The notes under the pieces: model-generated | Told to the model about the DNA's origin: nothing | Databases searched by the model: none | What the model saw: the letters and a program-made list of their open reading frames with translations, nothing else | Translations under genes and position numbers: made by a program | Shown here: positions 1-64,000 of the stretch, piece by piece | Numbering within the stretch: the stretch's first letter is position 1 | Layout: the number at the start of each line of letters is the position of its first letter | NCBI GenBank assembly: GCA_020846635.1 | Contig: JADLDO010000020.1 | Span: 1-64,000, forward strand | Length of the DNA stretch: 64,000 nt | Origin: Caldilineaceae bacterium | GTDB taxonomy: Bacteria > Chloroflexota > Anaerolineae > Caldilineales > Caldilineaceae | Direction: 5' to 3'

Positions 1-114
1 ACGCGCTAGAAAGGAGACTCCCCACTGCCGATGTAGCAACAACACCGCCATTTAGTGGACATCCAAACCGTTGAACAGAGGACTTTTCGAACCGCGATTC
101 TGCGGACATCTCAT

Positions 115-148
115 CCCGCCCTTGACATGGGCGGCTTCCGGGAGGGGT
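115..148. repeat. Degenerate copy of the dispersed 3'-end palindrome
   Basis: A short hairpin (CCGCCC at 116-121 pairing with GGGCGG at 129-134) runs into CTTCCGGGAGGGG. That last part matches the right arm of the palindrome family found nine times elsewhere in the window. Like the others it lies downstream of a stop codon, here that of the minus-strand SDR gene ending at 196. The left arm is decayed, so membership is tentative. The rest of positions 1-195 shows no gene. Confidence 0.3.
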
Positions 149-195
149 GTAGGGTAGATGTGTTCTCATCCAGCGTTGACTGGGTGGGGACTTTT

Positions 196-984
196 TTATT
201 GGGCGAGTTCCTGGGTATTGATCAGGGGCGGGTAGATGGCGAGGCGGCTGCTGAGGCCACCGTCTATGTAGAGCACTTGTCCGGTCATGAAGCTTGCGGC
301 AGGGGAGAGCAGGAAAGCAACCATCGCCGCGATATCTTGCGGCTTGCCCACGCGCTCCCAACTGTTTTGGGCGGGGGCTGGCGCGGTCGAACCGGTTTCG
401 GCAATATAGCCAGGTGCGATGGCGTTGACGCGAATCTCGTGGGGAATGAGTTCGACAGCAAGCTGGCGCGTGAAACCGGCAATCGCCCCCGCGGCTGCGG
501 CATAGAGTGAATGACCCGGAATGCCCGCAAAGGCTGCCACCGAGCCACTGTTGATGATGCTGCCACCTCCGCGTGCCTCCATCCAGCGTACCGCTTGCTG
601 GGTACAAAAGAAGGATCCGCGCATGTTGGTGTTGATCAGTTGCTCGAAGCGCGCGGGCGAGACTTCTAGCAAGGGGGCGGCCTCGGCGATTTCGGCATGG
701 TTGACCAGAATATCGAGACCGCCCAGGAAGGTTGCTGCCTCGTCAACAATATGAAAGCACCCGTTGACCTGGACGAGATCCCCAGTGATGGTGGTGGCGC
801 GGCCTCCAGCGGCGACAATGGCTTGAACAGTGCTGGTGAGGCTTGCAGCGCGGGAGTTATCTGGGAGATCATGCAGCGCGACCGCGGCCCCCTGGCGTGC
901 CAGTTCGGTGGCAATGGCGCGGCCTGTGACGCTGGCGGCCCCTGTGATGAGGGCAAGTTTATTGGCTAGGGACTGTTCGGTCAT
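196..984 (-). CDS. SDR-fold protein with degenerate active site
   Basis: A short-chain dehydrogenase/reductase-fold protein of 262 residues, the usual length of classical SDRs. Three signature motifs are altered. The nucleotide-binding glycine motif reads TGAASVTG (14-21) where TGxxxGIG is expected. NNAG reads NHAE (95-98). The catalytic YxxxK reads YAAAA (161-165), so Ser148 and Tyr161 are kept but the lysine is alanine. The C-terminal dinucleotide-site strand and helix (VNAIAPGYI) are intact. It follows a normal SDR gene by 53 bases on the same strand and looks like a duplicate of it. Without the lysine, standard hydride-transfer chemistry is unlikely. It may be a partner subunit for the neighbour, an enzyme with another activity, or a decaying copy. 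The reading frame is intact. Substrate unknown. Confidence 0.85.
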   Translation of the reverse strand: MTEQSLANKLALITGAASVTGRAIATELARQGAAVALHDLPDNSRAASLTSTVQAIVAAGGRATTITGDLVQVNGCFHIVDEAATFLGGLDILVNHAEIAEAAPLLEVSPARFEQLINTNMRGSFFCTQQAVRWMEARGGGSIINSGSVAAFAGIPGHSLYAAAAGAIAGFTRQLAVELIPHEIRVNAIAPGYIAETGSTAPAPAQNSWERVGKPQDIAAMVAFLLSPAASFMTGQVLYIDGGLSSRLAIYPPLINTQELAQ

Positions 985-1037
985 GTCTGGTTCCGTTGGC
1001 GTGACATAATACAGGTTTGCATAGTATCTCTACCGCC

Positions 1038-1820
1038 TTACAGCGGGGGCGCATCCACGGCGAGCTTGGTTGTGGTGCCGCCATCGACGTAGAGCGTTTG
1101 GCCCGTGATGAAGTCGGCAGCGTCGGAGAGGAGGAAGGCAGCGGCTTTAGCCGGGTCTTCCGCTCTGCCCACTCTGCCCCATGGGGAGAGACGCGCGCCT
1201 ATCTCGGTGGTGTAGCTGGGTGCAGCAAAGTGGCGTGGCACTTCGATATGACCCGGTGCGATGGCATTGACGCGGATGTGCTGCGGCACCAGTTCGATGG
1301 CAAGTTCGCGGGTGAGCGCCACAATGGCCGTTTTGGTCGAAGCATAGACGGCAAAGTTAGGCACACCCCCAAAAGCGTGAATCGAGGCAAGGTTGAGGAT
1401 GGCACCACCGCCACGCTGGTTCATCCAACGCACAGCTTGTTGGGTGCAGAAGTAGTGGCTGCGCAGGTTGACGTGGTAGAGATGGTCAAAGAGTTCGGGT
1501 GTTACCTGGAGGAAGGGCACTTTCTCGGTGATGCCCGCGTTGTTGACTAGAATATCAAGGCCACCCAGGAAGGCGGCGGCTTCATCGACCACACGCAGGC
1601 AGTTGTCCACCGTAGACAAATCGCCGTGGACTTTGCCCGCGCGCCCGCCATGCGCGCTGATCTCTTGAATGAGCGTATCGGCTCCGGCGGGCGAGAAGGG
1701 ATAATGGGCGACGACCGCAGCTCCCTGGCGCGCAAGCTCGCGGGCAATACCGTAGCCAATGCCGGTGGCTTCCACGCCTGTCACCAGGGCAAGTTTGCCT
1801 GTAAATGAGCCGGTAGTCAT
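1038..1820 (-). CDS. SDR family oxidoreductase
   Basis: A classical short-chain dehydrogenase/reductase of 260 residues, expected to use NAD(P)H on an alcohol or ketone in the cytoplasm. The first strand carries a slightly expanded glycine motif (TGVEATGIG), followed by NNAG, a catalytic serine, YASTK and VNAIAPGHI. All catalytic residues are present, unlike in the paralogue directly downstream. The start has a clear AGGAG about 7 bases upstream. It lies 38 bases after a lipoprotein gene, in a minus-strand run that begins with an amidohydrolase. The substrate cannot be read from the sequence. Confidence 0.9.
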   Translation of the reverse strand: MTTGSFTGKLALVTGVEATGIGYGIARELARQGAAVVAHYPFSPAGADTLIQEISAHGGRAGKVHGDLSTVDNCLRVVDEAAAFLGGLDILVNNAGITEKVPFLQVTPELFDHLYHVNLRSHYFCTQQAVRWMNQRGGGAILNLASIHAFGGVPNFAVYASTKTAIVALTRELAIELVPQHIRVNAIAPGHIEVPRHFAAPSYTTEIGARLSPWGRVGRAEDPAKAAAFLLSDAADFITGQTLYVDGGTTTKLAVDAPPL

Positions 1821-1858
1821 GAACTTCTCCTGTTACTAGTGGGTGAGGCTTAGCCTTG

Positions 1859-2761
1859 CTATTCGGCAGGCGTGACGCTGTTATCGGTTAGGTTGAGGAT
1901 GAACGCTTGCCCTTTGCTCCATGTGTCTGCGTCCCAAATTGCCAATATGAGTTCATCCGGCGTGGGCCATGCTGCGGGTATCAGCGGGCGTTCGTCCCTT
2001 TGCAGATGAGGCGTCAGGCTCATCTCTTGGATGTTGACTGTATAGATCGAGGTCGCTGCTGCCCAGCCGCCCATGCATGGTTGGTGGGCAACGACAAATG
2101 CGACATGGTTGTTGTCCGGCGACCAAACGATCTCGCCCAGTTGATCGCTATCGCCAAGAATGGGCGCGACATCCAGCATGGTATAGTCGTAGCTTGCCAT
2201 GTCAAGGACGTATAAGGACTTTTCGTCTTGATTTCTGGCGTGGTAGGCAACGCGTTTTGAATCTGGAGAAACAGAGAGTGTCCAAGCCGAATCTGGTGGC
2301 AGAATTCCGCGGCTTTCACCCGTTGCCAGGTCAAGCTCATATAGATCAGAAGCATCCAGAAACAAGGCACAGCCGTCTGGATGAGGAACATTGCCATAAT
2401 AGAGTCGTGTACCGTCTTGCGACCAGGACTTTGGCTTCATCACGGTATAGCCAAGACCAAACGGTGCATAGCCGTCCAGCAAACTATATTGGATCGAGCC
2501 ATCCACCTTTTCGACCACAAAACGTTGGTAATACTCGTCTCCGGGGCGAGGTGTTTGCAGTGTGGAAGTGGCGATCCATTCGCCATTGGGCGAGGTGAAC
2601 TGTTCCGTTGTCGTCACGCTGTTTTCTGGAGTTGGTGTGGCTGCCAGTGGCGATTCGGCTGGGGTGATGGGTTGAATGGGCGCACAGCCGCTTTGCAGAA
2701 GCAAAAGGGCGAGTAGGGCAGCCGGCCACCAGCCTAAGCGCGCGGGCAATGGGATCGGCAT
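1859..2761 (-). CDS. Lipoprotein with beta-propeller-like repeats
   Basis: A 300-residue exported protein with a type II signal peptide: basic start, leucine-rich core and the lipobox LQSGC, so the mature protein should be lipid-anchored. The body has repeated strands of the kind WSPDNNHVAFV, SPDSKRVAYHA and SQDGTRLYYG, typical of TolB/WD40-like (PD40) propellers. The start at 2761 was chosen over an upstream ATG at 2800 because AAAGGAGAG lies about 8 bases before it and because it puts the signal peptide near the N terminus. Its partner is unknown. It lies between an amidohydrolase and two SDR genes on the same strand. Confidence 0.8.
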   Translation of the reverse strand: MPIPLPARLGWWPAALLALLLLQSGCAPIQPITPAESPLAATPTPENSVTTTEQFTSPNGEWIATSTLQTPRPGDEYYQRFVVEKVDGSIQYSLLDGYAPFGLGYTVMKPKSWSQDGTRLYYGNVPHPDGCALFLDASDLYELDLATGESRGILPPDSAWTLSVSPDSKRVAYHARNQDEKSLYVLDMASYDYTMLDVAPILGDSDQLGEIVWSPDNNHVAFVVAHQPCMGGWAAATSIYTVNIQEMSLTPHLQRDERPLIPAAWPTPDELILAIWDADTWSKGQAFILNLTDNSVTPAE

Positions 2762-2802
2762 GGATGAACTCTCCTTTCGAGAGGAGCGAATCAAACGCAA
2801 AT

Positions 2803-3555
2803 TCAGTCCAAGTGAAAGACGCGCCGCGCTGTGCCGCCGAGAATGGCGCTGAGTTGGTTGTCGTCTAGCCCAATCGCGTGTAGCTTGGCAAGCTCTGGAG
2901 CCACGTTGGTCAGGTGGTCGGAGCCGAACATGACTCGATCCGCCCCTAAGCTTTTGGTCATGGCTTCGACCTGGAAGCTAGGGCTCCACGAGTGTTCGAG
3001 AATGATATTGGGGCAGACCTGTGCCGCGACCAGGGCTTCGGCATAGTAGACGCCATATCCGGCATGGGCCAAGACGATGGTGAGGTCGGGATACTTAAGC
3101 GCTGGTGGAATGGCGAGGGCAGGCAAGGCAAAAGGCGCACCCAACCCGGTATGGATGATGACCGGCACGCCAAGCTCCTGCGCGGTGGCAAAGACGATTT
3201 CGGCGACAGGGTGATTGGGCGCAACGGCATGGACGGAAGGGTCGATCTTGATGGCCTTGAAGCCCAGATCGCGGATGCAGCGCGTCACCTCGCGGCGATA
3301 GTCGGCTTCGGGCAGGCGACAACTCACGTTTGCCATGCCATAGATCGCTCCTGGCTGTGCCTCTGCCAAACGTGCGATGCGGTCATGGATGGCAACGACC
3401 TCTAGCCCCTGGAATGGTTGGGGCATCACCAGCGCCACATCAATACCGTGGCCGCGCATGGTGGCGAGCAGCCCTTCTTCGCTGATGTCAACGCCGCTCA
3501 AGAGCGATTGGCCGAGGTGGCAGTGGGCGTCAATGACAAATTTGCCGCGGATCAT
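2803..3555 (-). CDS. Amidohydrolase family 2 protein
   Basis: A 250-residue TIM-barrel hydrolase of the amidohydrolase_2 (COG2159-like) type, a metal-dependent family of hydrolases and decarboxylases. The N terminus carries the metal-binding motif DAHCHL (9-14). A histidine after the fourth strand (IIHTGLG), a later HAGYG and the C-terminal FGSDH aspartate complete the expected ligand set. It is the first gene of a minus-strand run (41 bases to the lipoprotein gene), divergent from the exporter gene at 3838. The substrate is unknown. The linked SDRs suggest breakdown of a small organic acid or lactone, which is inference only. Confidence 0.85.
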   Translation of the reverse strand: MIRGKFVIDAHCHLGQSLLSGVDISEEGLLATMRGHGIDVALVMPQPFQGLEVVAIHDRIARLAEAQPGAIYGMANVSCRLPEADYRREVTRCIRDLGFKAIKIDPSVHAVAPNHPVAEIVFATAQELGVPVIIHTGLGAPFALPALAIPPALKYPDLTIVLAHAGYGVYYAEALVAAQVCPNIILEHSWSPSFQVEAMTKSLGADRVMFGSDHLTNVAPELAKLHAIGLDDNQLSAILGGTARRVFHLD

Positions 3556-3729
3556 GGTGCATGGCTCCAGAGTGTGGCGGTTGGTTCTATTATGGATAGT
3601 AGGCAGTGGATAGATTGATGTGCCTATCTCTTGCGACTATATCATCGGCGCAATGACTTTGCCAATCCTGGCAGAGAGAGCGGCTGCGTTGTATACCCAG
3701 AGCAAAATCGAATTGGCCTAGTGGCATGT

Positions 3730-3767
3730 TTGCATCTTCCTTACAGTGCCACTACGATCTGCGTAGT
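3730..3767 (+). promoter_or_regulatory. Putative promoter with overlapping inverted repeat
   Basis: TTGCAT (3730-3735), a 17-base spacer and TACGAT (3753-3758) form a reasonable sigma70-type promoter for the exporter gene at 3838. An inverted repeat ACTACG-5-CGTAGT (3751-3767) covers the -10 box, a position suited to a repressor operator. This is by eye only. No regulator gene is adjacent. Confidence 0.4.
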
Positions 3768-3837
3768 AACATAGTTTTGATTCCAAAGTGCTGGGCTGTG
3801 CCATATGGCTAGGGGACCAGGCGGAAAGGAAATCTTT

Positions 3838-5349
3838 GTGTCACAAAAGCGTACTTTTATTGTTGTTGTCGGGATTATGCTGAGCCTCTTTATGGGGTCA
3901 ATGGAGGGGACTGTCATCGCGACGGCGATGCCCACCATCGTTGCTCAATTGGGTGGGCTGGAGATCTATAGCTGGGCCTTCTCCGCCTATATGTTGATGT
4001 CAACCTGTACGGTGCCGGTCTATGGCAAACTTTCCGATATTTATGGGCGGCGCAATATTTACGCCGTGGCGATGACGCTCTTTCTGATCGGGTCGGTGCT
4101 CTGTGGGCTGTCGCAAAGCATGGAGCAGTTGATCTTTTTCCGGGCCTTGCAAGGTGTTGGCGCGGGTGGTGTGATGCCGCTGGCCTTTATCATTATTGGC
4201 GACCTCTTTTCGTTTGAGCAGCGCGCGCGTATGCAGGGCTTCTTTTCCGGCGTGTGGGGCGTCTCGTCGATTATTGGCCCTGTCCTGGGTGGCTTTCTCG
4301 TCGATCAGATATCATGGCATTGGGTCTTCTATGTCAATGTGATTCCCGGCATTGTGGCCTTTGCATTGGTTTGGTTTGCGTGGCAGGACCAAATTGGGCG
4401 CAAAGAAGGGGTGGCGATTGACTATGCGGGGGCGGGCTTGCTGATCGTCTCTGTGGTGGTGCTGCTGCTCGGCCTGACTGAATTAGGTACCCCGCTGGGA
4501 ATGGGGCTGTTGGCAGCGGCAGTTGCCGGTTTTATCTTGCTCTGGTTCGTGGAGCGGCGCGCGGCTGATCCGGTCTTACCGCTCCACCTTTTTCGCGACC
4601 GTCTTTTTGTCACGGCGACGCTGCATGGGGTGTTGTCGGGGTGGGCGATGTTTGGCAGCTTGTCCTATGTACCTCTCTTTGTACAGTCTGTGATGGGGGC
4701 TTCGGCAACCGAGGCAGGCACGACAATCACGCCGATGATGCTGGGCTGGGTGGCGGCGTCAATTGTGGGAGGGCGGCTCTTGCTGCGCATGGGCTATCGT
4801 ACCGTGGCATTGGTCGGGATGGTGCTGTTGACGTTGGGCGCGTTTTTGGTTTCGCAGACAGGCACCGACGCCAACCGTTTCGAAGTGATGGTCTATCTGA
4901 CGATGATGGGGGTCGGCATGGGCCTGTCAGTGCCTTCCTTCCTGATCGCGGTGCAAAGCAGCGTACCCAAGCACAGTTTGGGTACTGCCACCTCCACGCT
5001 CCAATTCAGCCGCAGCATGGGTGGCACGCTCGGTGTCAGCGTCATGGGCGCATTTTTGGCCGCGCGGCTGTCTAGCGCGCTGATAGCGGCTGGGTTGGAC
5101 CCCAATGCGGTTTCGCTCGAAGGGATGATCGATGGCGCAGAAGGCGCTGCTGCGGCGGTAACAGGCCCCATGCGTGATGCGATGGCAATCGCCATTGAAG
5201 GGGTCTTTGAGCTGGCGTTTATCGCTGCGGCGTTGGGGTTGGTTGCCACCTTCTTTGCACCCACGGGTCGCATTGGTCACATGGCGCAGCCGTCCACCCA
5301 GGCTGAAGAAGTTGGCGCGCCGGTCACGGATTTTGCATCGGAGTTGTAG
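3838..5349 (+). CDS. DHA2-family MFS drug exporter
   Basis: A 503-residue major facilitator of the 14-helix DHA2 (EmrB/QacA) type, expected to expel hydrophobic compounds by proton antiport. Motif A (GKLSDIYGRR) lies between helices 2 and 3, and motif C (IIGPVLGGFLVDQ) in helix 5 marks antiporters. The conserved ISWHWVFYVN follows. The early SMEGTVIATAMPTI has Glu where many relatives have Asp (LDxTIVNVA). The GTG at 3838 is preferred to the ATG at 3805 because AAAGGA lies 7 bases upstream. It is transcribed alone, with an inverted repeat over its likely promoter. The substrate is unknown. Confidence 0.9.
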   Translation: MSQKRTFIVVVGIMLSLFMGSMEGTVIATAMPTIVAQLGGLEIYSWAFSAYMLMSTCTVPVYGKLSDIYGRRNIYAVAMTLFLIGSVLCGLSQSMEQLIFFRALQGVGAGGVMPLAFIIIGDLFSFEQRARMQGFFSGVWGVSSIIGPVLGGFLVDQISWHWVFYVNVIPGIVAFALVWFAWQDQIGRKEGVAIDYAGAGLLIVSVVVLLLGLTELGTPLGMGLLAAAVAGFILLWFVERRAADPVLPLHLFRDRLFVTATLHGVLSGWAMFGSLSYVPLFVQSVMGASATEAGTTITPMMLGWVAASIVGGRLLLRMGYRTVALVGMVLLTLGAFLVSQTGTDANRFEVMVYLTMMGVGMGLSVPSFLIAVQSSVPKHSLGTATSTLQFSRSMGGTLGVSVMGAFLAARLSSALIAAGLDPNAVSLEGMIDGAEGAAAAVTGPMRDAMAIAIEGVFELAFIAAALGLVATFFAPTGRIGHMAQPSTQAEEVGAPVTDFASEL

Positions 5350-5479
5350 ACGAAGCGTGTGTTGACGCAGATGTTGACGTTCCTGTCACACCTACGCTGA
5401 CAGGGCAGTGACGTTCTGCGTGTATGATGGGGTTAAGAAGAAATCAATCATCTTAACCAATAGAAAAAGGAGCAGACAG

Positions 5480-6259
5480 ATGAATGCCAAACGATTTGAC
5501 GGCAAAGTGGCTGTGGTCACCGGAGCGGCTTCCGGTATCGGTGAGGCAATCTCCCGCCAACTGTTGAGTGAGGGTGCGCGCGTGGTCGCCGCCGATATCA
5601 ATGCGGAGCGACTGGCGAAGTTAGAAGCGGAGTTCAGCGGCAACCTCGTCGGCGTTGTCACCGATGTCACCAAGGAGGACGCTGTTGCGGCGATGGTGGC
5701 AACCGCAGTGGAGCGGTTTGGTGGTCTGGATGTGGCCTTTAACGTCGCAGGCGCGGCGCGTGCAGGAGCGATTGTGGATTTGGCCGAGAGCGACTGGGAT
5801 TTCACGGTTGACCTCGTGCTGAAGGGCGTTTTCTTGAGCACTAAGCACGAAGCCAAGCAGATGCAGAAGAGCGGTGTTAAGGGTGCTATTGTCAATATCT
5901 CTTCCCTAAACGCACATGTGCCGATGTTTGGGGGCAGCGCGTACGCTGCGGCGAAGGCGGGTGTGGAGATGTTCACCAAGAACGCCGCCCTTGAATTGGG
6001 CCGTGACGGGATTCGTGTCAATGCCATCCTGCCCGGTCTGGTACAAACGCCGTTGACATCAGGGATGACAGGCAACGAGGCGCTTAACCAGGATTTCATT
6101 AACCGTATCCCTTTGGGGCGATCGGGCGTGCCGGATGACATTGCCTCCCCTGCTGTCTTCCTTGCTAGTGACGCAGCGGCCTATGTGACTGGGACAAGCC
6201 TGGTGGTCGATGGTGGATGGGAGATTACCAACTACCCGGATTTGAGCAAGTATATGTAG
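5480..6259 (+). CDS. SDR family oxidoreductase
   Basis: A 259-residue classical SDR with a complete site: TGAASGIGEA for the dinucleotide, NVAGAAR in the NNAG position, a catalytic serine in NISSLNAH, and YAAAK. The C terminus ends with the common SLVVDGGW motif. The ATG at 5480 has AAAAAGGAG about 8 bases upstream. A longer in-frame start at 5408 has no such site and would add an unlike tail. The gene stands alone, followed 31 bases on by a palindrome with a T run. Substrate unknown. Confidence 0.9.
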   Translation: MNAKRFDGKVAVVTGAASGIGEAISRQLLSEGARVVAADINAERLAKLEAEFSGNLVGVVTDVTKEDAVAAMVATAVERFGGLDVAFNVAGAARAGAIVDLAESDWDFTVDLVLKGVFLSTKHEAKQMQKSGVKGAIVNISSLNAHVPMFGGSAYAAAKAGVEMFTKNAALELGRDGIRVNAILPGLVQTPLTSGMTGNEALNQDFINRIPLGRSGVPDDIASPAVFLASDAAAYVTGTSLVVDGGWEITNYPDLSKYM

Positions 6260-6289
6260 TGGGGTAGTACATATCTAGCAATGACTTAT

Positions 6290-6330
6290 ACCCTCCCGGA
6301 AGCTTCAAGCTTCCGGGAGGGTCTTTTTTT
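6290..6330 (+). terminator. Palindrome with T run between convergent genes
   Basis: ACCCTCCCGGAAGCTT pairs with AAGCTTCCGGGAGGGT around a very short loop and is followed by a run of Ts on the plus strand. It is one of two copies of the dispersed palindrome that look like a real intrinsic terminator. It ends the SDR gene and its T run overlaps the stop codon of the convergent DUF885 gene. Confidence 0.8.
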
Positions 6331-7975
6331 ACCCCAACATGCGCGCAGCGATCAGCCTGACGGGGGGGGAGCCGTAGGAGAGCAGCGTATCGTGGAAACT
6401 CTTGAGGCTGTAGTCATCGCCCTGTTGCGCTTGCCAGCGGCGGCGCAGATCGTGGATGGCAGTCTTGCCCAGCAGGTAGGCGGAGGGATAGGTGGGATTG
6501 TCGTGGGTGGTGTAGCGGCGTACTTCCCCTTCTGCCATGCGGCGATCCAGATGGACTTCGCTGACCATCAGATCGACCGCTTCTTCAAACCGCATTGAGC
6601 GTGTATGCAGCCCGCTGTCGACCACCACACGCGCTGAACGCCAGAGCGCGTTACGCAGCTTAAAGAGGCGCACGCCCGGCTCCGCCATAAAGCCGGTCTC
6701 CTCCATCAAATCTTCGGTATAAAGCCCCCATCCTTCCACCAGCACCGGGCTGCTGAAATAGCGGCGCATGGGTGAGGTGGCGGTAGCTAATTTGTGATGC
6801 ACCTTTTGGGTGTGATGGCCCGGATAAATTTCGTGCAGCGTGATCGAGCGGGCAAAGGCAGTGCAGTTGTCGCGCATGTGCTGTCGCTGCTGGTCGGCGG
6901 GCGCGCCGGTGTCAAGCGATGTGATGACGAGGTCGCTGTGCAGCCCCGGCGCAAAGGGGGGCGTCGTAAACATGAGGCCCAGCGGCGCACCGGCGCGCAG
7001 ATATTCGGGCAGCCACTTGACATCTGCCTCCTCACCTTCGGGCAGCGTAATCAACTCGGCGGCAACACAGTGGGCGCGCGCCCGTACCATCTCAGCGTGA
7101 TAGGTCGCCAGAAACTCTGAACCCTGGGGATGGTTGTCCTTCACGCGCTCGATCTGCTCCATCCAACTGCGCGTAGGGTCAAGCGCTCGCGCATAATCCT
7201 CCAGGGCTTCCCGGTCGGCTGCCATCTGAGCGAGGCCAAACTCGTGGAGCTGGCGATGATCCAGATCGAGCAAGTGGAAGTATTTGAGCAGATAGTCGAA
7301 GTGATCTGGGCCACAGGCGAAACTGCCCGTGGCATGGGCATGGAACTCCTCAAGGAATTGTTCAAACTCATCCAGCGCGCTCTGCACAGCGGCAGTGGCA
7401 TGGGCGAGGTCTTTTTGCAGCGTCTCTTCTAATTGGCGCGCAAAACCGGGAATGGCTGTGGCGAGAAAGTGGCGCAGCCCCTTGACCGCGGCAAGCGCCA
7501 TCTCTACATGCAGCGGCGCGGTGATGGCGGTGAGATTGGTCTGGACGGTGGCAAGATAGCGGGGAGCCAGCCGCAGCCGCGCCCAAAGCCGTTCTGCCTG
7601 GGCAATGGGCGACTGCCCATCGGCGCGCATCAAAACCGAAAAGGCTGTCCCCAACTGTTCGACATACCAATAGGGCGCGCACATCCAAATGGCGCGGTCT
7701 TGCAGGCGGCGCAGGCTGGTACGCACATCGATCAGCGCCAGTTGATGATCCATGCGTGCGTCAGCGTCTAGGAGGGTGGGGTCAATGGCATGGAAGCGGC
7801 TCAGGAACACCTGGCGCTTGGCAATCTCTTCGGTATAAGCCTCGGCACTGTGATCGCCCAGGGTGGAATCATAGTCACGGATGCCCAACTGGCTTGCCTC
7901 GATGGGGTCGGCAGCAAAAACCAGTTGGAGATACTCGTCGATCAGCGCGGCGAGTTCGGTTTGGGTGGTAGTCAC
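6329..7975 (-). CDS. DUF885 family metallopeptidase-like hydrolase
   Basis: A 548-residue protein of the DUF885 family, thought to be zinc-dependent peptidases. The key motif HEIYPGHH at about residue 380 supplies the HExxxGH-type histidines and glutamate. EGWGLYTEDLMEE at about 410 supplies a further glutamate. There is no signal peptide, so it should act in the cytoplasm. The start is GTG at 7975, and upstream sequence gives only a weak ribosome site. It is the last gene of a minus-strand block containing an oligopeptide-type ABC system, so it may break down imported peptides or amides. That role is inferred from position. Confidence 0.85.
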   Translation of the reverse strand: MTTTQTELAALIDEYLQLVFAADPIEASQLGIRDYDSTLGDHSAEAYTEEIAKRQVFLSRFHAIDPTLLDADARMDHQLALIDVRTSLRRLQDRAIWMCAPYWYVEQLGTAFSVLMRADGQSPIAQAERLWARLRLAPRYLATVQTNLTAITAPLHVEMALAAVKGLRHFLATAIPGFARQLEETLQKDLAHATAAVQSALDEFEQFLEEFHAHATGSFACGPDHFDYLLKYFHLLDLDHRQLHEFGLAQMAADREALEDYARALDPTRSWMEQIERVKDNHPQGSEFLATYHAEMVRARAHCVAAELITLPEGEEADVKWLPEYLRAGAPLGLMFTTPPFAPGLHSDLVITSLDTGAPADQQRQHMRDNCTAFARSITLHEIYPGHHTQKVHHKLATATSPMRRYFSSPVLVEGWGLYTEDLMEETGFMAEPGVRLFKLRNALWRSARVVVDSGLHTRSMRFEEAVDLMVSEVHLDRRMAEGEVRRYTTHDNPTYPSAYLLGKTAIHDLRRRWQAQQGDDYSLKSFHDTLLSYGSPPVRLIAARMLG

Positions 7976-8133
7976 AAGTCTCTAGCTTTCTGGGCAATCT
8001 TTTTTGCGGTTTATTATCGGCATATTTGATAACAATATTTCAGTTCACTATATTTCAGATCATTCAGATCAATAGTAAGCACAAGAGCATGTTTTGCAAA
8101 AACAGTGTGCGCAACAATCCTCTCTACAACAAT

Positions 8134-8167
8134 ACCCTCCCGGAGGCTTCGGAGCTTCCGGGAGGGT
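8134..8167. repeat. Dispersed GC-rich palindrome
   Basis: ACCCTCCCGGAGGCTTC and GGAGCTTCCGGGAGGGT form a stem with almost no loop. It lies 47 bases past the stop codon of the minus-strand amidohydrolase (8215) and upstream of the DUF885 gene. No T run follows on either strand, so it is not a classic terminator. Confidence 0.8.
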
Positions 8168-8214
8168 TGAATGCGAGGATGTAGTGCGATATGGAGGGGG
8201 CAGACGAGACGAGG

Positions 8215-9489
8215 CTAGTAGACTTTGGCGAAGGTGCCATTGGCGAGGTCTACCCCTGGCATGCCTAGCCCCTGTGCTTCTAGCCCGGTCAGTTCGCTGC
8301 GGAAGATGGCCCCGCCCTTCATCACCACTTGGATATTACGCAGGTCGCGGATCTGTTGGTCGGGCTTGCCGTCGATGACAAGCAGGTCAGCTTGCATCCC
8401 CGCTGCCAGCGTACCAGTGGTGCTTTCAATACCGCAGATTTTGGCGGATTGCGAGGTGGCGGCGGCGAGGGCCTGCAATTCGGTCAGCCCCGCCTCGACC
8501 AGCAGTTCTGCCTCACGGATGGTGGCGACAGTGCCATCGACCGGGTCGCTGGGCAGGAGGTCGGTGCCGGTGCCGATGGTGACACCGGCGGCGATGGCGC
8601 GGCGAATGGAGGCGAGGTGTTCTGCTGCGGCGGCTTTGGCCTTGCTCAGCATCCACTCCTGCACACCATGACGGCGCATATAGTCTAGCTCTTGGGTGAC
8701 ACAGAGGGTGGGAACCAGATAGGTTCCGGCCTCGGCCATCATCTGCGCCGCTTCCTCGTCAAACTGGTAGCCATGCTCGATACAATCCACGCCCAACCGC
8801 ACACAATCCTTGATGGGGTTATTGCCCCCTGTATGCGAGGCGACGATCTTGTGGGCGGCGTGGGCGGTTTCCACCACGGCGCTCACTTCGTCGTCGGTCA
8901 TCTGCTTGTCGGCAGGTTTCTCATCTTTTGTGCCGATGCCGCCGGTTAGGCAGACCTTGAGCAGATCTGCGCCTGCGCGCAATTGCTCGCGTGCCAGTTG
9001 GCGGAATCCTGCCACGCCATCTGCTTCCAAGCAGCCAATGGAGTTGTGACCGTGGCCGCCTGTGGCGATCATGGCATGGCCTGCGGAGAGGATGCGCGGC
9101 CCTGCTAGCACCCCTTTATTGATGGCGTTGCGCACGTCGATGTCGGTGAAATGGGCTTCGCCGACACAGCGGATGGTGGTTGTGCCGGTGTCGATGGCTT
9201 CCAGCGCGCGGCGATAGACGAGCATGGTGCGATAGCCGTGGGTGAACTGGTCAATGCGCCGTTCGGTAAAGGGCAGGCGCAGCGCGAGGTGGACATGGAC
9301 GTTAAAGAGACCGGGCATGACCGTCTTGCCCGCAACATCGACTACGCGGTCGCCGCTGCCAGGCTGAGGGGCTTGTGCTGCCGCGCCTGCGTAGGCGATT
9401 GACGTGTCGTTAATGATGACGGTGGCATCTTCCACCGCCGGCGCGCCTGTGCCATCGACCACGCGGGCGTTGGTCAAAAAGGTTTGCAT
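8215..9489 (-). CDS. Amidohydrolase (imidazolonepropionase/prolidase-like)
   Basis: A 424-residue metal-dependent amidohydrolase of the COG1228 type, which includes imidazolonepropionase and Xaa-Pro dipeptidase-like enzymes. An N-terminal composite beta sandwich ends in GKTVMPGLFNVHVHL (metal HxH near residue 62). ASHTGGN and IEHGYQF supply the further histidines, and IGTGTDLLP supplies the aspartate. The ATG at 9489 has AAGGAGAA about 7 bases upstream. The frame stays open upstream but that stretch is antisense shadow of the permease gene. It follows the DppC-like permease by 32 bases, so its substrate is probably what the transporter brings in. Confidence 0.88.
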   Translation of the reverse strand: MQTFLTNARVVDGTGAPAVEDATVIINDTSIAYAGAAAQAPQPGSGDRVVDVAGKTVMPGLFNVHVHLALRLPFTERRIDQFTHGYRTMLVYRRALEAIDTGTTTIRCVGEAHFTDIDVRNAINKGVLAGPRILSAGHAMIATGGHGHNSIGCLEADGVAGFRQLAREQLRAGADLLKVCLTGGIGTKDEKPADKQMTDDEVSAVVETAHAAHKIVASHTGGNNPIKDCVRLGVDCIEHGYQFDEEAAQMMAEAGTYLVPTLCVTQELDYMRRHGVQEWMLSKAKAAAAEHLASIRRAIAAGVTIGTGTDLLPSDPVDGTVATIREAELLVEAGLTELQALAAATSQSAKICGIESTTGTLAAGMQADLLVIDGKPDQQIRDLRNIQVVMKGGAIFRSELTGLEAQGLGMPGVDLANGTFAKVY

Positions 9490-9521
9490 GAAGTTCTCCT
9501 TAAAATAACTGCTTGAAATCA

Positions 9522-10367
9522 CTAATCTTTGCGACGGCTTAGGCCATCGCCCATGAGATTGCCGCCGATGACAAAGAGGGCGATGGCAACCCCTGGGAAA
9601 ACGGCGTTCCACCAGGCGATGCTCATAATGCTGCGCGCTTCGCTGACCATGCTGCCCCAGGCGGGGGTGGGGGGCTGCACGCCGAGGCCGAGAAAGCTGA
9701 GTGATGCCTCGTTGAGGATCATGGCAGACATGTTGACGGTGGCAATGACTGCCAGCGGCGGCAGCACCGAGGGCAGCAGATGCCGCCAGATCATGCGCCC
9801 GGTTCCCACGCCGATGGCACGCGCGGCCAGCATGAATTCCTGGTTGCGGAGGCTTAAGGTTGCGCCGCGGCTGACACGGGCATACTGTACCCAACTGACC
9901 AGGCCAAGCACGATGATGAGATTGGTCAGGCTTTGGCCCATGGCGGCGATGATGGCGATGGCAAGAAAGACGGGCGGAAAGGAAAGCTGAATGTCCATGA
10001 GCCGGGTCAGGAGGCGATCCACACCCCCGCCGAAGTAGCCGGCGATCATGCCCAGGGTAATGCCGATGGCCCCGCCGATCAGCACAGAAAAGAGGCCCAC
10101 TGCCGCGGAGACGCGCGCCCCAAACATGAGGCGTGAGAGCAGATCGCGGCCCAGCCGGTCGGTGCCGAGCAAATAGGCCGGGTCGCTGCCCTCCATCCAG
10201 ACAGGGGGCAGCATGCCTTTGGTCAGGTTTTGCTGTGCATAGTCGTGGGGGCTGAGCCATTTGGCAAAGATGGCGACAAAGATGATCCCCAGGATGAGGA
10301 TGAGTCCTACCCAAAATTGAGCAGGACGCCGCGTCCATTGGCGGCGGTTCTCGTTTTGTTTGAACAT
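9522..10367 (-). CDS. Peptide-type ABC transporter permease (DppC-like)
   Basis: A 281-residue inner-membrane permease of the OppC/DppC family. The N-terminal part shows one hydrophobic segment after a basic tail, then DYAQQNLTKGMLPP and LLGTDRLGRDLLSRL, which are typical. The cytoplasmic EAA loop reads AARAIGVGTGRMIWRHLLP, where the ATPase subunits would dock. It starts 6 bases after the DppB-like gene. No ATPase genes lie in the cluster or elsewhere in the window. Confidence 0.92.
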   Translation of the reverse strand: MFKQNENRRQWTRRPAQFWVGLILILGIIFVAIFAKWLSPHDYAQQNLTKGMLPPVWMEGSDPAYLLGTDRLGRDLLSRLMFGARVSAAVGLFSVLIGGAIGITLGMIAGYFGGGVDRLLTRLMDIQLSFPPVFLAIAIIAAMGQSLTNLIIVLGLVSWVQYARVSRGATLSLRNQEFMLAARAIGVGTGRMIWRHLLPSVLPPLAVIATVNMSAMILNEASLSFLGLGVQPPTPAWGSMVSEARSIMSIAWWNAVFPGVAIALFVIGGNLMGDGLSRRKD

Positions 10368-10373
10368 TATGGT

Positions 10374-11294
10374 TTAGGAGTCATGGCTGATGCGCGGGTC
10401 GAGGCGGCTGTAGAGCAGATCGACGGCAAGATTGATCAGAACGAAACCCAGGCCGATCACCAACACCACAGCGCGCACCAGCGGTAGGTCACGATTCTGG
10501 ATGCCCTGGAGCATCAGCCAGCCGACGCCAGGCCAGGCAAAGACCGATTCGACCACGACTGAACCCCCCAGGAGCGCGCCCAATTGCAGCCCCAAGACAG
10601 TTACCGTGGGGATCATGGTGTTGCGCAGGGCATGACGATAGAGAACGATCTGCTCGCGCAAGCCTTTGGCGCGGGCGGTACGGATATAGTCGCGCTGCAT
10701 GACATCGATCAGCGTAGAGCGTACCAAGCGCGAGAGCAGGCCAATGCTGTAGATCGAGAGGGTAATGCCGGGCATGAGGATATGCTGCCAGGAGGCCGCG
10801 CCCGACGAAGGCAGCCAGCGCAGTTTGTCTGCAAAGATCAGAATCAGCAAAATACCCAGCCAAAAGGAAGGAATACTGATGCCGATAAAGGTTAGCAGCG
10901 ACACCACCCAATCGACAGCGCTGTTGGGATGGCTTCCGGCCCACAGCCCCAGGGGAATCCCAACCAGGATGGTGAGGACGAGTGAGAAGAGCGCCAAGCG
11001 GAGGGTGGCGGGCAGTTTGTCCATGACCATCTTCAGCGCAGGTTGGTCATAGCGAAAGGAATCGCCCATATCGCCTTGCAGCGCTTTGACGAGAAAATTC
11101 CAATATTGGACGATCAGCGGTTGATCTAGTCCATAGAGAACACGGATACGCTCCACATCCTCCGGTTTGGCATCGAGCGGAGCCAGGAGCCGGACAGGAT
11201 CGCCGGAGAGATAGATGAGCAAGAAGACGAGGATGCTGACCGCCAGCAGCACCCAAAAAAGATGTTCGAGGCGACGCAGAAGAAATTGGGACAT
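10374..11294 (-). CDS. Peptide-type ABC transporter permease (DppB-like)
   Basis: A 306-residue permease of the OppB/DppB family, partner of the DppC-like protein encoded 6 bases downstream. Features include the first helix after MSQFLLRRLEH, the periplasmic YGLDQPLIVQYWNFL segment, and an EAA loop (TARAKGLREQIVLYRHALRN) for ATPase contact. No strong ribosome site precedes the ATG at 11294. One of the dispersed palindromes lies 63 bases upstream, between this gene and that of the binding protein. Confidence 0.92.
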   Translation of the reverse strand: MSQFLLRRLEHLFWVLLAVSILVFLLIYLSGDPVRLLAPLDAKPEDVERIRVLYGLDQPLIVQYWNFLVKALQGDMGDSFRYDQPALKMVMDKLPATLRLALFSLVLTILVGIPLGLWAGSHPNSAVDWVVSLLTFIGISIPSFWLGILLILIFADKLRWLPSSGAASWQHILMPGITLSIYSIGLLSRLVRSTLIDVMQRDYIRTARAKGLREQIVLYRHALRNTMIPTVTVLGLQLGALLGGSVVVESVFAWPGVGWLMLQGIQNRDLPLVRAVVLVIGLGFVLINLAVDLLYSRLDPRISHDS

Positions 11295-11357
11295 GGATAA
11301 GCCAAAAAGCTAGTAGATTCGTGTATTGCGTATGTTCTTGCGCGTGATTTCGTCTAA

Positions 11358-11392
11358 ACCCTCCCGGAAGCTCTAGAAGTTTCCGGGAGGGT
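11358..11392. repeat. Dispersed GC-rich palindrome inside an operon
   Basis: ACCCTCCCGGAAGCT pairs with a slightly imperfect AGTTTCCGGGAGGGT. It starts 12 bases past the stop codon of the binding-protein gene and precedes the permease gene on the same strand, with no T run. Its place between transporter genes suggests control of relative mRNA amounts (3'-end protection) rather than full termination. That is inference. Confidence 0.8.
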
Positions 11393-11404
11393 GGTAGAGT
11401 TTGA

Positions 11405-13021
11405 CTAGGCGGCGAGATTCACGCCCAGCAGGTGGAGAACGCCATCGGGGTGCGGCTCCCAATCCTGCACTTCTTCACGCACGCCGGTTAGCCCGCGCGT
11501 GTTCCAGAGGAAGACCCACGGACATTCCTCATAGAGGATTTGGCCCATGCGCTTGTACATCTCGTTGCGCTCGCCTTCATCCAGAATGGTGACGGCATCG
11601 TCAATGATCTGGCTGACCTCATCATTGGAGTAGCCCTGCCACGCTGCGCCTTCGCGGCCCGCATGGAAATTGGTGCTGACACCGGCATCGAGAGGCACGC
11701 CCAACTGGAAGAAGAAGAAAGCGTCGTGTGTTTTGCCCAACACGCCTTCGACAAAGGGGCTCCAGTCCATGACCTCGACTGTTGTGCGTACCCCCACTTC
11801 CGTCCACATGCCGGCAATCGCTTCGCTGACGATGCGGTCATTCAGATAGCGACCATTGGGCGTGGTCAGGACGAGATCAAAGCCGTCGGGATAGCCTGCT
11901 TCCGCCAACAATTCACGAGCCTTGTCAGGGTCAAATGGGTAGGGCTGGAGGTCAGGATCGAAGCCGGAGAGACCAGGGCCAAGCGCGCCCGCCAAGCGGA
12001 CGGCGTTGCCTTGCATAATGGTGTTGATAAGCGTGTCGATGTCGCTTGCGTAGTTCATGGCTTGACGCACGCGCACATCTTTGAATGCCTCTACCTGGAG
12101 GATATTCAGTACGATACACTGTGAACTCAGGTTGAGGAACGACAAGACCTTTGTAGCCGGGTCGTCTTCGACTTCTTGCGCCTGCACCGGGTCTACGTTG
12201 GTGATGATGTGCGCCTGGCCGGTTTTGAGTTCGACGACGCGCGTCGTGCCTTCGGCGACAGGCCGCCAGACCAACCGCTGCAACTTGGGCTGCCCGCTAA
12301 AGTGGGGCTGTTCCGCTGCGTCCATCACCATGCGGTCGCCCGGTGTCCATTCCACAAATTGATAGGGGCCGCTGCCAATGGCCTGTTCGGCAGGGTCAAC
12401 CTCGCCGCTGGTGATGGCCTGGGGCATGATCTCACAGTATTCGCAGAAGACTTCCATGAGCAGCGCAAAAGGCCCGTCGGTATGAATATGGACGGTGAGC
12501 GGGTCAATGATCTCGACCTCTGTTACCTTCTCCAACTGTCCGGCATAGATGTTTTTGACGTTAGGGTCTTTGAAGCGGGCGATGCTGTCGCGCACATGGT
12601 CGCCGCTGAACTTTTCGCCATTGTGAAAATAGACTTCATCGCGCAGTTTGAGCTCCCAGGTTGTATCATCCAGCGTGCTCCAGGATTCGGCAAGCCAGGG
12701 GATCATCACCATGTCTGTGTCACGCTTGGCGATTGTGTCATACATGGCCCACATCATGCCTTTGGATGCGCCAGAAGTGGTCACATAGGGGTCGAGCGAT
12801 TCGGCGTCCACCCCCTGGACGAGAATTAACTCGCCCACAGGCCCCGCATCTCCTGCGCTGGTGGTCACTTCGGCGGCAGGCGCTGCGGGCGCACCAGGGG
12901 CCGCCGGGGTGCAGCCCCAGAGCAGTCCTGTTGCCGCACCGGCCCCGATCAGACTCGATAGGTGGAGAAAACGACGGCGATCCATGTGGAATCCGACAGC
13001 GGTAGGGCGTTTCTTCTCCAT
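11405..13021 (-). CDS. ABC transporter substrate-binding lipoprotein (family 5)
   Basis: A 538-residue extracytoplasmic solute-binding protein of family 5 (OppA/DppA type), which binds peptides, nickel complexes and related ligands. The N terminus has a twin-arginine motif (DRRRFLHLSS, Arg15-Arg16) followed by a lipobox ending at Cys37 (LLWGC), so it is probably Tat-exported and lipid-anchored. A proline/alanine linker follows. The body has family features such as LAESWSTLDDTTWELKLRDE and YPFDPDKARELLAEAGYP. GAGGAG precedes the ATG at 13021. It is upstream of two permease genes and an amidohydrolase on the same strand. The ligand is unknown. Confidence 0.93.
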   Translation of the reverse strand: MEKKRPTAVGFHMDRRRFLHLSSLIGAGAATGLLWGCTPAAPGAPAAPAAEVTTSAGDAGPVGELILVQGVDAESLDPYVTTSGASKGMMWAMYDTIAKRDTDMVMIPWLAESWSTLDDTTWELKLRDEVYFHNGEKFSGDHVRDSIARFKDPNVKNIYAGQLEKVTEVEIIDPLTVHIHTDGPFALLMEVFCEYCEIMPQAITSGEVDPAEQAIGSGPYQFVEWTPGDRMVMDAAEQPHFSGQPKLQRLVWRPVAEGTTRVVELKTGQAHIITNVDPVQAQEVEDDPATKVLSFLNLSSQCIVLNILQVEAFKDVRVRQAMNYASDIDTLINTIMQGNAVRLAGALGPGLSGFDPDLQPYPFDPDKARELLAEAGYPDGFDLVLTTPNGRYLNDRIVSEAIAGMWTEVGVRTTVEVMDWSPFVEGVLGKTHDAFFFFQLGVPLDAGVSTNFHAGREGAAWQGYSNDEVSQIIDDAVTILDEGERNEMYKRMGQILYEECPWVFLWNTRGLTGVREEVQDWEPHPDGVLHLLGVNLAA

Positions 13022-13162
13022 ACGTGGCTCCTCATTTTTGATAGATAGAATTTCATGCAGCGAGTTTATAACACAAACAGGCGGTGACTGCTACTCTGTC
13101 AAGGCGCAGCGATGGGTGTTGCGCTTGCAGAAGGTGGCAGTCATCCTGGAGTGATTGCGCTC

Positions 13163-14170
13163 TTAGGTGTGCATTCCCAGACTGGGCAGCACCTTTTCAC
13201 CTAAGAGCCGCAGCCCTTCTTGGGGGGTCAGGCCGTGGGGCGTGCCAAACTCGACGCGGGCAGCGCCCTGGGCAAAGAGCGCTGCGGCGTGCTCGGCAAC
13301 TTCGTCGGGTGTCCCGGCAAAGGCAAAGCGGTAGAGCAGGTCATCGGAGATGAGGCCCGCGGCTTCGTCATAGGCATAGCGGTCTGCGGCGGCACGAATA
13401 CGCGCCAGCAACTCCGGGTCAAGTTGCAGACTAGGGTCGAGACTGGCGACGACGGGCAGATAAAGCGCGACCTCGCGGCGCGCATGGTCACGCGCCTGCT
13501 TGCCATCCACATCCACGACCGTCACCGCGCCGACGACAATGCCCACTTCGCTGCCTGCGCGGCCCACCGCTGCTGCCGCGTCGTCAATGATCTGGCGATA
13601 GGGCGGTACAACATCCGGGTTGGCGGATCCCCCGATTTTGACTTCGGTGATCTCGCGGATGCAGGCTTGGATGGTCTTTGTCCCCCAACTGCCTAACAAA
13701 AAGGGAATGCCGGCGCGCTCGATCTCCCAGCGCAGCACATCACCCCCGGCGATGGGGAATATCTTACCCGCATAGGGGGCCGGGTCGCGGCGCAGCAGAT
13801 GGCGCACAGCTTCCATTGCTTCACGCAGTGCTGTGACCGGCTGTTGGGGGCGCAATCCCACATAGTCGAGCCAACTGCCGCGGGCGATGCCGAGATAGGT
13901 GCGCCCTGCTGCCACTTCATCGATCTGTGCGATTTGGCTGGCGATGTTCATAGGGTGGCAGGTGAATGGGTTGACCGCGGCGGGACCGATGCGCACGCGC
14001 CGGGTTGCGCGCGCAATCTCCAGCAGCGGCAGCCATGCGGGCTGGTAGAGCATATCGTTGTAAACCGTGACACCGTCAAAGCCATAGGCTTCGGCAGCCG
14101 CTGCTAGCGGGCCATATGCCTTAAGTGGCTTATCCGTTTGAAAGGCAATGCTAACTTCTGGTTGGCGCAC
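13163..14170 (-). CDS. LLM-class flavin/F420-dependent oxidoreductase
   Basis: A 335-residue bacterial-luciferase-like TIM barrel, a class that uses FMN or coenzyme F420 for hydride transfer or monooxygenation. The N-terminal half has GFDGVTVYNDMLYQPA, the sheet strand RVRIGPAAVNPFTCHP, and RTYLGIARGSWLD, which matches the glycine-rich cofactor region of methylene-tetrahydromethanopterin reductase-like members. The start is a GTG at 14170 with only a weak AGAAAG upstream. It lies upstream of the ABC block on the same strand, 141 bases before the binding-protein gene. Cofactor and substrate cannot be told. Confidence 0.85.
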   Translation of the reverse strand: MRQPEVSIAFQTDKPLKAYGPLAAAAEAYGFDGVTVYNDMLYQPAWLPLLEIARATRRVRIGPAAVNPFTCHPMNIASQIAQIDEVAAGRTYLGIARGSWLDYVGLRPQQPVTALREAMEAVRHLLRRDPAPYAGKIFPIAGGDVLRWEIERAGIPFLLGSWGTKTIQACIREITEVKIGGSANPDVVPPYRQIIDDAAAAVGRAGSEVGIVVGAVTVVDVDGKQARDHARREVALYLPVVASLDPSLQLDPELLARIRAAADRYAYDEAAGLISDDLLYRFAFAGTPDEVAEHAAALFAQGAARVEFGTPHGLTPQEGLRLLGEKVLPSLGMHT

Positions 14171-14829
14171 CAGTGTAATCTTTCTGGCCCCGATTTTGAG
14201 GGCTATTGGGTTGTGGCTGTGGTCAGTCTGATCTTCCGGCGCACCGTCGAGGATGGCGGGGCACCACTACCGGAGGCCGCACATGAACTACCATCAGATG
14301 AATTACCAAGAAGTATCAGGAGACTTTGTATAATCCGCGCCACGTTGCGTGTTGAATGCTTATTGTCGCATATAGGCTTATGCTGTGCCATTATAGCCAC
14401 GATGGCGTGCTTTCACAAGAGTCCGCTATGCAGGGCAGCACATTTTTCTTACTCGCCTGAAATGTAAGGAATACTATGCTATCATTACCTTGTGTGCATT
14501 TTGATAATAGATAACCCAAGTTGCTACCTTATCTTTTCGCTGCATCTTTTCACTGCCAGGAGAGCGGTCACTCTGTCATTCCGACGCAGGAGGAATGACA
14601 GAGTACGCGAACGCGCTAGGTATCTATACCTATGACGACGATTTTGACCATATCCGAGGAAGTACGATCAACCGGCTCGAACCTTAAATTCCCTCTCGTC
14701 CTTGCTATATGCCCTGCCATTGTCGTCCTGTCTGCCGTGTGCTACCATAGTATTCTGATAGCTGCTTAACCGAATAGCAACCAGAACTGTTCTGATTACC
14801 GAAGTGCCAGTCACGCAACCTTCTGGAAA
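14171..14829. other. Long intergenic region, divergent promoters presumed
   Basis: This 659-base gap separates a minus-strand and a plus-strand oxidoreductase gene. It holds one clear hairpin (14570-14604) and several A/T-rich stretches that could be promoters, such as TATAAT near 14326, but no pair with good spacing stood out. Short open frames here show no recognisable protein. Confidence 0.5.
14570..14604. repeat. Hairpin of the CTGTCATTCC type
   Basis: Two perfect 13-base arms, ACTCTGTCATTCC (14570-14582) and GGAATGACAGAGT (14592-14604), enclose a 9-base loop. A related hairpin with CTGTCATGCC arms lies at 34595-34638. No T run follows. It sits in a non-coding gap, not directly after a gene. 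Confidence 0.65.
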
Positions 14830-15948
14830 GTGAGTTTGTCGATGACAGTTCGCCCCGAAATGAATCCCGGTGGGCAAGATCAGCGCATTAAGATCGTGGT
14901 GTGGGATAAGGTCGGCAATGTCATGTGGGGCGTACGGACATGGGATGAATGGTCGCTGCGCGCCCAGAGTTATTTGCTGATGGAAGATGCCGATGCGCGT
15001 ACCCACGCTCCGAGCTTTGCTGACCTCTTCAAGGAGTACAGCGTTCATCTGCGCCATGTTGAAACCGTGGAAGAATTGGCGACCGAGATTGCGGATGCTG
15101 ATTTCCTGGTCGTGCATAAGAACAACGTGCCCCCAGAGGTGCTGCGACAGGGCGAGAAGCTGCGTCTGATTCAGCATTTGGGTTGGGATCATCGTGGAAT
15201 CCCCATCCAGACCGCGCGTGAAATGAGCGTGCCGGTGGCTGCCACGCCCCTGGTCAACTATTTAGCTGTGGCAGAACATGGTTGGGCGCTGATGCTAAGT
15301 TTGCTTAAGCGGCTGCCCGACCAGCGGCGCTATATGGATGAGCGCGCCTATTTTGCCCACGGTTGGGGCATGGTTCCAGGGGTGCGGTTGGTGCGTGGCT
15401 TGACGCTGGGGCTAGTGGGCTTTGGCGAGATTGCGCGGCCTTTGGCGCGCATGGCCGAAGCGTTTGGCATGGACTGTGTCTATTGGGACATCGAGAGCTT
15501 TCCCGAACTGGAAGCGCAGTACAAGGTGCGTTCTGTGACGTGGGAAGAACTCTTTAGCCTGTCGGACGTGGTCAGCGTGCAGTTGGCGCTGAACGAGCAG
15601 ACAGAAAATATCATCGGGGCCCATGAGTTTGGGCTGATGAAGCGCGATGCTCTTTTTATCAACACGGCGCGCGGTAAATTGGTGGATCATCGCGCATTGG
15701 TAGAGGCGCTTCGCTCGCATCGCATTGGCGGCGCAGGGCTGGATGTCTTTTATGATGAGCCGCTGCCCGCGGATGATCTTCTCCATGATCTGCATATGGA
15801 CCCGAGCTACAATGTCACGCTTACGCCGCATACGGCCTGGCAGGGGCATTGGACGCATATTTATGATTCGTTGGAAATTTGGTATAACATCCTTCATGTA
15901 CTGCGTGATGAACCAGTACAACACCTAGTAGGCGATTGGAACTTATGA
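14830..15948 (+). CDS. D-isomer-specific 2-hydroxyacid dehydrogenase
   Basis: A 372-residue NAD(P)-dependent dehydrogenase of the D-2-hydroxyacid family, interconverting 2-keto and 2-hydroxy acids. The Rossmann domain has GLVGFGEIARPLARMA. The catalytic arginine lies in INTARGKLVD, the glutamate in VFYDEPLP, and the histidine in LTPHTAW. The N terminus is longer than usual. The start is either GTG 14830 or ATG 14842, and neither has a strong ribosome site. The stop overlaps the ATG of the next gene (ATGA), so the two are translationally coupled. The linked luciferase-like gene suggests one catabolic pathway. Confidence 0.9.
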   Translation: MSLSMTVRPEMNPGGQDQRIKIVVWDKVGNVMWGVRTWDEWSLRAQSYLLMEDADARTHAPSFADLFKEYSVHLRHVETVEELATEIADADFLVVHKNNVPPEVLRQGEKLRLIQHLGWDHRGIPIQTAREMSVPVAATPLVNYLAVAEHGWALMLSLLKRLPDQRRYMDERAYFAHGWGMVPGVRLVRGLTLGLVGFGEIARPLARMAEAFGMDCVYWDIESFPELEAQYKVRSVTWEELFSLSDVVSVQLALNEQTENIIGAHEFGLMKRDALFINTARGKLVDHRALVEALRSHRIGGAGLDVFYDEPLPADDLLHDLHMDPSYNVTLTPHTAWQGHWTHIYDSLEIWYNILHVLRDEPVQHLVGDWNL

Positions 15949-17009
15949 GCCGTCCCATCTCTCGAATTCAATTTGGCTTCTGCCTGCCCATCTTTGCTGC
16001 TCCCGGCGCGCGCTTCTTTCGTACGCCCAATTATCCACAACTAGACCCATTGACCACGCTCAAGATGGGCCAAGCCGCCGACGCATTAGGCTATGATTCG
16101 CTTTGGGTTGCGGATCATTTGATGTTGGGGCGAGACGAGGCGATCATGGAGGGTTGGACGACGCTGGCCGCGCTGGCAGGATCGACCCAGCGGGCGCGGC
16201 TAGGGATGATCCACCAGGGGCATTTTTTCCGCAATCCCGCGCTGGTCGCCAAGATGACAAGCACGCTCGATCATATCAGCCAGGGGCGCTTTATTTACTT
16301 TGTGGATGCCGGCTATGGGCAGCGCGAACATGCGGCGTATGGTCTGCATTATCCAGAGACGATGGAAGAGCGCATGGCGGAAGTCGTGGACGGCTTGGAA
16401 CTGACGCTGGCGCTTTGGGGCGCAGACAAGCCGCTCACCCACCAGGGCAAGTACTTCCAGGTGACGGATGCAGTCAATATGCCGCTGCCTGTGCAGCAGC
16501 CCCATCCGCCCGTCTGGTTTGGCGAGGCACATCCCTCTGTGCTGGCTGCCTGTGCGCGCTATGGCAACGGCTGGAACACTGTGCCGGTTGGTCTTGCGGA
16601 GGTCACGCGGCGGCTGGAACTGCTGGCGGAGGCATGTGAAGCCGAGGGGCGTTCGATTGACGAGTTGGAACGCAGCCTGGAGACACAAATCCTGATTGCC
16701 CCCGATGTTGCGGCATTGCGGGCAACCTTGCAGCAGATCATCAGCCTAGACCCGGCGGGGGGTAAATTGCCCGACGGACTCGATAGTTTTCTATCGGGCG
16801 CAAGCGATACGCTGCCGCAGAGTGTCAAGAAAACGTGGATTGTGGGCACGCCCGTTGAGGTGGCAGCACAACTGCAAAGCTATATTGACCTGGGTATCAC
16901 CCATTTTCTCTTTTGGTTTATGGATGCACCCAACTCTGCCGGGCTGGAACTCTTTGCTCGCGAGGTTGCCCCGCGATTTCAGGCTCAAAAGGCTATCAAT
17001 AGCTTATAA
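15945..17009 (+). CDS. LLM-class flavin-dependent oxidoreductase
   Basis: A 354-residue luciferase-like monooxygenase or F420-type oxidoreductase, paralogous in fold to the gene at 13163-14170. It has GFCLPIFAAP at the N terminus, ALGYDSLWVADHLM, and the GRFIYFVDAGYGQREHAAYG stretch where the flavin phosphate usually binds. The ATG at 15945 overlaps the stop of the hydroxyacid dehydrogenase by the sequence ATGA. An in-frame TTG at 15936 is less likely. Substrate unknown. Confidence 0.88.
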   Translation: MSRPISRIQFGFCLPIFAAPGARFFRTPNYPQLDPLTTLKMGQAADALGYDSLWVADHLMLGRDEAIMEGWTTLAALAGSTQRARLGMIHQGHFFRNPALVAKMTSTLDHISQGRFIYFVDAGYGQREHAAYGLHYPETMEERMAEVVDGLELTLALWGADKPLTHQGKYFQVTDAVNMPLPVQQPHPPVWFGEAHPSVLAACARYGNGWNTVPVGLAEVTRRLELLAEACEAEGRSIDELERSLETQILIAPDVAALRATLQQIISLDPAGGKLPDGLDSFLSGASDTLPQSVKKTWIVGTPVEVAAQLQSYIDLGITHFLFWFMDAPNSAGLELFAREVAPRFQAQKAINSL

Positions 17010-17831
<822 letters not shown>

Positions 17832-17915
17832 GCGAGACATTGGCTTTTGCGGGAAACTTCCAGTCGCATGATCTCCGGGCATGGTTCAGCGCATGCGCGC
17901 AAAAAGGAACATGAC

Positions 17916-18449
17916 ATGGGCATAAAACTGGTTTCGCACTATCATAATAGAACGAGTAATAGAGCGAGCATGCTCGCTCTCCTTGTGATCGTTGGCACCC
18001 TCATGCTCTCGGCGTGTACTCCAGAGGCGGCGTCCCGCTGGGCCACGATCCAGGAGGCCAGTGAGGGACAGCGCGCCACTGCGCAAGAGGCAGTGGCGGG
18101 GGGCGAGTTCAATAAGTTCTTTCCAGAGTCTCGCGGCGCATTTGAGGTCGTCTACACACAAGAAAAGATCGGCTTTGCTGAGGCAAATTTGAAGGAGGAT
18201 GGTGACGACGTCGCCACCCTTGCCATTTTCGACACCGTAAGCAATCCGGCAGCCGCCGACAAATATGCGGAGAGCCGTGAGGAATTGGAAGGGTATCCGC
18301 TCGTTGCTGTGGGCAGCAACACCAACGCCATCTTGGTTGCGGATCGATTCCAGGTTCAAGTGCGGTCGAGGAGCGATGAGTTTACCGAAGATGATCGCAA
18401 GGAGTGGCTGGCAGCATTTGATTTGGATGGATTGGCTGCACTGAAGTAG
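17916..18449 (+). CDS. Small lipoprotein of unknown function
   Basis: A 177-residue exported protein. A basic, histidine-containing start and a hydrophobic stretch (MLALLVIVGTLMLSAC) end in a lipobox cysteine, so it should be membrane-anchored on the outside. The mature part is mostly charged and alpha/beta in pattern, with no family I recognise. The ATG at 17916 has AAAAAGGAAC 5-6 bases upstream. An in-frame start at 17847 would put a charged tail ahead of the signal peptide. It follows the channel gene by 84 bases and precedes another unknown gene on the same strand. Confidence 0.75.
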   Translation: MGIKLVSHYHNRTSNRASMLALLVIVGTLMLSACTPEAASRWATIQEASEGQRATAQEAVAGGEFNKFFPESRGAFEVVYTQEKIGFAEANLKEDGDDVATLAIFDTVSNPAAADKYAESREELEGYPLVAVGSNTNAILVADRFQVQVRSRSDEFTEDDRKEWLAAFDLDGLAALK

Positions 18450-18515
18450 GCGCAGGATATTCAGGCGATTCGCTCGACTAGCGCAGTTGTGGAAAGGCTA
18501 TGGGAGGAACAAGCT

Positions 18516-19406
18516 ATGGCGCGAGACAGCATTTACGAATTAGTCGATGACCTGCCAACCAATAACATGACCACTCGTGTCATGCGTGCCCTTGACTTCA
18601 TTGCCCCGAATGAATGGGAAAATTTGGTTGGGTTTGAATATACGATCCGCGCAGTCACCGGTGAAAAGAGCGATGCCATGATCCAGAAGATCGGCGAACG
18701 TGCCATCGCGCTCTATGAGGACAAGAAGCAGGGCTACCAGCGTGCCATGTGGCTCTATCGTACCGTCGATAATATCGACACGACGCTTGCCAAGCTGGCG
18801 ATTGCGAACACAGTCGGCGAACAGATCCGCTGGCTCGGCTTTCTCAACCGCATCACGCCGAAGGCCGATACGCTGCAAGGGCTTGACCTGAGTTTGAAAT
18901 TGGCAACGGAACTGGCGGCTTTCTGTCTGATCAACGGCATCCCCGGCGATAGCATCAGCGACTTTGTCAAGGCGCTTGGCGAATATGGCAAAGAGTCGCT
19001 GATGCGGATGGTGGCTTTGGTCGCGCTCGATGGCATCGTGCCGCTGGGGCCGGATTTCATCGGCAAGATTGCCTCGATTCTGGATGGGACGGATCCAAAA
19101 GAGTTGGAAGGCAATCGCCTCTATCAAGGGATTCGTGACTATATTCCTGGCGCGACATCACGCGAGAAGTTCAACGTGATCCAGAGGAATTTTGATTCTA
19201 CGAGTGGATGGATGCGTGACCTTGTATCGAAGAGCGGCGTGACTCGCGAGAAGATCGTCGATAGTCTATCCACGTTTGTCGATGTCACTGACCGTAAGCT
19301 CGACTATCTTGCCGCGTTTATGGACATGACAACCAATTACTATGAACACACAGGCACCCAAACGCTGGCACGTCGTTTGATCGAGCGCGCCGTCAATGAG
19401 ATCTAG
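18516..19406 (+). CDS. Conserved-looking helical protein, unknown function
   Basis: A 296-residue soluble protein I do not recognise. It is almost entirely helical in pattern, without signal peptide or membrane segment. The first part has LPTNNMTTRVMRALDFI and EWENLVGFEYTIRAVTG. The middle has paired helices around LAIANTVGEQIRWLGFLNRI, and the end is acidic/basic mixed (RRLIERAVNEI). GGGAGGAAC lies 5-6 bases before the ATG at 18516. It is 66 bases after the lipoprotein gene and 37 before the TIGR04076 gene, all on the plus strand. Confidence 0.75.
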   Translation: MARDSIYELVDDLPTNNMTTRVMRALDFIAPNEWENLVGFEYTIRAVTGEKSDAMIQKIGERAIALYEDKKQGYQRAMWLYRTVDNIDTTLAKLAIANTVGEQIRWLGFLNRITPKADTLQGLDLSLKLATELAAFCLINGIPGDSISDFVKALGEYGKESLMRMVALVALDGIVPLGPDFIGKIASILDGTDPKELEGNRLYQGIRDYIPGATSREKFNVIQRNFDSTSGWMRDLVSKSGVTREKIVDSLSTFVDVTDRKLDYLAAFMDMTTNYYEHTGTQTLARRLIERAVNEI

Positions 19407-19443
19407 TTGGCGTAGGTGGGAGCCTGGTGGCGAGAAGAGGGGC

Positions 19444-19803
19444 ATGAGCAGCGATCAATTTGAGTTGTATGATCTGGAAGTGGTGGTGGAGGCGATTGAG
19501 GGCCATTGCACTTGTGCCATGCAGGTGGGCGACAAGGTCTATCTGCGTGGCGGCAAGGTCAGCCTGCCGGATAGAGCCGATTTCTGCGTCTATGCGTTGC
19601 AGGCTGCGATCCCGCTGCTGCCTGCCAAGCAACGGCGCAGCCATCCGGCGGATTGGATGGAGACTGATACACGCGTCACCTGTCCCGACCCGGCCTGCCG
19701 TCTGATCATGCGCATTGACCGCGTTTCCACGCGCACTGTGCGTCACGACGATGTGAGTCCCATTCCGTGGGAGCAGATTGCGCAGGGTGACGAGACTGGT
19801 TAA
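19444..19803 (+). CDS. TIGR04076 family protein
   Basis: A 119-residue protein matching my recollection of the TIGR04076 family, small proteins of unknown role with conserved cysteines. It has the opening pattern of a beta strand, EGHCTCAMQVGDKVYLRGGK, then FCVYALQAAIPLLPA, and a final CPDPACRLIMRI strand. The family often keeps paired Cys in the first and last positions, which suggests metal or redox use, unproven. The ATG at 19444 follows GAAGAGGGG. A dispersed palindrome begins 8 bases after its stop. Confidence 0.75.
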   Translation: MSSDQFELYDLEVVVEAIEGHCTCAMQVGDKVYLRGGKVSLPDRADFCVYALQAAIPLLPAKQRRSHPADWMETDTRVTCPDPACRLIMRIDRVSTRTVRHDDVSPIPWEQIAQGDETG

Positions 19804-19810
19804 GGAGAAA

Positions 19811-19844
19811 ACCCTCCCGGAGGCTCAGAAGCCTCCGGGAGGGT
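19811..19844. repeat. Dispersed GC-rich palindrome
   Basis: ACCCTCCCGGAGGCTC and the matching GCCTCCGGGAGGGT arm enclose a tiny loop. It begins 8 bases after the TIGR04076 stop codon and ahead of mnmA on the same strand. No T run follows. Confidence 0.8.
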
Positions 19845-19912
19845 GGTATATCCAGGGTGGTCATTTAGCTTTACATAGCACTGGAATGTAGCCACGAAGG
19901 GCTAGTTTCGGG

Positions 19913-19918
19913 TACAAT
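19913..19918 (+). promoter_or_regulatory. -10 box placing mnmA transcript start on its ATG
   Basis: TACAAT ends exactly 6 bases before the mnmA ATG at 19925. If it acts as a -10 element, transcription would start at the A of the start codon, giving a leaderless mRNA. No Shine-Dalgarno sequence is present. The -35 region is not recognisable. Confidence 0.5.
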
Positions 19919-19924
19919 GGGCCT

Positions 19925-21040
19925 ATGATGAACCTAAATTTGCCACCCAAGCCCATTAAGCCCCCACACGAGACCACGGTCGTTGTCGCCATGAGCGGCG
20001 GCGTAGATAGTTCTTTGGCCGCTGCGCTCTTGGTAGAGCAGGGCTATAACTGCATTGGCGTGATGATGCGGCTGTGGGCCGAGGTGGGGCCGGGCGAAGG
20101 CTCCACCAATAAGTGTTGCAGCCTGGAGAGCGTGCATGATGCGCGCGGGGTGGCGGATCGGCTGGGCATCCCCTTCTATTTGATCAACGTGGAACAGCCC
20201 TTTAAGGCCAATGTGGTGGATTTTTTCATCAATGGCTACAGCGCGGGCCAAACACCGAATCCTTGTCTCGCCTGTAACCGGCACATCCGCTTTGACTACC
20301 TGCTCAACTATGCGCGCAAGCTGGGGGCAGACTATTTGGCGACGGGCCATTATGCGCGCCTGCGCCGCCAAGAGGATGGTACGGTACATCTGCTTCGGGC
20401 GGAGGATGAGAACAAGGATCAGAGCTATGTACTCAGCGTGATGGGCCAGGCAGAATTGCGCGATGTGCTGTTTCCCATCGGCGACTATCCCAAGTCGGAG
20501 GTACGCAAGATGGCGGCGGCGCGCGGCTTGCCCACAGCCTCCAAGCATGATTCGATGGATTTGTGCTTTATCGCCGACGACGATTATCGCCGCTTCTTGC
20601 AGGATTGGGCGACCGATGCTATGCGTCCTGGGCCAATCCTCGACCGGCAAGGCAATGTTTGGGGTGAGCATCAGGGGTTGCCGGGTTACACAATTGGGCA
20701 GCGCAAGGGGTTGGGCATCAGCGGCACACCAGAGCCACTCTTTGTAGTGGAACTTGACTCTGCGCGCAATGCGTTAATTGTGGGTACGGCAGCCGAACTG
20801 GGGCGCGACCGGCTTGTGGCGCATGGGGTCAATTGGACGTTGGATACCCCCGTTGCGGCCAATACGCCTGCCCAATGCAAGATTCGCTATCGAGCGCAAC
20901 CCGCAGAATGTACGCTTCACCCCCTGGATGATCGTACGGTGGAAGTGCGCTTTGCCGAAGCACTGCGCGGGGTTACGCCAGGGCAAGGGGCGATCTTCTA
21001 TGACGGCGATCTCTGCCTGGGGGGCGGCATCATCGCCTAA
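19925..21040 (+). CDS. mnmA: tRNA-specific 2-thiouridylase MnmA
   Basis: MnmA (371 residues, normal length) places sulfur on U34 of Lys, Glu and Gln tRNAs, using ATP to adenylate the base and a cysteine persulfide as donor. The PP-loop is AMSGGVDSS (about 23-31). The two catalytic cysteines lie in PNPCLACN and [10 protein letters not shown]-terminal barrel follows, with [13 protein letters not shown]. The likely transcript is leaderless (see the -10 box). Its TAA overlaps the next ATG by one base (TAATG), coupling the small membrane protein gene behind it. Confidence 0.96.
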
Positions 21041-21318
21041 TGCTTGCGTTTGTGCCTCCTGCGCTGCTGCTGGGTATTTTACTGAGTGTGGCCTATGCCA
21101 CGCTTTTGCACCTCTGGAAAGGTCGCTCGCTGCGTGATCTGCTGCTCTATTTGGCGGCATCGGCGGTTGGCTTTGCGGTAGGGCAGTTGCTCGGTCTGCT
21201 CCTGCAAATCCCCTTTCCGCGCATGGGGCAGGTGCATGTGGTCGAAGCATCGATCTTTGCCTGGCTGGCATTGATTGGCGTACGCGAGTTGACCGTGGCG
21301 CGCCGCACCAATCCGTAG
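21040..21318 (+). CDS. Small membrane protein, unknown function
   Basis: A 92-residue protein with three hydrophobic stretches (LLLGILLSVAYATLL, LLLYLAASAVGFAVGQLLGLL and ASIFAWLALIGVREL). It has no family I can name. The ATG overlaps the mnmA stop codon by one base, so its translation depends on mnmA. The short C-terminal tail is basic. A palindrome follows 13 bases after the stop. Confidence 0.7.
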   Translation: MLAFVPPALLLGILLSVAYATLLHLWKGRSLRDLLLYLAASAVGFAVGQLLGLLLQIPFPRMGQVHVVEASIFAWLALIGVRELTVARRTNP

Positions 21319-21330
21319 CAATGGGATCAT

Positions 21331-21373
21331 CCTCCCGGAAGCTGGGGAGCCCTCTGGGCCGCTTGCGGGAGGG
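21331..21373. repeat. Dispersed palindrome with inserted loop module
   Basis: Outer arms CCTCCCGGAAGC and GCTTGCGGGAGG enclose an inner module with GGGGAGCCCTCTGGGCC. The same inner module is seen in the copy at 59472, and its reverse complement in the element near 29204. It lies 13 bases downstream of a stop codon. Confidence 0.75.
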
Positions 21374-21419
21374 TTAAATAGTGGCATTATTGGACAGATA
21401 AACTGGAGACGATTGATCC

Positions 21420-21725
21420 GTGTTATCCGCAACAATCCGCGACATTGCCATCATTATCATTGCCATTCAAAGCATTGTGATCGGCGTGCTGATTGCCGTC
21501 TTGATCTGGCAGATCTGGCGGCTGGTCAAGATTGTTCAGACAGAACTCAAGCCGATCATCGAGGATACGCAGGCGACGGTTCACACTGTGCGCGGGACAG
21601 CGACTTTTGTAAGCAATAATGTCGTGGATCCCGTCATTCGCACCAATACGCAGATGGCAAAATGGCGCAGGACCAGCCAGGCGCTCATGCGCGATCTGGG
21701 TATTGGCAAGAGAAAGAGCCTGTGA
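21420..21725 (+). CDS. Single-pass membrane protein (DUF948-like)
   Basis: A 101-residue protein with one N-terminal membrane helix (IAIIIIAIQSIVIGVLIAVL) and a helical cytoplasmic tail, resembling DUF948-type proteins. The start is GTG at 21420 with a GGAG about 11 bases upstream. It ends 2 bases before the next start codon, so it is in an operon with the enolase-superfamily gene. Role unknown. Confidence 0.65.
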   Translation: MLSATIRDIAIIIIAIQSIVIGVLIAVLIWQIWRLVKIVQTELKPIIEDTQATVHTVRGTATFVSNNVVDPVIRTNTQMAKWRRTSQALMRDLGIGKRKSL

Positions 21726-21727
21726 CA

Positions 21728-22858
21728 ATGCCCAAAGTGCGTAAGATTGAGTGGGGATCGCTCAGCGGTACACGTCCGCGCAAGGCGGGGAGCAATGCGC
21801 GGCTGGGCGAACATGGCATTGGCGTGCGTGTGCCGCTGGCGCGCATTACGTTGGACGATGATACAACCGGCTTTGGTTCTTGCCGCGCCCCGGTTGAGGC
21901 TGCCCAGGCTCTCATAGGGCAACCGTTGGAGGCGCTCTTTGACCCGCGCTGGGGTACGGCGGCAGGGACGATGGGCTTTGATTTTCCGCTGTGGGATTTG
22001 ATGGCTAAGCGCGCCAATTTGCCCGTCTATGCCCTGGCTGCCCAAATGAGCGGCAAGAGCGTTACAACCCCTTTTGAAGTGCCTTGTTATGATACGTCCC
22101 TCTATATTGACGATCTGCATTTGGCGGATGACGCTGCCGCGGCTGCGCTGATTGTGGAAGAAGCACGCGAGGGGTGGGCGCGCGGTCACCGCGCCTTTAA
22201 GCTGAAAATCGGTCGGGGTGCGCGCCATATGCCGCTGGAGGCGGGCACGCAGCGCGATATTGCTGTGATTCGCGCTGTACGCGCGGCAGTGGGTGATGAG
22301 ATACCGCTGCTGCTGGACGCGAACAATGGTTACAATCTGAACCTGACCAAGCGGGTGCTGGCGGAGACTGCGGACTGTGGCATCTATTGGATGGAGGAAG
22401 CCTTCCACGAAGACCGCGTGCTCTACGATGATCTAAAGACATGGCTGAACCGGGAAAGGCTGCCGGTTCTGATTGCCGATGGGGAGGGGCAGGCTTCGCC
22501 GGCGCTCTTGGAGTGGGCAGAAGCGGGTCTGATCAATGTCGTGCAATATGACATCTTCAGCTACAGCTTTACGCCGTGGTTGGCGCTGGGCCAAAAGCTC
22601 GACCGCTGGGGCGTGCGCTCGGCTCCTCACCACTATGGAGGCCATTACGGCAACTATGCCGCACCCCATCTCGCCGGGGCGATTGGCGGTTTTACCTACG
22701 TGGAATGGGACGAGGCGACCACCCCTGGGCTGGATGCTTCCGGCTATGCCGTTTATGAAGGAAAGGTATGCGTGCCTTCCGCGCCCGGTTTTGGGTTGGG
22801 GCTGGAGGAAGCGGTCTTTCAGGGCGCGGTGATGAATGGCGGGTACGTGGTTGAATAG
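21728..22858 (+). CDS. Enolase-superfamily enzyme (mandelate racemase-like)
   Basis: A 376-residue protein of the mandelate racemase/muconate cycloisomerase type, which abstracts the proton next to a carboxylate using Mg2+. The barrel shows KLKIGRG (a lysine of the KxK motif), the metal ligands LLLDANNGYN and YWMEEAF, and a third acidic position in IADGEGQ. A histidine-rich end (APHHYGGHYG) may supply the second acid/base. ATG 21728 is preferred, since the longer in-frame start overlaps the previous gene with unlike sequence. Specific reaction unknown. Confidence 0.85.
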   Translation: MPKVRKIEWGSLSGTRPRKAGSNARLGEHGIGVRVPLARITLDDDTTGFGSCRAPVEAAQALIGQPLEALFDPRWGTAAGTMGFDFPLWDLMAKRANLPVYALAAQMSGKSVTTPFEVPCYDTSLYIDDLHLADDAAAAALIVEEAREGWARGHRAFKLKIGRGARHMPLEAGTQRDIAVIRAVRAAVGDEIPLLLDANNGYNLNLTKRVLAETADCGIYWMEEAFHEDRVLYDDLKTWLNRERLPVLIADGEGQASPALLEWAEAGLINVVQYDIFSYSFTPWLALGQKLDRWGVRSAPHHYGGHYGNYAAPHLAGAIGGFTYVEWDEATTPGLDASGYAVYEGKVCVPSAPGFGLGLEEAVFQGAVMNGGYVVE

Positions 22859-22871
22859 ATGAATAGATGAT

Positions 22872-22907
22872 AAAAAACGCCCGCGGCATGTGCCGCGGGC
22901 GTTTTTT
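22872..22907. terminator. Bidirectional intrinsic terminator
   Basis: AAAAAACGCCCGCGGCA pairs with TGCCGCGGGCGTTTTTT around a two-base loop. It has a GC stem with A and T runs on the two sides, so it can stop transcription from both the plus-strand enolase-type gene and the minus-strand superoxide dismutase gene. Confidence 0.92.
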
Positions 22908-22923
22908 ATTCACATAAAGAGAA

Positions 22924-23544
22924 TTACGCTGTTACCTTTTTGGCCGCGGCGTAGTTCTTGGCAACCTGATCCCAGTTGACGACGTTCCAGATAGCCTTGA
23001 GATAGTCTGGGCGGCGATTCTGATAGTTCAGGTAATAGGCATGTTCCCACACATCAATGCCAAAGATGGGGGTGTCACCCTGCATGTAGGGGCTGTCCTG
23101 GTTGGCAGTGCTGTAGACATCCAGGCTGCCATCCTTCTTGACGACGAGCCAACCCCAGCCGCTGCCAAAACGGGTGGCAGCCGCGGCAGAGAGCTTTTCC
23201 TTGAAGGCATCAAAGCTACCGAATGCCTTGTCAATGGCGCCGGAAAGTTCGCCGCTGGGATTGCCACCCCCCTTGGGGCCGAGAACCTCCCAGAAGAGAT
23301 TGTGGTTGGCATAGCCACCGCCATTGTTTTGCACAGCAGTCTTGATGTTAGCAGGAACGGAGTTGATGTTCTTCAAGATCTCAACAATGTCCTTGCCGTC
23401 AAGGTCGGTTCCGGCAATGGCGTTGTTTAGATTGGTTGTGTAGGCGGCATGGTGCTTGTCGTGGTGGATCTCCATCGTGCGCGCGTCGATGTGTGGTTCC
23501 AGCGCGTCCTTTGGATATGGCAGGTCAGGTAGTGTAAAAGGCAT
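22924..23544 (-). CDS. sodA: Superoxide dismutase, Mn/Fe family
   Basis: A cytoplasmic superoxide dismutase of 206 residues, normal for the family. The metal ligands are His27 (EIHHDKHH), the histidine in YANHNLFW, and the Asp and His of [20 protein letters not shown]. The glutamine in NQDSPYMQ is in the position typical of Mn enzymes, so manganese is the likelier metal. AGGAGGAACC lies just before the ATG. It is transcribed alone, ending at a bidirectional terminator. Confidence 0.96.
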
Positions 23545-23744
23545 TGGTTCCTCCTAATGCTGTCCTGGTAGTAGCTTTTTTGTGGGTAAAAAATGTGTTT
23601 GTAAGAGAGATACTCCCTAATACTCTAACAGGCTACAGGATAGTTATCGATCTTACAGTACCCCAGTATACAAATGGCTTGTGAGAGCCGTCAAAAGCCC
23701 CTGGTCAAGAGATGGACAAAATTCGTCCGGGTGGAACGCAGTTC

Positions 23745-24950
23745 TTAGCTTTTGGCGGCAGGTAGAACGGTAATCAGCGTGATCTGTGGCGCGGCTCCCA
23801 AACGGAGCGGGATACCCTCACCGACCCCGCGCGTGATATAAACTTGTGTCTTGCCCCGGCGCAGATAGCCTGAAACCTCCTTGCGCGGTAGGTGGCTGGA
23901 CTGTGTGTGAGCTGCACCGAGCAGTGGCAGGACGATCTGCCCACCGTGGGTGTGACCTGACAAGATCAGGTCTGCCTGTTCGATGCCCGGCTCCAGCAGG
24001 ATATCCGGGTTGTGGCTGAGGAGAATGGTGGGCGCGTCGTGGGGAATCTCACCCAGCGCGTGGTGCAGTTCGGGTGTGCCTTCCACCACATCATCTACAC
24101 CCGCCAGATAGATATCCAGGCCCACTTCGGGATGCGTTAGGCGAATCGAGCGGTTGTGGAGGATTTGAACCTGGTGCGTTGCCAGCGCAGCTTCCAGGGC
24201 ATTGACATCGTTGCGCCCTGTACGCTTGAGGTCCAGCGGTACGTTGGCACAGTAGTAGCCGAATTCATAGAGCGTGCGCGCGCGGGTTAAAGCTGTGACG
24301 CGGCCATTGCTGCCATTCTGCCTGCTGCGCGTGCTGGTGAGCGCGGGCGTTGTCGCGCGAGTCGCGCCGGAGCCATTTACACTGCTCTGCGTGTGTGTGC
24401 TGTCATGAACATTCATACTGCCACTCAGCGCTTCTTCTGAGCAGACGGTTTCTTGGTGCATTGCTTGAAACCTCGCCCAGGCGCGCGGCAGCATCTCACT
24501 GTGACTGTAGAGACTGTAATCATGGTTGCCAAAGACCCCGTAACTTCCCAGACGGGGCGCGGGCAATGCATCCAGCAGTGTCAATACATTGGGCAAGCCG
24601 CTGTCATGGTGAAGAAAGTCGCCTGTGTGGATCAGCAGATCATATTCCAGATTGGCACAAGCCTTGCGAATACACTCGATTTTGGCTTGCTCGCGCCAGT
24701 TGGCACCGCGGAAATGGGTGTCGGAGAGATGGAGCAGGCGCAGGCCATTCGGCGGGAGGTTGCCCGCAGCGTTGGGGAGATGGATCGTCAACCGATCCAG
24801 GCGCACATGCAGTGGCTCGCGCAGAAAGGCATAACTTGCGACCATTGCGCCAATGCCGGCGACAGCACCAACGCCGCTTATGAGCTGTGTACGTGTTCGT
24901 TTATCTTGCCAGAGAGCAGGGATACGGCGTGCAAGATCTAACCAAGACAT
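23745..24950 (-). CDS. Membrane-anchored metallophosphoesterase (YaeI-like)
   Basis: A 401-residue calcineurin-like phosphoesterase with an N-terminal membrane helix (about 22-43). Metal-site motifs in order are LSDTHF (75-80), HTGDFLH (109-115), FGNHDYS (140-146), LSHNPD and LSGHTHGGQI. The family includes YaeI-type enzymes that act on lipid-linked phosphates. A serine/threonine/asparagine-rich insert of about 55 residues (about 168-225) interrupts the domain before the second half and looks like a flexible loop. There is no clear ribosome site. The gene stands alone, divergent from transketolase across 469 bases. Confidence 0.87.
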   Translation of the reverse strand: MSWLDLARRIPALWQDKRTRTQLISGVGAVAGIGAMVASYAFLREPLHVRLDRLTIHLPNAAGNLPPNGLRLLHLSDTHFRGANWREQAKIECIRKACANLEYDLLIHTGDFLHHDSGLPNVLTLLDALPAPRLGSYGVFGNHDYSLYSHSEMLPRAWARFQAMHQETVCSEEALSGSMNVHDSTHTQSSVNGSGATRATTPALTSTRSRQNGSNGRVTALTRARTLYEFGYYCANVPLDLKRTGRNDVNALEAALATHQVQILHNRSIRLTHPEVGLDIYLAGVDDVVEGTPELHHALGEIPHDAPTILLSHNPDILLEPGIEQADLILSGHTHGGQIVLPLLGAAHTQSSHLPRKEVSGYLRRGKTQVYITRGVGEGIPLRLGAAPQITLITVLPAAKS

Positions 24951-25419
24951 AATTTAGTAACTTTCACTTCGAACTTTGCTCTGTAGATGATACGCGGAAG
25001 GTGATATGCGAATGGGCAGAACCGATGGTATCTAGTCCACAGAGCAACCGCAGGTCAACAACGAGGCTATACTTACCACTTTGGCGTACTGACCCGATGT
25101 ACGCTTTCAACCAATCATCCATCGTACCTCTAATTGCGGTGAGTCCCAAATTGGGTAGTAGGGCGCTTTGGCGTGGGCAGATGGGCTCTCCTGCTATACC
25201 CCCCGCCGGAGATAGCCCACGATGGCCCTTTGAGTTGACAAGGCTAGGTCATCAAGGGACAATATAACAAGCTTCGAGCATTTTCGTTGGACATGTTTAT
25301 GCGTGCCAACTGTCTATTGGGTCAGGCCCTTTGGCGGGACTATAGATTAGGAATCTCTGTTATTCGGAACGCTGTGCCTTTCTCGTATGGGGCGCACCAT
25401 GTAGGAAAGAGGATTTTGC
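24951..25419. other. Intergenic region upstream of transketolase
   Basis: This 469-base gap between divergent genes contains the tkt promoter (25235-25263) and a leader of about 150 bases. I see no gene, repeat or recognisable riboswitch in it. Confidence 0.5.
25235..25263 (+). promoter_or_regulatory. Sigma70-type promoter for tkt
   Basis: A perfect -35 TTGACA (25235-25240), a 17-base spacer and GACAAT (25258-25263, five of six when compared with TACAAT) make a good promoter. Transcription from about 25270 would give a 150-base 5' leader ahead of the tkt start. Confidence 0.55.
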
Positions 25420-27465
25420 ATGACAACGACCATTCCGGCGCTGGAAGACAGCACGCTTTCACCCACTTTTCGCAACCAGGCGATCAATACCATTCGTATG
25501 TTGGCGGCAGACGCTGTGCAGCAGGCCAAATCGGGCCATCCGGGGCTGCCGATGGGCATGGCTGCGGCGGCTTTCACCCTGTGGACGCGCTATATGCGCT
25601 ACAGTCCCAGCAATCCTGCTTGGCTCAACCGGGATCGCTTTGTGTTGAGCGCGGGACATGGCTCGATGCTGCTCTATTCGCTTCTCCATCTGACCGGCTA
25701 TGACTTGTCCCTCGATGAACTGCGCCATTTTCGCCAGTGGGACAGCAAGACACCGGGCCATCCAGAATACGGTCATACACCTGGTGTGGAGACGACCACC
25801 GGCCCGTTGGGCCAGGGCTTTGCCAACGGCGTGGGCATGGCCTTGGCGGCTGCATGGCTGGCGGCGCGCTATAACCGTCCCAATTTCGCGCTGATCTCGC
25901 ACTATGTTTACGCCATTGTCTCTGATGGTGACTTGATGGAAGGGATCGCCAGCGAGGCGGCAAGTCTCGCCGGACATCTAAAGCTGGGACGACTGATCTA
26001 TCTTTATGACGACAACAATGTCACGATTGATGGCAAGGCCGAGGTCGCCTATACGGAAGATTGGGCCAAGCGCTTTGAGGCATACGGTTGGCATGTGCAG
26101 AAGATCGATGGCATGGACCCGGACGCGGTGGCAGCCGCCATTGAGGCCGCGCAGGCCGATGCTCGCCCCAGCATCATCGGTTGCCGCACCATTATCGGCT
26201 ATGGTAGTCCCAAGAAGGCAGGGACTTCGGCGGCACATGGTGAAGCGCTCGGTGATGATGAGTTGAACGCAACGAAGGTGGCGTTGGGCTGGCCTGTGGA
26301 GCCTCGTTTTCTTGTGCCGGACGAGGTGCGCCAGTTTTATGGTCAGGCTGTGGGGCGGGGCCAGGCGTGGGAGGCTGAATACAGCGATCTGCTCGAAGCC
26401 TACAGCCAGGAGTTTCCCGACGAAGCCGCCGAACTGAGGCGCATTATGTCAGGCGATCTGCCGGAGGGGTGGCAAGAGATGCTGCCGACCTTCCCCGCGG
26501 GCAAGCCGGTGGCAACCCGCAACGCCGGTGGCAAGGTCATCAACGAACTGGCAAAGGTCATCCCCAACCTGGTGGGTGGCAGCGCCGACTTAGCCGGTTC
26601 GAACAAGACGACTATCGAGGGTTCACCCTTTATTCAAGCGGGCAATTTCCACGGCAACAACATCCACTTTGGCGTGCGCGAACATGGCATGGGGGGGATT
26701 CTCAACGGCATGGCGCTGCATGGCGGGGTGATTCCGCATGGCGCGACCTTCTTGGTTTTCACCGATTACATGCGCCCAAGTATGCGTCTTGCCGCCTTGA
26801 TGGGGATTCGCGTCCTCTACATCATGACCCATGATTCAATTGGCCTGGGTGAAGATGGCCCCACCCACCAGCCAATTGAACATTTGGCCGCGCTGCGTGC
26901 CATACCGAACATGACGGTGATACGCCCAGCCGATGCCAACGAGACGAGCATGGCGTGGCGTGCCGCGCTGGAGAATACGGGCGGCCCCACGGTGATCGCG
27001 CTCACCCGGCAAAATCTGTCTGTGCCTGACCGGGAGGGGGAAGGGCTGGGCGCGGCGGAAGGCGTGTTGCGCGGGGGATATGTGCTGTATGAGCATGCAC
27101 CCAATGGGCTGGAGATCGTGCTGATCGCCAGTGGCAGCGAGGTGGAGATTGCCTACGCCGCAGCCAAGACGCTGGCGGATGAGGGCGTGGGGGTGCGCGT
27201 GGTGAGCCTGGCATCGTGGGAACTCTTTACTAAGCAAGGCGCTGACTATATCAGCGAAGTCTTGCCGGTGGGTGTGAAGAAACTGGCGATTGAGGCTGCA
27301 TCTCCCTTTGGCTGGGAGCGTTGGGTGGGCAACGACCCGCATTTGGGCGCGATCCTGGGCATCAACCACTTTGGGGCAAGCGCGCCCTACCAACGGATTT
27401 ATGAGGAGTTTGGCTTGACGCCCGCCAATGCTGTGGCGCGCGCCAAGCAGTTGTTGGGGCGGTAA
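25420..27465 (+). CDS. tkt: Transketolase
   Basis: Transketolase (681 residues) moves two-carbon units between sugar phosphates in the pentose phosphate pathway with thiamine diphosphate. The N-terminal domain has [13 protein letters not shown] and [12 protein letters not shown], then the TPP motif SDGDLMEG followed by [12 protein letters not shown]. The pyrimidine domain has [19 protein letters not shown] and [20 protein letters not shown], and the C-terminal domain SFGWERWVG-like residues. GAGGA lies 8 bases upstream of the ATG. A DUF6391 gene follows 14 bases after its stop. Confidence 0.96.
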
Positions 27466-27479
27466 GGCGGGAGACTTTT

Positions 27480-27977
27480 TTGGACGATCTGATAGCACTC
27501 TTACGGGACGGCGTGCGTCGTATACGCCAGCACCATGCCATCGAACATGCGACGCTGCATCTGCTGGCAGAGCGCTATCCCCAGCGCACCTTTGCCGGGT
27601 ACAGCGACCCGGTGGGCTTTGTGATCTATGGAGAGGTGGATAGCCACGCGCTGCGGCTTGCGGTGGAGGATGCGTTGCTGCGTTTGCGCGCGGGCGAGGC
27701 GCAATTGGCGATCCACTTCAACTGTGGGACGGTTCTCGCCTCGACTGCGCTGTTGACCACCGTGGCGGCACTGCTGGGTGGAATAGGGCAGCGGGGCGTG
27801 CTGGCACGCTTCAGCTCGATTTTAATGTGGGTGTTGGGTGCGTTGGTGCTGAGTAAACCGTTGGGGCTGCGTTTGCAGCAGTATACCACGCTGGCCCAGG
27901 TTGCCGACCGGCGGGTGATGGAGATCCGCCCACTCGCCGCGGGCAAGCTTCCGGTTCATCGTGTGACCTTTGAGTGA
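27480..27977 (+). CDS. DUF6391 family membrane protein
   Basis: A 165-residue protein that I assign to DUF6391, a family found in cyanobacteria and Chloroflexota. It begins with IRQHHAIEHATLHLL, a histidine pattern conserved in the family. A short alpha/beta part (FAGYSDPVGFVIYGEVD) and one or two membrane helices (VLASTALLTTVAALLGG and SILMWVLGALVLSKPLG) follow. The start is TTG at 27480 after CGGGAGAC. Function unknown. It is likely cotranscribed with tkt. Confidence 0.7.
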   Translation: MDDLIALLRDGVRRIRQHHAIEHATLHLLAERYPQRTFAGYSDPVGFVIYGEVDSHALRLAVEDALLRLRAGEAQLAIHFNCGTVLASTALLTTVAALLGGIGQRGVLARFSSILMWVLGALVLSKPLGLRLQQYTTLAQVADRRVMEIRPLAAGKLPVHRVTFE

Positions 27978-27995
27978 TAAATCGGTAGCAATTTT

Positions 27996-28041
27996 ACCCT
28001 CCCGCGCCCAACGGGCTCCCGTCGGCAGCCTCCGGGAGGGT
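27996..28041. repeat. Dispersed palindrome with inserted loop module
   Basis: Outer arms ACCCTCCCG and CGGGAGGGT enclose a variant inner segment with GCGCCCAACGGGCTCCCG, related to the loop modules of other copies. It starts 19 bases after the DUF6391 stop and ahead of holA on the same strand. Confidence 0.75.
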
Positions 28042-28078
28042 TGTTGATAGCCTGACACCTAGCCAAACATATCCCGTA

Positions 28079-29143
28079 ATGGTCTATCTGTTTCTTGATT
28101 GCGATGAATATCTAGCGACCCAGCGCATCCGCGAACTCAAAACGGCTGTGGGGGATGCGGAATTGGCCGATCTCAATATCACAGAATGGGAGGGGGGCCA
28201 GGCCCAAGCCGGTGAAATTTTGGGGCAAGCCGCGATGATGCCCTTTTTGGCTTTGCGTCGTTTGATCTTACTGCGCGGCTATCTGGGCCATCTGGAAAAG
28301 CGCATGGGAGCCAGCAAGAGCAATGAGAGCGCGGCGCACCAGGAGGCGGCCCAGTTCTTGGACGGCTTAGGCGAAGTCAACGAGAGCTGCGACCTGCTGT
28401 TGGTGGAGAACGGGCTGGATAAGCGGCGGGCGATTTGGAAGGGCTTCCGCATGAAGCTCCAGGAGGGCGAGCGTGAGGTGCGCGGGCTGCAAGCGCTGGT
28501 CGCGGCCAAAGTGGTGCAGCAGGAGGAATTGGCAACACCCGACGCCAAAGCATTGCCAAGCTGGATTCAGCAGCGGGCGCGTGCGCGCAAGATTGCCATT
28601 GAACCGCGCGCTGTGCAGTTGTTGGCGACCTATGTGGGCGGCAATCTGCGCCAGCTTGATAATGAACTGGAGAAGCTCTCCCTCTATGCAGGGCCGCGCG
28701 CGATCACAGCCGATGATGTGAACGCGATGGTGAGTGATGCCAGCGAGGCGATGATCTGGAATTTGACCGACGCGCTGAGCCAGCGCAACCCGGCCAAAGC
28801 AATGCAATCTCTGCAAGCGTTGCGCCGCGGTGACAACCATCCGATTTACCTGGTGACGATGATCGCGCGGCAGTACCGGATTATCCTCAAGGTCAAGGAG
28901 GCATTAGGGGGACGCGGCAGCGGCAATGAATTCGACATTGCGAAGTTGGTAGGCGAGCGACCCTATCCTGTCAAAAATGCAATACCACATGCCGCCAAAT
29001 ATAGCTTTGCAGAATTGGTAGATGTGCTGGACCGGCTTGTGGTGGCGGATAATGCCATGAAAACCGGCGCGGACGCCGAAACTGAAATCGATCTGTTGGT
29101 GGCAGAGTTGACGCAGAAACCGCCGCGGCGCGCATCTCGTTAG
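28079..29143 (+). CDS. holA: DNA polymerase III subunit delta
   Basis: A 354-residue HolA, the clamp-loader subunit that opens the sliding clamp. The N-terminal P-loop-like region is degenerate as expected (YLFLDCDEYLATQRIREL). Domain II includes LLATYVGGNLRQLDNELEKLS, and the C-terminal collar part has FDIAKLVGERPYPVKNA. All are typical of holA. No Shine-Dalgarno sequence precedes the ATG at 28079. recF follows 171 bases downstream, so two replication/repair genes are linked. Confidence 0.92.
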   Translation: MVYLFLDCDEYLATQRIRELKTAVGDAELADLNITEWEGGQAQAGEILGQAAMMPFLALRRLILLRGYLGHLEKRMGASKSNESAAHQEAAQFLDGLGEVNESCDLLLVENGLDKRRAIWKGFRMKLQEGEREVRGLQALVAAKVVQQEELATPDAKALPSWIQQRARARKIAIEPRAVQLLATYVGGNLRQLDNELEKLSLYAGPRAITADDVNAMVSDASEAMIWNLTDALSQRNPAKAMQSLQALRRGDNHPIYLVTMIARQYRIILKVKEALGGRGSGNEFDIAKLVGERPYPVKNAIPHAAKYSFAELVDVLDRLVVADNAMKTGADAETEIDLLVAELTQKPPRRASR

Positions 29144-29164
29144 TACACTGTAAACTTAGGCTCG

Positions 29165-29253
29165 TAGCCTGGTAAGCCCCGTTTAGGGGGCGTTGTTCCG
29201 TAGCCGCGCCCAGAGGGCTCCCGCTTTAGTCCTGGGCGGCCTCGCGCCTGCGG
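29165..29253. repeat. Dispersed element, second family
   Basis: This segment begins 22 bases after the holA stop. It shares GGGGGCGTTG, then a GTAGCC box and CTGGGCGGCCTCGCG, with the element at 42981-43114. It also contains GCGCCCAGAGGGCTCCCGC, the reverse complement of the loop module in the palindromes at 21331 and 59472. It has no open frame and no T run. Confidence 0.6.
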
Positions 29254-29314
29254 TATATGAGTTCGTTTATATTTGTTCATAGTAGAGAGCCTCTAGATAT
29301 TCTATTTTGAATCC

Positions 29315-30616
29315 ATGCTTCTTTCCCATCTGAGCCTGACTCACTTTCGCAACTATCGCCATCTCGAACTGGATTTTACCCAGCGTTTGACGCTGCTCCA
29401 GGGGCGCAATGCTCAGGGCAAAACCAGTCTGCTCGAAGCGATCTATTTCTTGGCGACCAGCAAGCCGATCCAGGCGTCCACCGAGCGCGAAGTTGTGGAT
29501 TGGGCCGCGCAGGAAGAACCGATCCCCTACAGCCGCGTGGCTGCTACCATTTACGACCCCGATGGGCATCTGCATGAGCCTGACAGCCACAAACCGCATA
29601 GCCCTGTGGAACTGGAGATCCTGTTGACCCCGCGCGGGGATGGGCTGAATTTTAGTAAGCAGGTGCGTATCAACGGGGTCAATAAGCGCAGCCTCGAATT
29701 GATTGGCATGTTGCGAGCGGTGCTCTTTTTGCCCGAAGATATTAAGTTGGTGGACGGTGCGCCCGGTGAACGGCGGCGGTATATGGATATCGCGCTCTGC
29801 CAGATCGACCGGGTCTATACGCGCACGCTCTCTGCCTATCAAAAGGTGCTGGTACAGCGTAACAGCCTGCTCAAACAGCTGCGCGATCAGGGCGCGCGGG
29901 CGGGCAGCGCGGCGGTCGATGCCCAACTGCGCTTTTGGGACGAGCAGTTGATCGAGACGGGGAGTTGGGTGATGGCGCGGCGACACAATTTTGTGGCGCA
30001 ACTGCAACCGCTGGCACAGATGCGCCACGCTGCGCTTTCTGATGGCCGCGAGACGTTGACGGTGGAGTATTTGCCCAGCTTTAACTATGGATCGTGGCCC
30101 GAAGCGGAGTTTGAGCTTTGGCAGGAAGGCTATTTGCTAGAGGATCACACTTGGCCGTGGGCAGGTGCGTCTGAAGGGGCTGAGATGGGTGCCGAGGAGA
30201 TCGGGACGGTGATGCGCGCCAAACTGCTGGAGCGCCGCAGCCGCGAACTGGCTGCGGGCATGACGCTCTATGGCCCCCATCGCGATGACCTGCGCTTTTT
30301 GGCGAATCAGCGCGATCTGCGTGTTTATGGCAGCCGCGGCCAACAGCGCAGCGCGGCGCTCTCGCTCAAGCTGGCCGAGGTGCAGGTGATGACCGACAGC
30401 ACAGGTACGGCTCCGCTGCTGCTGCTGGATGATGTCATGAGCGAGCTAGATGCACAGCGGCGCAATATGCTGCTGGAGGTGTTGGAGGGGGTGGAACAGG
30501 CGGTGATTACCACCACCGATTGGGAGGATTTCGCCCCGGAATTTTGCTTGCAGGCGCAGTGTATCCACGTTTGCGAGGGGAAGTTAATGCCGAAGGAGGG
30601 AAGCGCAGAGGGGTAA
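29315..30616 (+). CDS. recF: DNA replication and repair protein RecF
   Basis: RecF is an SMC-like ATPase that loads RecA at gapped DNA. At 433 residues this one is longer than the usual 360-400. Walker A is GRNAQGKTS (30-38). The signature motif is YGSRGQQRSAALSLKLAE, and Walker B is LLLLDDVMSELD. The extra length lies in the middle (around WPWAGASEGAEMGAEEIG) and in a short acidic/basic tail. The TATTTT box at 29303-29308 ends 6 bases before the ATG, so the mRNA may be leaderless. Its stop is 9 bases from that of the convergent serine hydrolase. Confidence 0.95.
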   Translation: MLLSHLSLTHFRNYRHLELDFTQRLTLLQGRNAQGKTSLLEAIYFLATSKPIQASTEREVVDWAAQEEPIPYSRVAATIYDPDGHLHEPDSHKPHSPVELEILLTPRGDGLNFSKQVRINGVNKRSLELIGMLRAVLFLPEDIKLVDGAPGERRRYMDIALCQIDRVYTRTLSAYQKVLVQRNSLLKQLRDQGARAGSAAVDAQLRFWDEQLIETGSWVMARRHNFVAQLQPLAQMRHAALSDGRETLTVEYLPSFNYGSWPEAEFELWQEGYLLEDHTWPWAGASEGAEMGAEEIGTVMRAKLLERRSRELAAGMTLYGPHRDDLRFLANQRDLRVYGSRGQQRSAALSLKLAEVQVMTDSTGTAPLLLLDDVMSELDAQRRNMLLEVLEGVEQAVITTTDWEDFAPEFCLQAQCIHVCEGKLMPKEGSAEG

Positions 30617-30625
30617 GTGCTGCTC

Positions 30626-31699
30626 TCATCTTCCTTGATGTTCTGAACCAAAATAGAGCATCGCCACGTCTTTCGCAATCGCAGCGGGGATATTCGCTGA
30701 CCAGTCGAGCGAACTGTTGGTTAGCACTATCGTGGTCACTTGGTCATCGACAAAGCGGGCGATGTAGGAGGCGAAGCCGGGGAGCAGCCCGCCATGATGG
30801 ATCAAGTGGTGTCCCTCGTGTTCGCCGATGACCCAGCCGAGGCCGCGCTCGCTTACGCTGCCATCGGTATGAATGATAGGCGTCCACATCTCCTGTAGGC
30901 GGACTTGGGGCAGGGGTTGATCGGTGTAGAGCGCGGCATCCCACTTGGCGAGATCGGCGACGCTGGAGACTAGGCCCCCGTTGGCGAAATGGTGGCGCAG
31001 GCCGATATAGGGCGGCTTGCACCAGCTTCCGTCTTCCGCGTTGGTATAGCCACCGGCGCGGTGGGGCAGGATCGCCTGGAGATCGTTGATGCGCGTGGCG
31101 CTCATGCCCAGTGGCGCAAAGATGCGCGCCGTCAGCAGGTCATTGAGTGCTTGGCCGGTAATCTGTTCGATGATCAGCCCCAGCAGGAAATAGCCGCTGT
31201 TGCTGTAACTGCTCTTTTCTCCTGTGACAAAATCCAACTCGCGCCCGGCGATGATGGCGTACATCTCGGCGTACTCATAGTCGAGGTGCATGGCTGCCGG
31301 TGTCGTCCAGTACTCTGCCAAGCCATCGCGCACGAGGCCGCTGGTGTGGGTGAGCAGGTGGCGGATGGTGATCGGCTGCCAAATGGCCGGGGCATCGGGG
31401 AAATAGCGGGTGATGGGATCATCCAGCGTGAGTTTGCCTTCCTCGACCAAGAGCATGATCGCGGTGGCGGTAAATTGCTTGCTGACCGAGGCGATCTGAT
31501 AGAGGGTATCTGCCGTGGCCGCGACGTTGTGTTCAAGATTGGCGAAACCATAGCCTTGCAGGATGACCGGCTTACCCTTGCGCAGTACAGCGAGCGATAG
31601 GCCGGGGATGTGATGTTCGGCCATGCGGGCGCGGATGAGGTCATGGACGCTGTTGGCTGGGTCAGTCGCGTTTGGGGCAATTTGCACTTGTGTAGACAT
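30626..31699 (-). CDS. Serine hydrolase, beta-lactamase class C family
   Basis: A 357-residue protein of the serine beta-lactamase-like fold (penicillin-binding protein 4*/EstB type). The nucleophile motif is SVSK (71-74). The tyrosine motif is YSNSGYFLLG, and HHGGLLPGF occupies the KTG position, as in esterase-type members. There is no signal peptide, so a cytoplasmic esterase or peptidase is likelier than a lactamase. GGGAAAG precedes the ATG. A perfect 28-base palindrome lies just upstream. Confidence 0.88.
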   Translation of the reverse strand: MSTQVQIAPNATDPANSVHDLIRARMAEHHIPGLSLAVLRKGKPVILQGYGFANLEHNVAATADTLYQIASVSKQFTATAIMLLVEEGKLTLDDPITRYFPDAPAIWQPITIRHLLTHTSGLVRDGLAEYWTTPAAMHLDYEYAEMYAIIAGRELDFVTGEKSSYSNSGYFLLGLIIEQITGQALNDLLTARIFAPLGMSATRINDLQAILPHRAGGYTNAEDGSWCKPPYIGLRHHFANGGLVSSVADLAKWDAALYTDQPLPQVRLQEMWTPIIHTDGSVSERGLGWVIGEHEGHHLIHHGGLLPGFASYIARFVDDQVTTIVLTNSSLDWSANIPAAIAKDVAMLYFGSEHQGR

Positions 31700-31735
31700 G
31701 GGGCTTTCCCTGCGGATAGAAGCGGTGGGTCGTTT

Positions 31736-31763
31736 GTACGGACACGATATATCGTGTCCGTAC
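31736..31763. repeat. Perfect 28-base palindrome
   Basis: Two 14-base arms, GTACGGACACGATA and its exact complement, meet without a loop. A close relative occurs at 56198-56225, with CGCAAT in place of CACGATA. It lies between two minus-strand genes. Confidence 0.8.
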
Positions 31764-31788
31764 TTTTGATTAGGCGCGGAACTCCGGG

Positions 31789-33324
31789 CTAGGTGCGGAC
31801 TTTTTCGCTGCTGCCGAAGCGGGCCAGCGCAGCGGCGACTTTGGGCGGGATGCCGCGTGTGTGCTGTTGTAGAAATTCGGTGATACGGTCGGTGCTGATG
31901 CCTTGCTCGGCGGCGCGTTTGAGGCTGCGCTGGTTGATCTGATAGACAAAATCAGGATAGCTGGCCTGCCAAGCGGCAAAACGTTCGATGCGGAAGCGGT
32001 CACTGAGGGAAGTGCCCACCGGCGCAGTGATGGTGAAATCTTCGCCGACGACAACGGGGCGGTGCGTGGCTTCATGGGGCTGTGGCGTGTCTTGACCCAG
32101 CCAGCGCGATCCCCATTGGCTCAACGAGAGCAGCCAATCGTCACCCGCCGAAGGTTCGGCCAAATCCAGCGCGCCCAGCCAATGCAGCGGGCCGCGGATG
32201 AGGAAGCGCAGCAAGGCCCCTTCGACTGCATTCCACTGCTCGAAACCTTTGAGAAACTCCTGCGTATTTGTATTGCGGATATACCAGGTTTCGTAGTTGC
32301 CTGTGGGCCGCTGAAAATCGGCTTCAGTCTCTTTGATCGCCTGGATCACTTCGGATTGGCTATACCACGCGCCAGGCTGGAGTTTGGCAAAAAGCTGGAG
32401 AATGGAACCGCGAGACTGGAGTGGATCGTTTCTCCATGTACCTGTCTCAGCACATTCAAGCCCTGGTGTGCGGCAGAGATCGTTCCAGTCGGGCGATTCG
32501 CGCCAGGCTTGCCAGAGTGTTTGACGCTGTTCGGCACGAGTTTTCTCAAGGAAGGCTTGCACGCGGTTGCTGGTGAGATGGACACTGCCGTCCTCACCGC
32601 GGCGCAACCAGCCAAGCCGGTTGGCAAGATGGAGCAGGAGGGCAAGCCGCACATCCAGGTCGGGATCGTCACTGGTATAGGGGACTTGCAACCGCTGTAC
32701 AAAGTGGTCGATGTCCTCTGCATGGGGGCCGGTGGGGGTGAGCCGTAGCTGTTCGTGGCGCAAAAAGCCGAGCAGCGTGCCAACATCCTCCAATAAGCTG
32801 TCGTCGGCCAAGAGCAGGCGAGATTGGGGTGGGGGTGGCACAGGACGTACGGGCAGCGCACCTTCGGGGGTTTGCCCCTGGGGATTGGGCAGCCAGGGAG
32901 AGGCATCGCTAGGAATGTAGATGATACTGTGCGCTTTTTGGCCCGCGCCTTTGAAGCCGCGGCCAATCAGCCCGTAGTAGTAGAGAAGTTCAGCGGTACT
33001 CTCCGGCGTGAGCCAGGGCATTTCTCGTTCGAGTTTGGCAGGCCCCATTTGGCGGATGCCGCCGAATTGACGGGTGAACTGGGCTTCGGCCATTTCGCCG
33101 CCTTCTTTGAGCAGCATCTCAATGGCCGTGTGGCTTTCGGCGGAGTAGTCGCCAATCTCCTCAAAGGCCATCTGCACCGATGTCGGATCGGTGACTTGGG
33201 CGGCTAATAACTCGATGGCTTGCTCACGCGTCTCGGCTGCGTCCATATAGGCCCCACGCAATTCGGCCAGGACTTGGAGCAAAACATCAGAATATTCGAG
33301 GAGCATTTGGGAAGTTGTTGGCAT
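31789..33324 (-). CDS. Helicase-associated (XPB/Ssl2-like) domain protein
   Basis: A 511-residue soluble protein without ATPase motifs. The C-terminal part (PVVVGEDFTITAP, DRFRIERFAAWQ, YQINQRSLKRAAEQGIS and ITEFLQQHTRGIPP) matches the pattern of the XPB/Ssl2-like helicase-associated domain (Pfam Helicase_C_3), usually found beside a helicase. Here it stands alone. The N-terminal 250 residues are acidic and helical (AETREQAIELLAAQVTDPTS), and the middle may hold winged-helix folds. The likely -10 box TATAGA ends 6 bases before the ATG. Function unknown; DNA binding is plausible. Confidence 0.72.
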   Translation of the reverse strand: MPTTSQMLLEYSDVLLQVLAELRGAYMDAAETREQAIELLAAQVTDPTSVQMAFEEIGDYSAESHTAIEMLLKEGGEMAEAQFTRQFGGIRQMGPAKLEREMPWLTPESTAELLYYYGLIGRGFKGAGQKAHSIIYIPSDASPWLPNPQGQTPEGALPVRPVPPPPQSRLLLADDSLLEDVGTLLGFLRHEQLRLTPTGPHAEDIDHFVQRLQVPYTSDDPDLDVRLALLLHLANRLGWLRRGEDGSVHLTSNRVQAFLEKTRAEQRQTLWQAWRESPDWNDLCRTPGLECAETGTWRNDPLQSRGSILQLFAKLQPGAWYSQSEVIQAIKETEADFQRPTGNYETWYIRNTNTQEFLKGFEQWNAVEGALLRFLIRGPLHWLGALDLAEPSAGDDWLLSLSQWGSRWLGQDTPQPHEATHRPVVVGEDFTITAPVGTSLSDRFRIERFAAWQASYPDFVYQINQRSLKRAAEQGISTDRITEFLQQHTRGIPPKVAAALARFGSSEKVRT

Positions 33325-33330
33325 GATGAC

Positions 33331-33336
33331 TCTATA
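33331..33336 (-). promoter_or_regulatory. -10 box giving a leaderless start
   Basis: On the minus strand TATAGA is followed by 6 bases and then the ATG at 33324. Transcription would therefore begin on the start codon. No ribosome site is present. The -35 region is weak. Confidence 0.45.
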
Positions 33337-33480
33337 TTCGGATCTGCCGGTTTAGGTTCTGCTGATTTCGGCTAAAGTAGCTGGAGAGCTACACGGAATA
33401 AGTTGTCAGCACCCCTAAATTTCGCTATACTGACCTATATTATGAACCGTAGTGGATACGGTGACAAGGAGCAATACCTT

Positions 33481-33891
33481 ATGAATCAACGAACACCTCG
33501 CCAGTCGATGCCCAACGGGTGGAATTGGACGACAATCCTGCGCGATTTGGTTGCAACCTGGCGTCTCCTTTGGGACCCCAGCGTGCCGGGCCTTCTCAAG
33601 CTGGCGCTGCCCTTTATGGCGCTGATCTACGTGCTTTCGCCCCTGGACTTCATGCCCCTCATGCCCTTTGATGATATTGCCATTGTGATGCTGGCGGCTC
33701 GTCTCTTTGTGGCATTGGCCCCGCGTGAGAGCGTTGATCGGGCTTTTGGGGGTCGCCGCACGTCACCGTTTAATCAATCACCGTTTGAGCAATCACCCTT
33801 TAACAGATCGAACCAGGGTGCTTCTCGTCCAGGGGCATCCCCTCAAGAGAGTGGGGAAGTGATTGATACAACCTGGCGCATCGTCGAATAA
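33481..33891 (+). CDS. DUF1232 (YkvA-like) membrane protein
   Basis: A 136-residue protein with the DUF1232 signature: WDPSVPGLLKLALPFMALIYVLSPLDFMP and the following D-D-I pattern (FDDIAIVMLAARLFV). The LSPLDFMP turn is the family hallmark. Two hydrophobic helices suggest a membrane protein. The C-terminal tail has a tandem FNQSPFEQSPFNRS repeat. The ATG at 33481 has AAGGAG about 9 bases upstream and is preferred to earlier in-frame ATGs. Function unknown. Confidence 0.8.
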   Translation: MNQRTPRQSMPNGWNWTTILRDLVATWRLLWDPSVPGLLKLALPFMALIYVLSPLDFMPLMPFDDIAIVMLAARLFVALAPRESVDRAFGGRRTSPFNQSPFEQSPFNRSNQGASRPGASPQESGEVIDTTWRIVE

Positions 33892-33911
33892 CAAGATTGC
33901 GACAGCAGATC

Positions 33912-34571
33912 ATGGCGGGTGATGAAACCCCACGACGAGGCGAGATGCCCCCCCAAAACTTCACGCTTGCCTCGGTCGCGCGGCATTTGGATATTTCTGT
34001 CGAGAGCCTCCAACGCTTGCGGCGGCGTTTTAGCCAATATCTAGGGCCGGATGCGACGGGAGCCGAGCCGCACTTCTCCAACGCCGATGTGGCTGCCATT
34101 GTCACCATTCAAAAGCTTTTGGCCCAGGGCTATGACGACGATCAGATTGACGAGCATTTGACGCCGGTTAACTTGGATGTAGAACAAACACCCCACTTTT
34201 CCACCGATGTCCAGCCCTATACCGACGCTGACGCGTCGGCTGCCCTGCCCCAGGTTGTGGGCGATGTGCTGAATACCATCGTCAATTCGCAACAGGCGGT
34301 ACTCAACGGGCAATCGAGCCTGCGCGACGTGATGGGCGTGGTCGTGCAGGATAATTTTAATCTGAAGGACGAGAATCGCAAACTGCGCGACAGGATGCTG
34401 GAGATGGAGCGGGTGCTGGCAGAGTATCAACGGCGCGAGGAGACACGCAAGGAGCGCATGGAGGGCCGTTTGCGTGCGCTCGAAGCGACGGTCGCGGCCC
34501 TCCAGCAACAGGTATCACAGTTGGTGCAAATCCAACGCCAGCAGCAACGCCGCCGCGGCTGGTTTGGCTAG
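33912..34571 (+). CDS. MerR-like HTH protein with coiled coil
   Basis: A 219-residue soluble protein. The N-terminal half has a MerR-type helix-turn-helix (FTLASVARHLDISVESLQRLRRRF, then SNADVAAIVTIQKLLAQGYDDDQI). A linker and a long C-terminal coiled coil with heptads (LKDENRKLRDRMLEMERVLAEY and beyond) follow, ending in an arginine/glutamine-rich tail. No effector-binding domain is seen. A TTG at 33897 is a possible longer start. It begins 20 bases after the DUF1232 gene, so they may act together at the membrane or nucleoid. That is inference. Confidence 0.75.
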   Translation: MAGDETPRRGEMPPQNFTLASVARHLDISVESLQRLRRRFSQYLGPDATGAEPHFSNADVAAIVTIQKLLAQGYDDDQIDEHLTPVNLDVEQTPHFSTDVQPYTDADASAALPQVVGDVLNTIVNSQQAVLNGQSSLRDVMGVVVQDNFNLKDENRKLRDRMLEMERVLAEYQRREETRKERMEGRLRALEATVAALQQQVSQLVQIQRQQQRRRGWFG

Positions 34572-34594
34572 AAATTTCTGTTGCGACCTTTATT

Positions 34595-34638
34595 CTGTCA
34601 TGCCATAGGCATCTCTCTGGGAGGGCGCGGCATGACAG
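34595..34638. repeat. CTGTCATGCC-type hairpin between convergent genes
   Basis: Ten-base arms CTGTCATGCC and GGCATGACAG enclose a 24-base loop. It is related to the hairpin at 14570. It lies between the convergent MerR-like gene and rimO and may end both transcripts, but it has no T run. Confidence 0.6.
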
Positions 34639-34675
34639 AGCGGGGCTACTCTCATGGGTAGCAAGTTGAGTCAAG

Positions 34676-36103
34676 TTAACTTAGGGCAATATTGCTTTTA
34701 TTGCTGCTAAAGGTTTCCACGATCAGTGGCTCGCCCACCAGATCATATTCCATCGCCCCGTTGATAAAGACCTCCAGCATGGAACCGGCCGGAACGCCCG
34801 AAATGCCGGGGACCAAGACCAGGCCATCCACCTCCGGCGCATCGCGATAGCTGCGCCCCAAGAGCAGCGGTGCGCCGCTGCCCTCGATCTCCCCTTCGCC
34901 TTCGATCAAAATTTCCAACTGCCGGCCTACTTGAGCCTGATTCTTACGCAGGCTGATGGGCTGCTGCAATTCCATCAGGCGGGCATAGCGTTCCTCCTGA
35001 ACTTCCTCATCCACCGGATCGGGCAGCTCGGCGGCAGGCGTACCGGGTTCGGCGCTAAACTTGAACGCTCCCACTTTGTCGAATTCAATCGCCTGTACGA
35101 AGTCGAGCAAGCCCTGAAATTCTTCTTCGGTTTCGCCAGGATAACCCACAATAAAGGTGGTGCGCAGCGCAATGTTGGGCATGGCGGCGCGCAACTTGCT
35201 CATGTGGTCATAGACCATTTCCAGGCGCGCCGGGCGGCGCATCCGGCGCAGCGTGCGCGCGTCGCCATGCTGCAAGGGCATGTCGAGATAGGGGACGATC
35301 TTCGGCTCGCGCGCCATGACCTCGATCAATTCGTCACTGACATGACCGGGATAGGCATACATAAGACGCAGCCAGCGCAGATCGTCCGGCGTGCGACGGC
35401 TCAGGGCGGTGAGCAACTGCGGCAGGCTGTTGGGTTCGCCGCGGTCACGCCCATAGTCGGTGGTGTCCTGGGCAACGATGACCAACTCTTTGGCTCCTGC
35501 CATGACCAGCGCGTTGGCCTCGTCCACAATCGCTTCCAGCGGGCGGCTGCGCAGCTTGCCCTTGAAGCTGGGGATAGTGCAGAAGGCACAGGGCGCATTG
35601 CAGCCATCAGAAATCTTGAGATAGGCGCTGCCCCCCAGGATGGGAGGGCGCGGGACCGCTAATGTATATTCGGCGCTGGGGTCATCGAGCAGGGCAGGCA
35701 CAGAGAGCGCGTGATCGCCCAACATCTGGTACTGCGCCAGCTTGCGCTTGGACTTGCCCCCACGTACCTGGTTGACCAGTTCCAGCACTTCCATCCAGCG
35801 GCGTGTGCCCAACAGCCCATCGACTTTGGGAACGCGGTCGATTACCTCTTGCCCGTTGCGCTGCGCCAAGCAGCCCGCGGCGATCAAGACCTGGTGGCGG
35901 CGTTTGTGGCGACCTAATTCGTTTAGGACATCTATGGATTCTTCTTTGGCGGCTTCCAAAAAGCCACAGGTATTGACAATTAAGATATCGGCATCGCGCG
36001 CAGAGTCGGTGGCGCGGTAATTGCCCTCTTGCAGCAGCATTTCGATGCCATCGCTATCGACTTTATTCTTGGGACAACCCATCGTAATCAAATGGTATTT
36101 CAA
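34676..36103 (-). CDS. rimO: Ribosomal protein S12 methylthiotransferase RimO
   Basis: A radical SAM enzyme (475 residues) that adds a methylthio group to an aspartate of ribosomal protein S12. The N-terminal UPF0004 domain has the three cluster cysteines ([25 protein letters not shown] and AAGCLAQR). The radical SAM motif is CNAPCAFC (about 166-173). A C-terminal TRAM domain completes the family order. The TTG at 36103 is chosen because it gives the usual [14 protein letters not shown] start with GGGAG upstream. The gene then overlaps the HD-domain gene by 41 bases. Confidence 0.93.
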   Translation of the reverse strand: MKYHLITMGCPKNKVDSDGIEMLLQEGNYRATDSARDADILIVNTCGFLEAAKEESIDVLNELGRHKRRHQVLIAAGCLAQRNGQEVIDRVPKVDGLLGTRRWMEVLELVNQVRGGKSKRKLAQYQMLGDHALSVPALLDDPSAEYTLAVPRPPILGGSAYLKISDGCNAPCAFCTIPSFKGKLRSRPLEAIVDEANALVMAGAKELVIVAQDTTDYGRDRGEPNSLPQLLTALSRRTPDDLRWLRLMYAYPGHVSDELIEVMAREPKIVPYLDMPLQHGDARTLRRMRRPARLEMVYDHMSKLRAAMPNIALRTTFIVGYPGETEEEFQGLLDFVQAIEFDKVGAFKFSAEPGTPAAELPDPVDEEVQEERYARLMELQQPISLRKNQAQVGRQLEILIEGEGEIEGSGAPLLLGRSYRDAPEVDGLVLVPGISGVPAGSMLEVFINGAMEYDLVGEPLIVETFSSNKSNIALS

Positions 36104-36812
36104 AAGTATGCTCTCCCTGGAGATCAACCCCTGTCTCACGCATTTCGCGTGCCCACAGGCTTAACAGTGCTAACGTACTGCGATACCGGCGTTCAGCCAT
36201 CTTGCGCCCCGGTATCGTATTCATGCTTTCTACGGTGCGCCCCAATACCTGATCGGCAAACTCCGCCACATAGCGCCAGCGTTCGGCCATATCCTTGCCA
36301 AAGACATGGGGCGTGCTCAGGCTGATCAGGATAGACTGTGCCCCCAGCTTGGTCAGCTTGTCGGCATCCCATAGAATGGCGGCTTCGATTGGCTCCAGAG
36401 GGGGCGCGCCTGGTTCGCGATAAAGGCCAACGTGCCGGCGGATGGCTTCGGCCACAGCCTCGATCTTGGCAGATGGAAAATCTGTAGCAGCCAGAATTGC
36501 GCGTGCGGCTGCGGCTCCTGCTGTGCCGTGGCTCGGCTGCTCCTTGCGTACATCGTGCAGCCATCCAGCCGCCTCAATTACCTCTAGATCAGCCTCCAGC
36601 AGCCGCCCAAGTCGCAGGGCCAGCGCTGTCACTTGGGCGACATGCTCAAAACGATAGTCAAAGGGCAAAGGCTCCCCTTCGCCAAGTTGCCCCATGCAGC
36701 GCTGCCAGGTGTGACGACCTTCCTCTGCCGCTTGCTCTTGGGCAGCGGCAATGGCAACCGCGCGCCAGCCGGATTGTGCGTTGTCGTTTGCCATTTTGTC
36801 TTTCATACTCAC
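36063..36812 (-). CDS. HD-domain phosphohydrolase
   Basis: A 249-residue protein with the HD metal site: [13 protein letters not shown] (His), WLHDVRK (His-Asp) and [11 protein letters not shown] (distal Asp). HD proteins hydrolyse nucleotides or cyclic nucleotides. [15 protein letters not shown] resembles YqeK/COG1418-like members. The GTG at 36812 overlaps the TGA of the phosphoesterase gene (GTGA) with GGAG about 8 bases upstream. An ATG at 36806 is possible. It lies between a phosphoesterase and rimO, with both junctions overlapping. Confidence 0.85.
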
Positions 36813-37450
36813 GTCGCCGGCTCCAAATCGAGCACTTGGAAGGGATAGACGTTAATGACCTCTGTTTCGCAGTAGCGAGTCTGGGTAACAACATCCAGCC
36901 GGTAGAGATGGATATGCCCATGCAGCAGATAGCGAGGCTTGAACCAGCGCATAAAGGTTAGAAAGCTCTTAAAACCCTGGTGGGCGCGGTCGGGCTGATC
37001 GTGGATGCCCCACGGGGGGGAATGGGCAACCAAGACATCTAAATAGCGTCCGTAGCGAAGGCGATTTGCCATCAGCTTCGGGGCTAAGCGCATGATATTC
37101 ATCATCATGCCCCGCTCGGTATATTGGTAGCGCGGCGCGCTGTTGTAGCGAATGGAGCCCTCTAGACCGGCCATAATCAAGTTGCCTTCGCGCGCGGTGT
37201 TGATGTGTAAATCGATCGCGCCTAGTGGCGCGCGTTTCTCATTCCAGTTGCCGCCCTGGAACTCGATTTCGCGACCGTGGTTGCCAAAGACATAGTAACA
37301 AGGGCGATTGACCACGCTCGTCAGATATTCGAGATAGTAAAAAGGCAGGTCGCCACAACTGAGAATGAGGTCCACGGGACCAATCCGCTCATTGACGACA
37401 CTGCTATATAAGACTGGCTCAACTTTGTCCGAGACTGCCAACACACGCAT
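36809..37450 (-). CDS. Metallophosphoesterase
   Basis: A protein of about 213 residues with a calcineurin-like phosphoesterase fold. Motifs are [11 protein letters not shown] (position of D-x-H), [15 protein letters not shown] (GDxx), VFGNHGRE (GNH) and the C-terminal [10 protein letters not shown] (GHxH). The first metal motif reads SDKV where SDxH is usual, and the GNHD aspartate is glycine, so metal binding may differ. The start is uncertain: ATG 37450 fits the fold, while in-frame starts at 37468, 37513 and TTG 37552 exist. No start has a good ribosome site. It is first in an overlapping run with the HD gene and rimO. Confidence 0.82.
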
Positions 37451-37664
37451 AGGCAGGGATTGTAGCATTTTCAGAGGGGCGGGGTCAAAGCATCCTGCTT
37501 CCATATCGCCCATCCGCGACTTTACGTCATGATTAGCGGGCCTTTGTTGCAACCTTTTGCGTTCTCCTGCGTACTGATGAATGAAAGCATATCGAATAAA
37601 GCGCCGACAATGGAGAAATTCCGGCAGAGGCGATGATCGTAGGTGAAAAAGGAGAGCTGTAAGG

Positions 37665-38225
37665 ATGTCTACTGCACAAGATTTTGATAACGAAGGTGGC
37701 GCACAGCCACAAGGAGAAGCGGCCTCTCAACCGGAGAGTGGGCCAACGCCGATGGGCCGCATGGCCGAGAATGCGCGTGAGCAAGCGAGCGCGGCGGCGG
37801 ATGCGCTGCGCCGAGGCGAGTTTATGCATGACGCAACGGTGGATGCAGAGGCGAGCCAGGATGATAAGCTGATCGCGCTGTTGTCCTATGTGACGCAAAT
37901 TGTGATCCCGTTGATTATGCCGGTGATCGTATTGCTCAGCGAGAGCAGCAAGAAGCGACCCTTCCAGCGCTACCATGCGGTACAGAGCTTGGCATTGTCG
38001 CTGCTCTTTATCGCGGTGGCGGCTGCGGCGACCATCGGTACGGGCATCATCCAGGTGATCCCGCTAATCGGTCAACTGGTGGCTTTACTGATGCTCTGTT
38101 TGATGCCAATTGCCTGGTTTATGGCGGTGATTGCGCTGCTTTACTACGGCTATCAGGCCTTCCAGGGCAAGCGCTTTGCGATTCCTGGCTTGACCAGCAT
38201 GCTGCGCGATCAGGGCTGGATCTAG
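37665..38225 (+). CDS. DUF4870/Tic20-like membrane protein
   Basis: A 186-residue protein. A 65-residue hydrophilic N-terminal part rich in Ala, Glu and Gln precedes a three-helix membrane domain of DUF4870 type ([44 protein letters not shown], then two further hydrophobic segments). RYHAVQSL is the family hallmark. AAAAAGGAGAG lies upstream of the ATG. An intrinsic terminator follows 46 bases after the stop. Function unknown. Confidence 0.8.
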
Positions 38226-38270
38226 CGTTGAGCTAGAAGCTACCTTGTAACATGAGCTTGTAAAACTCAA

Positions 38271-38307
38271 TAAAAAGGGCGGAGGTCATGACCTCCGCCC
38301 TTTTTAT
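38271..38307. terminator. Bidirectional intrinsic terminator
   Basis: TAAAAAGGGCGGAGGTCA pairs with TGACCTCCGCCCTTTTTA. It is a perfect GC stem flanked by A and T runs and ends the DUF4870-like gene's transcript. It separates that gene from the DUF2089/YvlB cluster. Confidence 0.92.
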
Positions 38308-38396
38308 TTTCTCAGCGGTATATTGATATTCTTGAAGTAGTTTGTAGGAAATATGTATAAACAGATACAAAATTCGGAAAGAATTAAAACACAGTA

Positions 38397-38424
38397 TTGA
38401 CAATCCTGATTTTTCTGTTATGCT
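38397..38424 (+). promoter_or_regulatory. Strong sigma70-type promoter
   Basis: TTGACA (38397-38402), a 16-base spacer and TATGCT (38419-38424). It is the best-matching promoter I found in the window. It sits about 66 bases before the small basic protein gene and probably drives the cluster to 41217. The surrounding sequence is markedly A/T-rich. Confidence 0.65.
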
Positions 38425-38490
38425 CTTTTAAGAAATTGCAACTGCATGTAAGAAAAGTAGTGACTGTAAGAAAAATAAGGAGTGATCGCC

Positions 38491-38700
38491 ATGATACATC
38501 CTGAAATGCCTCAACACTGCATCCTTGCATTCGACCACCATAAGCGGCTTTTGGAAGAGGCTGAGCGTCAGCGGCTCTACGCCGCTGTGGAGAGGCTGGC
38601 AGCAGCACGTCCCCGCCGTTTGCGCCGCCTGCGCTTGCGTGCCGGTAACTTGCTGATCAGCATGGGACGGCGGCTCAAGGCAGATGCAGTGTGGGGATAG
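38491..38700 (+). CDS. Small basic protein at head of DUF2089 cluster
   Basis: A 69-residue protein, acidic in the first half and strongly basic in the second (RPRRLRRLRLRAGNLL and GRRLKAD). It looks helical and could be amphipathic. AAGGAG is about 8 bases before the ATG, supporting expression despite its size. I do not recognise a family. It lies first behind a strong promoter and 69 bases ahead of the DUF2089 gene. Confidence 0.6.
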   Translation: MIHPEMPQHCILAFDHHKRLLEEAERQRLYAAVERLAAARPRRLRRLRLRAGNLLISMGRRLKADAVWG

Positions 38701-38769
38701 GCGATTGCTATCACCCCACAAAACTATCCGTACACGATTACTTACACGATCCTGAGAGGGAGCCTGAAG

Positions 38770-39156
38770 ATGAACCTATTACCCACACACAGTCCCTTTG
38801 ATGGCGGCGAGATTGTCGTCACCCGTTTTTACTGTCCGGGCAGTGATACGACAGTCGAGGGGCGTTTTGCGGTCGTTGCGCCGTTTCCCCAACTGTCGCC
38901 CGAACAACTGCACTTTGTTGAAACCTTCTTGCGCTGCGAAGGCAAGCTCTCACGCATGGAAGGTGAGTTGAATCTCTCCTATCCCACGCTGCGCAGCCGT
39001 TTGCATGACATCATTCGTGCGCTTGGCTATGAGCCGGGCAAGGAGGAGCCGCCGGCGGTGAGCGAGGAGCGCCGCCGCTCCATTCTCGACGAGTTGGATG
39101 CAGGGCGTATTTCCTTTGATGATGCAATGGCGCAACTCCAGGCTGGAGAGTCATAG
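38770..39156 (+). CDS. DUF2089 family protein
   Basis: A 128-residue protein of the DUF2089 type, likely a small DNA-binding regulator. An N-terminal strand region with one cysteine (RFYCPGSDTTVEGRF) replaces the usual zinc ribbon. A helix-turn-helix follows (LSYPTLRSRLHDIIRALGYE). The C-terminal helices EERRRSILDELDAGRISFDDAMAQL resemble the short motif found in the next two proteins. GAGGGAG precedes the ATG. It probably controls this cluster or senses its products; that is inference. Confidence 0.82.
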   Translation: MNLLPTHSPFDGGEIVVTRFYCPGSDTTVEGRFAVVAPFPQLSPEQLHFVETFLRCEGKLSRMEGELNLSYPTLRSRLHDIIRALGYEPGKEEPPAVSEERRRSILDELDAGRISFDDAMAQLQAGES

Positions 39157-39189
39157 GGTTTTTCATAGAAGCTAATCAGGAGCATAGAC

Positions 39190-40677
39190 ATGAGTATTGA
39201 AAAGAGCTTTGAAACGAGCCAAACCCCTCATCTGATCATCGGCCAGATCCACGGGAACATGCAGTTACGGGCTTGGGATGAGTCGCGCGTGTCGGTCAGC
39301 GGCAATGGCAGCGGCAATGGCAACGACTATCGCCTGCGGCAGGAGGGTGACCAGATTGTATTGGGCGACTTTGATGATTGCCGCATTTTTGTTCCCATCG
39401 CAGCCAGTGTGACGCTGGGCGATGTCCACGGTAATGCGCAGGTGACAGGGATGCGCGGCCAACTGAAGATCCAGCATATTCACGGCAATCTGCACGCTCA
39501 AGAGATCGGCTCGACGCAGTTGGGCAGGGTCGATGGCGACTGTCCATTGCGTGATGTGGCCGGGCCGCTGGTCGTGGGCGCTGTGGGCGGCAATTTTCAT
39601 GCGGCTGAGGTGAAGGGCAACCTACAACTTGAGAAGTGCGGTGGGAATTGCACTCTGCGTGAAGTCGAGGGGGAAGCCACAGTAGGCCGGGTCGGTGGCA
39701 ATCTGATGGCACAGGAGACACTGGCATTGGCCGTTGACAATGTGCATGGCAATGCCACCCTCAAAGAATCAAAAGGCGGCGTACTGATTCACAAGGTTTC
39801 GGGCAATGTTACGGCGACGGAGACGGTTGGTGAGCTTGAAATTGAGTGGATCGGTGGCGAACTGCGGGTGCGTGAATTGGCGGGCGCTTTGAATGCAAAG
39901 GCTGGGGGAACTGCTACCCTGTATTTGCAGGAGCTTTCTACCCCGCAGGTTACCGTCAAAGCCGGTGGCGACATACGCTGCCGCGTGCCGCTGACGCTCG
40001 ATGCGACATTGGGATTGCGCGCGGGCAATGAAATTGTGGTCAAGAATCTGCCCTTGCCAAACGACTGGGACTCACATTACATGGAGTTTACCGTGGGCAG
40101 CGGCGAAGGGCGGCTTGAACTGGATGCGGGGAATCGTATCAAGTTGATCGGCACAGCGGACGATGACAGCACCCCTGAGTGGGGCTTCGAAGAGGAGTTC
40201 TCTGCCTACTATGACTTGCATGACTTAAACGAGCGCGCGGCGGAGATGGTACAACAGGTTGCCGAACAGGTGGAAGCGCAGGTGGAAGCCGTGACGCGCC
40301 AGCTAAATGAACGGCTCTCGCAGTTGGATAGCGGCGATGCCATTGCCGCCAAAGTCCAGCAGAAAATGCAGGCGGCTATGCGCCGCGCCGAGGAGAAGAT
40401 TGCCGAAGCCATGCGCCGCGCTGAACAGCAGGCCGAGCGACAAGCCGAACGGCAGGCCGCGCGTGATGAGCGCCGCCGCGTGCGCGTGATGACCCCTTTC
40501 CCGTCCGTCCCGCCGATTGTGTCGGTTGGCGCGGTTCCTCCAATTCCACCCCAACCTGCCAAACCCAAGCGCGCCCCGGCTTCCAGCGAGGAGCGTATGA
40601 TGGTGCTGCGGATGGTGGAGGAAGGCAAGATTTCGGTGGAACAGGCCGAAAAGTTGCTGGCGGCAATGGGTGATTAA
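39190..40677 (+). CDS. Beta-helix (DUF4097-like) protein with YvlB-type tail
   Basis: A 495-residue protein. Residues 15-290 form repeated strands of the type VHGN..V..., VGGNFHAAEVKGNLQL and VGGNLMAQE, about 20-22 residues each, suggesting a right-handed beta helix like DUF4097/YvlB proteins. A coiled-coil stretch (340-430, VAEQVEAQVEAVTRQLNERL and alanine/arginine-rich repeats) and a proline-rich linker follow. The end (SSEERMMVLRMVEEGKISVE onward) is a SHOCT-like/YvlB helical motif. No signal peptide, so it is cytoplasmic. Bacillus YvlB-type relatives belong to envelope-stress operons, a possible role here. Confidence 0.8.
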   Translation: MSIEKSFETSQTPHLIIGQIHGNMQLRAWDESRVSVSGNGSGNGNDYRLRQEGDQIVLGDFDDCRIFVPIAASVTLGDVHGNAQVTGMRGQLKIQHIHGNLHAQEIGSTQLGRVDGDCPLRDVAGPLVVGAVGGNFHAAEVKGNLQLEKCGGNCTLREVEGEATVGRVGGNLMAQETLALAVDNVHGNATLKESKGGVLIHKVSGNVTATETVGELEIEWIGGELRVRELAGALNAKAGGTATLYLQELSTPQVTVKAGGDIRCRVPLTLDATLGLRAGNEIVVKNLPLPNDWDSHYMEFTVGSGEGRLELDAGNRIKLIGTADDDSTPEWGFEEEFSAYYDLHDLNERAAEMVQQVAEQVEAQVEAVTRQLNERLSQLDSGDAIAAKVQQKMQAAMRRAEEKIAEAMRRAEQQAERQAERQAARDERRRVRVMTPFPSVPPIVSVGAVPPIPPQPAKPKRAPASSEERMMVLRMVEEGKISVEQAEKLLAAMGD

Positions 40678-40749
40678 GCGCCGTTCCCACTGGACAGAGA
40701 GGCGCAAGAATAGAGTGTCGAAAAGAGAGTAAGGAGAATAAGGTGATCT

Positions 40750-41217
40750 ATGCTACCATTGACCCCAGAGAGAACAACTGAAACGGTGAGAGAGGCGGGG
40801 GCAGGTGCGCCGCCCGCCCAAGAGTCTGCGACGATTGATGAGGATAGCATGGCGAGCAGCGCCGAACGGATGACAATCCTGCGTATGATAGAGCAGGGCA
40901 AGATTTCTGCCGAGGATGGCGCACGCTTGTTGGCGGCGTTGGGTGAGCGCGATCAACCAGAGGCGCAGCCGCGTGCCAATATCTTTGACAGTGCGCGCAC
41001 TCTCCAGGTGCGCGTGACCGACCTGGGCACGAACCGGCAAAAGGTGAATGTGAATTTACCTGTGGGTTTAATGCAACTGGCTTGGCGCTGGCTGCCTAGT
41101 TCGGCGCAGGCGCAATTTGAGAAAGTGCAAGCCGCCATCGACGCAGGCCAAGTGGGGCGACTGGTCGAGGTGGTGGATCAGGATTCGGGTGTGCGCGTGG
41201 AGATTACGCTCATGTAG
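40750..41217 (+). CDS. SHOCT/YvlB-motif protein
   Basis: A 155-residue soluble protein. Residues 37-66 (SSAERMTILRMIEQGKISAE onward) closely match the C-terminal motif of the preceding protein. The rest (LQVRVTDLGTNRQKVNVNLPVGLMQLAWRWLP, then a strand VVDQDSGVRVEITLM) matches a domain often attached to this motif. The start ATG at 40750 lies 72 bases after the previous gene. A palindrome follows 46 bases after the stop. Confidence 0.75.
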   Translation: MLPLTPERTTETVREAGAGAPPAQESATIDEDSMASSAERMTILRMIEQGKISAEDGARLLAALGERDQPEAQPRANIFDSARTLQVRVTDLGTNRQKVNVNLPVGLMQLAWRWLPSSAQAQFEKVQAAIDAGQVGRLVEVVDQDSGVRVEITLM

Positions 41218-41262
41218 CGCGGCACGAATCACTAGAGCCAGTGACGTGACATAAGTCTACAG

Positions 41263-41294
41263 CCTTCCCGGAAGCTCTAAAGCTTCCGGGAAGG
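41263..41294. repeat. Dispersed GC-rich palindrome
   Basis: CCTTCCCGGAAGCTCT pairs with AGCTTCCGGGAAGG. Both arms carry a matching change (GGGAAGG for GGGAGGG), so the base pairing is conserved while the sequence has drifted. It lies 46 bases after a stop codon, with no T run. Confidence 0.78.
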
Positions 41295-41460
41295 TGTTTA
41301 TGGGGCCTACTCTCCTGTGCGCCAAAGCGGTTTGCGGTCAGCGCTACGTCAGGCATTTTGTCATAATTCGGCTACAATGAAGTGGAAACGCGAACCATTC
41401 GATTCCCAGGATGGGGTTGTGATGGCATCGCTAGAAAGTCCAAGAAGGGGGACAAAATTC

Positions 41461-41898
41461 ATGGAAAATTGGCTTTCTTGGGCGTGGTTTGTGTTGGCTC
41501 TGCTCTTTACCATCGCCGAGATCTTTACAAGCGGTTTCTTTCTGGTCTGTTTTGGGGCCGGTGCTGCGGTGGCGGCAGTGGCGGGCTTTTTGGGTTTTAG
41601 CCCATTGGCCCAATTTGCTGTTTTTATCGGGGCATCGGGTCTGGCCTTGTTCTTGGTACGTCCCTTTGCCAACCGTGTGAGCAATCCGAATACGCACATG
41701 GTGGGCATTGATCGCGTGCTGGGCCGCGAGGGGATTGTGTTGGAGACGATTGATCCGGCGCGCGGCAGTGGTGTCGTGCGCGTGGGCCATGAGCCGTGGT
41801 CTGCCGATGCCGCCGACGGCATGCCGATTGCGGCGGGTGTTATGGTACAGGTGGTGGGGGTGGAAGGGACGCATCTGAAGGTGCGTGTCGCTGTTTGA
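41461..41898 (+). CDS. NfeD family membrane protein
   Basis: A 145-residue NfeD protein of the short type. Three N-terminal hydrophobic helices (WFVLALLFTIAEIFTSGFFLV, AAVAAVAGFLGF and FAVFIGASGLALFLV) precede a C-terminal OB fold (LGREGIVLETIDPARGSGVVRV, ending in GTHLKVRVAV). Such proteins pair with SPFH/stomatin proteins, and one follows here. The ATG at 41461 is chosen because the fold begins there. Earlier in-frame ATGs (41377 and 41422) would add charged residues. Confidence 0.88.
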   Translation: MENWLSWAWFVLALLFTIAEIFTSGFFLVCFGAGAAVAAVAGFLGFSPLAQFAVFIGASGLALFLVRPFANRVSNPNTHMVGIDRVLGREGIVLETIDPARGSGVVRVGHEPWSADAADGMPIAAGVMVQVVGVEGTHLKVRVAV

Positions 41899-42018
41899 TG
41901 GCGGTTATGACATTTGATGCGAAATGCGGCGAATACAAGGTAAGCTTGGATCAGACTTGCCTAAAGATAGACTTTGTTAGAGACAATTAGAGATAACGTA
42001 GGATAAAGGAGTGTTGTG

Positions 42019-42960
42019 ATGGGTGATTTTGCCGTCTTGGTTGCGTTAATTATGCTGGCTGTCTTTCTGTTTATCATTGCGCTGACAGGGCTGCGGATTG
42101 TCAATCCTCATGAAAAAGGGGTGATCGAACGTTTGGGGCGCTATCACCATACCGCCCAGCCAGGGCTGAATTTCCTTATGCCCATTCTGGACTCCATGCG
42201 TAAGGTCGATATGCGCGAGCAGGTGGTGGACGTCCAGCCGCAGGAGGTGATCACGAAGGATAATGTGGTGGTGACGGTGGATGCGATTATCTACTATGAA
42301 GCCACTGACCCGGTGAAGTTGACCTATAATGTGGCGGATTTCTATGGCGCAGCGACCAAGCTGGCGCAGACGAACTTGCGTAACGTGGTCGGTGAAACGG
42401 AGTTGGACGAGGCGCTAACGTCCCGCGATATGATCAACGCCAAACTGCGTGAGGTGCTGGACGACGCAACCGATAAGTGGGGTGTGCGCATTGTGCGCGT
42501 GGAGATCAAGCGCATTGACCCTCCTGTGGATGTAACGCAAGCCATGCACCGCCAGATGAAGGCCGAGCGTGAGAAGCGTGCCCAAATTTTGGAAGCCGAA
42601 GGACAGCGCCAGTCGCGTGTATTGGAAGCGGAAGGCGAGGCCGAGTCGGTGCGTTTGGTGGCAGATGCGGAACGTTACAAGCGTGAGGTCGAAGCAGCAG
42701 GTCAGGCCAATGCGATCACCACGGTCTTTTCGGCCATCCGCAACGCCAACCCGGATGACAAGCTGATCGCGATTCAGTATCTCGATTCGCTCAAGGCGAT
42801 CTCGAATGGGAGCGCCAACAAGGTCTTTATTCCCTATGAAGCGACTGGAGTTCTAGGGGCGCTTGGCGGTATTCAGGAGTTGTTTAAGGATAGGGCGAAT
42901 GGCGCGCCGGTAATTGAGGTGCCGTCGAATCCGAGCCAGCCGCCATCAAATTTGACGTAA
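42019..42960 (+). CDS. SPFH/band 7 (stomatin-like) protein
   Basis: A 313-residue membrane-bound SPFH protein of the stomatin/QmcA type. One N-terminal membrane helix is followed by the SPFH domain ([51 protein letters not shown]) and a coiled-coil tail rich in Glu, Ala and Arg ([20 protein letters not shown]). AAAGGAG lies 7 bases before the ATG. It follows the NfeD gene by 120 bases. The pair forms membrane microdomain scaffolds. Confidence 0.93.
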
Positions 42961-42980
42961 CTGGTGTTAGATACCTACTT

Positions 42981-43114
42981 GCCGGAGGCTAAAGCCATCC
43001 GGCTATGAACGACGCCCCCTGAACGGGGCTTCAGAAACAGCGCGCGAAGTCCCCTTCAGGGGGCGTTGCCCTGTAGCCCTGCGGCTTTAGCCCTGGGCGG
43101 CCTCGCGACCGCTT
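42981..43114. repeat. Dispersed element, second family
   Basis: This starts 21 bases after the SPFH stop. It contains CGCCCCCTGAACGGGGC, its inverted partner CCCCTTCAGGGGGCG, then GTAGCC and CTTTAGCCCTGGGCGGCC boxes. The last part matches the element after holA (29165-29253). A flanking hairpin with GCCGGAGG...CCATCCGGC begins the unit. It has no open frame. Confidence 0.6.
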
Positions 43115-43146
43115 AACATGAGTGACGTAAGCTTAGAGAGTCAAGA

Positions 43147-43176
43147 GGGGCAGCCAATGGTGGCTGTCCCTTTTTT
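43147..43176 (+). terminator. Intrinsic terminator after SPFH gene
   Basis: GGGGCAGCCA (43147-43156), an ATGG loop and TGGCTGTCCC (43161-43170) are followed by six Ts. It ends plus-strand transcription about 190 bases after the SPFH stop, beyond the repeat element. Confidence 0.85.
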
Positions 43177-43220
43177 ATGGGTATTAGCATCGTGCATGGC
43201 AGGGAAGGGGTATGATGATT

Positions 43221-44054
43221 TTATGCCACGAGGCGCAAGCCTAGATTGTGCGCCAATGTGTATGCTGCTTCAACGTCCAATGGGTCTAGCGGCGCAGCCA
43301 ACGCGCCGCGGACATTGGCGGGGGCGAGGTATTGGGTGAGCAGGCTGACTTCGATGCCGGGGCGTTCGGCAAGCCAGTGGAGGACGGGGACGGTGCAGCA
43401 GTGGGTGTGCCCTGGCATGAGCAGATGGCGCACGATGACGCGCTCTCCTGCGCTCCAAACCCGTTCGATACAATTTGTGACTACATTCCAGTAGTCGGGC
43501 ATGCCGCCGATGCGTTCGCCACAGCTTGCCGCCGGGCCAAACTTGAGGTCGGGGAGGTAGATGTCGATGGCGCCTGAGAGCAGGTTGAGCGCGGTATCGG
43601 TCAGATAAAAATTGCTGTTGAAGACGGTGGGGATGGTGCGCCGGTTGCCCACTTCGGCCAATGTTGCCAAGATAAAGGGGATGTGGGGGGTCGGGTCGCC
43701 GCCAATGAAGCAGAGCGACCGCGCGCCTTCCTCTTGGCGCTGGAGGATGCGCGCGGCCAGTTGCGTGGGTGTTACCGATACGCCATAGGTGGGGTGGAAG
43801 GCAAAGCGCGCGGCGGTGCAAAAGTGGCAGGTCGCAGTGCAGCCGCTAAAGAAGATGGCATGGGCCGGGCGCAGCGCTTCCTCTTCGCCCATGTGCAACA
43901 TCTCGCTGGCAATATAGCTTGTAGGGCCGACGCGGCAGCGACCTTGGGCCGTGGCGCGCACTGTGCCGCAGCGATGGGGGCAGAGGGTACAATCAGCCAA
44001 GTGCGTTTGGGCTGTGGTGGCGATCTGTTGGAGGTTGTGCATGGTATGAGGCAT
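43221..44054 (-). CDS. PflX-type radical SAM protein (COG1313-like)
   Basis: A 277-residue radical SAM enzyme resembling COG1313 (PflX), a branch of pyruvate formate-lyase activase-like proteins without a settled substrate. The SAM cluster motif is CTATCHFC (Cys72, 76, 79). Four more cysteines lie N-terminally (Cys22, 25, 29 and 40, CTLCPHRCG...GRC), as in the family, and may hold a second cluster. GDPTPHIPF and NSNFYLTD are typical. The ATG at 44054 lies 8 bases after the stop of the cysteine-rich gene. A TTG inside that stop is possible. The two proteins should be made together. Confidence 0.85.
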
Positions 44055-44062
44055 GACGGTAC

Positions 44063-46198
44063 TCAATCGTCGCCAAAGAGGTCGCGCAGCCGGTCATCCG
44101 CACCCAGCCGCCGCGCTGTTACGATCTGCCCACCCCCTGAGCCACGCGCCACCACGATCACCGCGCGCGAGAAGAAGTTACTGTCTCCTACAAAGATATA
44201 GAAACGCTCATTGCTGACGCGCCGCCAGCGATAATGGGCTACCAGTTCGGCCACTTGCGGGTCGCGCGCCCACGGCTCACCCGTCACCTTGACGGGCGTT
44301 GCGTCCTGTTCCAGACTGCCACAGGTGTTGCACAGCCCTGACCAATGCACACAGGAGCGGCAGTAGATCTGCCCACAGCGGCGGCAGAGCGCGGCGTGTT
44401 CTTCGCAATGGTAGTGACCACAGATGGCGCAGGGTTCGTCACAGACCGGGCAAACGGGCGCATTGTCGATGTGGCACGTCGCCAGGTGTTCGGCGCAGAG
44501 CTGGTGCTTGCAGTCGCTTTGTCCTGTGAGATGGTCGGCGCAGAGCGTTGTATGGCAGAAGTCGCATGTGCCCATGCACTGTTTGCAGCCTTCCTTGCCA
44601 CACTGCACACAGGTTACGGTATCTGTGGTGAGCTGCCCGCAGCGGGGACATTCATCCAAGCAATCAAGGCAGTAGGCTTTGCCGCTGGGGTCGCGCTGGT
44701 AGAAGCCGGGGCCAACTTGCCGCCCACATTCGCCGCATGTAATCAAGCAGTTGGTGCAGAAGCGTTGGCCGGAGGAAGCACAAACGCCAAACTGGGCACT
44801 GTATTGTTGGCAACTTGGGCAACGAGTGGCACAATCAGAACAGATGAGCGGGTGTGAGCCATCGGCGTGTGCCACTGCATCGGCGCGGAGGTGGCTGCGA
44901 CATTGGCGTGTGCCACATTCGCCACATTCTACTTGGCAGGTCAGGCAGACGCTGTCGCCACAGATAGGACAGCGCGCCACATGCTCGGCACAAGCACGCT
45001 CACCGCAGGCCCAACAGCTTTGGCCGCACTGCTCACAATTGGCCTTGCCACAGAAGGGACATTCGGCCACACCACAGTCGGCGCAGACGATTTCTTGGCA
45101 GGTGCCACATTGGCTGACACATTCATCGCAGCAGAGATGGCCGTTGCGATCCAGAGCAACCGTGGTTGTCTCTCGGTCGCACGCGTGGCAGGTTGGGCGT
45201 TGGATGCTGCCGGTGTAGCGGTTGCGGGCGACGTGGAGAGTCGCCTGTCGTTTGCCGTCGCTGAGGTTGATCTCCGCCACTGCCACAGGGGTCTGGATGA
45301 CGGCGTAGGAGTAGAGGTTGACCTGGACGCGCAGGCGATGGTTCTCGATCTCCTCGGCAATCTTGCGATCCAAGTCTGCTTCCAGGGCGCGCCGTTTTTC
45401 GCCGGTGGGGTCATGCGATTCGTAGACTTCCTCGATCTGCTGCCCGTAATAGGTTGTAATCCGGTTGAGTACCTGGTAGAGTCGAGGCAAGATTTCGGCT
45501 TCATGGGTGACACAGCGCAGGTCGGCATGGTAGATGGCATATTTGCGCGCCGATTCGGCCAGACGCACAAGGTGGGTCATGGGTGGCAGTTTGGGCGGCA
45601 GGAGATAGCCTTCCTCATCTTGCTCTTGGGGTACAGGCTGGGCATCTTGCCAGAGCGCCTCAATGTCCAGTCCATCGCCGTTCGTGTGCGTCTCGCCCAA
45701 CAGGGGGACGCGCTGCCCTTGCTCATCCAGCACCACGGCATAGAGTTCTTCACGTTTGTCGTCGGCGCGATAGGTGATGCGCCAGTTAAAGAGATAGAGT
45801 GAACGTGTCTGCTCCTGCATCTTAAGACCGGCAATGCTGGCATTGAGCGGGCGCACAGCGGTCATCAGTTCCTGGCTGGAAGGATGGCGGTTGGGCAGTG
45901 CCTGCATGGTCAGTGCGCCGCGGCGATCCAGCAGCGCCAACATGCGGTCGAAGAGGCGGCTGCCATGCGCCACCAATTCGAGTTCGCTGCCGGGCGTGAC
46001 CTGGTGAAAGCCCAACTTAAGGGTGGGCTTGCCAAAATGCTCGGCCAAGTCAGCGGGCAGTGTGACCTCCAGCGGGCCTTGCTTGCGTCGATCCAATGGT
46101 TGGACGGCGGCGTTAAAGAAGGCGAAGTAGTCTATCGTAAACTGGCGCAGGTCCAGAACCGGCGCTGCGGCTTCGGCATTTTTGATACGTTTGCTCAT
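44063..46198 (-). CDS. Giant cysteine-cluster protein of unknown function
   Basis: A 711-residue protein. Residues 1-335 are ordinary alpha/beta sequence. [20 protein letters not shown] and [25 protein letters not shown] recall auxiliary domains of RapA-type SNF2 helicases, though no ATPase is present. Residues 337-626 hold 57 cysteines with about 24 CxxC pairs, some with His in the spacing (CADH, CAEH, CEEH), so an array of zinc ribbons or RING/B-box-like fingers is likely. The last 76 residues return to normal sequence, including [19 protein letters not shown]. The likely promoter TATAAT ends 7 bases before the ATG at 46198. A radical SAM gene follows 8 bases later. Confidence 0.8.
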
Positions 46199-46205
46199 AA
46201 GGAGC

Positions 46206-46211
46206 ATTATA
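46206..46211 (-). promoter_or_regulatory. -10 box for cysteine-rich gene
   Basis: A perfect TATAAT on the minus strand ends 7 bases before the ATG at 46198, predicting a transcript with one base of leader. The matching -35 is poor (TTGCAT lies 22 bases away). Confidence 0.5.
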
Positions 46212-46229
46212 ACACAGGATATCTGCGCG

Positions 46230-46262
46230 TTTTATGCAAAGCCGATTTTATTTTATGCAAAG
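46230..46262. promoter_or_regulatory. Direct repeats in a divergent promoter region
   Basis: TTTTATGCAAAG occurs twice, at 46230-46241 and 46251-46262. The 21-base step is two turns of the helix, so both copies face the same side. They lie between the minus-strand cysteine-rich gene and the plus-strand recombinase, next to TATACT (46269-46274), the likely -10 of the recombinase. The region is A/T-rich and suited to a shared regulator. Confidence 0.45.
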
Positions 46263-46308
46263 TTGTGCTATACTCGCGGCATAGGATATAAGGTGCAGGA
46301 GGGAAATA

Positions 46309-47235
46309 ATGTACCGCAACGTCACCCAGTTTTTGGACTACATGGTTAAAGAGAAGGATTGTTCGGCCAACACGACGGCGGCCTATCAGAACGATCTGAC
46401 ACAATTTGTCCAATTTGTCACCGACTATGCGCCGCCCACCGGGGCCAAGATTACGACTTGGCGTGAGGTGGATGAACATGTCGTGCAGAACTACCTGATC
46501 TTTCTCAAAGAGCAGGAGTATGCCTCCTCGACAGTGGCGCGCAAAGTGGCCTCGGTCAAGAGTTTCCTGCACTATTTGTCTGATATGGGGCAGATCACAG
46601 CGGACCCGTCCAAGCGGCTAGATTCGCCCAAAGTGAAGAAAAGTTTGCCCCGCTCCATCCGGCCCCAGGAGATCGATAGACTCCTCGCCGCGCCGTTGGT
46701 AGAGCGTTCGCCCAAGACGCTGCGCGACAAGGCTTTGTTGGAAGTCCTCTATGCAACGGGGATGCGTGTCACCGAGCTGGTCAACCTGAACTTGGACAGC
46801 GTAGATTTGGAAACCAAGTCGGTGATCTGTGGTGATGGCGGCAAACGTATGCGTACCGTCCCCATTTATGCAGAAGGCATCGAGGCGATTGAAGCCTATT
46901 TAGAGTCTGGACGCCCGCAATTGATCGTGGATCCGAGCGAACCGGCTCTTTTCCTCAACCATCGAGGTCAACGGCTAACCCGCCAGGGTTTGTGGTTGAT
47001 CATTAAGCACTACGTCAAGCAGGTCGGGATTCAGGCAACCGTGACACCGCACACGCTGCGCCACAGCTTTGCCACCCACTTGCTCAATGCTGGTGCTGAC
47101 TTGCGTGAGGTGCAGGAGCGGTTGGGCCATGCCAGCGCCAGCACAACGCAGGTCTATCGTCAGGTCAACGATGATCACGGCGCTGAAGTGGTGATTGATG
47201 GTCGGCCTGTCTCGCGTGAGACAAAAGCAGCGTAA
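46309..47235 (+). CDS. Tyrosine recombinase, XerC/XerD family
   Basis: A 308-residue site-specific recombinase, standard length for Xer proteins that resolve chromosome dimers. The N-terminal SAM-like domain (CSANTTAAYQNDLTQFVQF and SSTVARKVASVKSFLHYL) precedes the catalytic domain. The site is complete: Arg at about 153 (ATGMRVTEL), HTLRHSFATHLL at about 248, LGHASASTTQVY with the nucleophilic Tyr at about 282. GCAGGAGGG precedes the ATG. With no phage or IS genes nearby, a housekeeping Xer role is likely. PNP follows 15 bases on. Confidence 0.9.
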   Translation: MYRNVTQFLDYMVKEKDCSANTTAAYQNDLTQFVQFVTDYAPPTGAKITTWREVDEHVVQNYLIFLKEQEYASSTVARKVASVKSFLHYLSDMGQITADPSKRLDSPKVKKSLPRSIRPQEIDRLLAAPLVERSPKTLRDKALLEVLYATGMRVTELVNLNLDSVDLETKSVICGDGGKRMRTVPIYAEGIEAIEAYLESGRPQLIVDPSEPALFLNHRGQRLTRQGLWLIIKHYVKQVGIQATVTPHTLRHSFATHLLNAGADLREVQERLGHASASTTQVYRQVNDDHGAEVVIDGRPVSRETKAA

Positions 47236-47250
47236 TCTCAAGAACCATCC

Positions 47251-48099
47251 ATGAAACCCCAATTTACCCTGCAACAGTATGATGTCGCGGCTGATGCCAT
47301 CTTGGGTCAGACCGCGCATCGTCCCACTGTGGGTTTGATCCTGGGAAGCGGCCTGAGCGCGCTCGCTGAGGCCGTTGAGCAAGCCACGATCCTCCCCTAT
47401 GGCGATCTGCCCTATTTCCCGGTCAGCACTGTGGAGGGCCATGCCGGTCGCTTGGTGATCGGCAATCTGGCGGGTGTCCCCGTCTGTGTCATGCAGGGGC
47501 GCTTTCATGCCTATGAAGGCTACTCTTTGCAGGCGACAACGCTGCCTGTGCGCGTGATGCAGCGCATGGGGGTGCGGACATTGATCCTGACCAACGCTGC
47601 AGGTGGTGTCAACCCGAACTTTGCCGCGGGCGATCTGATGCTGATCGAAGATCACATCAACTTGGCGGGCATGGCCGGTTTCAACCCCTTGATAGGCCCC
47701 AATTTGGATGCGTTCGGCACACGCTTCCCAGCGATGAACCGCACCTATACGCGGCGGCTGCGTGATCTGGCAAAGGCTGTGGCCGCCGAACATGCGCTGC
47801 CCCTGCACCGCGGCGTCTATACATTCCTCTCTGGCCCCACCTTTGAAAGCCCCGCCGAGGTTCGCATGTTGCGCATGTTGGGCGCGGATGCCGTGGGCAT
47901 GAGCACCGTACCCGAAGCTGTGGTCGCCCACCATGCGGGCATGGAAGTGCTGGCAATCAGCACGATTACCAACGTGGCGATTGACGAGCTTGACGCCGAG
48001 GGCGAGCCCACCCATGAAGAAGTGCAGGCCGCGGGCGCGATGATTGTGCCGCGCTTGACGCAGTTGCTGCTGGGTGTGTTGGCAGGGTTGCAAAAGTAG
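47251..48099 (+). CDS. punA: Purine nucleoside phosphorylase (PNP-I, trimeric type)
   Basis: A 282-residue purine nucleoside phosphorylase that splits guanosine or inosine with phosphate in the purine salvage pathway. LGSGLSALAE (31-40) holds the phosphate-binding serine, VMQGRFHAYEGY the His and Glu, ILTNAAGGVNPNF the base-side strand, and YTFLSGPTFESPAEVR the conserved GPxFET-like motif. VGMSTVPEAVVAHH supplies the ribose contact. Length and motifs fit the trimeric (PunA) class. No ribosome site is visible. It lies 15 bases after the recombinase. Confidence 0.93.
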   Translation: MKPQFTLQQYDVAADAILGQTAHRPTVGLILGSGLSALAEAVEQATILPYGDLPYFPVSTVEGHAGRLVIGNLAGVPVCVMQGRFHAYEGYSLQATTLPVRVMQRMGVRTLILTNAAGGVNPNFAAGDLMLIEDHINLAGMAGFNPLIGPNLDAFGTRFPAMNRTYTRRLRDLAKAVAAEHALPLHRGVYTFLSGPTFESPAEVRMLRMLGADAVGMSTVPEAVVAHHAGMEVLAISTITNVAIDELDAEGEPTHEEVQAAGAMIVPRLTQLLLGVLAGLQK

Positions 48100-48118
48100 A
48101 GATAGACACAATATACAA

Positions 48119-48643
48119 ATGAGAAACGAACAATATTTACTCCTGTTCGATCACCACTATTGGGCGATGAATCATTTGACCGAAGTGATGAGCAGGTTGC
48201 CTGAATCACAGTTAACCACGCAGTCTGTTCATTTCTATCATGTGACAGCAAATCAGACCCTGTTACACATACTGGACGTAGACTGGAGTTGGATTCAGTG
48301 GTGCATGGGGTTGCCCGCAAAAAGCTATCTGTGGGAAGTGCAGGCATTGCCGGATATTGAAGCGATGCGTCTGTTTTTGAAAGAAGAAGGTCAACGTGTC
48401 AAGGGCTATGTGTCAGGACTGACCGAGCAAGAACTGGATACAGAGATCGACTTCGGAAGTGAATCGGGCAGTACACCAAGACGGACAAAGCGTTGGAAAG
48501 TGCTGCTGCACATCATCACCCATGCGGTTGAGCATAAAACAGAGTTGGGACACTTCTTAACAGAATGTGGTCACTCACCCGGTGAGTTGAACTTTATTCA
48601 TTATCTTGCCAATGTGCGCCACCCGGATACCGAATCCGTGTAG
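48119..48643 (+). CDS. DinB-family four-helix protein
   Basis: A 174-residue protein of the DinB/YfiT fold, a four-helix bundle that usually binds one metal through three histidines and often acts as a thiol transferase. LFDHHYWAMNHLTEVM opens the first helix and HVTANQTLLHILDVDWSWI the second. HIITHAVEHKTELGHFL gives the H-x3-H pair. The ATG at 48119 has no clear ribosome site. It follows punA by 19 bases. Base composition seems less GC-rich than the neighbours, which may mean later arrival. Confidence 0.8.
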   Translation: MRNEQYLLLFDHHYWAMNHLTEVMSRLPESQLTTQSVHFYHVTANQTLLHILDVDWSWIQWCMGLPAKSYLWEVQALPDIEAMRLFLKEEGQRVKGYVSGLTEQELDTEIDFGSESGSTPRRTKRWKVLLHIITHAVEHKTELGHFLTECGHSPGELNFIHYLANVRHPDTESV

Positions 48644-48760
48644 GGCTTTGGCCCAGCCCCCAGCGGGTGCCTTTTTCCTGTTTGTCCAACTCCATGCTCG
48701 AAGTCTATAATCTCCCAATCATCTTTCCTCACGAACGATATAGATAAATATAGGAGGAGC

Positions 48761-50140
48761 ATGGCCCATCTCCACGACGCCATTTCCTATTACCATGATC
48801 TTTGCACGCAAGAGAATCTGGCCCAGCGAAGTTGGGAGATGATTGTGCCGGAGATGGCGGCGCGCGACCTCTTTTTTGGCACGCGCCCGCTCTGTACGGT
48901 GCTGCGCCCCATGTTTCACACGGGGGTGAGTTGGAGCTATCTGTGTGCGCGTACGGATTTGATGATGGGTGTTTTTCGCAAGCTGAGTGACGCCTGCCTG
49001 GCTGATGCGTCGTTGCGCGGCCAACTGTTCCTCACCCCACAAGAGGAAGCATTGGTCGCCCTGCCCACCGGCTATACGACCAACGTCCCCACGGCGCGGC
49101 TGGACAGTTTTTTTACGCGTCATGATGATGGCGATTTTACCCTGCACTTTATCGAGTTCAACGGCGAAAGCCCGGCGGGGATGGCCTATAACGATGTGCT
49201 GGCGGAACTTTTCCTCGAGACGCCGTTGATGCAGCGCTTTGGCGAACGCTATCATGTCGAACCGATCATGAGCCGTCGCCATGCGGTGGATGCGCTGCTG
49301 CGTGTCTATTACGAATGGCGCGGCAGCTATGACAAACTGCCGCAGATCGCCATCGTCGATTGGGATCATGTGCCGACCCTGAGCGAGTTTCGTCTCTTTG
49401 TAGCCTATTTTGCCCGCTATGGCATCGAAGCCACCATCTGCACGCCGGATGAGCTGGATTTCCACGATGGGCAGATGTTTGCGGTGGGGCGTCCGGTAGA
49501 CTTCATCTACAAGCGCGTGCTGACGACGGAGTTGCTGCAACGTTATGGGCTTGATCATCCGCTGGTAGAGGCATTGAGCGCGGGGGCTGTCTGCATGGTC
49601 AATCCCTTCAACTGCAAGCTGCTGCACAAGAAGGCGAGCTTTGCCCTGGTCTCGGATGAGCGCAATGCCCATCTCTTTAGCGCACGAGAGCAGGAGGCGA
49701 TCCGCCAACATATCCCGTGGACGCGCATCGTTGAGGATCGCCGTACCCTTGACCCAACAGGGGCGACCGTCGATCTCTTGAGCTACGCCAGTGATCACAA
49801 GAATGAGTTGGTGCTCAAGCCAAACGATGAATATGGGGGCAAGGGTGTTTTGATTGGGTGGGAATGTGACACGGATACATGGGAGAGCGCATTGCGTGGC
49901 GCGCTGGATGAGCCGAGTATCATCCAGGCGCGCGCGGTCATCGCCTATGAAGATTTCCCCAGCATCGATGAGCAAGGCGCGCTGGAGATCAGTCGGCGAC
50001 TTGTGGATTGCGACCCCTTTCTCTTTCATGGCGAGTCGGTGGGTGCTTGTCTCACCCGTCTCAGCACTGTCACGCTGTTGAATGTCACGGCAGGGGGTGG
50101 TTCGGTATTGCCTGCCTTTTGGGTTGACCCGAAAGTCTAA
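48761..50140 (+). CDS. ATP-grasp-like ligase (glutathionylspermidine synthase-like)
   Basis: A 459-residue soluble protein. The C-terminal half has [18 protein letters not shown], the ATP-grasp nucleotide-binding loop, and an N-terminal half with [16 protein letters not shown], typical of pre-ATP-grasp/glutathionylspermidine synthase-like folds. A circular permutation is possible. GGAGGAG precedes the ATG. It heads a four-gene operon with two COG2170 ligase-like genes (14 bases, then a 4-base overlap) and a 72-residue protein. A peptide or amide bond forming role is likely. The substrates are unknown. Confidence 0.78.
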
Positions 50141-50154
50141 ACACACGAAACACT

Positions 50155-51270
50155 ATGTACTATCCCACACTCAACATTGGCATTGAAGAAGCGTACCAAC
50201 TGATTGATCCGCAGAGCCGGGAGTTATTGGGCTATGTAACGCAGTCTATGTCGCAGGAGCAGTTGGTTGTGCGCGAGCGTACACCCGATGTGGAATTGGC
50301 GCAGCCCTTTGACGAAGCGGTGATCGAGGTGGGTACGCCCGTTTGTGCCGACATCAAAGAGGCGCGTGTCAAGCTGTTGCAGATGCGCGAGTCGATCTTG
50401 CAGGTGGCGCATGCAAGCGGCTACCGGGTGATGGCATCGGGCACGCATCCCTTTAGCCGTTGGGAGCGACGCGAGGTCTTACCAGGCTATCGCGCCATCT
50501 TAGATGACATGCAGATGATCGCCCGCCGTTTGCTCGGCTTTGGTTTGCGCGTGCATATTGGAGTGGAGGATCGCGAATTGGCGGTGGATGTGATGAATGC
50601 CATGCGCTATTTGCTGCCCCACATTCTCTGTCTCAGCACCAGTTCGCCCTTTTGGGCGGGACGCAATACGGGGCTGAAAAGCTATCGCTCGGTGCTGGTA
50701 GATGCTCTGCCTCGCACTGGGATTCCCGGCTATTTCAGCAGCTATCAGGAGTATCGCACCTATATTGATATGCTGGTGCGTACCAAGTGTGTGCCCGACG
50801 CGCGCCAGGTGCGCTATGACATTATGCCCCATGCGCGCTTCTCGACTTTGGTGATCCGCATCTGTGACATGATGCCCAGCACGCAAGATACGTTGGCGGT
50901 GACGGCACTGATCCAGGCTTGTGTAGCGTGGATGGTGGATTTACGCCAGCGCAATCTCTCTTTCCGCCATTATGAGCGGCTGCTGATTGCCGAAAACAAA
51001 TGGCGCGCTGTGCGCTATGGTTTGGAGGGCAAGCTGTTGGATTTTGGCATTGAGGAGGCATTGCCCGCCCGTGATCTGATCCGCGAATTGTTGGCGCGGG
51101 TGGAACCCTATGCCCCCAGTCTCGATAGTGAGGATGAGTTGGCCCATGCCTACACCATGTTAGAGCGCGGCTCCAGCGCCGATCAGCAATTGCAGGTGGC
51201 CCAGGCCCATGAACAGGACCTTGCCGCTGTGACCGATTTCCTGATTGCCGAAACGGAGAATTTGGTATGA
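50155..51270 (+). CDS. COG2170 carboxylate-amine ligase paralogue, altered site
   Basis: A 371-residue protein of the glutamate-cysteine ligase type 2 fold (YbdK/COG2170). The motif that starts the family, GxExE, is G-I-E-E-A here ([10 protein letters not shown], residues 7-16), so the second Glu, thought to help hold Mg2+, is alanine. The rest is intact: [39 protein letters not shown] and LKSYRS, with an [14 protein letters not shown] segment. Its neighbour keeps the full motif. It may be a non-catalytic subunit of a pair or a ligase with other metal needs. No ribosome site is visible before the ATG. Confidence 0.85.
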
Positions 51271-52385
51271 TCTTGCGTCCCTCCCTGACCATCGGTATTG
51301 AGGAAGAATACCAGATCATCGACCCAGAGACGCGCGAGCTTCGCTCGTTCATTACGCAATTTATCGAGGATGACCGCGTTATCATGGTGGAACGGGAGAT
51401 CAAGCCGGAGCTGCACCAGTCGATGGTGGAATTGGGCACGCCGGTCTGTGCCACGGTGGCAGAGGCACATGAGGAACTGGTCAATCAGCGCAGTTTTATT
51501 GCCCGTTTGGCGCGCGAGAAGGGGCTGGAAATCATGTGCTCTGGCACGCATCCCTTTAGCCGTTGGGTGGAGCAGCAGGTGACACCCTTCCCGCGCTATC
51601 TGGGGGTGTTGGAGGAGATGCAGCTTTTGGCGCAACGGCTGTTGATCTTTGGTATGCACGTCCACATTGGCGTTGAGGATCGCGCGCTGGCGATTGACAC
51701 GATGAATGTGGTGCGCTATATGCTGCCCCACATTCTTGCGCTCAGTACAAGCAGCCCCTTTTGGCTGGGGCGGCGTACGGGGCTTAAAAGCTATCGTTCG
51801 GTGGTCTTTGAAGATTTTCCCCGTTCCGGCATCCCCGATATTTGCCGCAGCGAAGCCGACTATGACAACCTGGTGGGGACGTTGGTGCGGACGGGGTGCA
51901 TCCCCGATGCGTCCAAAATCTGGTGGGATGTGCGCCCGCATCACAAGTATCCGACGCTCGAATTTCGCATCTGCGACATCTGCACGCGCGTGGACGAGGC
52001 GATGGCGATTGTGGCGCTCTTTCAGGCGATTGTGCTTTGGCTCTGGAAACTGCGCCAGTCCAACATCACCTTTCGAGTCTACCGTCGCGATATGTTGGAG
52101 GAGAACCGCTGGCGCGCCTCGCGCTATGGGCTGGATGGCAAGATGATCGACTTTGGCAAAATGGCCGAAGTGCCGACGCGGCAATTGGTGCGCGAGCTAT
52201 TGGAGTTGATCAGTGAGGAAGTGGACGAATTGGGCATCCGTTCTTATCTCGAACCTATCGAGTCGATGCTGATGCATGGCACAAGCGCCGACCGCCAACT
52301 ACGTATCTATGACAGCACCGATGGCGACTTGAAAGCAGTCGTGGATCATCTGCTGGCAGAAACGGCGCTGGGGCTGGATTTGTAA
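51267..52385 (+). CDS. COG2170 carboxylate-amine ligase, canonical
   Basis: A 372-residue YbdK-type ligase with the full [10 protein letters not shown] motif. It should couple ATP hydrolysis to joining a carboxylate, commonly Glu or Cys, to an amine. [51 protein letters not shown] and [16 protein letters not shown] match the paralogue one gene upstream. The ATG overlaps the upstream stop (ATGA), which couples translation and favours equal amounts, as for a heteromer. A small protein gene follows 13 bases later. Confidence 0.9.
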
Positions 52386-52398
52386 GAGACTAATACCC

Positions 52399-52617
52399 AT
52401 GAACCGCTACGTCATGTGTCTAGACAATAAGAGCCATACTGTTAGCTTAGAAGTCCGCAAGGTGTATAAGGTTATTGATGATCCTGCAATAGAAGCGCGC
52501 GGTGCTATCCGTATAATCGACGAGACTGGCGAGGACTATATGTATGAAGCTGGTCGCTTTGTGCCGGTTGAACTACCAGAGACAGCAGAAGAAGTGTTTG
52601 AAACCGCGCATGCATAG
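52399..52617 (+). CDS. Small conserved protein at end of ligase operon
   Basis: A 72-residue acidic soluble protein (MNRYVMCLDNK at the start, EDYMYEAGRFVPVELP near the end). I recall similar short proteins in other bacteria with no function assigned. The start has no Shine-Dalgarno sequence. Its place 13 bases after the ligase and ahead of a hairpin suggests cotranscription. It is not obviously a peptide substrate: there is no leader/core division or Cys-rich tail. Confidence 0.6.
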   Translation: MNRYVMCLDNKSHTVSLEVRKVYKVIDDPAIEARGAIRIIDETGEDYMYEAGRFVPVELPETAEEVFETAHA

Positions 52618-52627
52618 CTTCCCGATT

Positions 52628-52660
52628 CACCCAACCCACAATTTTGTGGGTTGAGTGGGT
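52628..52660 (+). terminator. Hairpin ending the ligase operon
   Basis: ACCCAACCCACAA pairs with TTGTGGGTTGAGTGGGT with one bulge. It is 11 bases after the small-gene stop. There is no strong T run, so a terminator role is probable but not sure. Confidence 0.55.
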
Positions 52661-52759
52661 CAGTACAATTATCCTCTTGGTTGTTTTGCAAACATTAGTT
52701 TGTCTATGTAGGGTTTGCCCCGTTATACAACTCGCCCAATGCCACGAATTGGCTTGCTG

Positions 52760-53518
52760 ATGGCTTCCAAGTATTTGAAAACATCACAGATTGCCAAAGA
52801 GACCGGCGTACACCCGAACACTGTGCGGCTGTATGAGGAATATGGCTTTCTTTCGCCCATCGAGCGGAGCGAAACGGGCTATCGTTTGTTCACGCCACTG
52901 CATTTGGAGCAGATGCGGCTGGCGCGTCTTGCCCTGCAATGGCCCTATCCTGGGAGCAGGGAAGGCGTATTTGAACTGGTGAAATGTGCCGCCACTGATG
53001 ATCTGGGGATGGCGATGGAATGGGCCTACCAGAACCTTGCGCATGTTCGTGTTGAGCGCACCCACGCCGAGGCGGCGATAGAATTCCTGGAGCGTTGGGC
53101 GTTGGGGCATGTCGTGGACACCACCAGAGGTCAGTTCCAGATTGGCGATGCCGCGGCGCGCCTGGGCGTGACGGTGGATATGCTGCGCAACTGGGAGCGC
53201 GACGGGCTGATTGACATTCCTCGTGACCCCCAGAATCATTACCGGCTCTATGGCGCGGCAGAGTTTGGGCGGCTGCGCGTAATCCGTATGCTACGCCAGG
53301 CGGGATATAGCCTCATGGCAATTCTGCGTATGCTGCTGCAATTTGACGCAGGCAGACGAGAAAACCTTCGTCATGTGTTGGATACCCCGCGTGAGGATGA
53401 GGATATTCAGTGGGTTGCTGACCATTTGCTCACTACGCTGGGCGAGCAAGAAGCGCGCGCCCAAGCCGTGATCCGCCAAGTTTCGCTGCTGATTGAGATG
53501 TCCGCGAACGCCAAATAA
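52760..53518 (+). CDS. MerR-type regulator with two HTH domains
   Basis: A 252-residue protein with two MerR-like DNA-binding domains in one chain. The first (about 5-60) has YLKTSQIAKETGVHPNTVRL and GYRLFTPLHLEQMRLARLAL. The second (about 128-190) has FQIGDAAARLGVTVDMLRNW and HYRLYGAAEFGRLRVIRMLR. A helical linker joins them and a short helical tail ends the chain. No ligand-binding domain is seen. The start could be ATG 52760, ATG 52739 or TTG 52715, none with a strong ribosome site. It may bridge two sites or bind one long site as a monomer. Confidence 0.8.
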   Translation: MASKYLKTSQIAKETGVHPNTVRLYEEYGFLSPIERSETGYRLFTPLHLEQMRLARLALQWPYPGSREGVFELVKCAATDDLGMAMEWAYQNLAHVRVERTHAEAAIEFLERWALGHVVDTTRGQFQIGDAAARLGVTVDMLRNWERDGLIDIPRDPQNHYRLYGAAEFGRLRVIRMLRQAGYSLMAILRMLLQFDAGRRENLRHVLDTPREDEDIQWVADHLLTTLGEQEARAQAVIRQVSLLIEMSANAK

Positions 53519-53697
53519 TCTGCGCCCTCGCGTCTTTGTTGTCTATTCGCTCCACTCCCGCTAATCCCTTCTGTTTGCATACCCGCAAACCCTCCCCCTA
53601 TGCACCAACCCTTTATTCTGGAACCGTTGCAAAGTTCATTGCGGTTTCGATGGTTGATTTTGGGTGGTAGCCATTGGGAATTCGAAAGGAATATCTT

Positions 53698-54258
53698 ATG
53701 AAGCGGGAAAAGTCTTTACAGGAGTCTGTCTTGGACAGCGACGATCTCGATATTTTTGTGCTGGGACGTTATATCGAAACACACGTTGCAGAGAATTGGG
53801 AGCCGCTCTTGCAGAAGCACCAGGCGAAGTTATTGGACGCCTATGAGAGAGCAGGGGATATGGCCTATGGAACCTTTCTGGATATGCTGTTCCGGCCTAT
53901 CCACAAGCAGATGAAAGCGGCGGGGTTGCGCCTTTCGCCGCGGCTGCCGGGCGATTTCAACATCTCGCGGGAATGGGGCGGGGCGGATGAAACTGACCAG
54001 CAGCGGTGGATGTGGAGTACCATTCAGGGCAAGGATGGCAAGCCGCTGGGGACAATTGTCACCATTACTTTTCACGACCATACACGGTTTCGCATTCCGC
54101 GCCAGCCGCAGATTATCGCTCTAACTGTAACAGGCAAGGAGGCTGTGGTCGGGGCGCTTTCGCAGCGTTCGGAGGATTTCAAGAATGCTCTGGAATTCAC
54201 GCTTGAATACGAGTTGTATCTGAAAAGCTTGGAAGGCCAAGCGCAAGACGGCCAGTAA
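53698..54258 (+). CDS. Uncharacterised soluble protein
   Basis: A 186-residue protein I do not recognise. The first half is helical and charged (SLQESVLDSDDLDIFVLGRYI). The centre has PRLPGDFNISREWGGADETD and a strand region GTIVTITFHDHTRFRIPRQ, and the end is acidic. AAAGGAATA lies 7 bases before the ATG. It is 179 bases after the MerR-type gene and precedes a pseudogene on the other strand. Confidence 0.65.
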   Translation: MKREKSLQESVLDSDDLDIFVLGRYIETHVAENWEPLLQKHQAKLLDAYERAGDMAYGTFLDMLFRPIHKQMKAAGLRLSPRLPGDFNISREWGGADETDQQRWMWSTIQGKDGKPLGTIVTITFHDHTRFRIPRQPQIIALTVTGKEAVVGALSQRSEDFKNALEFTLEYELYLKSLEGQAQDGQ

Positions 54259-54271
54259 GAATCCTTTGCTG

Positions 54272-54591
54272 TTAGTCGATGGGAGCCATCAGTAGGTCGT
54301 TCGGCGCAAGCAGTTCATCGATCAATTCAGCTTGTCCCCGCACCACACCGGCGGGGACGAGCGGATGCTGGGTTGCCGAGCTTGCCGATGTCGTCATGTA
54401 CTTCTTCGGCCAACTCCAGCAGCACGCGCAGGCTGAGTTGATGCTGTGCGACCTTTGCGCCGCCGATTTGCCCAACGAGTTCTGGCGCGAGCCAATCGTG
54501 GCTCGTCCGGCCGTTGTCGAATTTCCAGGCGAACTGGCTTAAGCAGCGTCATCGCCTGGCTTACGTCTTCGATGTAGAGTACGTCGTGCAT
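54272..54591 (-). pseudogene. ArsR-type regulator remnant, internal deletion and frameshift
   Basis: Reading from 54591, the minus strand opens with MHDVLYIEDVSQAMTLLKPV, a typical N terminus of an ArsR/SmtB-like repressor family, and then loses the frame near residue 25. A different frame gives WLAPELVGQIGGAKVAQHQ and LRVLLELAEEVHDDIGKLGN, the family's C-terminal half. The helix-turn-helix between them is missing, and stops follow. So this is a deleted, frameshifted gene. It lies beside a VOC gene on the same strand, a common pairing of regulator and target. Confidence 0.55.
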
Positions 54592-54619
54592 GACACCTGT
54601 CTGTTAAATGCAGTCATTC

Positions 54620-54657
54620 GGGGTGGCAATGTCAAGATGTCTGGACACCGCCACCCC
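54620..54657. promoter_or_regulatory. Hairpin between VOC gene and ArsR remnant
   Basis: GGGGTGGC (54620-54627) pairs with GCCACCCC (54650-54657). TTGACA on the minus strand lies inside it and is a possible -35 of the remnant. It may be an old operator or the end of the VOC transcript. Confidence 0.4.
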
Positions 54658-54672
54658 TGTTTAGACCAATGG

Positions 54673-55050
54673 TCAAGGCTGGTGGATCTGGATGAGGTTG
54701 CCACAGGTATCTTCCAGGAGAGCTTGGGTTCCCCATTCTGTTTTTGTGGGTTCCTGCCTGAACTCTACACCCAGACTTTTCAGTCTTTCATATTCTTTCT
54801 GAACATCATCAACCCCAAAGACGATTGGTGGAAGCCCCAGGGCATAGACAGCTTCTTGAAAAGTCTTGCTGATGGGATTGCTGTTCGGTTCAAGAAGCAG
54901 TGCAGTACCGTTTGGCTCTTGCGGCGAGACGACTATCGCTAGCTGGGCTTCTGGAATATACATCTGCTCGACAAAGCCCAATACCTCGGTGTAAAACTTA
55001 AAGGCTTTGATCGGGTCATCTACAATGACGCTGACTAGTGCAATCTTCAT
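54673..55050 (-). CDS. VOC family protein (glyoxalase-like)
   Basis: A 125-residue vicinal-oxygen-chelate protein, two beta-alpha-beta-beta-beta modules per chain. ALVSVIVDDPIKAFKFYTEVL opens module one and VEFRQEPTKTEWGTQALLED module two, ending DTCGNLIQIHQP. The usual metal ligands are only partly clear (Glu and His candidates). Such proteins detoxify antibiotics or aldehydes or act as antitoxin-like partners. GAGGAAC precedes the ATG. The ArsR-type remnant downstream suggests it was once regulated by that protein. Confidence 0.8.
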   Translation of the reverse strand: MKIALVSVIVDDPIKAFKFYTEVLGFVEQMYIPEAQLAIVVSPQEPNGTALLLEPNSNPISKTFQEAVYALGLPPIVFGVDDVQKEYERLKSLGVEFRQEPTKTEWGTQALLEDTCGNLIQIHQP

Positions 55051-55275
55051 GAGGGTTCCTCTGTGGGTGAAGGTTGATTAGCTCATTTGTTCGGGGTCGT
55101 TTCATTATAAAAATAAATTTGTATATTGTCGAGCCCCAAATTGGCGAATGTAGCTTGAAAATTAGGCGTTTCTCGTCCGCAGGGGATAGTGTGATGGGGA
55201 GGGAAAGCGGTTGGTTCTGTTCTTTATTCAAGCAGCAAATTCACGCAATAATTCACATAATAAGGGGTCTTTCGC

Positions 55276-56109
55276 ATGAACACTACTAATCGGCGCGGCT
55301 ATCGAGGGCCGCTAAAATTGGCTGTCTTTGATTGGGCGGGCACGACGGTCGATTACGGCTGTATGGCTCCGGCAGCGGTCTTTGTCGAGGGCTTCCGTCG
55401 CCAGGGTGTGACCATCACCCTTGAGGAAGCGCGCGGGCCAATGGGCATGGAGAAGCGCGCTCATATTGAGGCATTGGGGGCGATGCCGCGCATTGCCGCG
55501 GCGTGGCTTCAACGTCACGGCAAGCCGATGCAGCCACAGGATGTGGACGCTATGTATGATGACTTTGTGCCGCTGCTGCTGGCCGTATTGGAACAACATG
55601 CGGGCGTGATCCCAGGCGTGCTTGGAGCAGTGGACGCGCTGCGGGCAATGGATATAAAGATCGCTGCCTCGACGGGCTATTTTGTGGAGGCGATGGAAAT
55701 CGTGGGCAAGGCCGCGGCACACCAGGGCTATCGTCCAGAGTTCACGATCTCGGCTAACCAAGTGCCAGCGGGACGACCTGCGCCGTGGATGATCTACCGG
55801 GCAATGGAGTCGTTGGCTGTCTATCCACCCCAAGCGACGGTGGCAGTGGGGGATACGGTGCCCGACGTGGAAGCGGGGCTGAATGCCGGGGTATGGACGG
55901 TGGGCGTGGCGCAGACGGGCAACGAGGTGGGATTGAGCGAGGCAGAGTTCGCCGCGCTCTCTGTGGCTGACCAGGAGGCTAAACGACACAAGGCACGCGC
56001 AACGCTGGCTGCGGCTGGCGCGCATTTTGTGGTGGATGGCGTCTGGGATCTGCCCGCCGTCATTGCGGAAATCAACACGCGGCTGCATCAAGGTGAGCAG
56101 CCAGGTTAA
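55276..56109 (+). CDS. phnX: Phosphonoacetaldehyde hydrolase (phosphonatase)
   Basis: A 277-residue HAD-superfamily enzyme that cleaves the carbon-phosphorus bond of phosphonoacetaldehyde. The nucleophile motif is DWAGT (Asp19). The cap-domain lysine that forms a Schiff base fits Lys60 in GPMGMEKRAHI. ASTGYF holds the second HAD motif, and ISANQVPAGRPAPWMIYRAM the phosphonatase signature. VGDTVPDVEAGLNAG is the metal motif. No aminotransferase (phnW) or transporter is adjacent, so the substrate must come from elsewhere. GGGG lies ahead of the ATG. Confidence 0.92.
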   Translation: MNTTNRRGYRGPLKLAVFDWAGTTVDYGCMAPAAVFVEGFRRQGVTITLEEARGPMGMEKRAHIEALGAMPRIAAAWLQRHGKPMQPQDVDAMYDDFVPLLLAVLEQHAGVIPGVLGAVDALRAMDIKIAASTGYFVEAMEIVGKAAAHQGYRPEFTISANQVPAGRPAPWMIYRAMESLAVYPPQATVAVGDTVPDVEAGLNAGVWTVGVAQTGNEVGLSEAEFAALSVADQEAKRHKARATLAAAGAHFVVDGVWDLPAVIAEINTRLHQGEQPG

Positions 56110-56197
56110 AGCAGCTGCATGGCGTAGATGATGTTACAGACAACGGGTGATAGATGACGGATAACGGATAATAGATTAGATCATGGATCAGATTATG

Positions 56198-56225
56198 TAC
56201 GGACGCAATAGATTGCGTCCATACG
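56198..56225. repeat. Near-palindrome related to the 31736 element
   Basis: GTACGGACGCAAT and ATTGCGTCCATAC form a 28-base palindrome with a two-base loop and one mismatched pair. The outer part matches the perfect palindrome at 31736-31763. It lies 44 bases before the Crp/Fnr gene, among short GGATA-type repeats (56150-56180). Confidence 0.65.
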
Positions 56226-56268
56226 CACATGACATGAGAAAAAATGATATTGAAAAGAGGTACTTACG

Positions 56269-57018
56269 ATGGCACGACCGACCACCCCCCTATCCAGTAA
56301 AGAAATCAAGCCGGAGATGTGCAGCCATGGCGTGCAGCGCACGATGCTGCGGCGCACCCCCTTTTTCAGCGGCCTTTCTCTCACCGAGATCGAGAAGGTA
56401 CATGCGCTGACGCGGGTACAGGGGTATGTCTCCGATGAGTTTATCTTCATGGCGGGCGCGCCTGCCACTCGACTCTACGTCATCGCTGCCGGCAAAGTGA
56501 AGGTGCTCCAACCCGCCCTCTCTGGGCAGGAAGTCGTGCTTGACATTCTGACCGGAGGCGAGTTCTTCGGTGGCCTTCCGCTACTCGGTGACGAGACGTA
56601 CACTGAAACCGCGCAGGCCCTCACCTCCTGTTGCATCCTCGAAATCCGGGCGGAGGTTTTCCAGGAGATCCTCCAGCAATATCCCTCTGTCGCCTTGAAA
56701 ACCCTTGAATTGGTCGGCAACCGTCTGAAGAATGCACACAAGAGTATTCACCAGTTGAGCGCGCGGCCCGTTGAGGCGCGCATCGCTGCCCTGCTGTTGT
56801 ATCTGGCGGCGAAGGTTGGCGAGGAGCAAAAGGGCGAGTTGCTCCTGCAAGTACCTCTCTCGCGCCAGGATTTGGCTGCCATGACCGGGACGACCCCGGA
56901 GAGCGCAAGCCGCGTGATCAGCCAGTTTAAGAAACAGGGGCTGGTGAGCAGTGGTCGCCAGTGGATCGCGCTCATCGATCAGCCTGCGCTTGCTGAGATT
57001 GCGGAAGGTGATCTCTAA
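56269..57018 (+). CDS. Crp/Fnr family transcriptional regulator
   Basis: A 249-residue regulator with an N-terminal cyclic-nucleotide-binding fold (FFSGLSLTEIEKVHAL and GEFFGGLPLLGDETYTETAQ) and a C-terminal winged helix. The recognition helix region is TGTTPESASRVISQFKKQGL. Cysteines at the N terminus (MCSHG) and in SCCILEI are few, so an Fe-S cluster of the FNR type is not evident. AGAGG lies 7 bases upstream of the ATG. A box with the FNR consensus lies just downstream of the gene, ahead of the HMA gene, so it likely controls metal export. Confidence 0.88.
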   Translation: MARPTTPLSSKEIKPEMCSHGVQRTMLRRTPFFSGLSLTEIEKVHALTRVQGYVSDEFIFMAGAPATRLYVIAAGKVKVLQPALSGQEVVLDILTGGEFFGGLPLLGDETYTETAQALTSCCILEIRAEVFQEILQQYPSVALKTLELVGNRLKNAHKSIHQLSARPVEARIAALLLYLAAKVGEEQKGELLLQVPLSRQDLAAMTGTTPESASRVISQFKKQGLVSSGRQWIALIDQPALAEIAEGDL

Positions 57019-57041
57019 GAGATAAAAAGCCCTGCACTAAA

Positions 57042-57083
57042 TTGATTTATATCATGGAAATGCAGCCTGTGATCAGGTATCTT
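57042..57083 (+). promoter_or_regulatory. FNR-like box with class II promoter spacing
   Basis: TTGAT-4-ATCAT (57042-57055) matches the FNR consensus TTGAT-N4-ATCAA at 9 of 10 bases. TATCTT (57078-57083) can be a -10. If so, transcription starts at 57090 and the box is centred at -41.5, exactly the class II activator position. The HMA gene starts at 57124 with AGGAG before it. Confidence 0.6.
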
Positions 57084-57123
57084 ATAGTCAACAAGCGGTT
57101 GATTATAGATAGGAGATAATGAT

Positions 57124-57339
57124 ATGAAAACTATTTTACGCAGCAAAGAACTGACCTGCCCCTCCTGTGTGGCGAAGATCGAGAAATCTCTCAAGCGAAT
57201 GGATGGGGTCGAAGACGCCACTGTTCATTTCGCCACCGGGCGCATTGAGGTCATCCACGACCCGGAGCGCGCCCCTGGCGACAAGCTCGTCGCCGCAGTG
57301 CGCGAGGCAGGCTACGAGTCAAACGTAAGCCCCTTCTAG
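57124..57339 (+). CDS. HMA metallochaperone (CopZ/CadA-domain-like)
   Basis: A 71-residue heavy-metal-associated domain. LTCPSCVAKIEKSLKRMDGV has the metal-binding Cys12 and Cys15, then a ferredoxin-like fold (ATVHFATGRIEVIHD). It should carry Cu+, Zn2+ or Cd2+ to a transporter. AGGAGATAATG lies ahead of the ATG. The P-type ATPase 122 bases downstream lacks such a domain, so this may be its detached N-terminal domain. A palindrome lies between them. Confidence 0.9.
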   Translation: MKTILRSKELTCPSCVAKIEKSLKRMDGVEDATVHFATGRIEVIHDPERAPGDKLVAAVREAGYESNVSPF

Positions 57340-57367
57340 GTACATTGCAATACAAATTGCCATGAAT

Positions 57368-57400
57368 ACCCTCCCGGAAGTTCCGAGCTTCTGGGAGGGT
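57368..57400. repeat. Dispersed GC-rich palindrome
   Basis: ACCCTCCCGGAAGTTC and GAGCTTCTGGGAGGGT form an imperfect stem. It starts 29 bases after the HMA stop and lies inside the likely HMA-ATPase operon. No T run. Confidence 0.75.
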
Positions 57401-57461
57401 TAAGTACTACGATACTCGTCTTACAATGTACTCATATAAATTGATAGAAGAAGGTCTTAAA

Positions 57462-59447
57462 ATGATTGAAAAATTACGGACATGGTTGGAACCGTCTGCC
57501 GAACAGCGCAAGCGTCTGGTGCTGATCAGTGGGCTGCTCATTGTGATGGGGCTGTCGGCAGAGTGGTTGTTGGGCTGGAACGAGGTTCGCACCACTTTGC
57601 TGGTCGCGGCGTCGATTGTCGCAGGCTATGATATTGCCCTGCGCGCCTGGCGCGCCCTGCTCAACCGGCACTTTAGCATCGAACTGCTGGTGACGATTGC
57701 GTCCACGGGCGCACTCCTGATTGGCGAAGTCTGGGAAGCTGCCGCGGTAACGTTCCTCTTTATGCTTGGAGCCTACTTGGAAGCGCGCACCCTGAGCCGC
57801 ACGCGCCAGGTTCTTGAAGAACTGTTGGATTTGGCTCCCGCTACGGCGGTTGTCCTGCGCGACGGTGAGCAGGTGGAGGTTCTCGCCTATGAGGTCGGCG
57901 AGGGTGAAACGGTGCTGGTCAAGGGCGGGATGAAGGTCCCGGTGGATGGCGAGGTCATCGCGGGACGCGCTTCGGTAGACGAGAGCGCGATCACGGGTGA
58001 ATCGATTCCCGCCGAGAAGGAGAGCGGCGCAAGCGTTTTCGCCGGGACAATTAACCAGGATGGCCTGCTGACTGTGCGGGCGACGGGCGTTGGAGCAGAT
58101 ACGACGCTGGCTCGCATCGTGCGGCGCGTGGAAGAGGCTCAGGAGGAGAAGGCCCCTGCCCAACGCTTCATGGAGCGTTTCGCCCGCTGGTATACGCCTG
58201 CCATCATCGTCCTGAGCGTCGTCGCATGGCTGGTGTCCGGCGACTTGGCTCTGGCGCTGACGCTGCTGGTCATCGGCTGCCCTGGGGCGCTGGTCATCTC
58301 GATGCCGGTCTCGATTGTGGCGGGTATCGGGCGTGCCGCACAGCGCGGTATCCTGATTAAGGGGGGGCAGTATCTTGAGCAGGCAGGCAAGATTACGGCG
58401 CTGGCGCTGGATAAGACGGGGACACTGACGCGTGGCAAACCGCGCGTGACGGATGTCATCGCCCTGGACGGGGCGCACCTGTTGGCGGGCGAGGGGATCA
58501 CTGACCCGGCCCCGGCTGACTCGCGATGGAGCGACGCCGAGCGCAACCTCCTGTATTGGGCGGGCATTGCCGAGAGTGGGGCCGAGCATCCACTGGCCCG
58601 CGCTATTTTGGCCGAGGCGCGGCAGGTAGCGCAGCTCCCGCACCCGGACGCTTTCGACGCTCACATTGGCCGCGGCATCTCCGCACAGATCGAGGGGCGC
58701 ACTGTCATCGTTGGGACGAGCGCCTTGATGGACGAGGTTGGGGTATCCGTTTCTGATGATGCCGCGGCGAAGCTGGAGCGCCTCAAAGCTGCGGGCAAGA
58801 CTGCCGTATTCGTAGCCGTGGATGGGCAACTGATCGGCCTGTTGGCGCTTGCGGACACGCTCCGTGAGGAGGCCCCGGAGATGATGCGACGGCTCCGGCA
58901 AGCGGGTGTCAACCATGTTGTGATGTTGACGGGCGACAGCGCCAGCACTGCCCAGGCCATTGCCGCCCAGGTGGGTATTAGCGATGTCCGCGCAGGGCTG
59001 CTGCCTGAGGAGAAGCTAGAGGCGATTCGCGAACTACAGAACAGCGGTCACGTGGTGGCGATGGTGGGTGATGGCATTAACGACGCGCCCGCCCTGGCTC
59101 TCGCCGATATCGGCATCGCTATGGGTGCGGCAGGGACCGATGTCGCCATCGAGACAGCGGACGTTGCCCTGATGACCGATGATCTCCTACGCATCCCGGA
59201 GGCCATCGCGCTCTCTAAGGCTACGATGCGCAACATCCGCCAGAACGTCATCATCGCGCTTCTGACCGTTGGAAGCTTGCTTACGGGCGTGCTCCTGGGG
59301 CAGGTTCACATGGCGGGCGGCATGTTCATCCATGAACTTTCGGTGCTAGTCGTCATTCTGAACGGCATGCGCTTGCTGCGGGTGGGCAAAAAGGATGAGG
59401 AAAAGCCTGTGCCCAATGCGCCGCGCCAGCTCCTGCAACCCTCTTAA
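57462..59447 (+). CDS. P1B-type heavy-metal ATPase
   Basis: A 661-residue metal-exporting P-type ATPase. The intramembrane motif is CPG (GCPGALVISMPV, about 272-274), a variant of the usual CPC or CPH. The phosphorylation site is DKTGTLT (about 317). The HP motif is in SGAEHPLARAI, and GDGINDAPALALADIGIAMG is the hinge. The N terminus starts directly with membrane helices, without an HMA domain; a separate HMA protein lies upstream. The start ATG 57462 is preferred to 57426. Metal unknown: Zn/Cd is typical for single-HMA systems, but CPG makes this uncertain. Confidence 0.93.
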   Translation: MIEKLRTWLEPSAEQRKRLVLISGLLIVMGLSAEWLLGWNEVRTTLLVAASIVAGYDIALRAWRALLNRHFSIELLVTIASTGALLIGEVWEAAAVTFLFMLGAYLEARTLSRTRQVLEELLDLAPATAVVLRDGEQVEVLAYEVGEGETVLVKGGMKVPVDGEVIAGRASVDESAITGESIPAEKESGASVFAGTINQDGLLTVRATGVGADTTLARIVRRVEEAQEEKAPAQRFMERFARWYTPAIIVLSVVAWLVSGDLALALTLLVIGCPGALVISMPVSIVAGIGRAAQRGILIKGGQYLEQAGKITALALDKTGTLTRGKPRVTDVIALDGAHLLAGEGITDPAPADSRWSDAERNLLYWAGIAESGAEHPLARAILAEARQVAQLPHPDAFDAHIGRGISAQIEGRTVIVGTSALMDEVGVSVSDDAAAKLERLKAAGKTAVFVAVDGQLIGLLALADTLREEAPEMMRRLRQAGVNHVVMLTGDSASTAQAIAAQVGISDVRAGLLPEEKLEAIRELQNSGHVVAMVGDGINDAPALALADIGIAMGAAGTDVAIETADVALMTDDLLRIPEAIALSKATMRNIRQNVIIALLTVGSLLTGVLLGQVHMAGGMFIHELSVLVVILNGMRLLRVGKKDEEKPVPNAPRQLLQPS

Positions 59448-59471
59448 CTACACCATAAACTTGTCGCGACC

Positions 59472-59523
59472 ACCCTCTCGGAAGCCGGGGAGCCCTCTGG
59501 GCCGCTTCCGGGAGGGTTTTTAT
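59472..59523 (+). terminator. Palindrome with loop module and T run
   Basis: ACCCTCTCGGAAGC and GCTTCCGGGAGGGT enclose the module CGGGGAGCCCTCTGGGCC shared with the copy at 21331. It is followed by TTTTTATT, so here the palindrome acts as an intrinsic terminator of the ATPase gene. Confidence 0.78.
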
Positions 59524-59741
59524 TGTATATGAACAGGCTGTTGGCCCTCTTTGTTTTGGATGCCATTGTCAAAACCGGAAAATGGGAGCATACTAGAGGT
59601 ATTGTGGGAGAAGGTGTTATACTGCTTCTGACCCGGAGCGGTATGCGGCTGCGCGTGCCGCGTCTACCCGGCGTGCCCTACCAATCGTTCTGATTCGGCA
59701 GCGTTTTCCTTTGCTGCCTAGCCATCAGGAGGGATTTTTTC

Positions 59742-60752
59742 ATGGAGTATCGATCCTTGGGCCGGACAGCCACCAAAGTCAGTCCACTCTGTTTGGGGTG
59801 TATGATGTTTGGCGGCAAGACCAGCCCGGATGATTCCTATCCAATCATTGACCGCGCCCTGGATGCGGGCATCAATTTTCTGGATACGGCCAATGTCTAT
59901 AGCCGTGGACGTAGCGAGGAGGTAACTGGCGAGGCGCTCAAGCGTAACGGCAAGCGCCATCAGGTGGTCTTGGCAACCAAAGTGCATGGCATGATGGATG
60001 ACAATGACCCCAACGCCTTTGGCTCCAGCCGCCGCCACATCATCGAACAGTGCGAAGCCAGCCTGCGCCGCTTGCAGACCGACTATATTGACCTCTATCA
60101 GATCCACCGTCCCCGTTCAGATACACCGATTGACGAGACGCTGCGCGCACTGGATGACTTGATCCGCGCCGGCAAGGTGCGCTACATCGGCACCAGCACC
60201 TTTGGCGCGTGGCAATTGGTAGAGTCGCTGTGGGTGGCGAAGGAGTATGGGCTGAACCGCTTTATTTGCGAACAGCCGCCCTACCATATCCTTGATCGTC
60301 GCATTGAGCGCGAACTGATCCCGATGGCGCAGAGCTATGGCTTTGGCTTGATTCCGTGGAGCCCGCTGGCGGGTGGCTTGCTGACCGGCAAGTATACGCG
60401 CGAGAATCCTTCACCCGCAGGGGCGCGCTACAGCGATATTGGCAACAACGCGCGCTTTGCGGCACGCAAGACCGATGAGGTTTATGATGTGGTGGAGGAA
60501 CTGGCCCCCGTGGCAAAGGCGAAGGGGATTACCCTGGCACAGTTTGCGCTGGCGTGGTGCATGCAACAGCCCGGTATCACCAGCCCCATCATTGGCCCGC
60601 GCACCATGGAGCAGTTGGAAGACAACCTGGGCGCGCTGCCGGTGACCATCACGGCAGAAGACCGCGCGGCTGTGGACGCCCTGGTTCCGCCCGGACGGAT
60701 GGCGTCGCCCTTCTATGAAGCAGATTTTGGCCCGCATCAATATCGCTGGTAG
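59742..60752 (+). CDS. Aldo/keto reductase
   Basis: A 336-residue NADPH-dependent aldo/keto reductase. The catalytic set is Asp (LDTANVYSRGR), Tyr, Lys (VLATKVHG) and His (YQIHRP). The C-terminal cofactor binding stretch is ITSPIIGPRTMEQLEDNLGA. AGGAGGGA lies about 8 bases ahead of the ATG. It is 10 bases ahead of larB, so it probably belongs to the lar operon, which is unusual company for this family. Substrate unknown. Confidence 0.93.
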   Translation: MEYRSLGRTATKVSPLCLGCMMFGGKTSPDDSYPIIDRALDAGINFLDTANVYSRGRSEEVTGEALKRNGKRHQVVLATKVHGMMDDNDPNAFGSSRRHIIEQCEASLRRLQTDYIDLYQIHRPRSDTPIDETLRALDDLIRAGKVRYIGTSTFGAWQLVESLWVAKEYGLNRFICEQPPYHILDRRIERELIPMAQSYGFGLIPWSPLAGGLLTGKYTRENPSPAGARYSDIGNNARFAARKTDEVYDVVEELAPVAKAKGITLAQFALAWCMQQPGITSPIIGPRTMEQLEDNLGALPVTITAEDRAAVDALVPPGRMASPFYEADFGPHQYRW

Positions 60753-60761
60753 GCAGGTTGC

Positions 60762-61544
60762 ATGGATCAACAGGAAGTGCGCGCACTCCTCGAACGAGTG
60801 GCGCGCGGAGATGAGAGTATTGATGGAGCGGTTGCCGCGCTGCGCAGCCTGCCCTATGAAGATTTGGGTTTTGCCACGCTCGATCACCACCGCACACTGC
60901 GCTGGGGTTTTCCAGAGGTGATCTTTTGTTCTGGCAAGACACCGGAGCAGGTCGCAGGCATCGCCAGTCGTTTGGCCGAGCGGGGGCCTCGTCTCTTGGG
61001 GACGCGTGCCAGCCGTGAGCAATTTGAGGCGGCGCGCGTCCACTTGCCTGACTTGCACTACCATGAACTCTCGCGCTGCCTCTGGCTGGATCGAGACGCC
61101 GATGCGCCACGCCATGCCGGGGTAGTGCTGGTGGCAGCGGGGACGAGTGACCTGCCTGTGCTGGAGGAAGCGGCGTTGACACTGGACTTGATGGGCCACG
61201 CGCCCCACCGGATTGTGGATGTGGGAGTAGCAGGCTTGCACCGTCTCTTGCCCCACATTCCCACCATGCAGAGTGCCAATGTGGTCGTCGTGGCCGCGGG
61301 GATGGAAGGGGCGTTGGTCAGCGTGGTAGGTGGGTTGACCGATGCGCCGGTAATCGCTGTGCCGACATCGGTAGGGTATGGCGCGAACTTTGGGGGAGTG
61401 GCTGCGCTGCTGGCTATGCTGAATAGCTGCGCGTCGGGCGTAGCCGTGGTCAATATTGATAATGGCTATGGGGCAGGACACATGGCCGCGCTGATCAATC
61501 AACGGATTGTGAAAGCGGAGGGAGATTCTTCACCGCTTTCATAA
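60762..61544 (+). CDS. larB: Nickel-pincer cofactor biosynthesis protein LarB
   Basis: LarB (260 residues) carboxylates the pyridinium ring of nicotinic acid adenine dinucleotide and removes AMP, the first step to the nickel-pincer nucleotide of lactate racemase-type enzymes. The N-terminal half has DLGFATLDHHRTLRWGFPEV and the C-terminal half the PurE-like core (VVLVAAGTSDLPVLEEA, GHAPHRIVDVGVAG and PVIAVPTSVGYGANFGG). GGCAGG lies ahead of the ATG. larE follows 80 bases on. Confidence 0.95.
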   Translation: MDQQEVRALLERVARGDESIDGAVAALRSLPYEDLGFATLDHHRTLRWGFPEVIFCSGKTPEQVAGIASRLAERGPRLLGTRASREQFEAARVHLPDLHYHELSRCLWLDRDADAPRHAGVVLVAAGTSDLPVLEEAALTLDLMGHAPHRIVDVGVAGLHRLLPHIPTMQSANVVVVAAGMEGALVSVVGGLTDAPVIAVPTSVGYGANFGGVAALLAMLNSCASGVAVVNIDNGYGAGHMAALINQRIVKAEGDSSPLS

Positions 61545-61624
61545 TGACGGAGCGTTAAGGGCGTCTGTGGCTCGCGGCCATCGATGCCCTTTGGACTGAT
61601 AAACATAGATAGAAGGAAGATGAG

Positions 61625-62503
61625 ATGAGCCAAACGATGCTTGAGGTTGGGCAAGTGTTGGCCCCGGAGGTCGCCGCCAAACTGGCGACATTGCGGAGCC
61701 TCCTGGCCGAGTTCGAATCGGTGCTGGTGGCCTACTCAGGCGGTGTGGATAGCGCGCTGGTGATGGCAGTGGCCTATGAACAGTTGGGCGAGCGGGCGTT
61801 GGCCTGCATCGGCGTCTCGCCCAGCTATCCCACGCGCGAGATGCGTAATGCGATCAAGGTGGCTGATGAGGCGGGGATACCCTACCGGCTGGTCAACACG
61901 AACGAGTACCTTGACCCCAACTATGCCGCCAATCCCACCAACCGCTGCTATTTCTGTAAGTCGGAATTGCATGATCAACTGCATGAGATTGCCGAGGCGG
62001 AGGGCTGGAAGCAAGTGGTGGATGGCAACAATGCCAGCGATGTAGGCGACTTCCGTCCGGGGATGGACGCAGCGCGCGAGCGCGGTGTGCGTTCGCCGCT
62101 GCTGGAGGCCCAGATCACCAAAGCCGAGGTGCGGGCAATTGCTCAACATTTGGGCTTGCCGGTGTGGGACAAGCCCGCGATGGCCTGTCTTTCGTCGCGC
62201 GTGCCCCACGGCACAGCGATTACGCCCGAACTCTTGCGCCAGATCGAGGACGCTGAGGATGTGCTGGTTGCGTTGGGCTTCGCCCAATTCCGCGTGCGCC
62301 ACCATAAAGAGATTGCGCGCATTGAACTGCCCGCCGAAGACTTCCCCCGCGCCATCGCACAGCACGAAACGATTGTCAAGGGAGTTAAGGCCGCGGGCTA
62401 TCGCTTTGTGACGCTGGACTTGGCGGGTTTCCGCAGCGGTTCGCTCAATGGCGCAAGTGCCGCGTCGGTGGTCGTGCCTGTGAGTGATCTGCTCTCGCTA
62501 TGA
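61625..62503 (+). CDS. larE: Pyridinium-3,5-biscarboxylate sulfurtransferase LarE
   Basis: LarE (292 residues) adenylates the two carboxylates of the pincer precursor and converts them to thiocarboxylates. The PP-loop is YSGGVDSALVMAVA. Cysteines occur in NRCYFCKSELHDQ and PAMACLSSRVPHG. The last corresponds to the sulfur-donor cysteine in the Lactiplantibacillus enzyme, and the extra pair may allow an Fe-S cluster as reported for a Thermotoga LarE (from memory). The TGA overlaps the larC start (ATGA). Confidence 0.95.
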   Translation: MSQTMLEVGQVLAPEVAAKLATLRSLLAEFESVLVAYSGGVDSALVMAVAYEQLGERALACIGVSPSYPTREMRNAIKVADEAGIPYRLVNTNEYLDPNYAANPTNRCYFCKSELHDQLHEIAEAEGWKQVVDGNNASDVGDFRPGMDAARERGVRSPLLEAQITKAEVRAIAQHLGLPVWDKPAMACLSSRVPHGTAITPELLRQIEDAEDVLVALGFAQFRVRHHKEIARIELPAEDFPRAIAQHETIVKGVKAAGYRFVTLDLAGFRSGSLNGASAASVVVPVSDLLSL

Positions 62504-63720
62504 TTGCTTATTTAGATATGCCGTCGGGTATCTCCGGCGATATTTTTCTGGGTTGCCTGGTGGATGCCGGTTGGCCGCTAGAGAAGCTGCGCGCCACCAT
62601 CGAACGGTTGGGGTTGCCCCCAGGCAGTTGGAGCGTTAAACAAGAGCGAGTGATGCGCGGGCCATTGGCGGCTACGCTGCTCAAAGTGGAGGCGGCAGAA
62701 GGCGACCAGCATCGCCACCTCCACCATATTGCCGCCATTCTCGACCAGGCTGACCTGCCGCAAGCGGTCAAAAGTCGCAGCCTGGCAGTCTTTCAGCGGT
62801 TGGCCGAGGCAGAGGCCGCGGTACATGGTTCCAGCGTTGAGGAAGTCCACTTTCACGAAGTCGGCGCGATGGATGCCATCATTGACGTGGTGGGTGTTTG
62901 TGCCGGGCTGGAGGCCTTGGGCATTGGGGAACTCTATGCTTCTGCGGCACCGCTGGGCGAGGGCTGGACGAACAGCGCGCATGGACGGATTCCGCTGCCT
63001 GCGCCCGCAACCCTGGCAATCCTGAGCGGGGTAGGCGCGCCCACACGACCGGCTCCAGGGCCAGGCGAGTTGGTGACACCGACGGGCGCGGCATTGATCG
63101 CAGAATTAGCCACCTTTCGCCAGCCGCCCATGCGTCTCCAGCGCATTGGGCTGGGGGCCGGACGCAAGGAGTTTGTGTGGCCGAATGTGGCGCGCTTGTG
63201 GTTGGGCCAAGCCGATTCGATGAGTGGGCCAGAAATTTTTGGCGGGGGGCAGATCGAGGCGATGGTGCTGTTGGAGACGAATATTGACGACATGAACCCG
63301 GAGCTTTATGCCGGGGTCAGCCGCGCCTTGTTTGCCGCGGGTGCGCGCGATGTCTGGTTGGCTTCCATTCAGATGAAGAAGGATCGCCCCGCTGTGCAGT
63401 TGAGTGTCCTGGCTCCTGCTACAGATGAGGTCGCGCTGGTGACGACGCTGCTGCATGAGACGACCACGCTGGGGGTGCGGGTGCAGCCGGTGACCCGTTA
63501 TGCCGCGGCGCGCACGCTGGAAACGGTGGCAACACAATTTGGTAAGGTCGCAGTCAAGGTGAAGTGGATTGACGGGGAAGCTGTGGGGGCCAAGCCAGAG
63601 CATGAGGAATGTGCGCGGCTGGCACAAGCGCATGGTGTCCCTGTGCGTGTTGTCTATGAGGCCGCGGCTGCGGCGGCGTATACAACGCTGCTGGCTGCGG
63701 TTTCTCTGAAGTCCCCCTGA
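62500..63720 (+). CDS. larC: Nickel-insertion protein LarC
   Basis: LarC (406 residues) uses CTP to insert nickel into the pincer nucleotide. The N-terminal MIAYLDMPSGISGDIFLG and EVHFHEVGAMDAIIDVVGVC, the LLETNIDDMNPELYAGVSR middle and the C-terminal TTLGVRVQPVTRY are family motifs. In Lactiplantibacillus plantarum the product needs a programmed frameshift between larC1 and larC2. Here one frame covers it all. The start overlaps larE. Eighteen-base RBS-like GAGGAG lies ahead of the next gene, not this one. Confidence 0.96.
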   Translation: MIAYLDMPSGISGDIFLGCLVDAGWPLEKLRATIERLGLPPGSWSVKQERVMRGPLAATLLKVEAAEGDQHRHLHHIAAILDQADLPQAVKSRSLAVFQRLAEAEAAVHGSSVEEVHFHEVGAMDAIIDVVGVCAGLEALGIGELYASAAPLGEGWTNSAHGRIPLPAPATLAILSGVGAPTRPAPGPGELVTPTGAALIAELATFRQPPMRLQRIGLGAGRKEFVWPNVARLWLGQADSMSGPEIFGGGQIEAMVLLETNIDDMNPELYAGVSRALFAAGARDVWLASIQMKKDRPAVQLSVLAPATDEVALVTTLLHETTTLGVRVQPVTRYAAARTLETVATQFGKVAVKVKWIDGEAVGAKPEHEECARLAQAHGVPVRVVYEAAAAAAYTTLLAAVSLKSP

Positions 63721-63771
63721 ACCGCTAATGTCGAGTTTTGTGATGCGTGATTGAGCAAGAGGAGATACGCT

Positions 63772-64000
63772 ATGATTCGCAAGCAGACCTTTGGCCGTAC
63801 TGGACATGAAAGCACTGTGACGATCTTTGGCGCGGCTGCGTTGGGCCGCGTGACCCAAGCGGAGGCGGACAGGACGTTGGATGTGCTGTTGGAATATGGC
63901 GTCAACCATATTGATACCGCTGCCTCCTATGGCGATGCCGAACTGCGTATGGGGCCGTGGATGGCGGAGCACCGCAGACACTTCTTCTTGGCAACCAAGA
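63772..64000 (+). CDS. Aldo/keto reductase, cut by window edge
   Basis: The first 76 codons of an aldo/keto reductase. It has the opening strand [18 protein letters not shown], then [19 protein letters not shown] with the catalytic Asp and Tyr, and FLATK with the lysine. GAGGAG lies 7 bases before the ATG. It follows larC by 51 bases. The first aldo/keto reductase sits upstream of larB, so the lar genes are bracketed by two of them. Confidence 0.85.

Follow-up and report, generated by a model that had tools for sequence, protein, structure and literature searches.

SHOCT-like domains are widespread, and here a single transcription unit, which also carries a candidate operator, has them on three products: a DNA-binding protein, a scaffold and a smaller partner protein. 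The locus lies in the window, a stretch of 64,000 nucleotides from a Caldilineaceae bacterium (contig JADLDO010000020.1), and it raises the question of what a short helical domain does when it is common to three successive proteins. Whether it is a docking domain or a membrane anchor is a choice that three small proteins and a single promoter would suffice to test directly.

The domain common to three successive proteins

The original prediction had placed one motif at the C termini of a DUF2089 protein and a beta-helix protein and near the N terminus of a 155-residue protein, here called the third protein. All three copies were located by the Pfam profile PF22746 (SHOCT-like_DUF2089-C), which is the domain behind the motif (Table 1). 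In a scan of the window proteins, the beta-helix protein (40.3 bits, E 2e-10) and the third protein (38.3 bits, E 8.9e-10) clearly exceed the curated cut-off of 27 bits, whereas the DUF2089 protein falls under it (13.3 bits, E 0.065). We accept the weak copy because the family is named after the C termini of DUF2089 proteins and because a relative's DUF2089 protein (locus L086) scores better than that of the window (E 8.7e-4). Its C-terminal position and its rank in the genome argue for a drifted SHOCT-like domain: the top three PF22746 matches of the 6.85 Mb genome are these three genes (E 5.5e-11 for the beta-helix protein, then 1.4e-9 and 0.16), with the DUF2089 protein third and the next match at E 0.66. 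Since the three genes are the best three matches of the genome, the sharing of the motif goes beyond chance. The SHOCT-like consensus sequences of the three proteins are alike, and in alignments of the third protein and the beta-helix protein the hairpin positions are among the few that stay invariant over deep divergence. Among the PF22746 matches listed, each of 115 has a gene for DUF2089 or the third protein no more than 10 kb away.

Table 1. Features of the operon and its borders (positions are those of the window)
Feature	Position	Strand	Remarks
Intrinsic terminator of upstream DUF4870 gene	38275..38302	+	12-bp perfect stem, then UUUUUAUUUU; -22.9 kcal/mol, z -5.6
Operator-like word TATTGATA	38321..38328	+	76 bp upstream of -35 box; word enriched in relatives ahead of this promoter
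Operator-like word TATTGACA	38395..38402	+	overlaps -35 box
Promoter TTGACA-N16-TATGCT	38397..38424	+	10/12 consensus, extended TG
Lead gene, basic protein	38491..38700	+	conserved small family, cationic C-terminal stretch
DUF2089 protein	38770..39156	+	decayed zinc ribbon, HTH, C-terminal SHOCT-like domain
SHOCT-like domain, DUF2089 protein	39067..39150	+	residues 100-125; putative, from profile search of proteins and genome search
Toastrack-like beta-helix protein	39190..40677	+	coiled coil, C-terminal SHOCT-like hairpin
SHOCT-like domain, beta-helix protein	40588..40671	+	residues 467-494; PF22746
Third protein	40750..41217	+	N-terminal extension particular to the genus; SHOCT-like hairpin; C-terminal domain small, alpha/beta, unnamed
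SHOCT-like domain, third protein	40864..40953	+	residues 39-68; PF22746
Unnamed C-terminal domain, third protein	40996..41214	+	strand-strand-helix-helix-helix-strand-strand in AlphaFold2 model
Strong hairpin closing operon	41262..41295	+	15-bp stem, z -5.7; U tract weak

Gene linkage, promoter and repeats

The original prediction had named unlinked genes in relatives as the observation that would tell against it; these were looked for, and the opposite was found. Across 121 genomes of the phylum, 56 of the 61 relatives of the third protein have a same-strand DUF2089 gene less than 5 kb upstream, a linkage that is not accidental. The third protein is present at 55 of 64 loci, and seven of the nine loci that miss it end less than 1.9 kb downstream. 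DUF2089 also co-occurs with other SHOCT-like proteins (concordant in 58 of 61 genomes, Fisher 2e-9; outside the family of the window, in 22 of 24), and the pair of DUF2089 and third protein is also found in two Bacillota, Niallia and Paraclostridium. DUF2089 occurs in 83 of the 121 genomes, in 57 with the third protein and in 26 without it, so the trio is not obligatory. At 10 of the 64 loci there is a membrane form, in which a SHOCT-like domain, transmembrane segments and the C-terminal domain of the third protein are combined. In Legionella, the protein encoded after DUF2089, which gave no profile match at E 0.01, starts by eye with a SHOCT-like-looking hairpin that is followed by several hydrophobic segments.

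Upstream, a terminator separates the DUF4870 gene from the operon. The strong promoter that had been proposed ahead of the set holds up well: beyond its near-consensus boxes and TG extension, a TTGAC with a 16- or 17-base spacer and TAnnnT is found upstream of the first gene at 50 of 64 related loci, the window included. TA precedes the TTGAC at 20 of 43 non-redundant loci, and TATCAATA repeats stand near the near-consensus promoter at 16 of these 43 (0.7 expected), the full 8-base word being missing from 27. The window itself has only the word at the -35 box and a single TATTGATA, which sits further out than the usual positions in relatives. The 61 genomes hold four exact copies of the pair TATCAATA-N13-TATCAATA, each of them at this promoter; with up to one mismatch there are 14 occurrences, of which the coordinates put six at this promoter and eight elsewhere (backward control of the pair: 3 matches over the whole 61-genome set). 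A search for a regulon of the pair across the 61 genomes, again with up to one mismatch, brought out none that was clear, and an expectation-maximization motif search returned mainly A/T-rich words, with little gained. The repeats beside the promoter suggest that DUF2089 may control its own operon. Neither an Rfam search of positions 38200-41500 nor a search of plasmid DNA gave a match.

The lead protein, of 69 residues from the ATG at 38491 or 72 from the GTG at 38482, had been described as an unknown basic protein. It is indeed basic, with +7 over 20 residues in its cationic stretch, and matches no family in Pfam or NCBIfam, but it is no orphan: profile matches, alignment and genome searches place members of a conserved small-protein family upstream of DUF2089 in relatives, a membership that is partly circular, as its 13 seeds were chosen by motif pattern. 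Nine loci or copies outside the seeds were found later, one of them a second copy at its locus.

The proteins beside known systems

The DUF2089 protein is a probable autoregulator. Its helix-turn-helix is unambiguous (PF09862, 75.8 bits against a cut-off of 33.4, E 2.1e-21), and its zinc ribbon falls just short of the model (PF22747, 27.5 bits against 27.6, E 3.4e-6), one of the four cysteine ligands being left; the ribbon is likewise decayed at two related loci (L069 and L073) and in two relatives of the same genus. Sequence searches of the PDB with this protein and with the beta-helix protein yielded no useful relatives.

The AlphaFold2 model of the beta-helix protein (pLDDT 87.6) retrieves 4QRK as the best Foldseek match (E 1.3e-4), with 3PET (1.9e-4), 3LYC (5.3e-4) and 4OPW (0.013) behind it, and VIA-align gives Z 12.1 for 4OPW (3.8 A, 205 aligned) and Z 9.6 for 4QRK (2.7 A, 150 aligned), other beta-helices reaching up to Z 16.0. 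The predicted fold is thus like the Toastrack of 4QRK and 4OPW. The DUF4097 model finds nothing in the window protein at E 1 and no match over its cut-off in the genome; at the related locus L086 the beta-helix protein reaches 18.1 bits and a second Toastrack gene 49.9 bits (cut-off 22.9).

Outside the genus, relatives of the third protein mostly begin near its residue 34, and ATG 40849 was considered as the start from 40 aligned proteins, a candidate that was dropped as two genomes of the same genus keep the N-terminal extension open behind a ribosome-binding-like sequence, AAGGAG; the start that gives 155 residues is plausible on this comparison. Its C-terminal domain matches neither Pfam nor NCBIfam and retrieves nothing by Foldseek at E 0.001. 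Its sequence matches in the PDB, most of them to designed armadillo repeats and covering a single helical stretch, were judged to be chance, and the best VIA-align match, the human SPAK CCT domain (Z 5.0, 3.2 A, 72 residues), ties with unrelated rows, so we assign no fold. The domain is a partner worth naming, having travelled with DUF2089 in both Chloroflexota and Bacillota.

Part of this gene set, and the SHOCT-like domain itself, is already described. The gene context of DUF2089, Toastrack and SHOCT-like domains has been published (Ravi et al., 2024; PMC11237479), with DUF2089 as zinc ribbon, helix-turn-helix and SHOCT-like domain, a Toastrack partner, and SHOCT-like domains that stand at either terminus. 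Unlike that context as described, the operon of the window has a decayed zinc ribbon, a small lead gene, conserved promoter repeats, and a third protein that joins a SHOCT-like N terminus to an unnamed C-terminal domain, although this protein may be among the four genes that Ravi et al. (2024) report. The C-terminal domain, the lead family and the promoter repeats are apparently undescribed in the main texts of one open-access library.

LiaX and YvlB, of the LiaFSR and Yvl systems of Bacillota, likewise belong to membrane-stress operons and join a Toastrack-type beta-helix to a segment that is helical or SHOCT-like; in the window protein the order is reversed, with the SHOCT-like domain C-terminal, and there is a long coiled coil. 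Among eight neighbouring proteins scanned there is no LiaFSR, PspC, kinase, response regulator, two-component pair or sigma factor, and in NCBIfam the window proteins give no match to LiaX and 23.4 bits to LiaG against a cut-off of 285. The canonical SHOCT domain is also a short two-helix domain, often C-terminal and common to otherwise unrelated proteins, that often accompanies band-7 proteins and is also seen together with Tic20/PF09685 proteins (PMC3581485). Genes of both kinds adjoin the window operon, the PF09685 match being just below its cut-off. The window domain differs from SHOCT in belonging to a separate Pfam family.

Possible roles of the shared hairpin

Our preferred reading, which we hold to be evenly poised between right and wrong, takes the locus for an envelope-stress operon under its own control, with the two-helix domain as the docking tag that the three proteins have in common. 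DUF2089 would bind TATCAATA-type repeats just upstream of and overlapping the -35 box through its helix-turn-helix, most likely repressing its own operon. Near the membrane, the third protein would build a scaffold together with the Toastrack-like protein, the hairpin of each of the three proteins docking with those of the other two. Envelope stress would release or capture the autorepressor tethered to the scaffold in this way, and the amount of DUF2089 free for the promoter would depend on the scaffold's state. The earlier idea of a module linking an envelope-stress sensor to a DNA-binding protein fits, because the beta-helix resembles envelope-stress Toastrack proteins and an HTH protein belongs to the set, and a link from membrane signal to transcription has been proposed for such gene sets (PMC11237479); envelope stress as the signal is a step that we infer. 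Homotypic binding of SHOCT-like domains should not be assumed, because a test of the canonical SHOCT domain for self-association was negative, with no oligomers, in the experiments of the SHOCT paper compared here (PMC3581485).

A bolder version is possible, though we put it forward tentatively. The hairpin would act as a "zip code" placed on the repressor, on the Toastrack scaffold and on a small soluble domain, of which relatives also have a membrane-anchored version. Free scaffold hairpins would hold the repressor off its promoter repeats, and their number would tell the cell of envelope damage; neither a kinase nor a sigma factor and its antagonist would be needed.

It is unlikely, in our view, that the domain is instead a membrane tether holding each protein separately at the inner leaflet without mutual docking, even if such a role has been predicted for proteins of membrane-stress systems that have no membrane segments of their own (PMC11237479). 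The segments are acidic on average (mean net charge -1.55 in DUF2089, n=64; -1.79 in the beta-helix protein, n=29; -1.05 in the third protein, n=40) and almost devoid of aromatics (0.34, 0.10 and 0.00 per domain, respectively), unlike usual amphipathic lipid anchors, and it is because of this charge and composition that we rank anchoring below docking. An anchor would, moreover, be redundant at the loci with the membrane form, and the cationic stretch of the operon belongs to the lead protein instead.

We are similarly doubtful that all three proteins bind an outside partner, such as a protease adaptor, PspA or RNA polymerase, rather than one another. The SHOCT authors did suggest binding to something besides SHOCT (PMC3581485), the Toastrack protein YvlB interacts with PspA and LiaH in two-hybrid assays (PMC9239133), and the genome carries, on a contig other than that of the operon, a PspA-family gene (its one PF04012 match, E 1.1e-18). 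Such a partner would not require PF22746 and the gene set to travel together, as they do, and none was recognised beside the window genes.

That the shared domain is a relic of duplication in an old operon, with no interaction today, seems very improbable: duplication does spread short domains, and the DUF2089 copy appears to have drifted, but this reading sits poorly with the invariance of the hairpin positions in the other two proteins, the likeness of the three consensus sequences and a co-occurrence that is near complete.

Domain composition of the encoded proteins

The original prediction held that three successive proteins share the stretch E..R..IL...E.GKIS.E.A..LL, and this is borne out: the DUF2089 protein, the beta-helix protein and the 155-residue third protein all contain it, and it matches Pfam PF22746 ("SHOCT-like_DUF2089-C"). 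In the Pfam scan, the matches cover residues 467-494 of the beta-helix protein (E 2e-10), residues 39-68 of the third protein (E 8.9e-10) and, below the cut-off at E 0.065, residues 100-125 of the DUF2089 protein. Across all 79 contigs of the genome (6.85 Mb), the top three motif matches are these three proteins, with the fourth at E 0.66. The motif is therefore a named domain, in this genome confined to the operon.

The DUF2089 protein of the window retains one of its four zinc-ribbon cysteines, and the ribbon has partly decayed also in two related loci (L069, L073) and two genus relatives. Apart from L131, a copy with an internal deletion, the remaining loci keep CPxC...CxxC; counting by regular expression gave 58/64, as it additionally missed L077 and L096, which have long N-terminal extensions. 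In the window's genus and close relatives (L069, L073, L045, L047), most ligand cysteines are gone and the HTH is intact.

In the high-confidence predicted model of the beta-helix protein (pLDDT 87.6), residues 2-322 form strands and residues 346-432 a coiled coil, followed by a hairpin of two helices (466-477 and 483-492). Foldseek ranks 4QRK best (E 1.3e-4), followed by 3PET and 3LYC, with 4OPW at 0.013; 4QRK and 4OPW are cited as Toastrack fold structures in PMC11237479. VIA-align scores other beta-helices (Z up to 16.0) above Toastrack entries (4OPW, Z 12.1); the fold resemblance of the modelled protein is firm, but Toastrack membership rests on Foldseek, a weak LiaG match and relatives matching DUF4097. 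At L086, a second Toastrack gene after the third protein also encodes a SHOCT-like match at the C terminus (E 4.1e-4), and thus some operons have five tagged proteins.

The third protein is modelled as the hairpin plus a small alpha/beta domain. Fold comparison of this predicted model gave no confident match, and profile scans found no Pfam or NCBIfam name for the C-terminal domain. Another protein in 10 of the 64 loci carries that domain together with hydrophobic, membrane-like segments, one to three in number; at L086 and L087, the two cases compared with Pfam, it begins with PF22746.

Linkage across relatives

Scanning genomic contigs of bacteria and archaea with the DUF2089 protein yielded 63 loci, 64 with the window. 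The third protein is present in 55 of these; seven of the nine misses have less than 1.9 kb of downstream sequence, and at L073 and L118 it was not found in 6 kb downstream. Among 61 related genomes, the third protein lies less than 8 kb downstream in the same orientation at 38 of 55 DUF2089 loci, at least one further PF22746 domain does so at 47 of 55, and each of the 115 PF22746 matches taken from the listing has DUF2089 or the third protein within 10 kb. DUF2089 and other SHOCT-like proteins are concordant in presence or absence in 58/61 genomes (Fisher 2e-9), and in 22/24 outside the window's family (6e-5), both statistics ignoring kinship. Across 121 genomes of the phylum, a third-protein-like match occurs in 60, DUF2089 in 83 and both in 57, with DUF2089 less than 5 kb upstream at 56 of 61 third-protein-like places.

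On plasmids of the Bacillota Niallia taxi and Paraclostridium bifermentans, a third-protein homologue directly follows DUF2089 (E 5e-18 and 3e-26), and next comes a short protein resembling the third-protein C-terminal domain alone. By eye, the protein after DUF2089 in Legionella adelaidensis has a start resembling a SHOCT-like hairpin and then several hydrophobic segments. In a bacteriocin cluster tabulated in PMC10707071, a DUF2089 protein occurs together with a membrane protein of the Yip1 family.

Promoter repeats and a possible autoregulatory circuit

Between the terminator hairpin of the upstream DUF4870 gene and the hairpin 3' of the third gene lie a promoter and four genes, encoding the lead, DUF2089, beta-helix and third proteins.

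Features of the operon and its surroundings in the window and in related loci (L-numbers)
Feature	Locus	Positions	Detail
DUF4870-like gene	window	37665-38225
Terminator hairpin	window	38275-38302	12 bp + U run; ends upstream DUF4870 gene
TATTGATA word	window	38321
Promoter	window	38397-38424	TTGACA-N16-TATGCT, TG extension
Lead gene	window	38491-38700
DUF2089 cysteine-loss region	window	38770-38870
Hairpin	window	41262-41295	15 bp; 3' of third gene
NfeD-type and band-7 genes	window	41317-42960
Inserted transporter-like genes	L078	2629-4457
Inserted transporter-like genes	L080	8773-9561
Inserted transporter-like genes	L122	5105-6394
Second Toastrack gene	L086	9065-9973
Tandem lead-gene copies	L104	1570-1794, 1871-2116

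The best promoter score upstream of the first gene averages 10.7 of 12 (+0.5 for TG), compared with 8.2 after shuffling of the bases, and is at least 10 in 53 of 63 loci against 6.6 expected, these shuffles keeping base composition only. Spacing is 16 in 41/50 and 17 in 9/50. Upstream of the -35 box, TATCAATA/TATTGATA occurs in 16 of 43 non-redundant loci (1000 dinucleotide shuffles: mean 0.68, maximum 5), preferentially starting near -45 and -24 and also at about -14; TATTGACA places another copy on the -35 box itself. The exact pair TATCAATA-N13-TATCAATA occurs four times in 61 genomes, by coordinates always at this promoter, and none is present in a small control of 22 AT-rich stretches from the same loci. 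The window's element is weak, consisting of one TATTGATA and the -35 copy.

Since the repeats overlap a near-consensus promoter and an HTH protein, DUF2089, is encoded beside them, autorepression would be the simplest reading. The two large products encoded 3' of DUF2089 share the hairpin that DUF2089 has at its C terminus, and hairpin docking combined with autoregulation, which we place first, has perhaps an even chance of being correct. The hairpins are acidic and nearly without aromatic residues, a composition that favours protein docking over lipid binding and argues against their serving as membrane anchors; that role, proposed for SHOCT-like domains in PMC11237479, we regard as unlikely. 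Against docking, a canonical SHOCT domain was negative in a self-association test (PMC3581485). According to PMC11237479, DUF2089 combines a zinc ribbon, an HTH and a SHOCT-like domain in a four-gene Toastrack context, and membrane-to-transcription signalling is already an idea for this set; the operon is thus a variation on a described gene set. Searches of an open-access library listed no paper whose title or abstract deals with the operon in Chloroflexota, with the C-terminal domain of the third protein, with the family of the lead gene or with the repeats at the promoter.

The lead gene and neighbouring genes

A lead-gene profile built from 13 upstream proteins and run against the 10,745 reading frames in these loci gave 25 matches (down to E 0.06), all on the operon strand and ending from 1,490 bases before to 27 bases after the DUF2089 start. 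At five loci (L082, L085, L099, L108, L120), a transporter-like gene, MFS-like by eye, stands between the lead gene and DUF2089. Among the 61 genomes, the lead gene is upstream at 23 of 55 DUF2089 loci; of 59 lead-family places considered, 34 are away from such loci, for example after GntR-like regulators (by eye). The lead gene thus belongs to a broader group of small basic proteins, from which this operon has recruited it. The family has no Pfam or NCBIfam name. Its members in this bacterial class, among them those in the window and at L132-L144, are basic proteins of roughly 65-100 residues; in the window, the C-terminal 20-residue stretch has a charge of +7. At L104, tandem lead-gene copies precede DUF2089.

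Directly upstream of the operon, with its own terminator, is a gene for a DUF4870-like (Tic20-related) membrane protein, a neighbour shared with L069 and L073 and, judged from a matching tail, with L045 and L047. At L078, L080 and L122 the operon contains inserted transporter-like genes, which by eye are of ABC or MFS type; insertions of this kind in several relatives suggest export as an output. SHOCT domains are often associated with band-7 proteins (PMC3581485). NfeD-type and band-7 (stomatin-like) genes lie 3' of the operon in the window, with homologues near it in L080 and a band-7 gene near it in L078.
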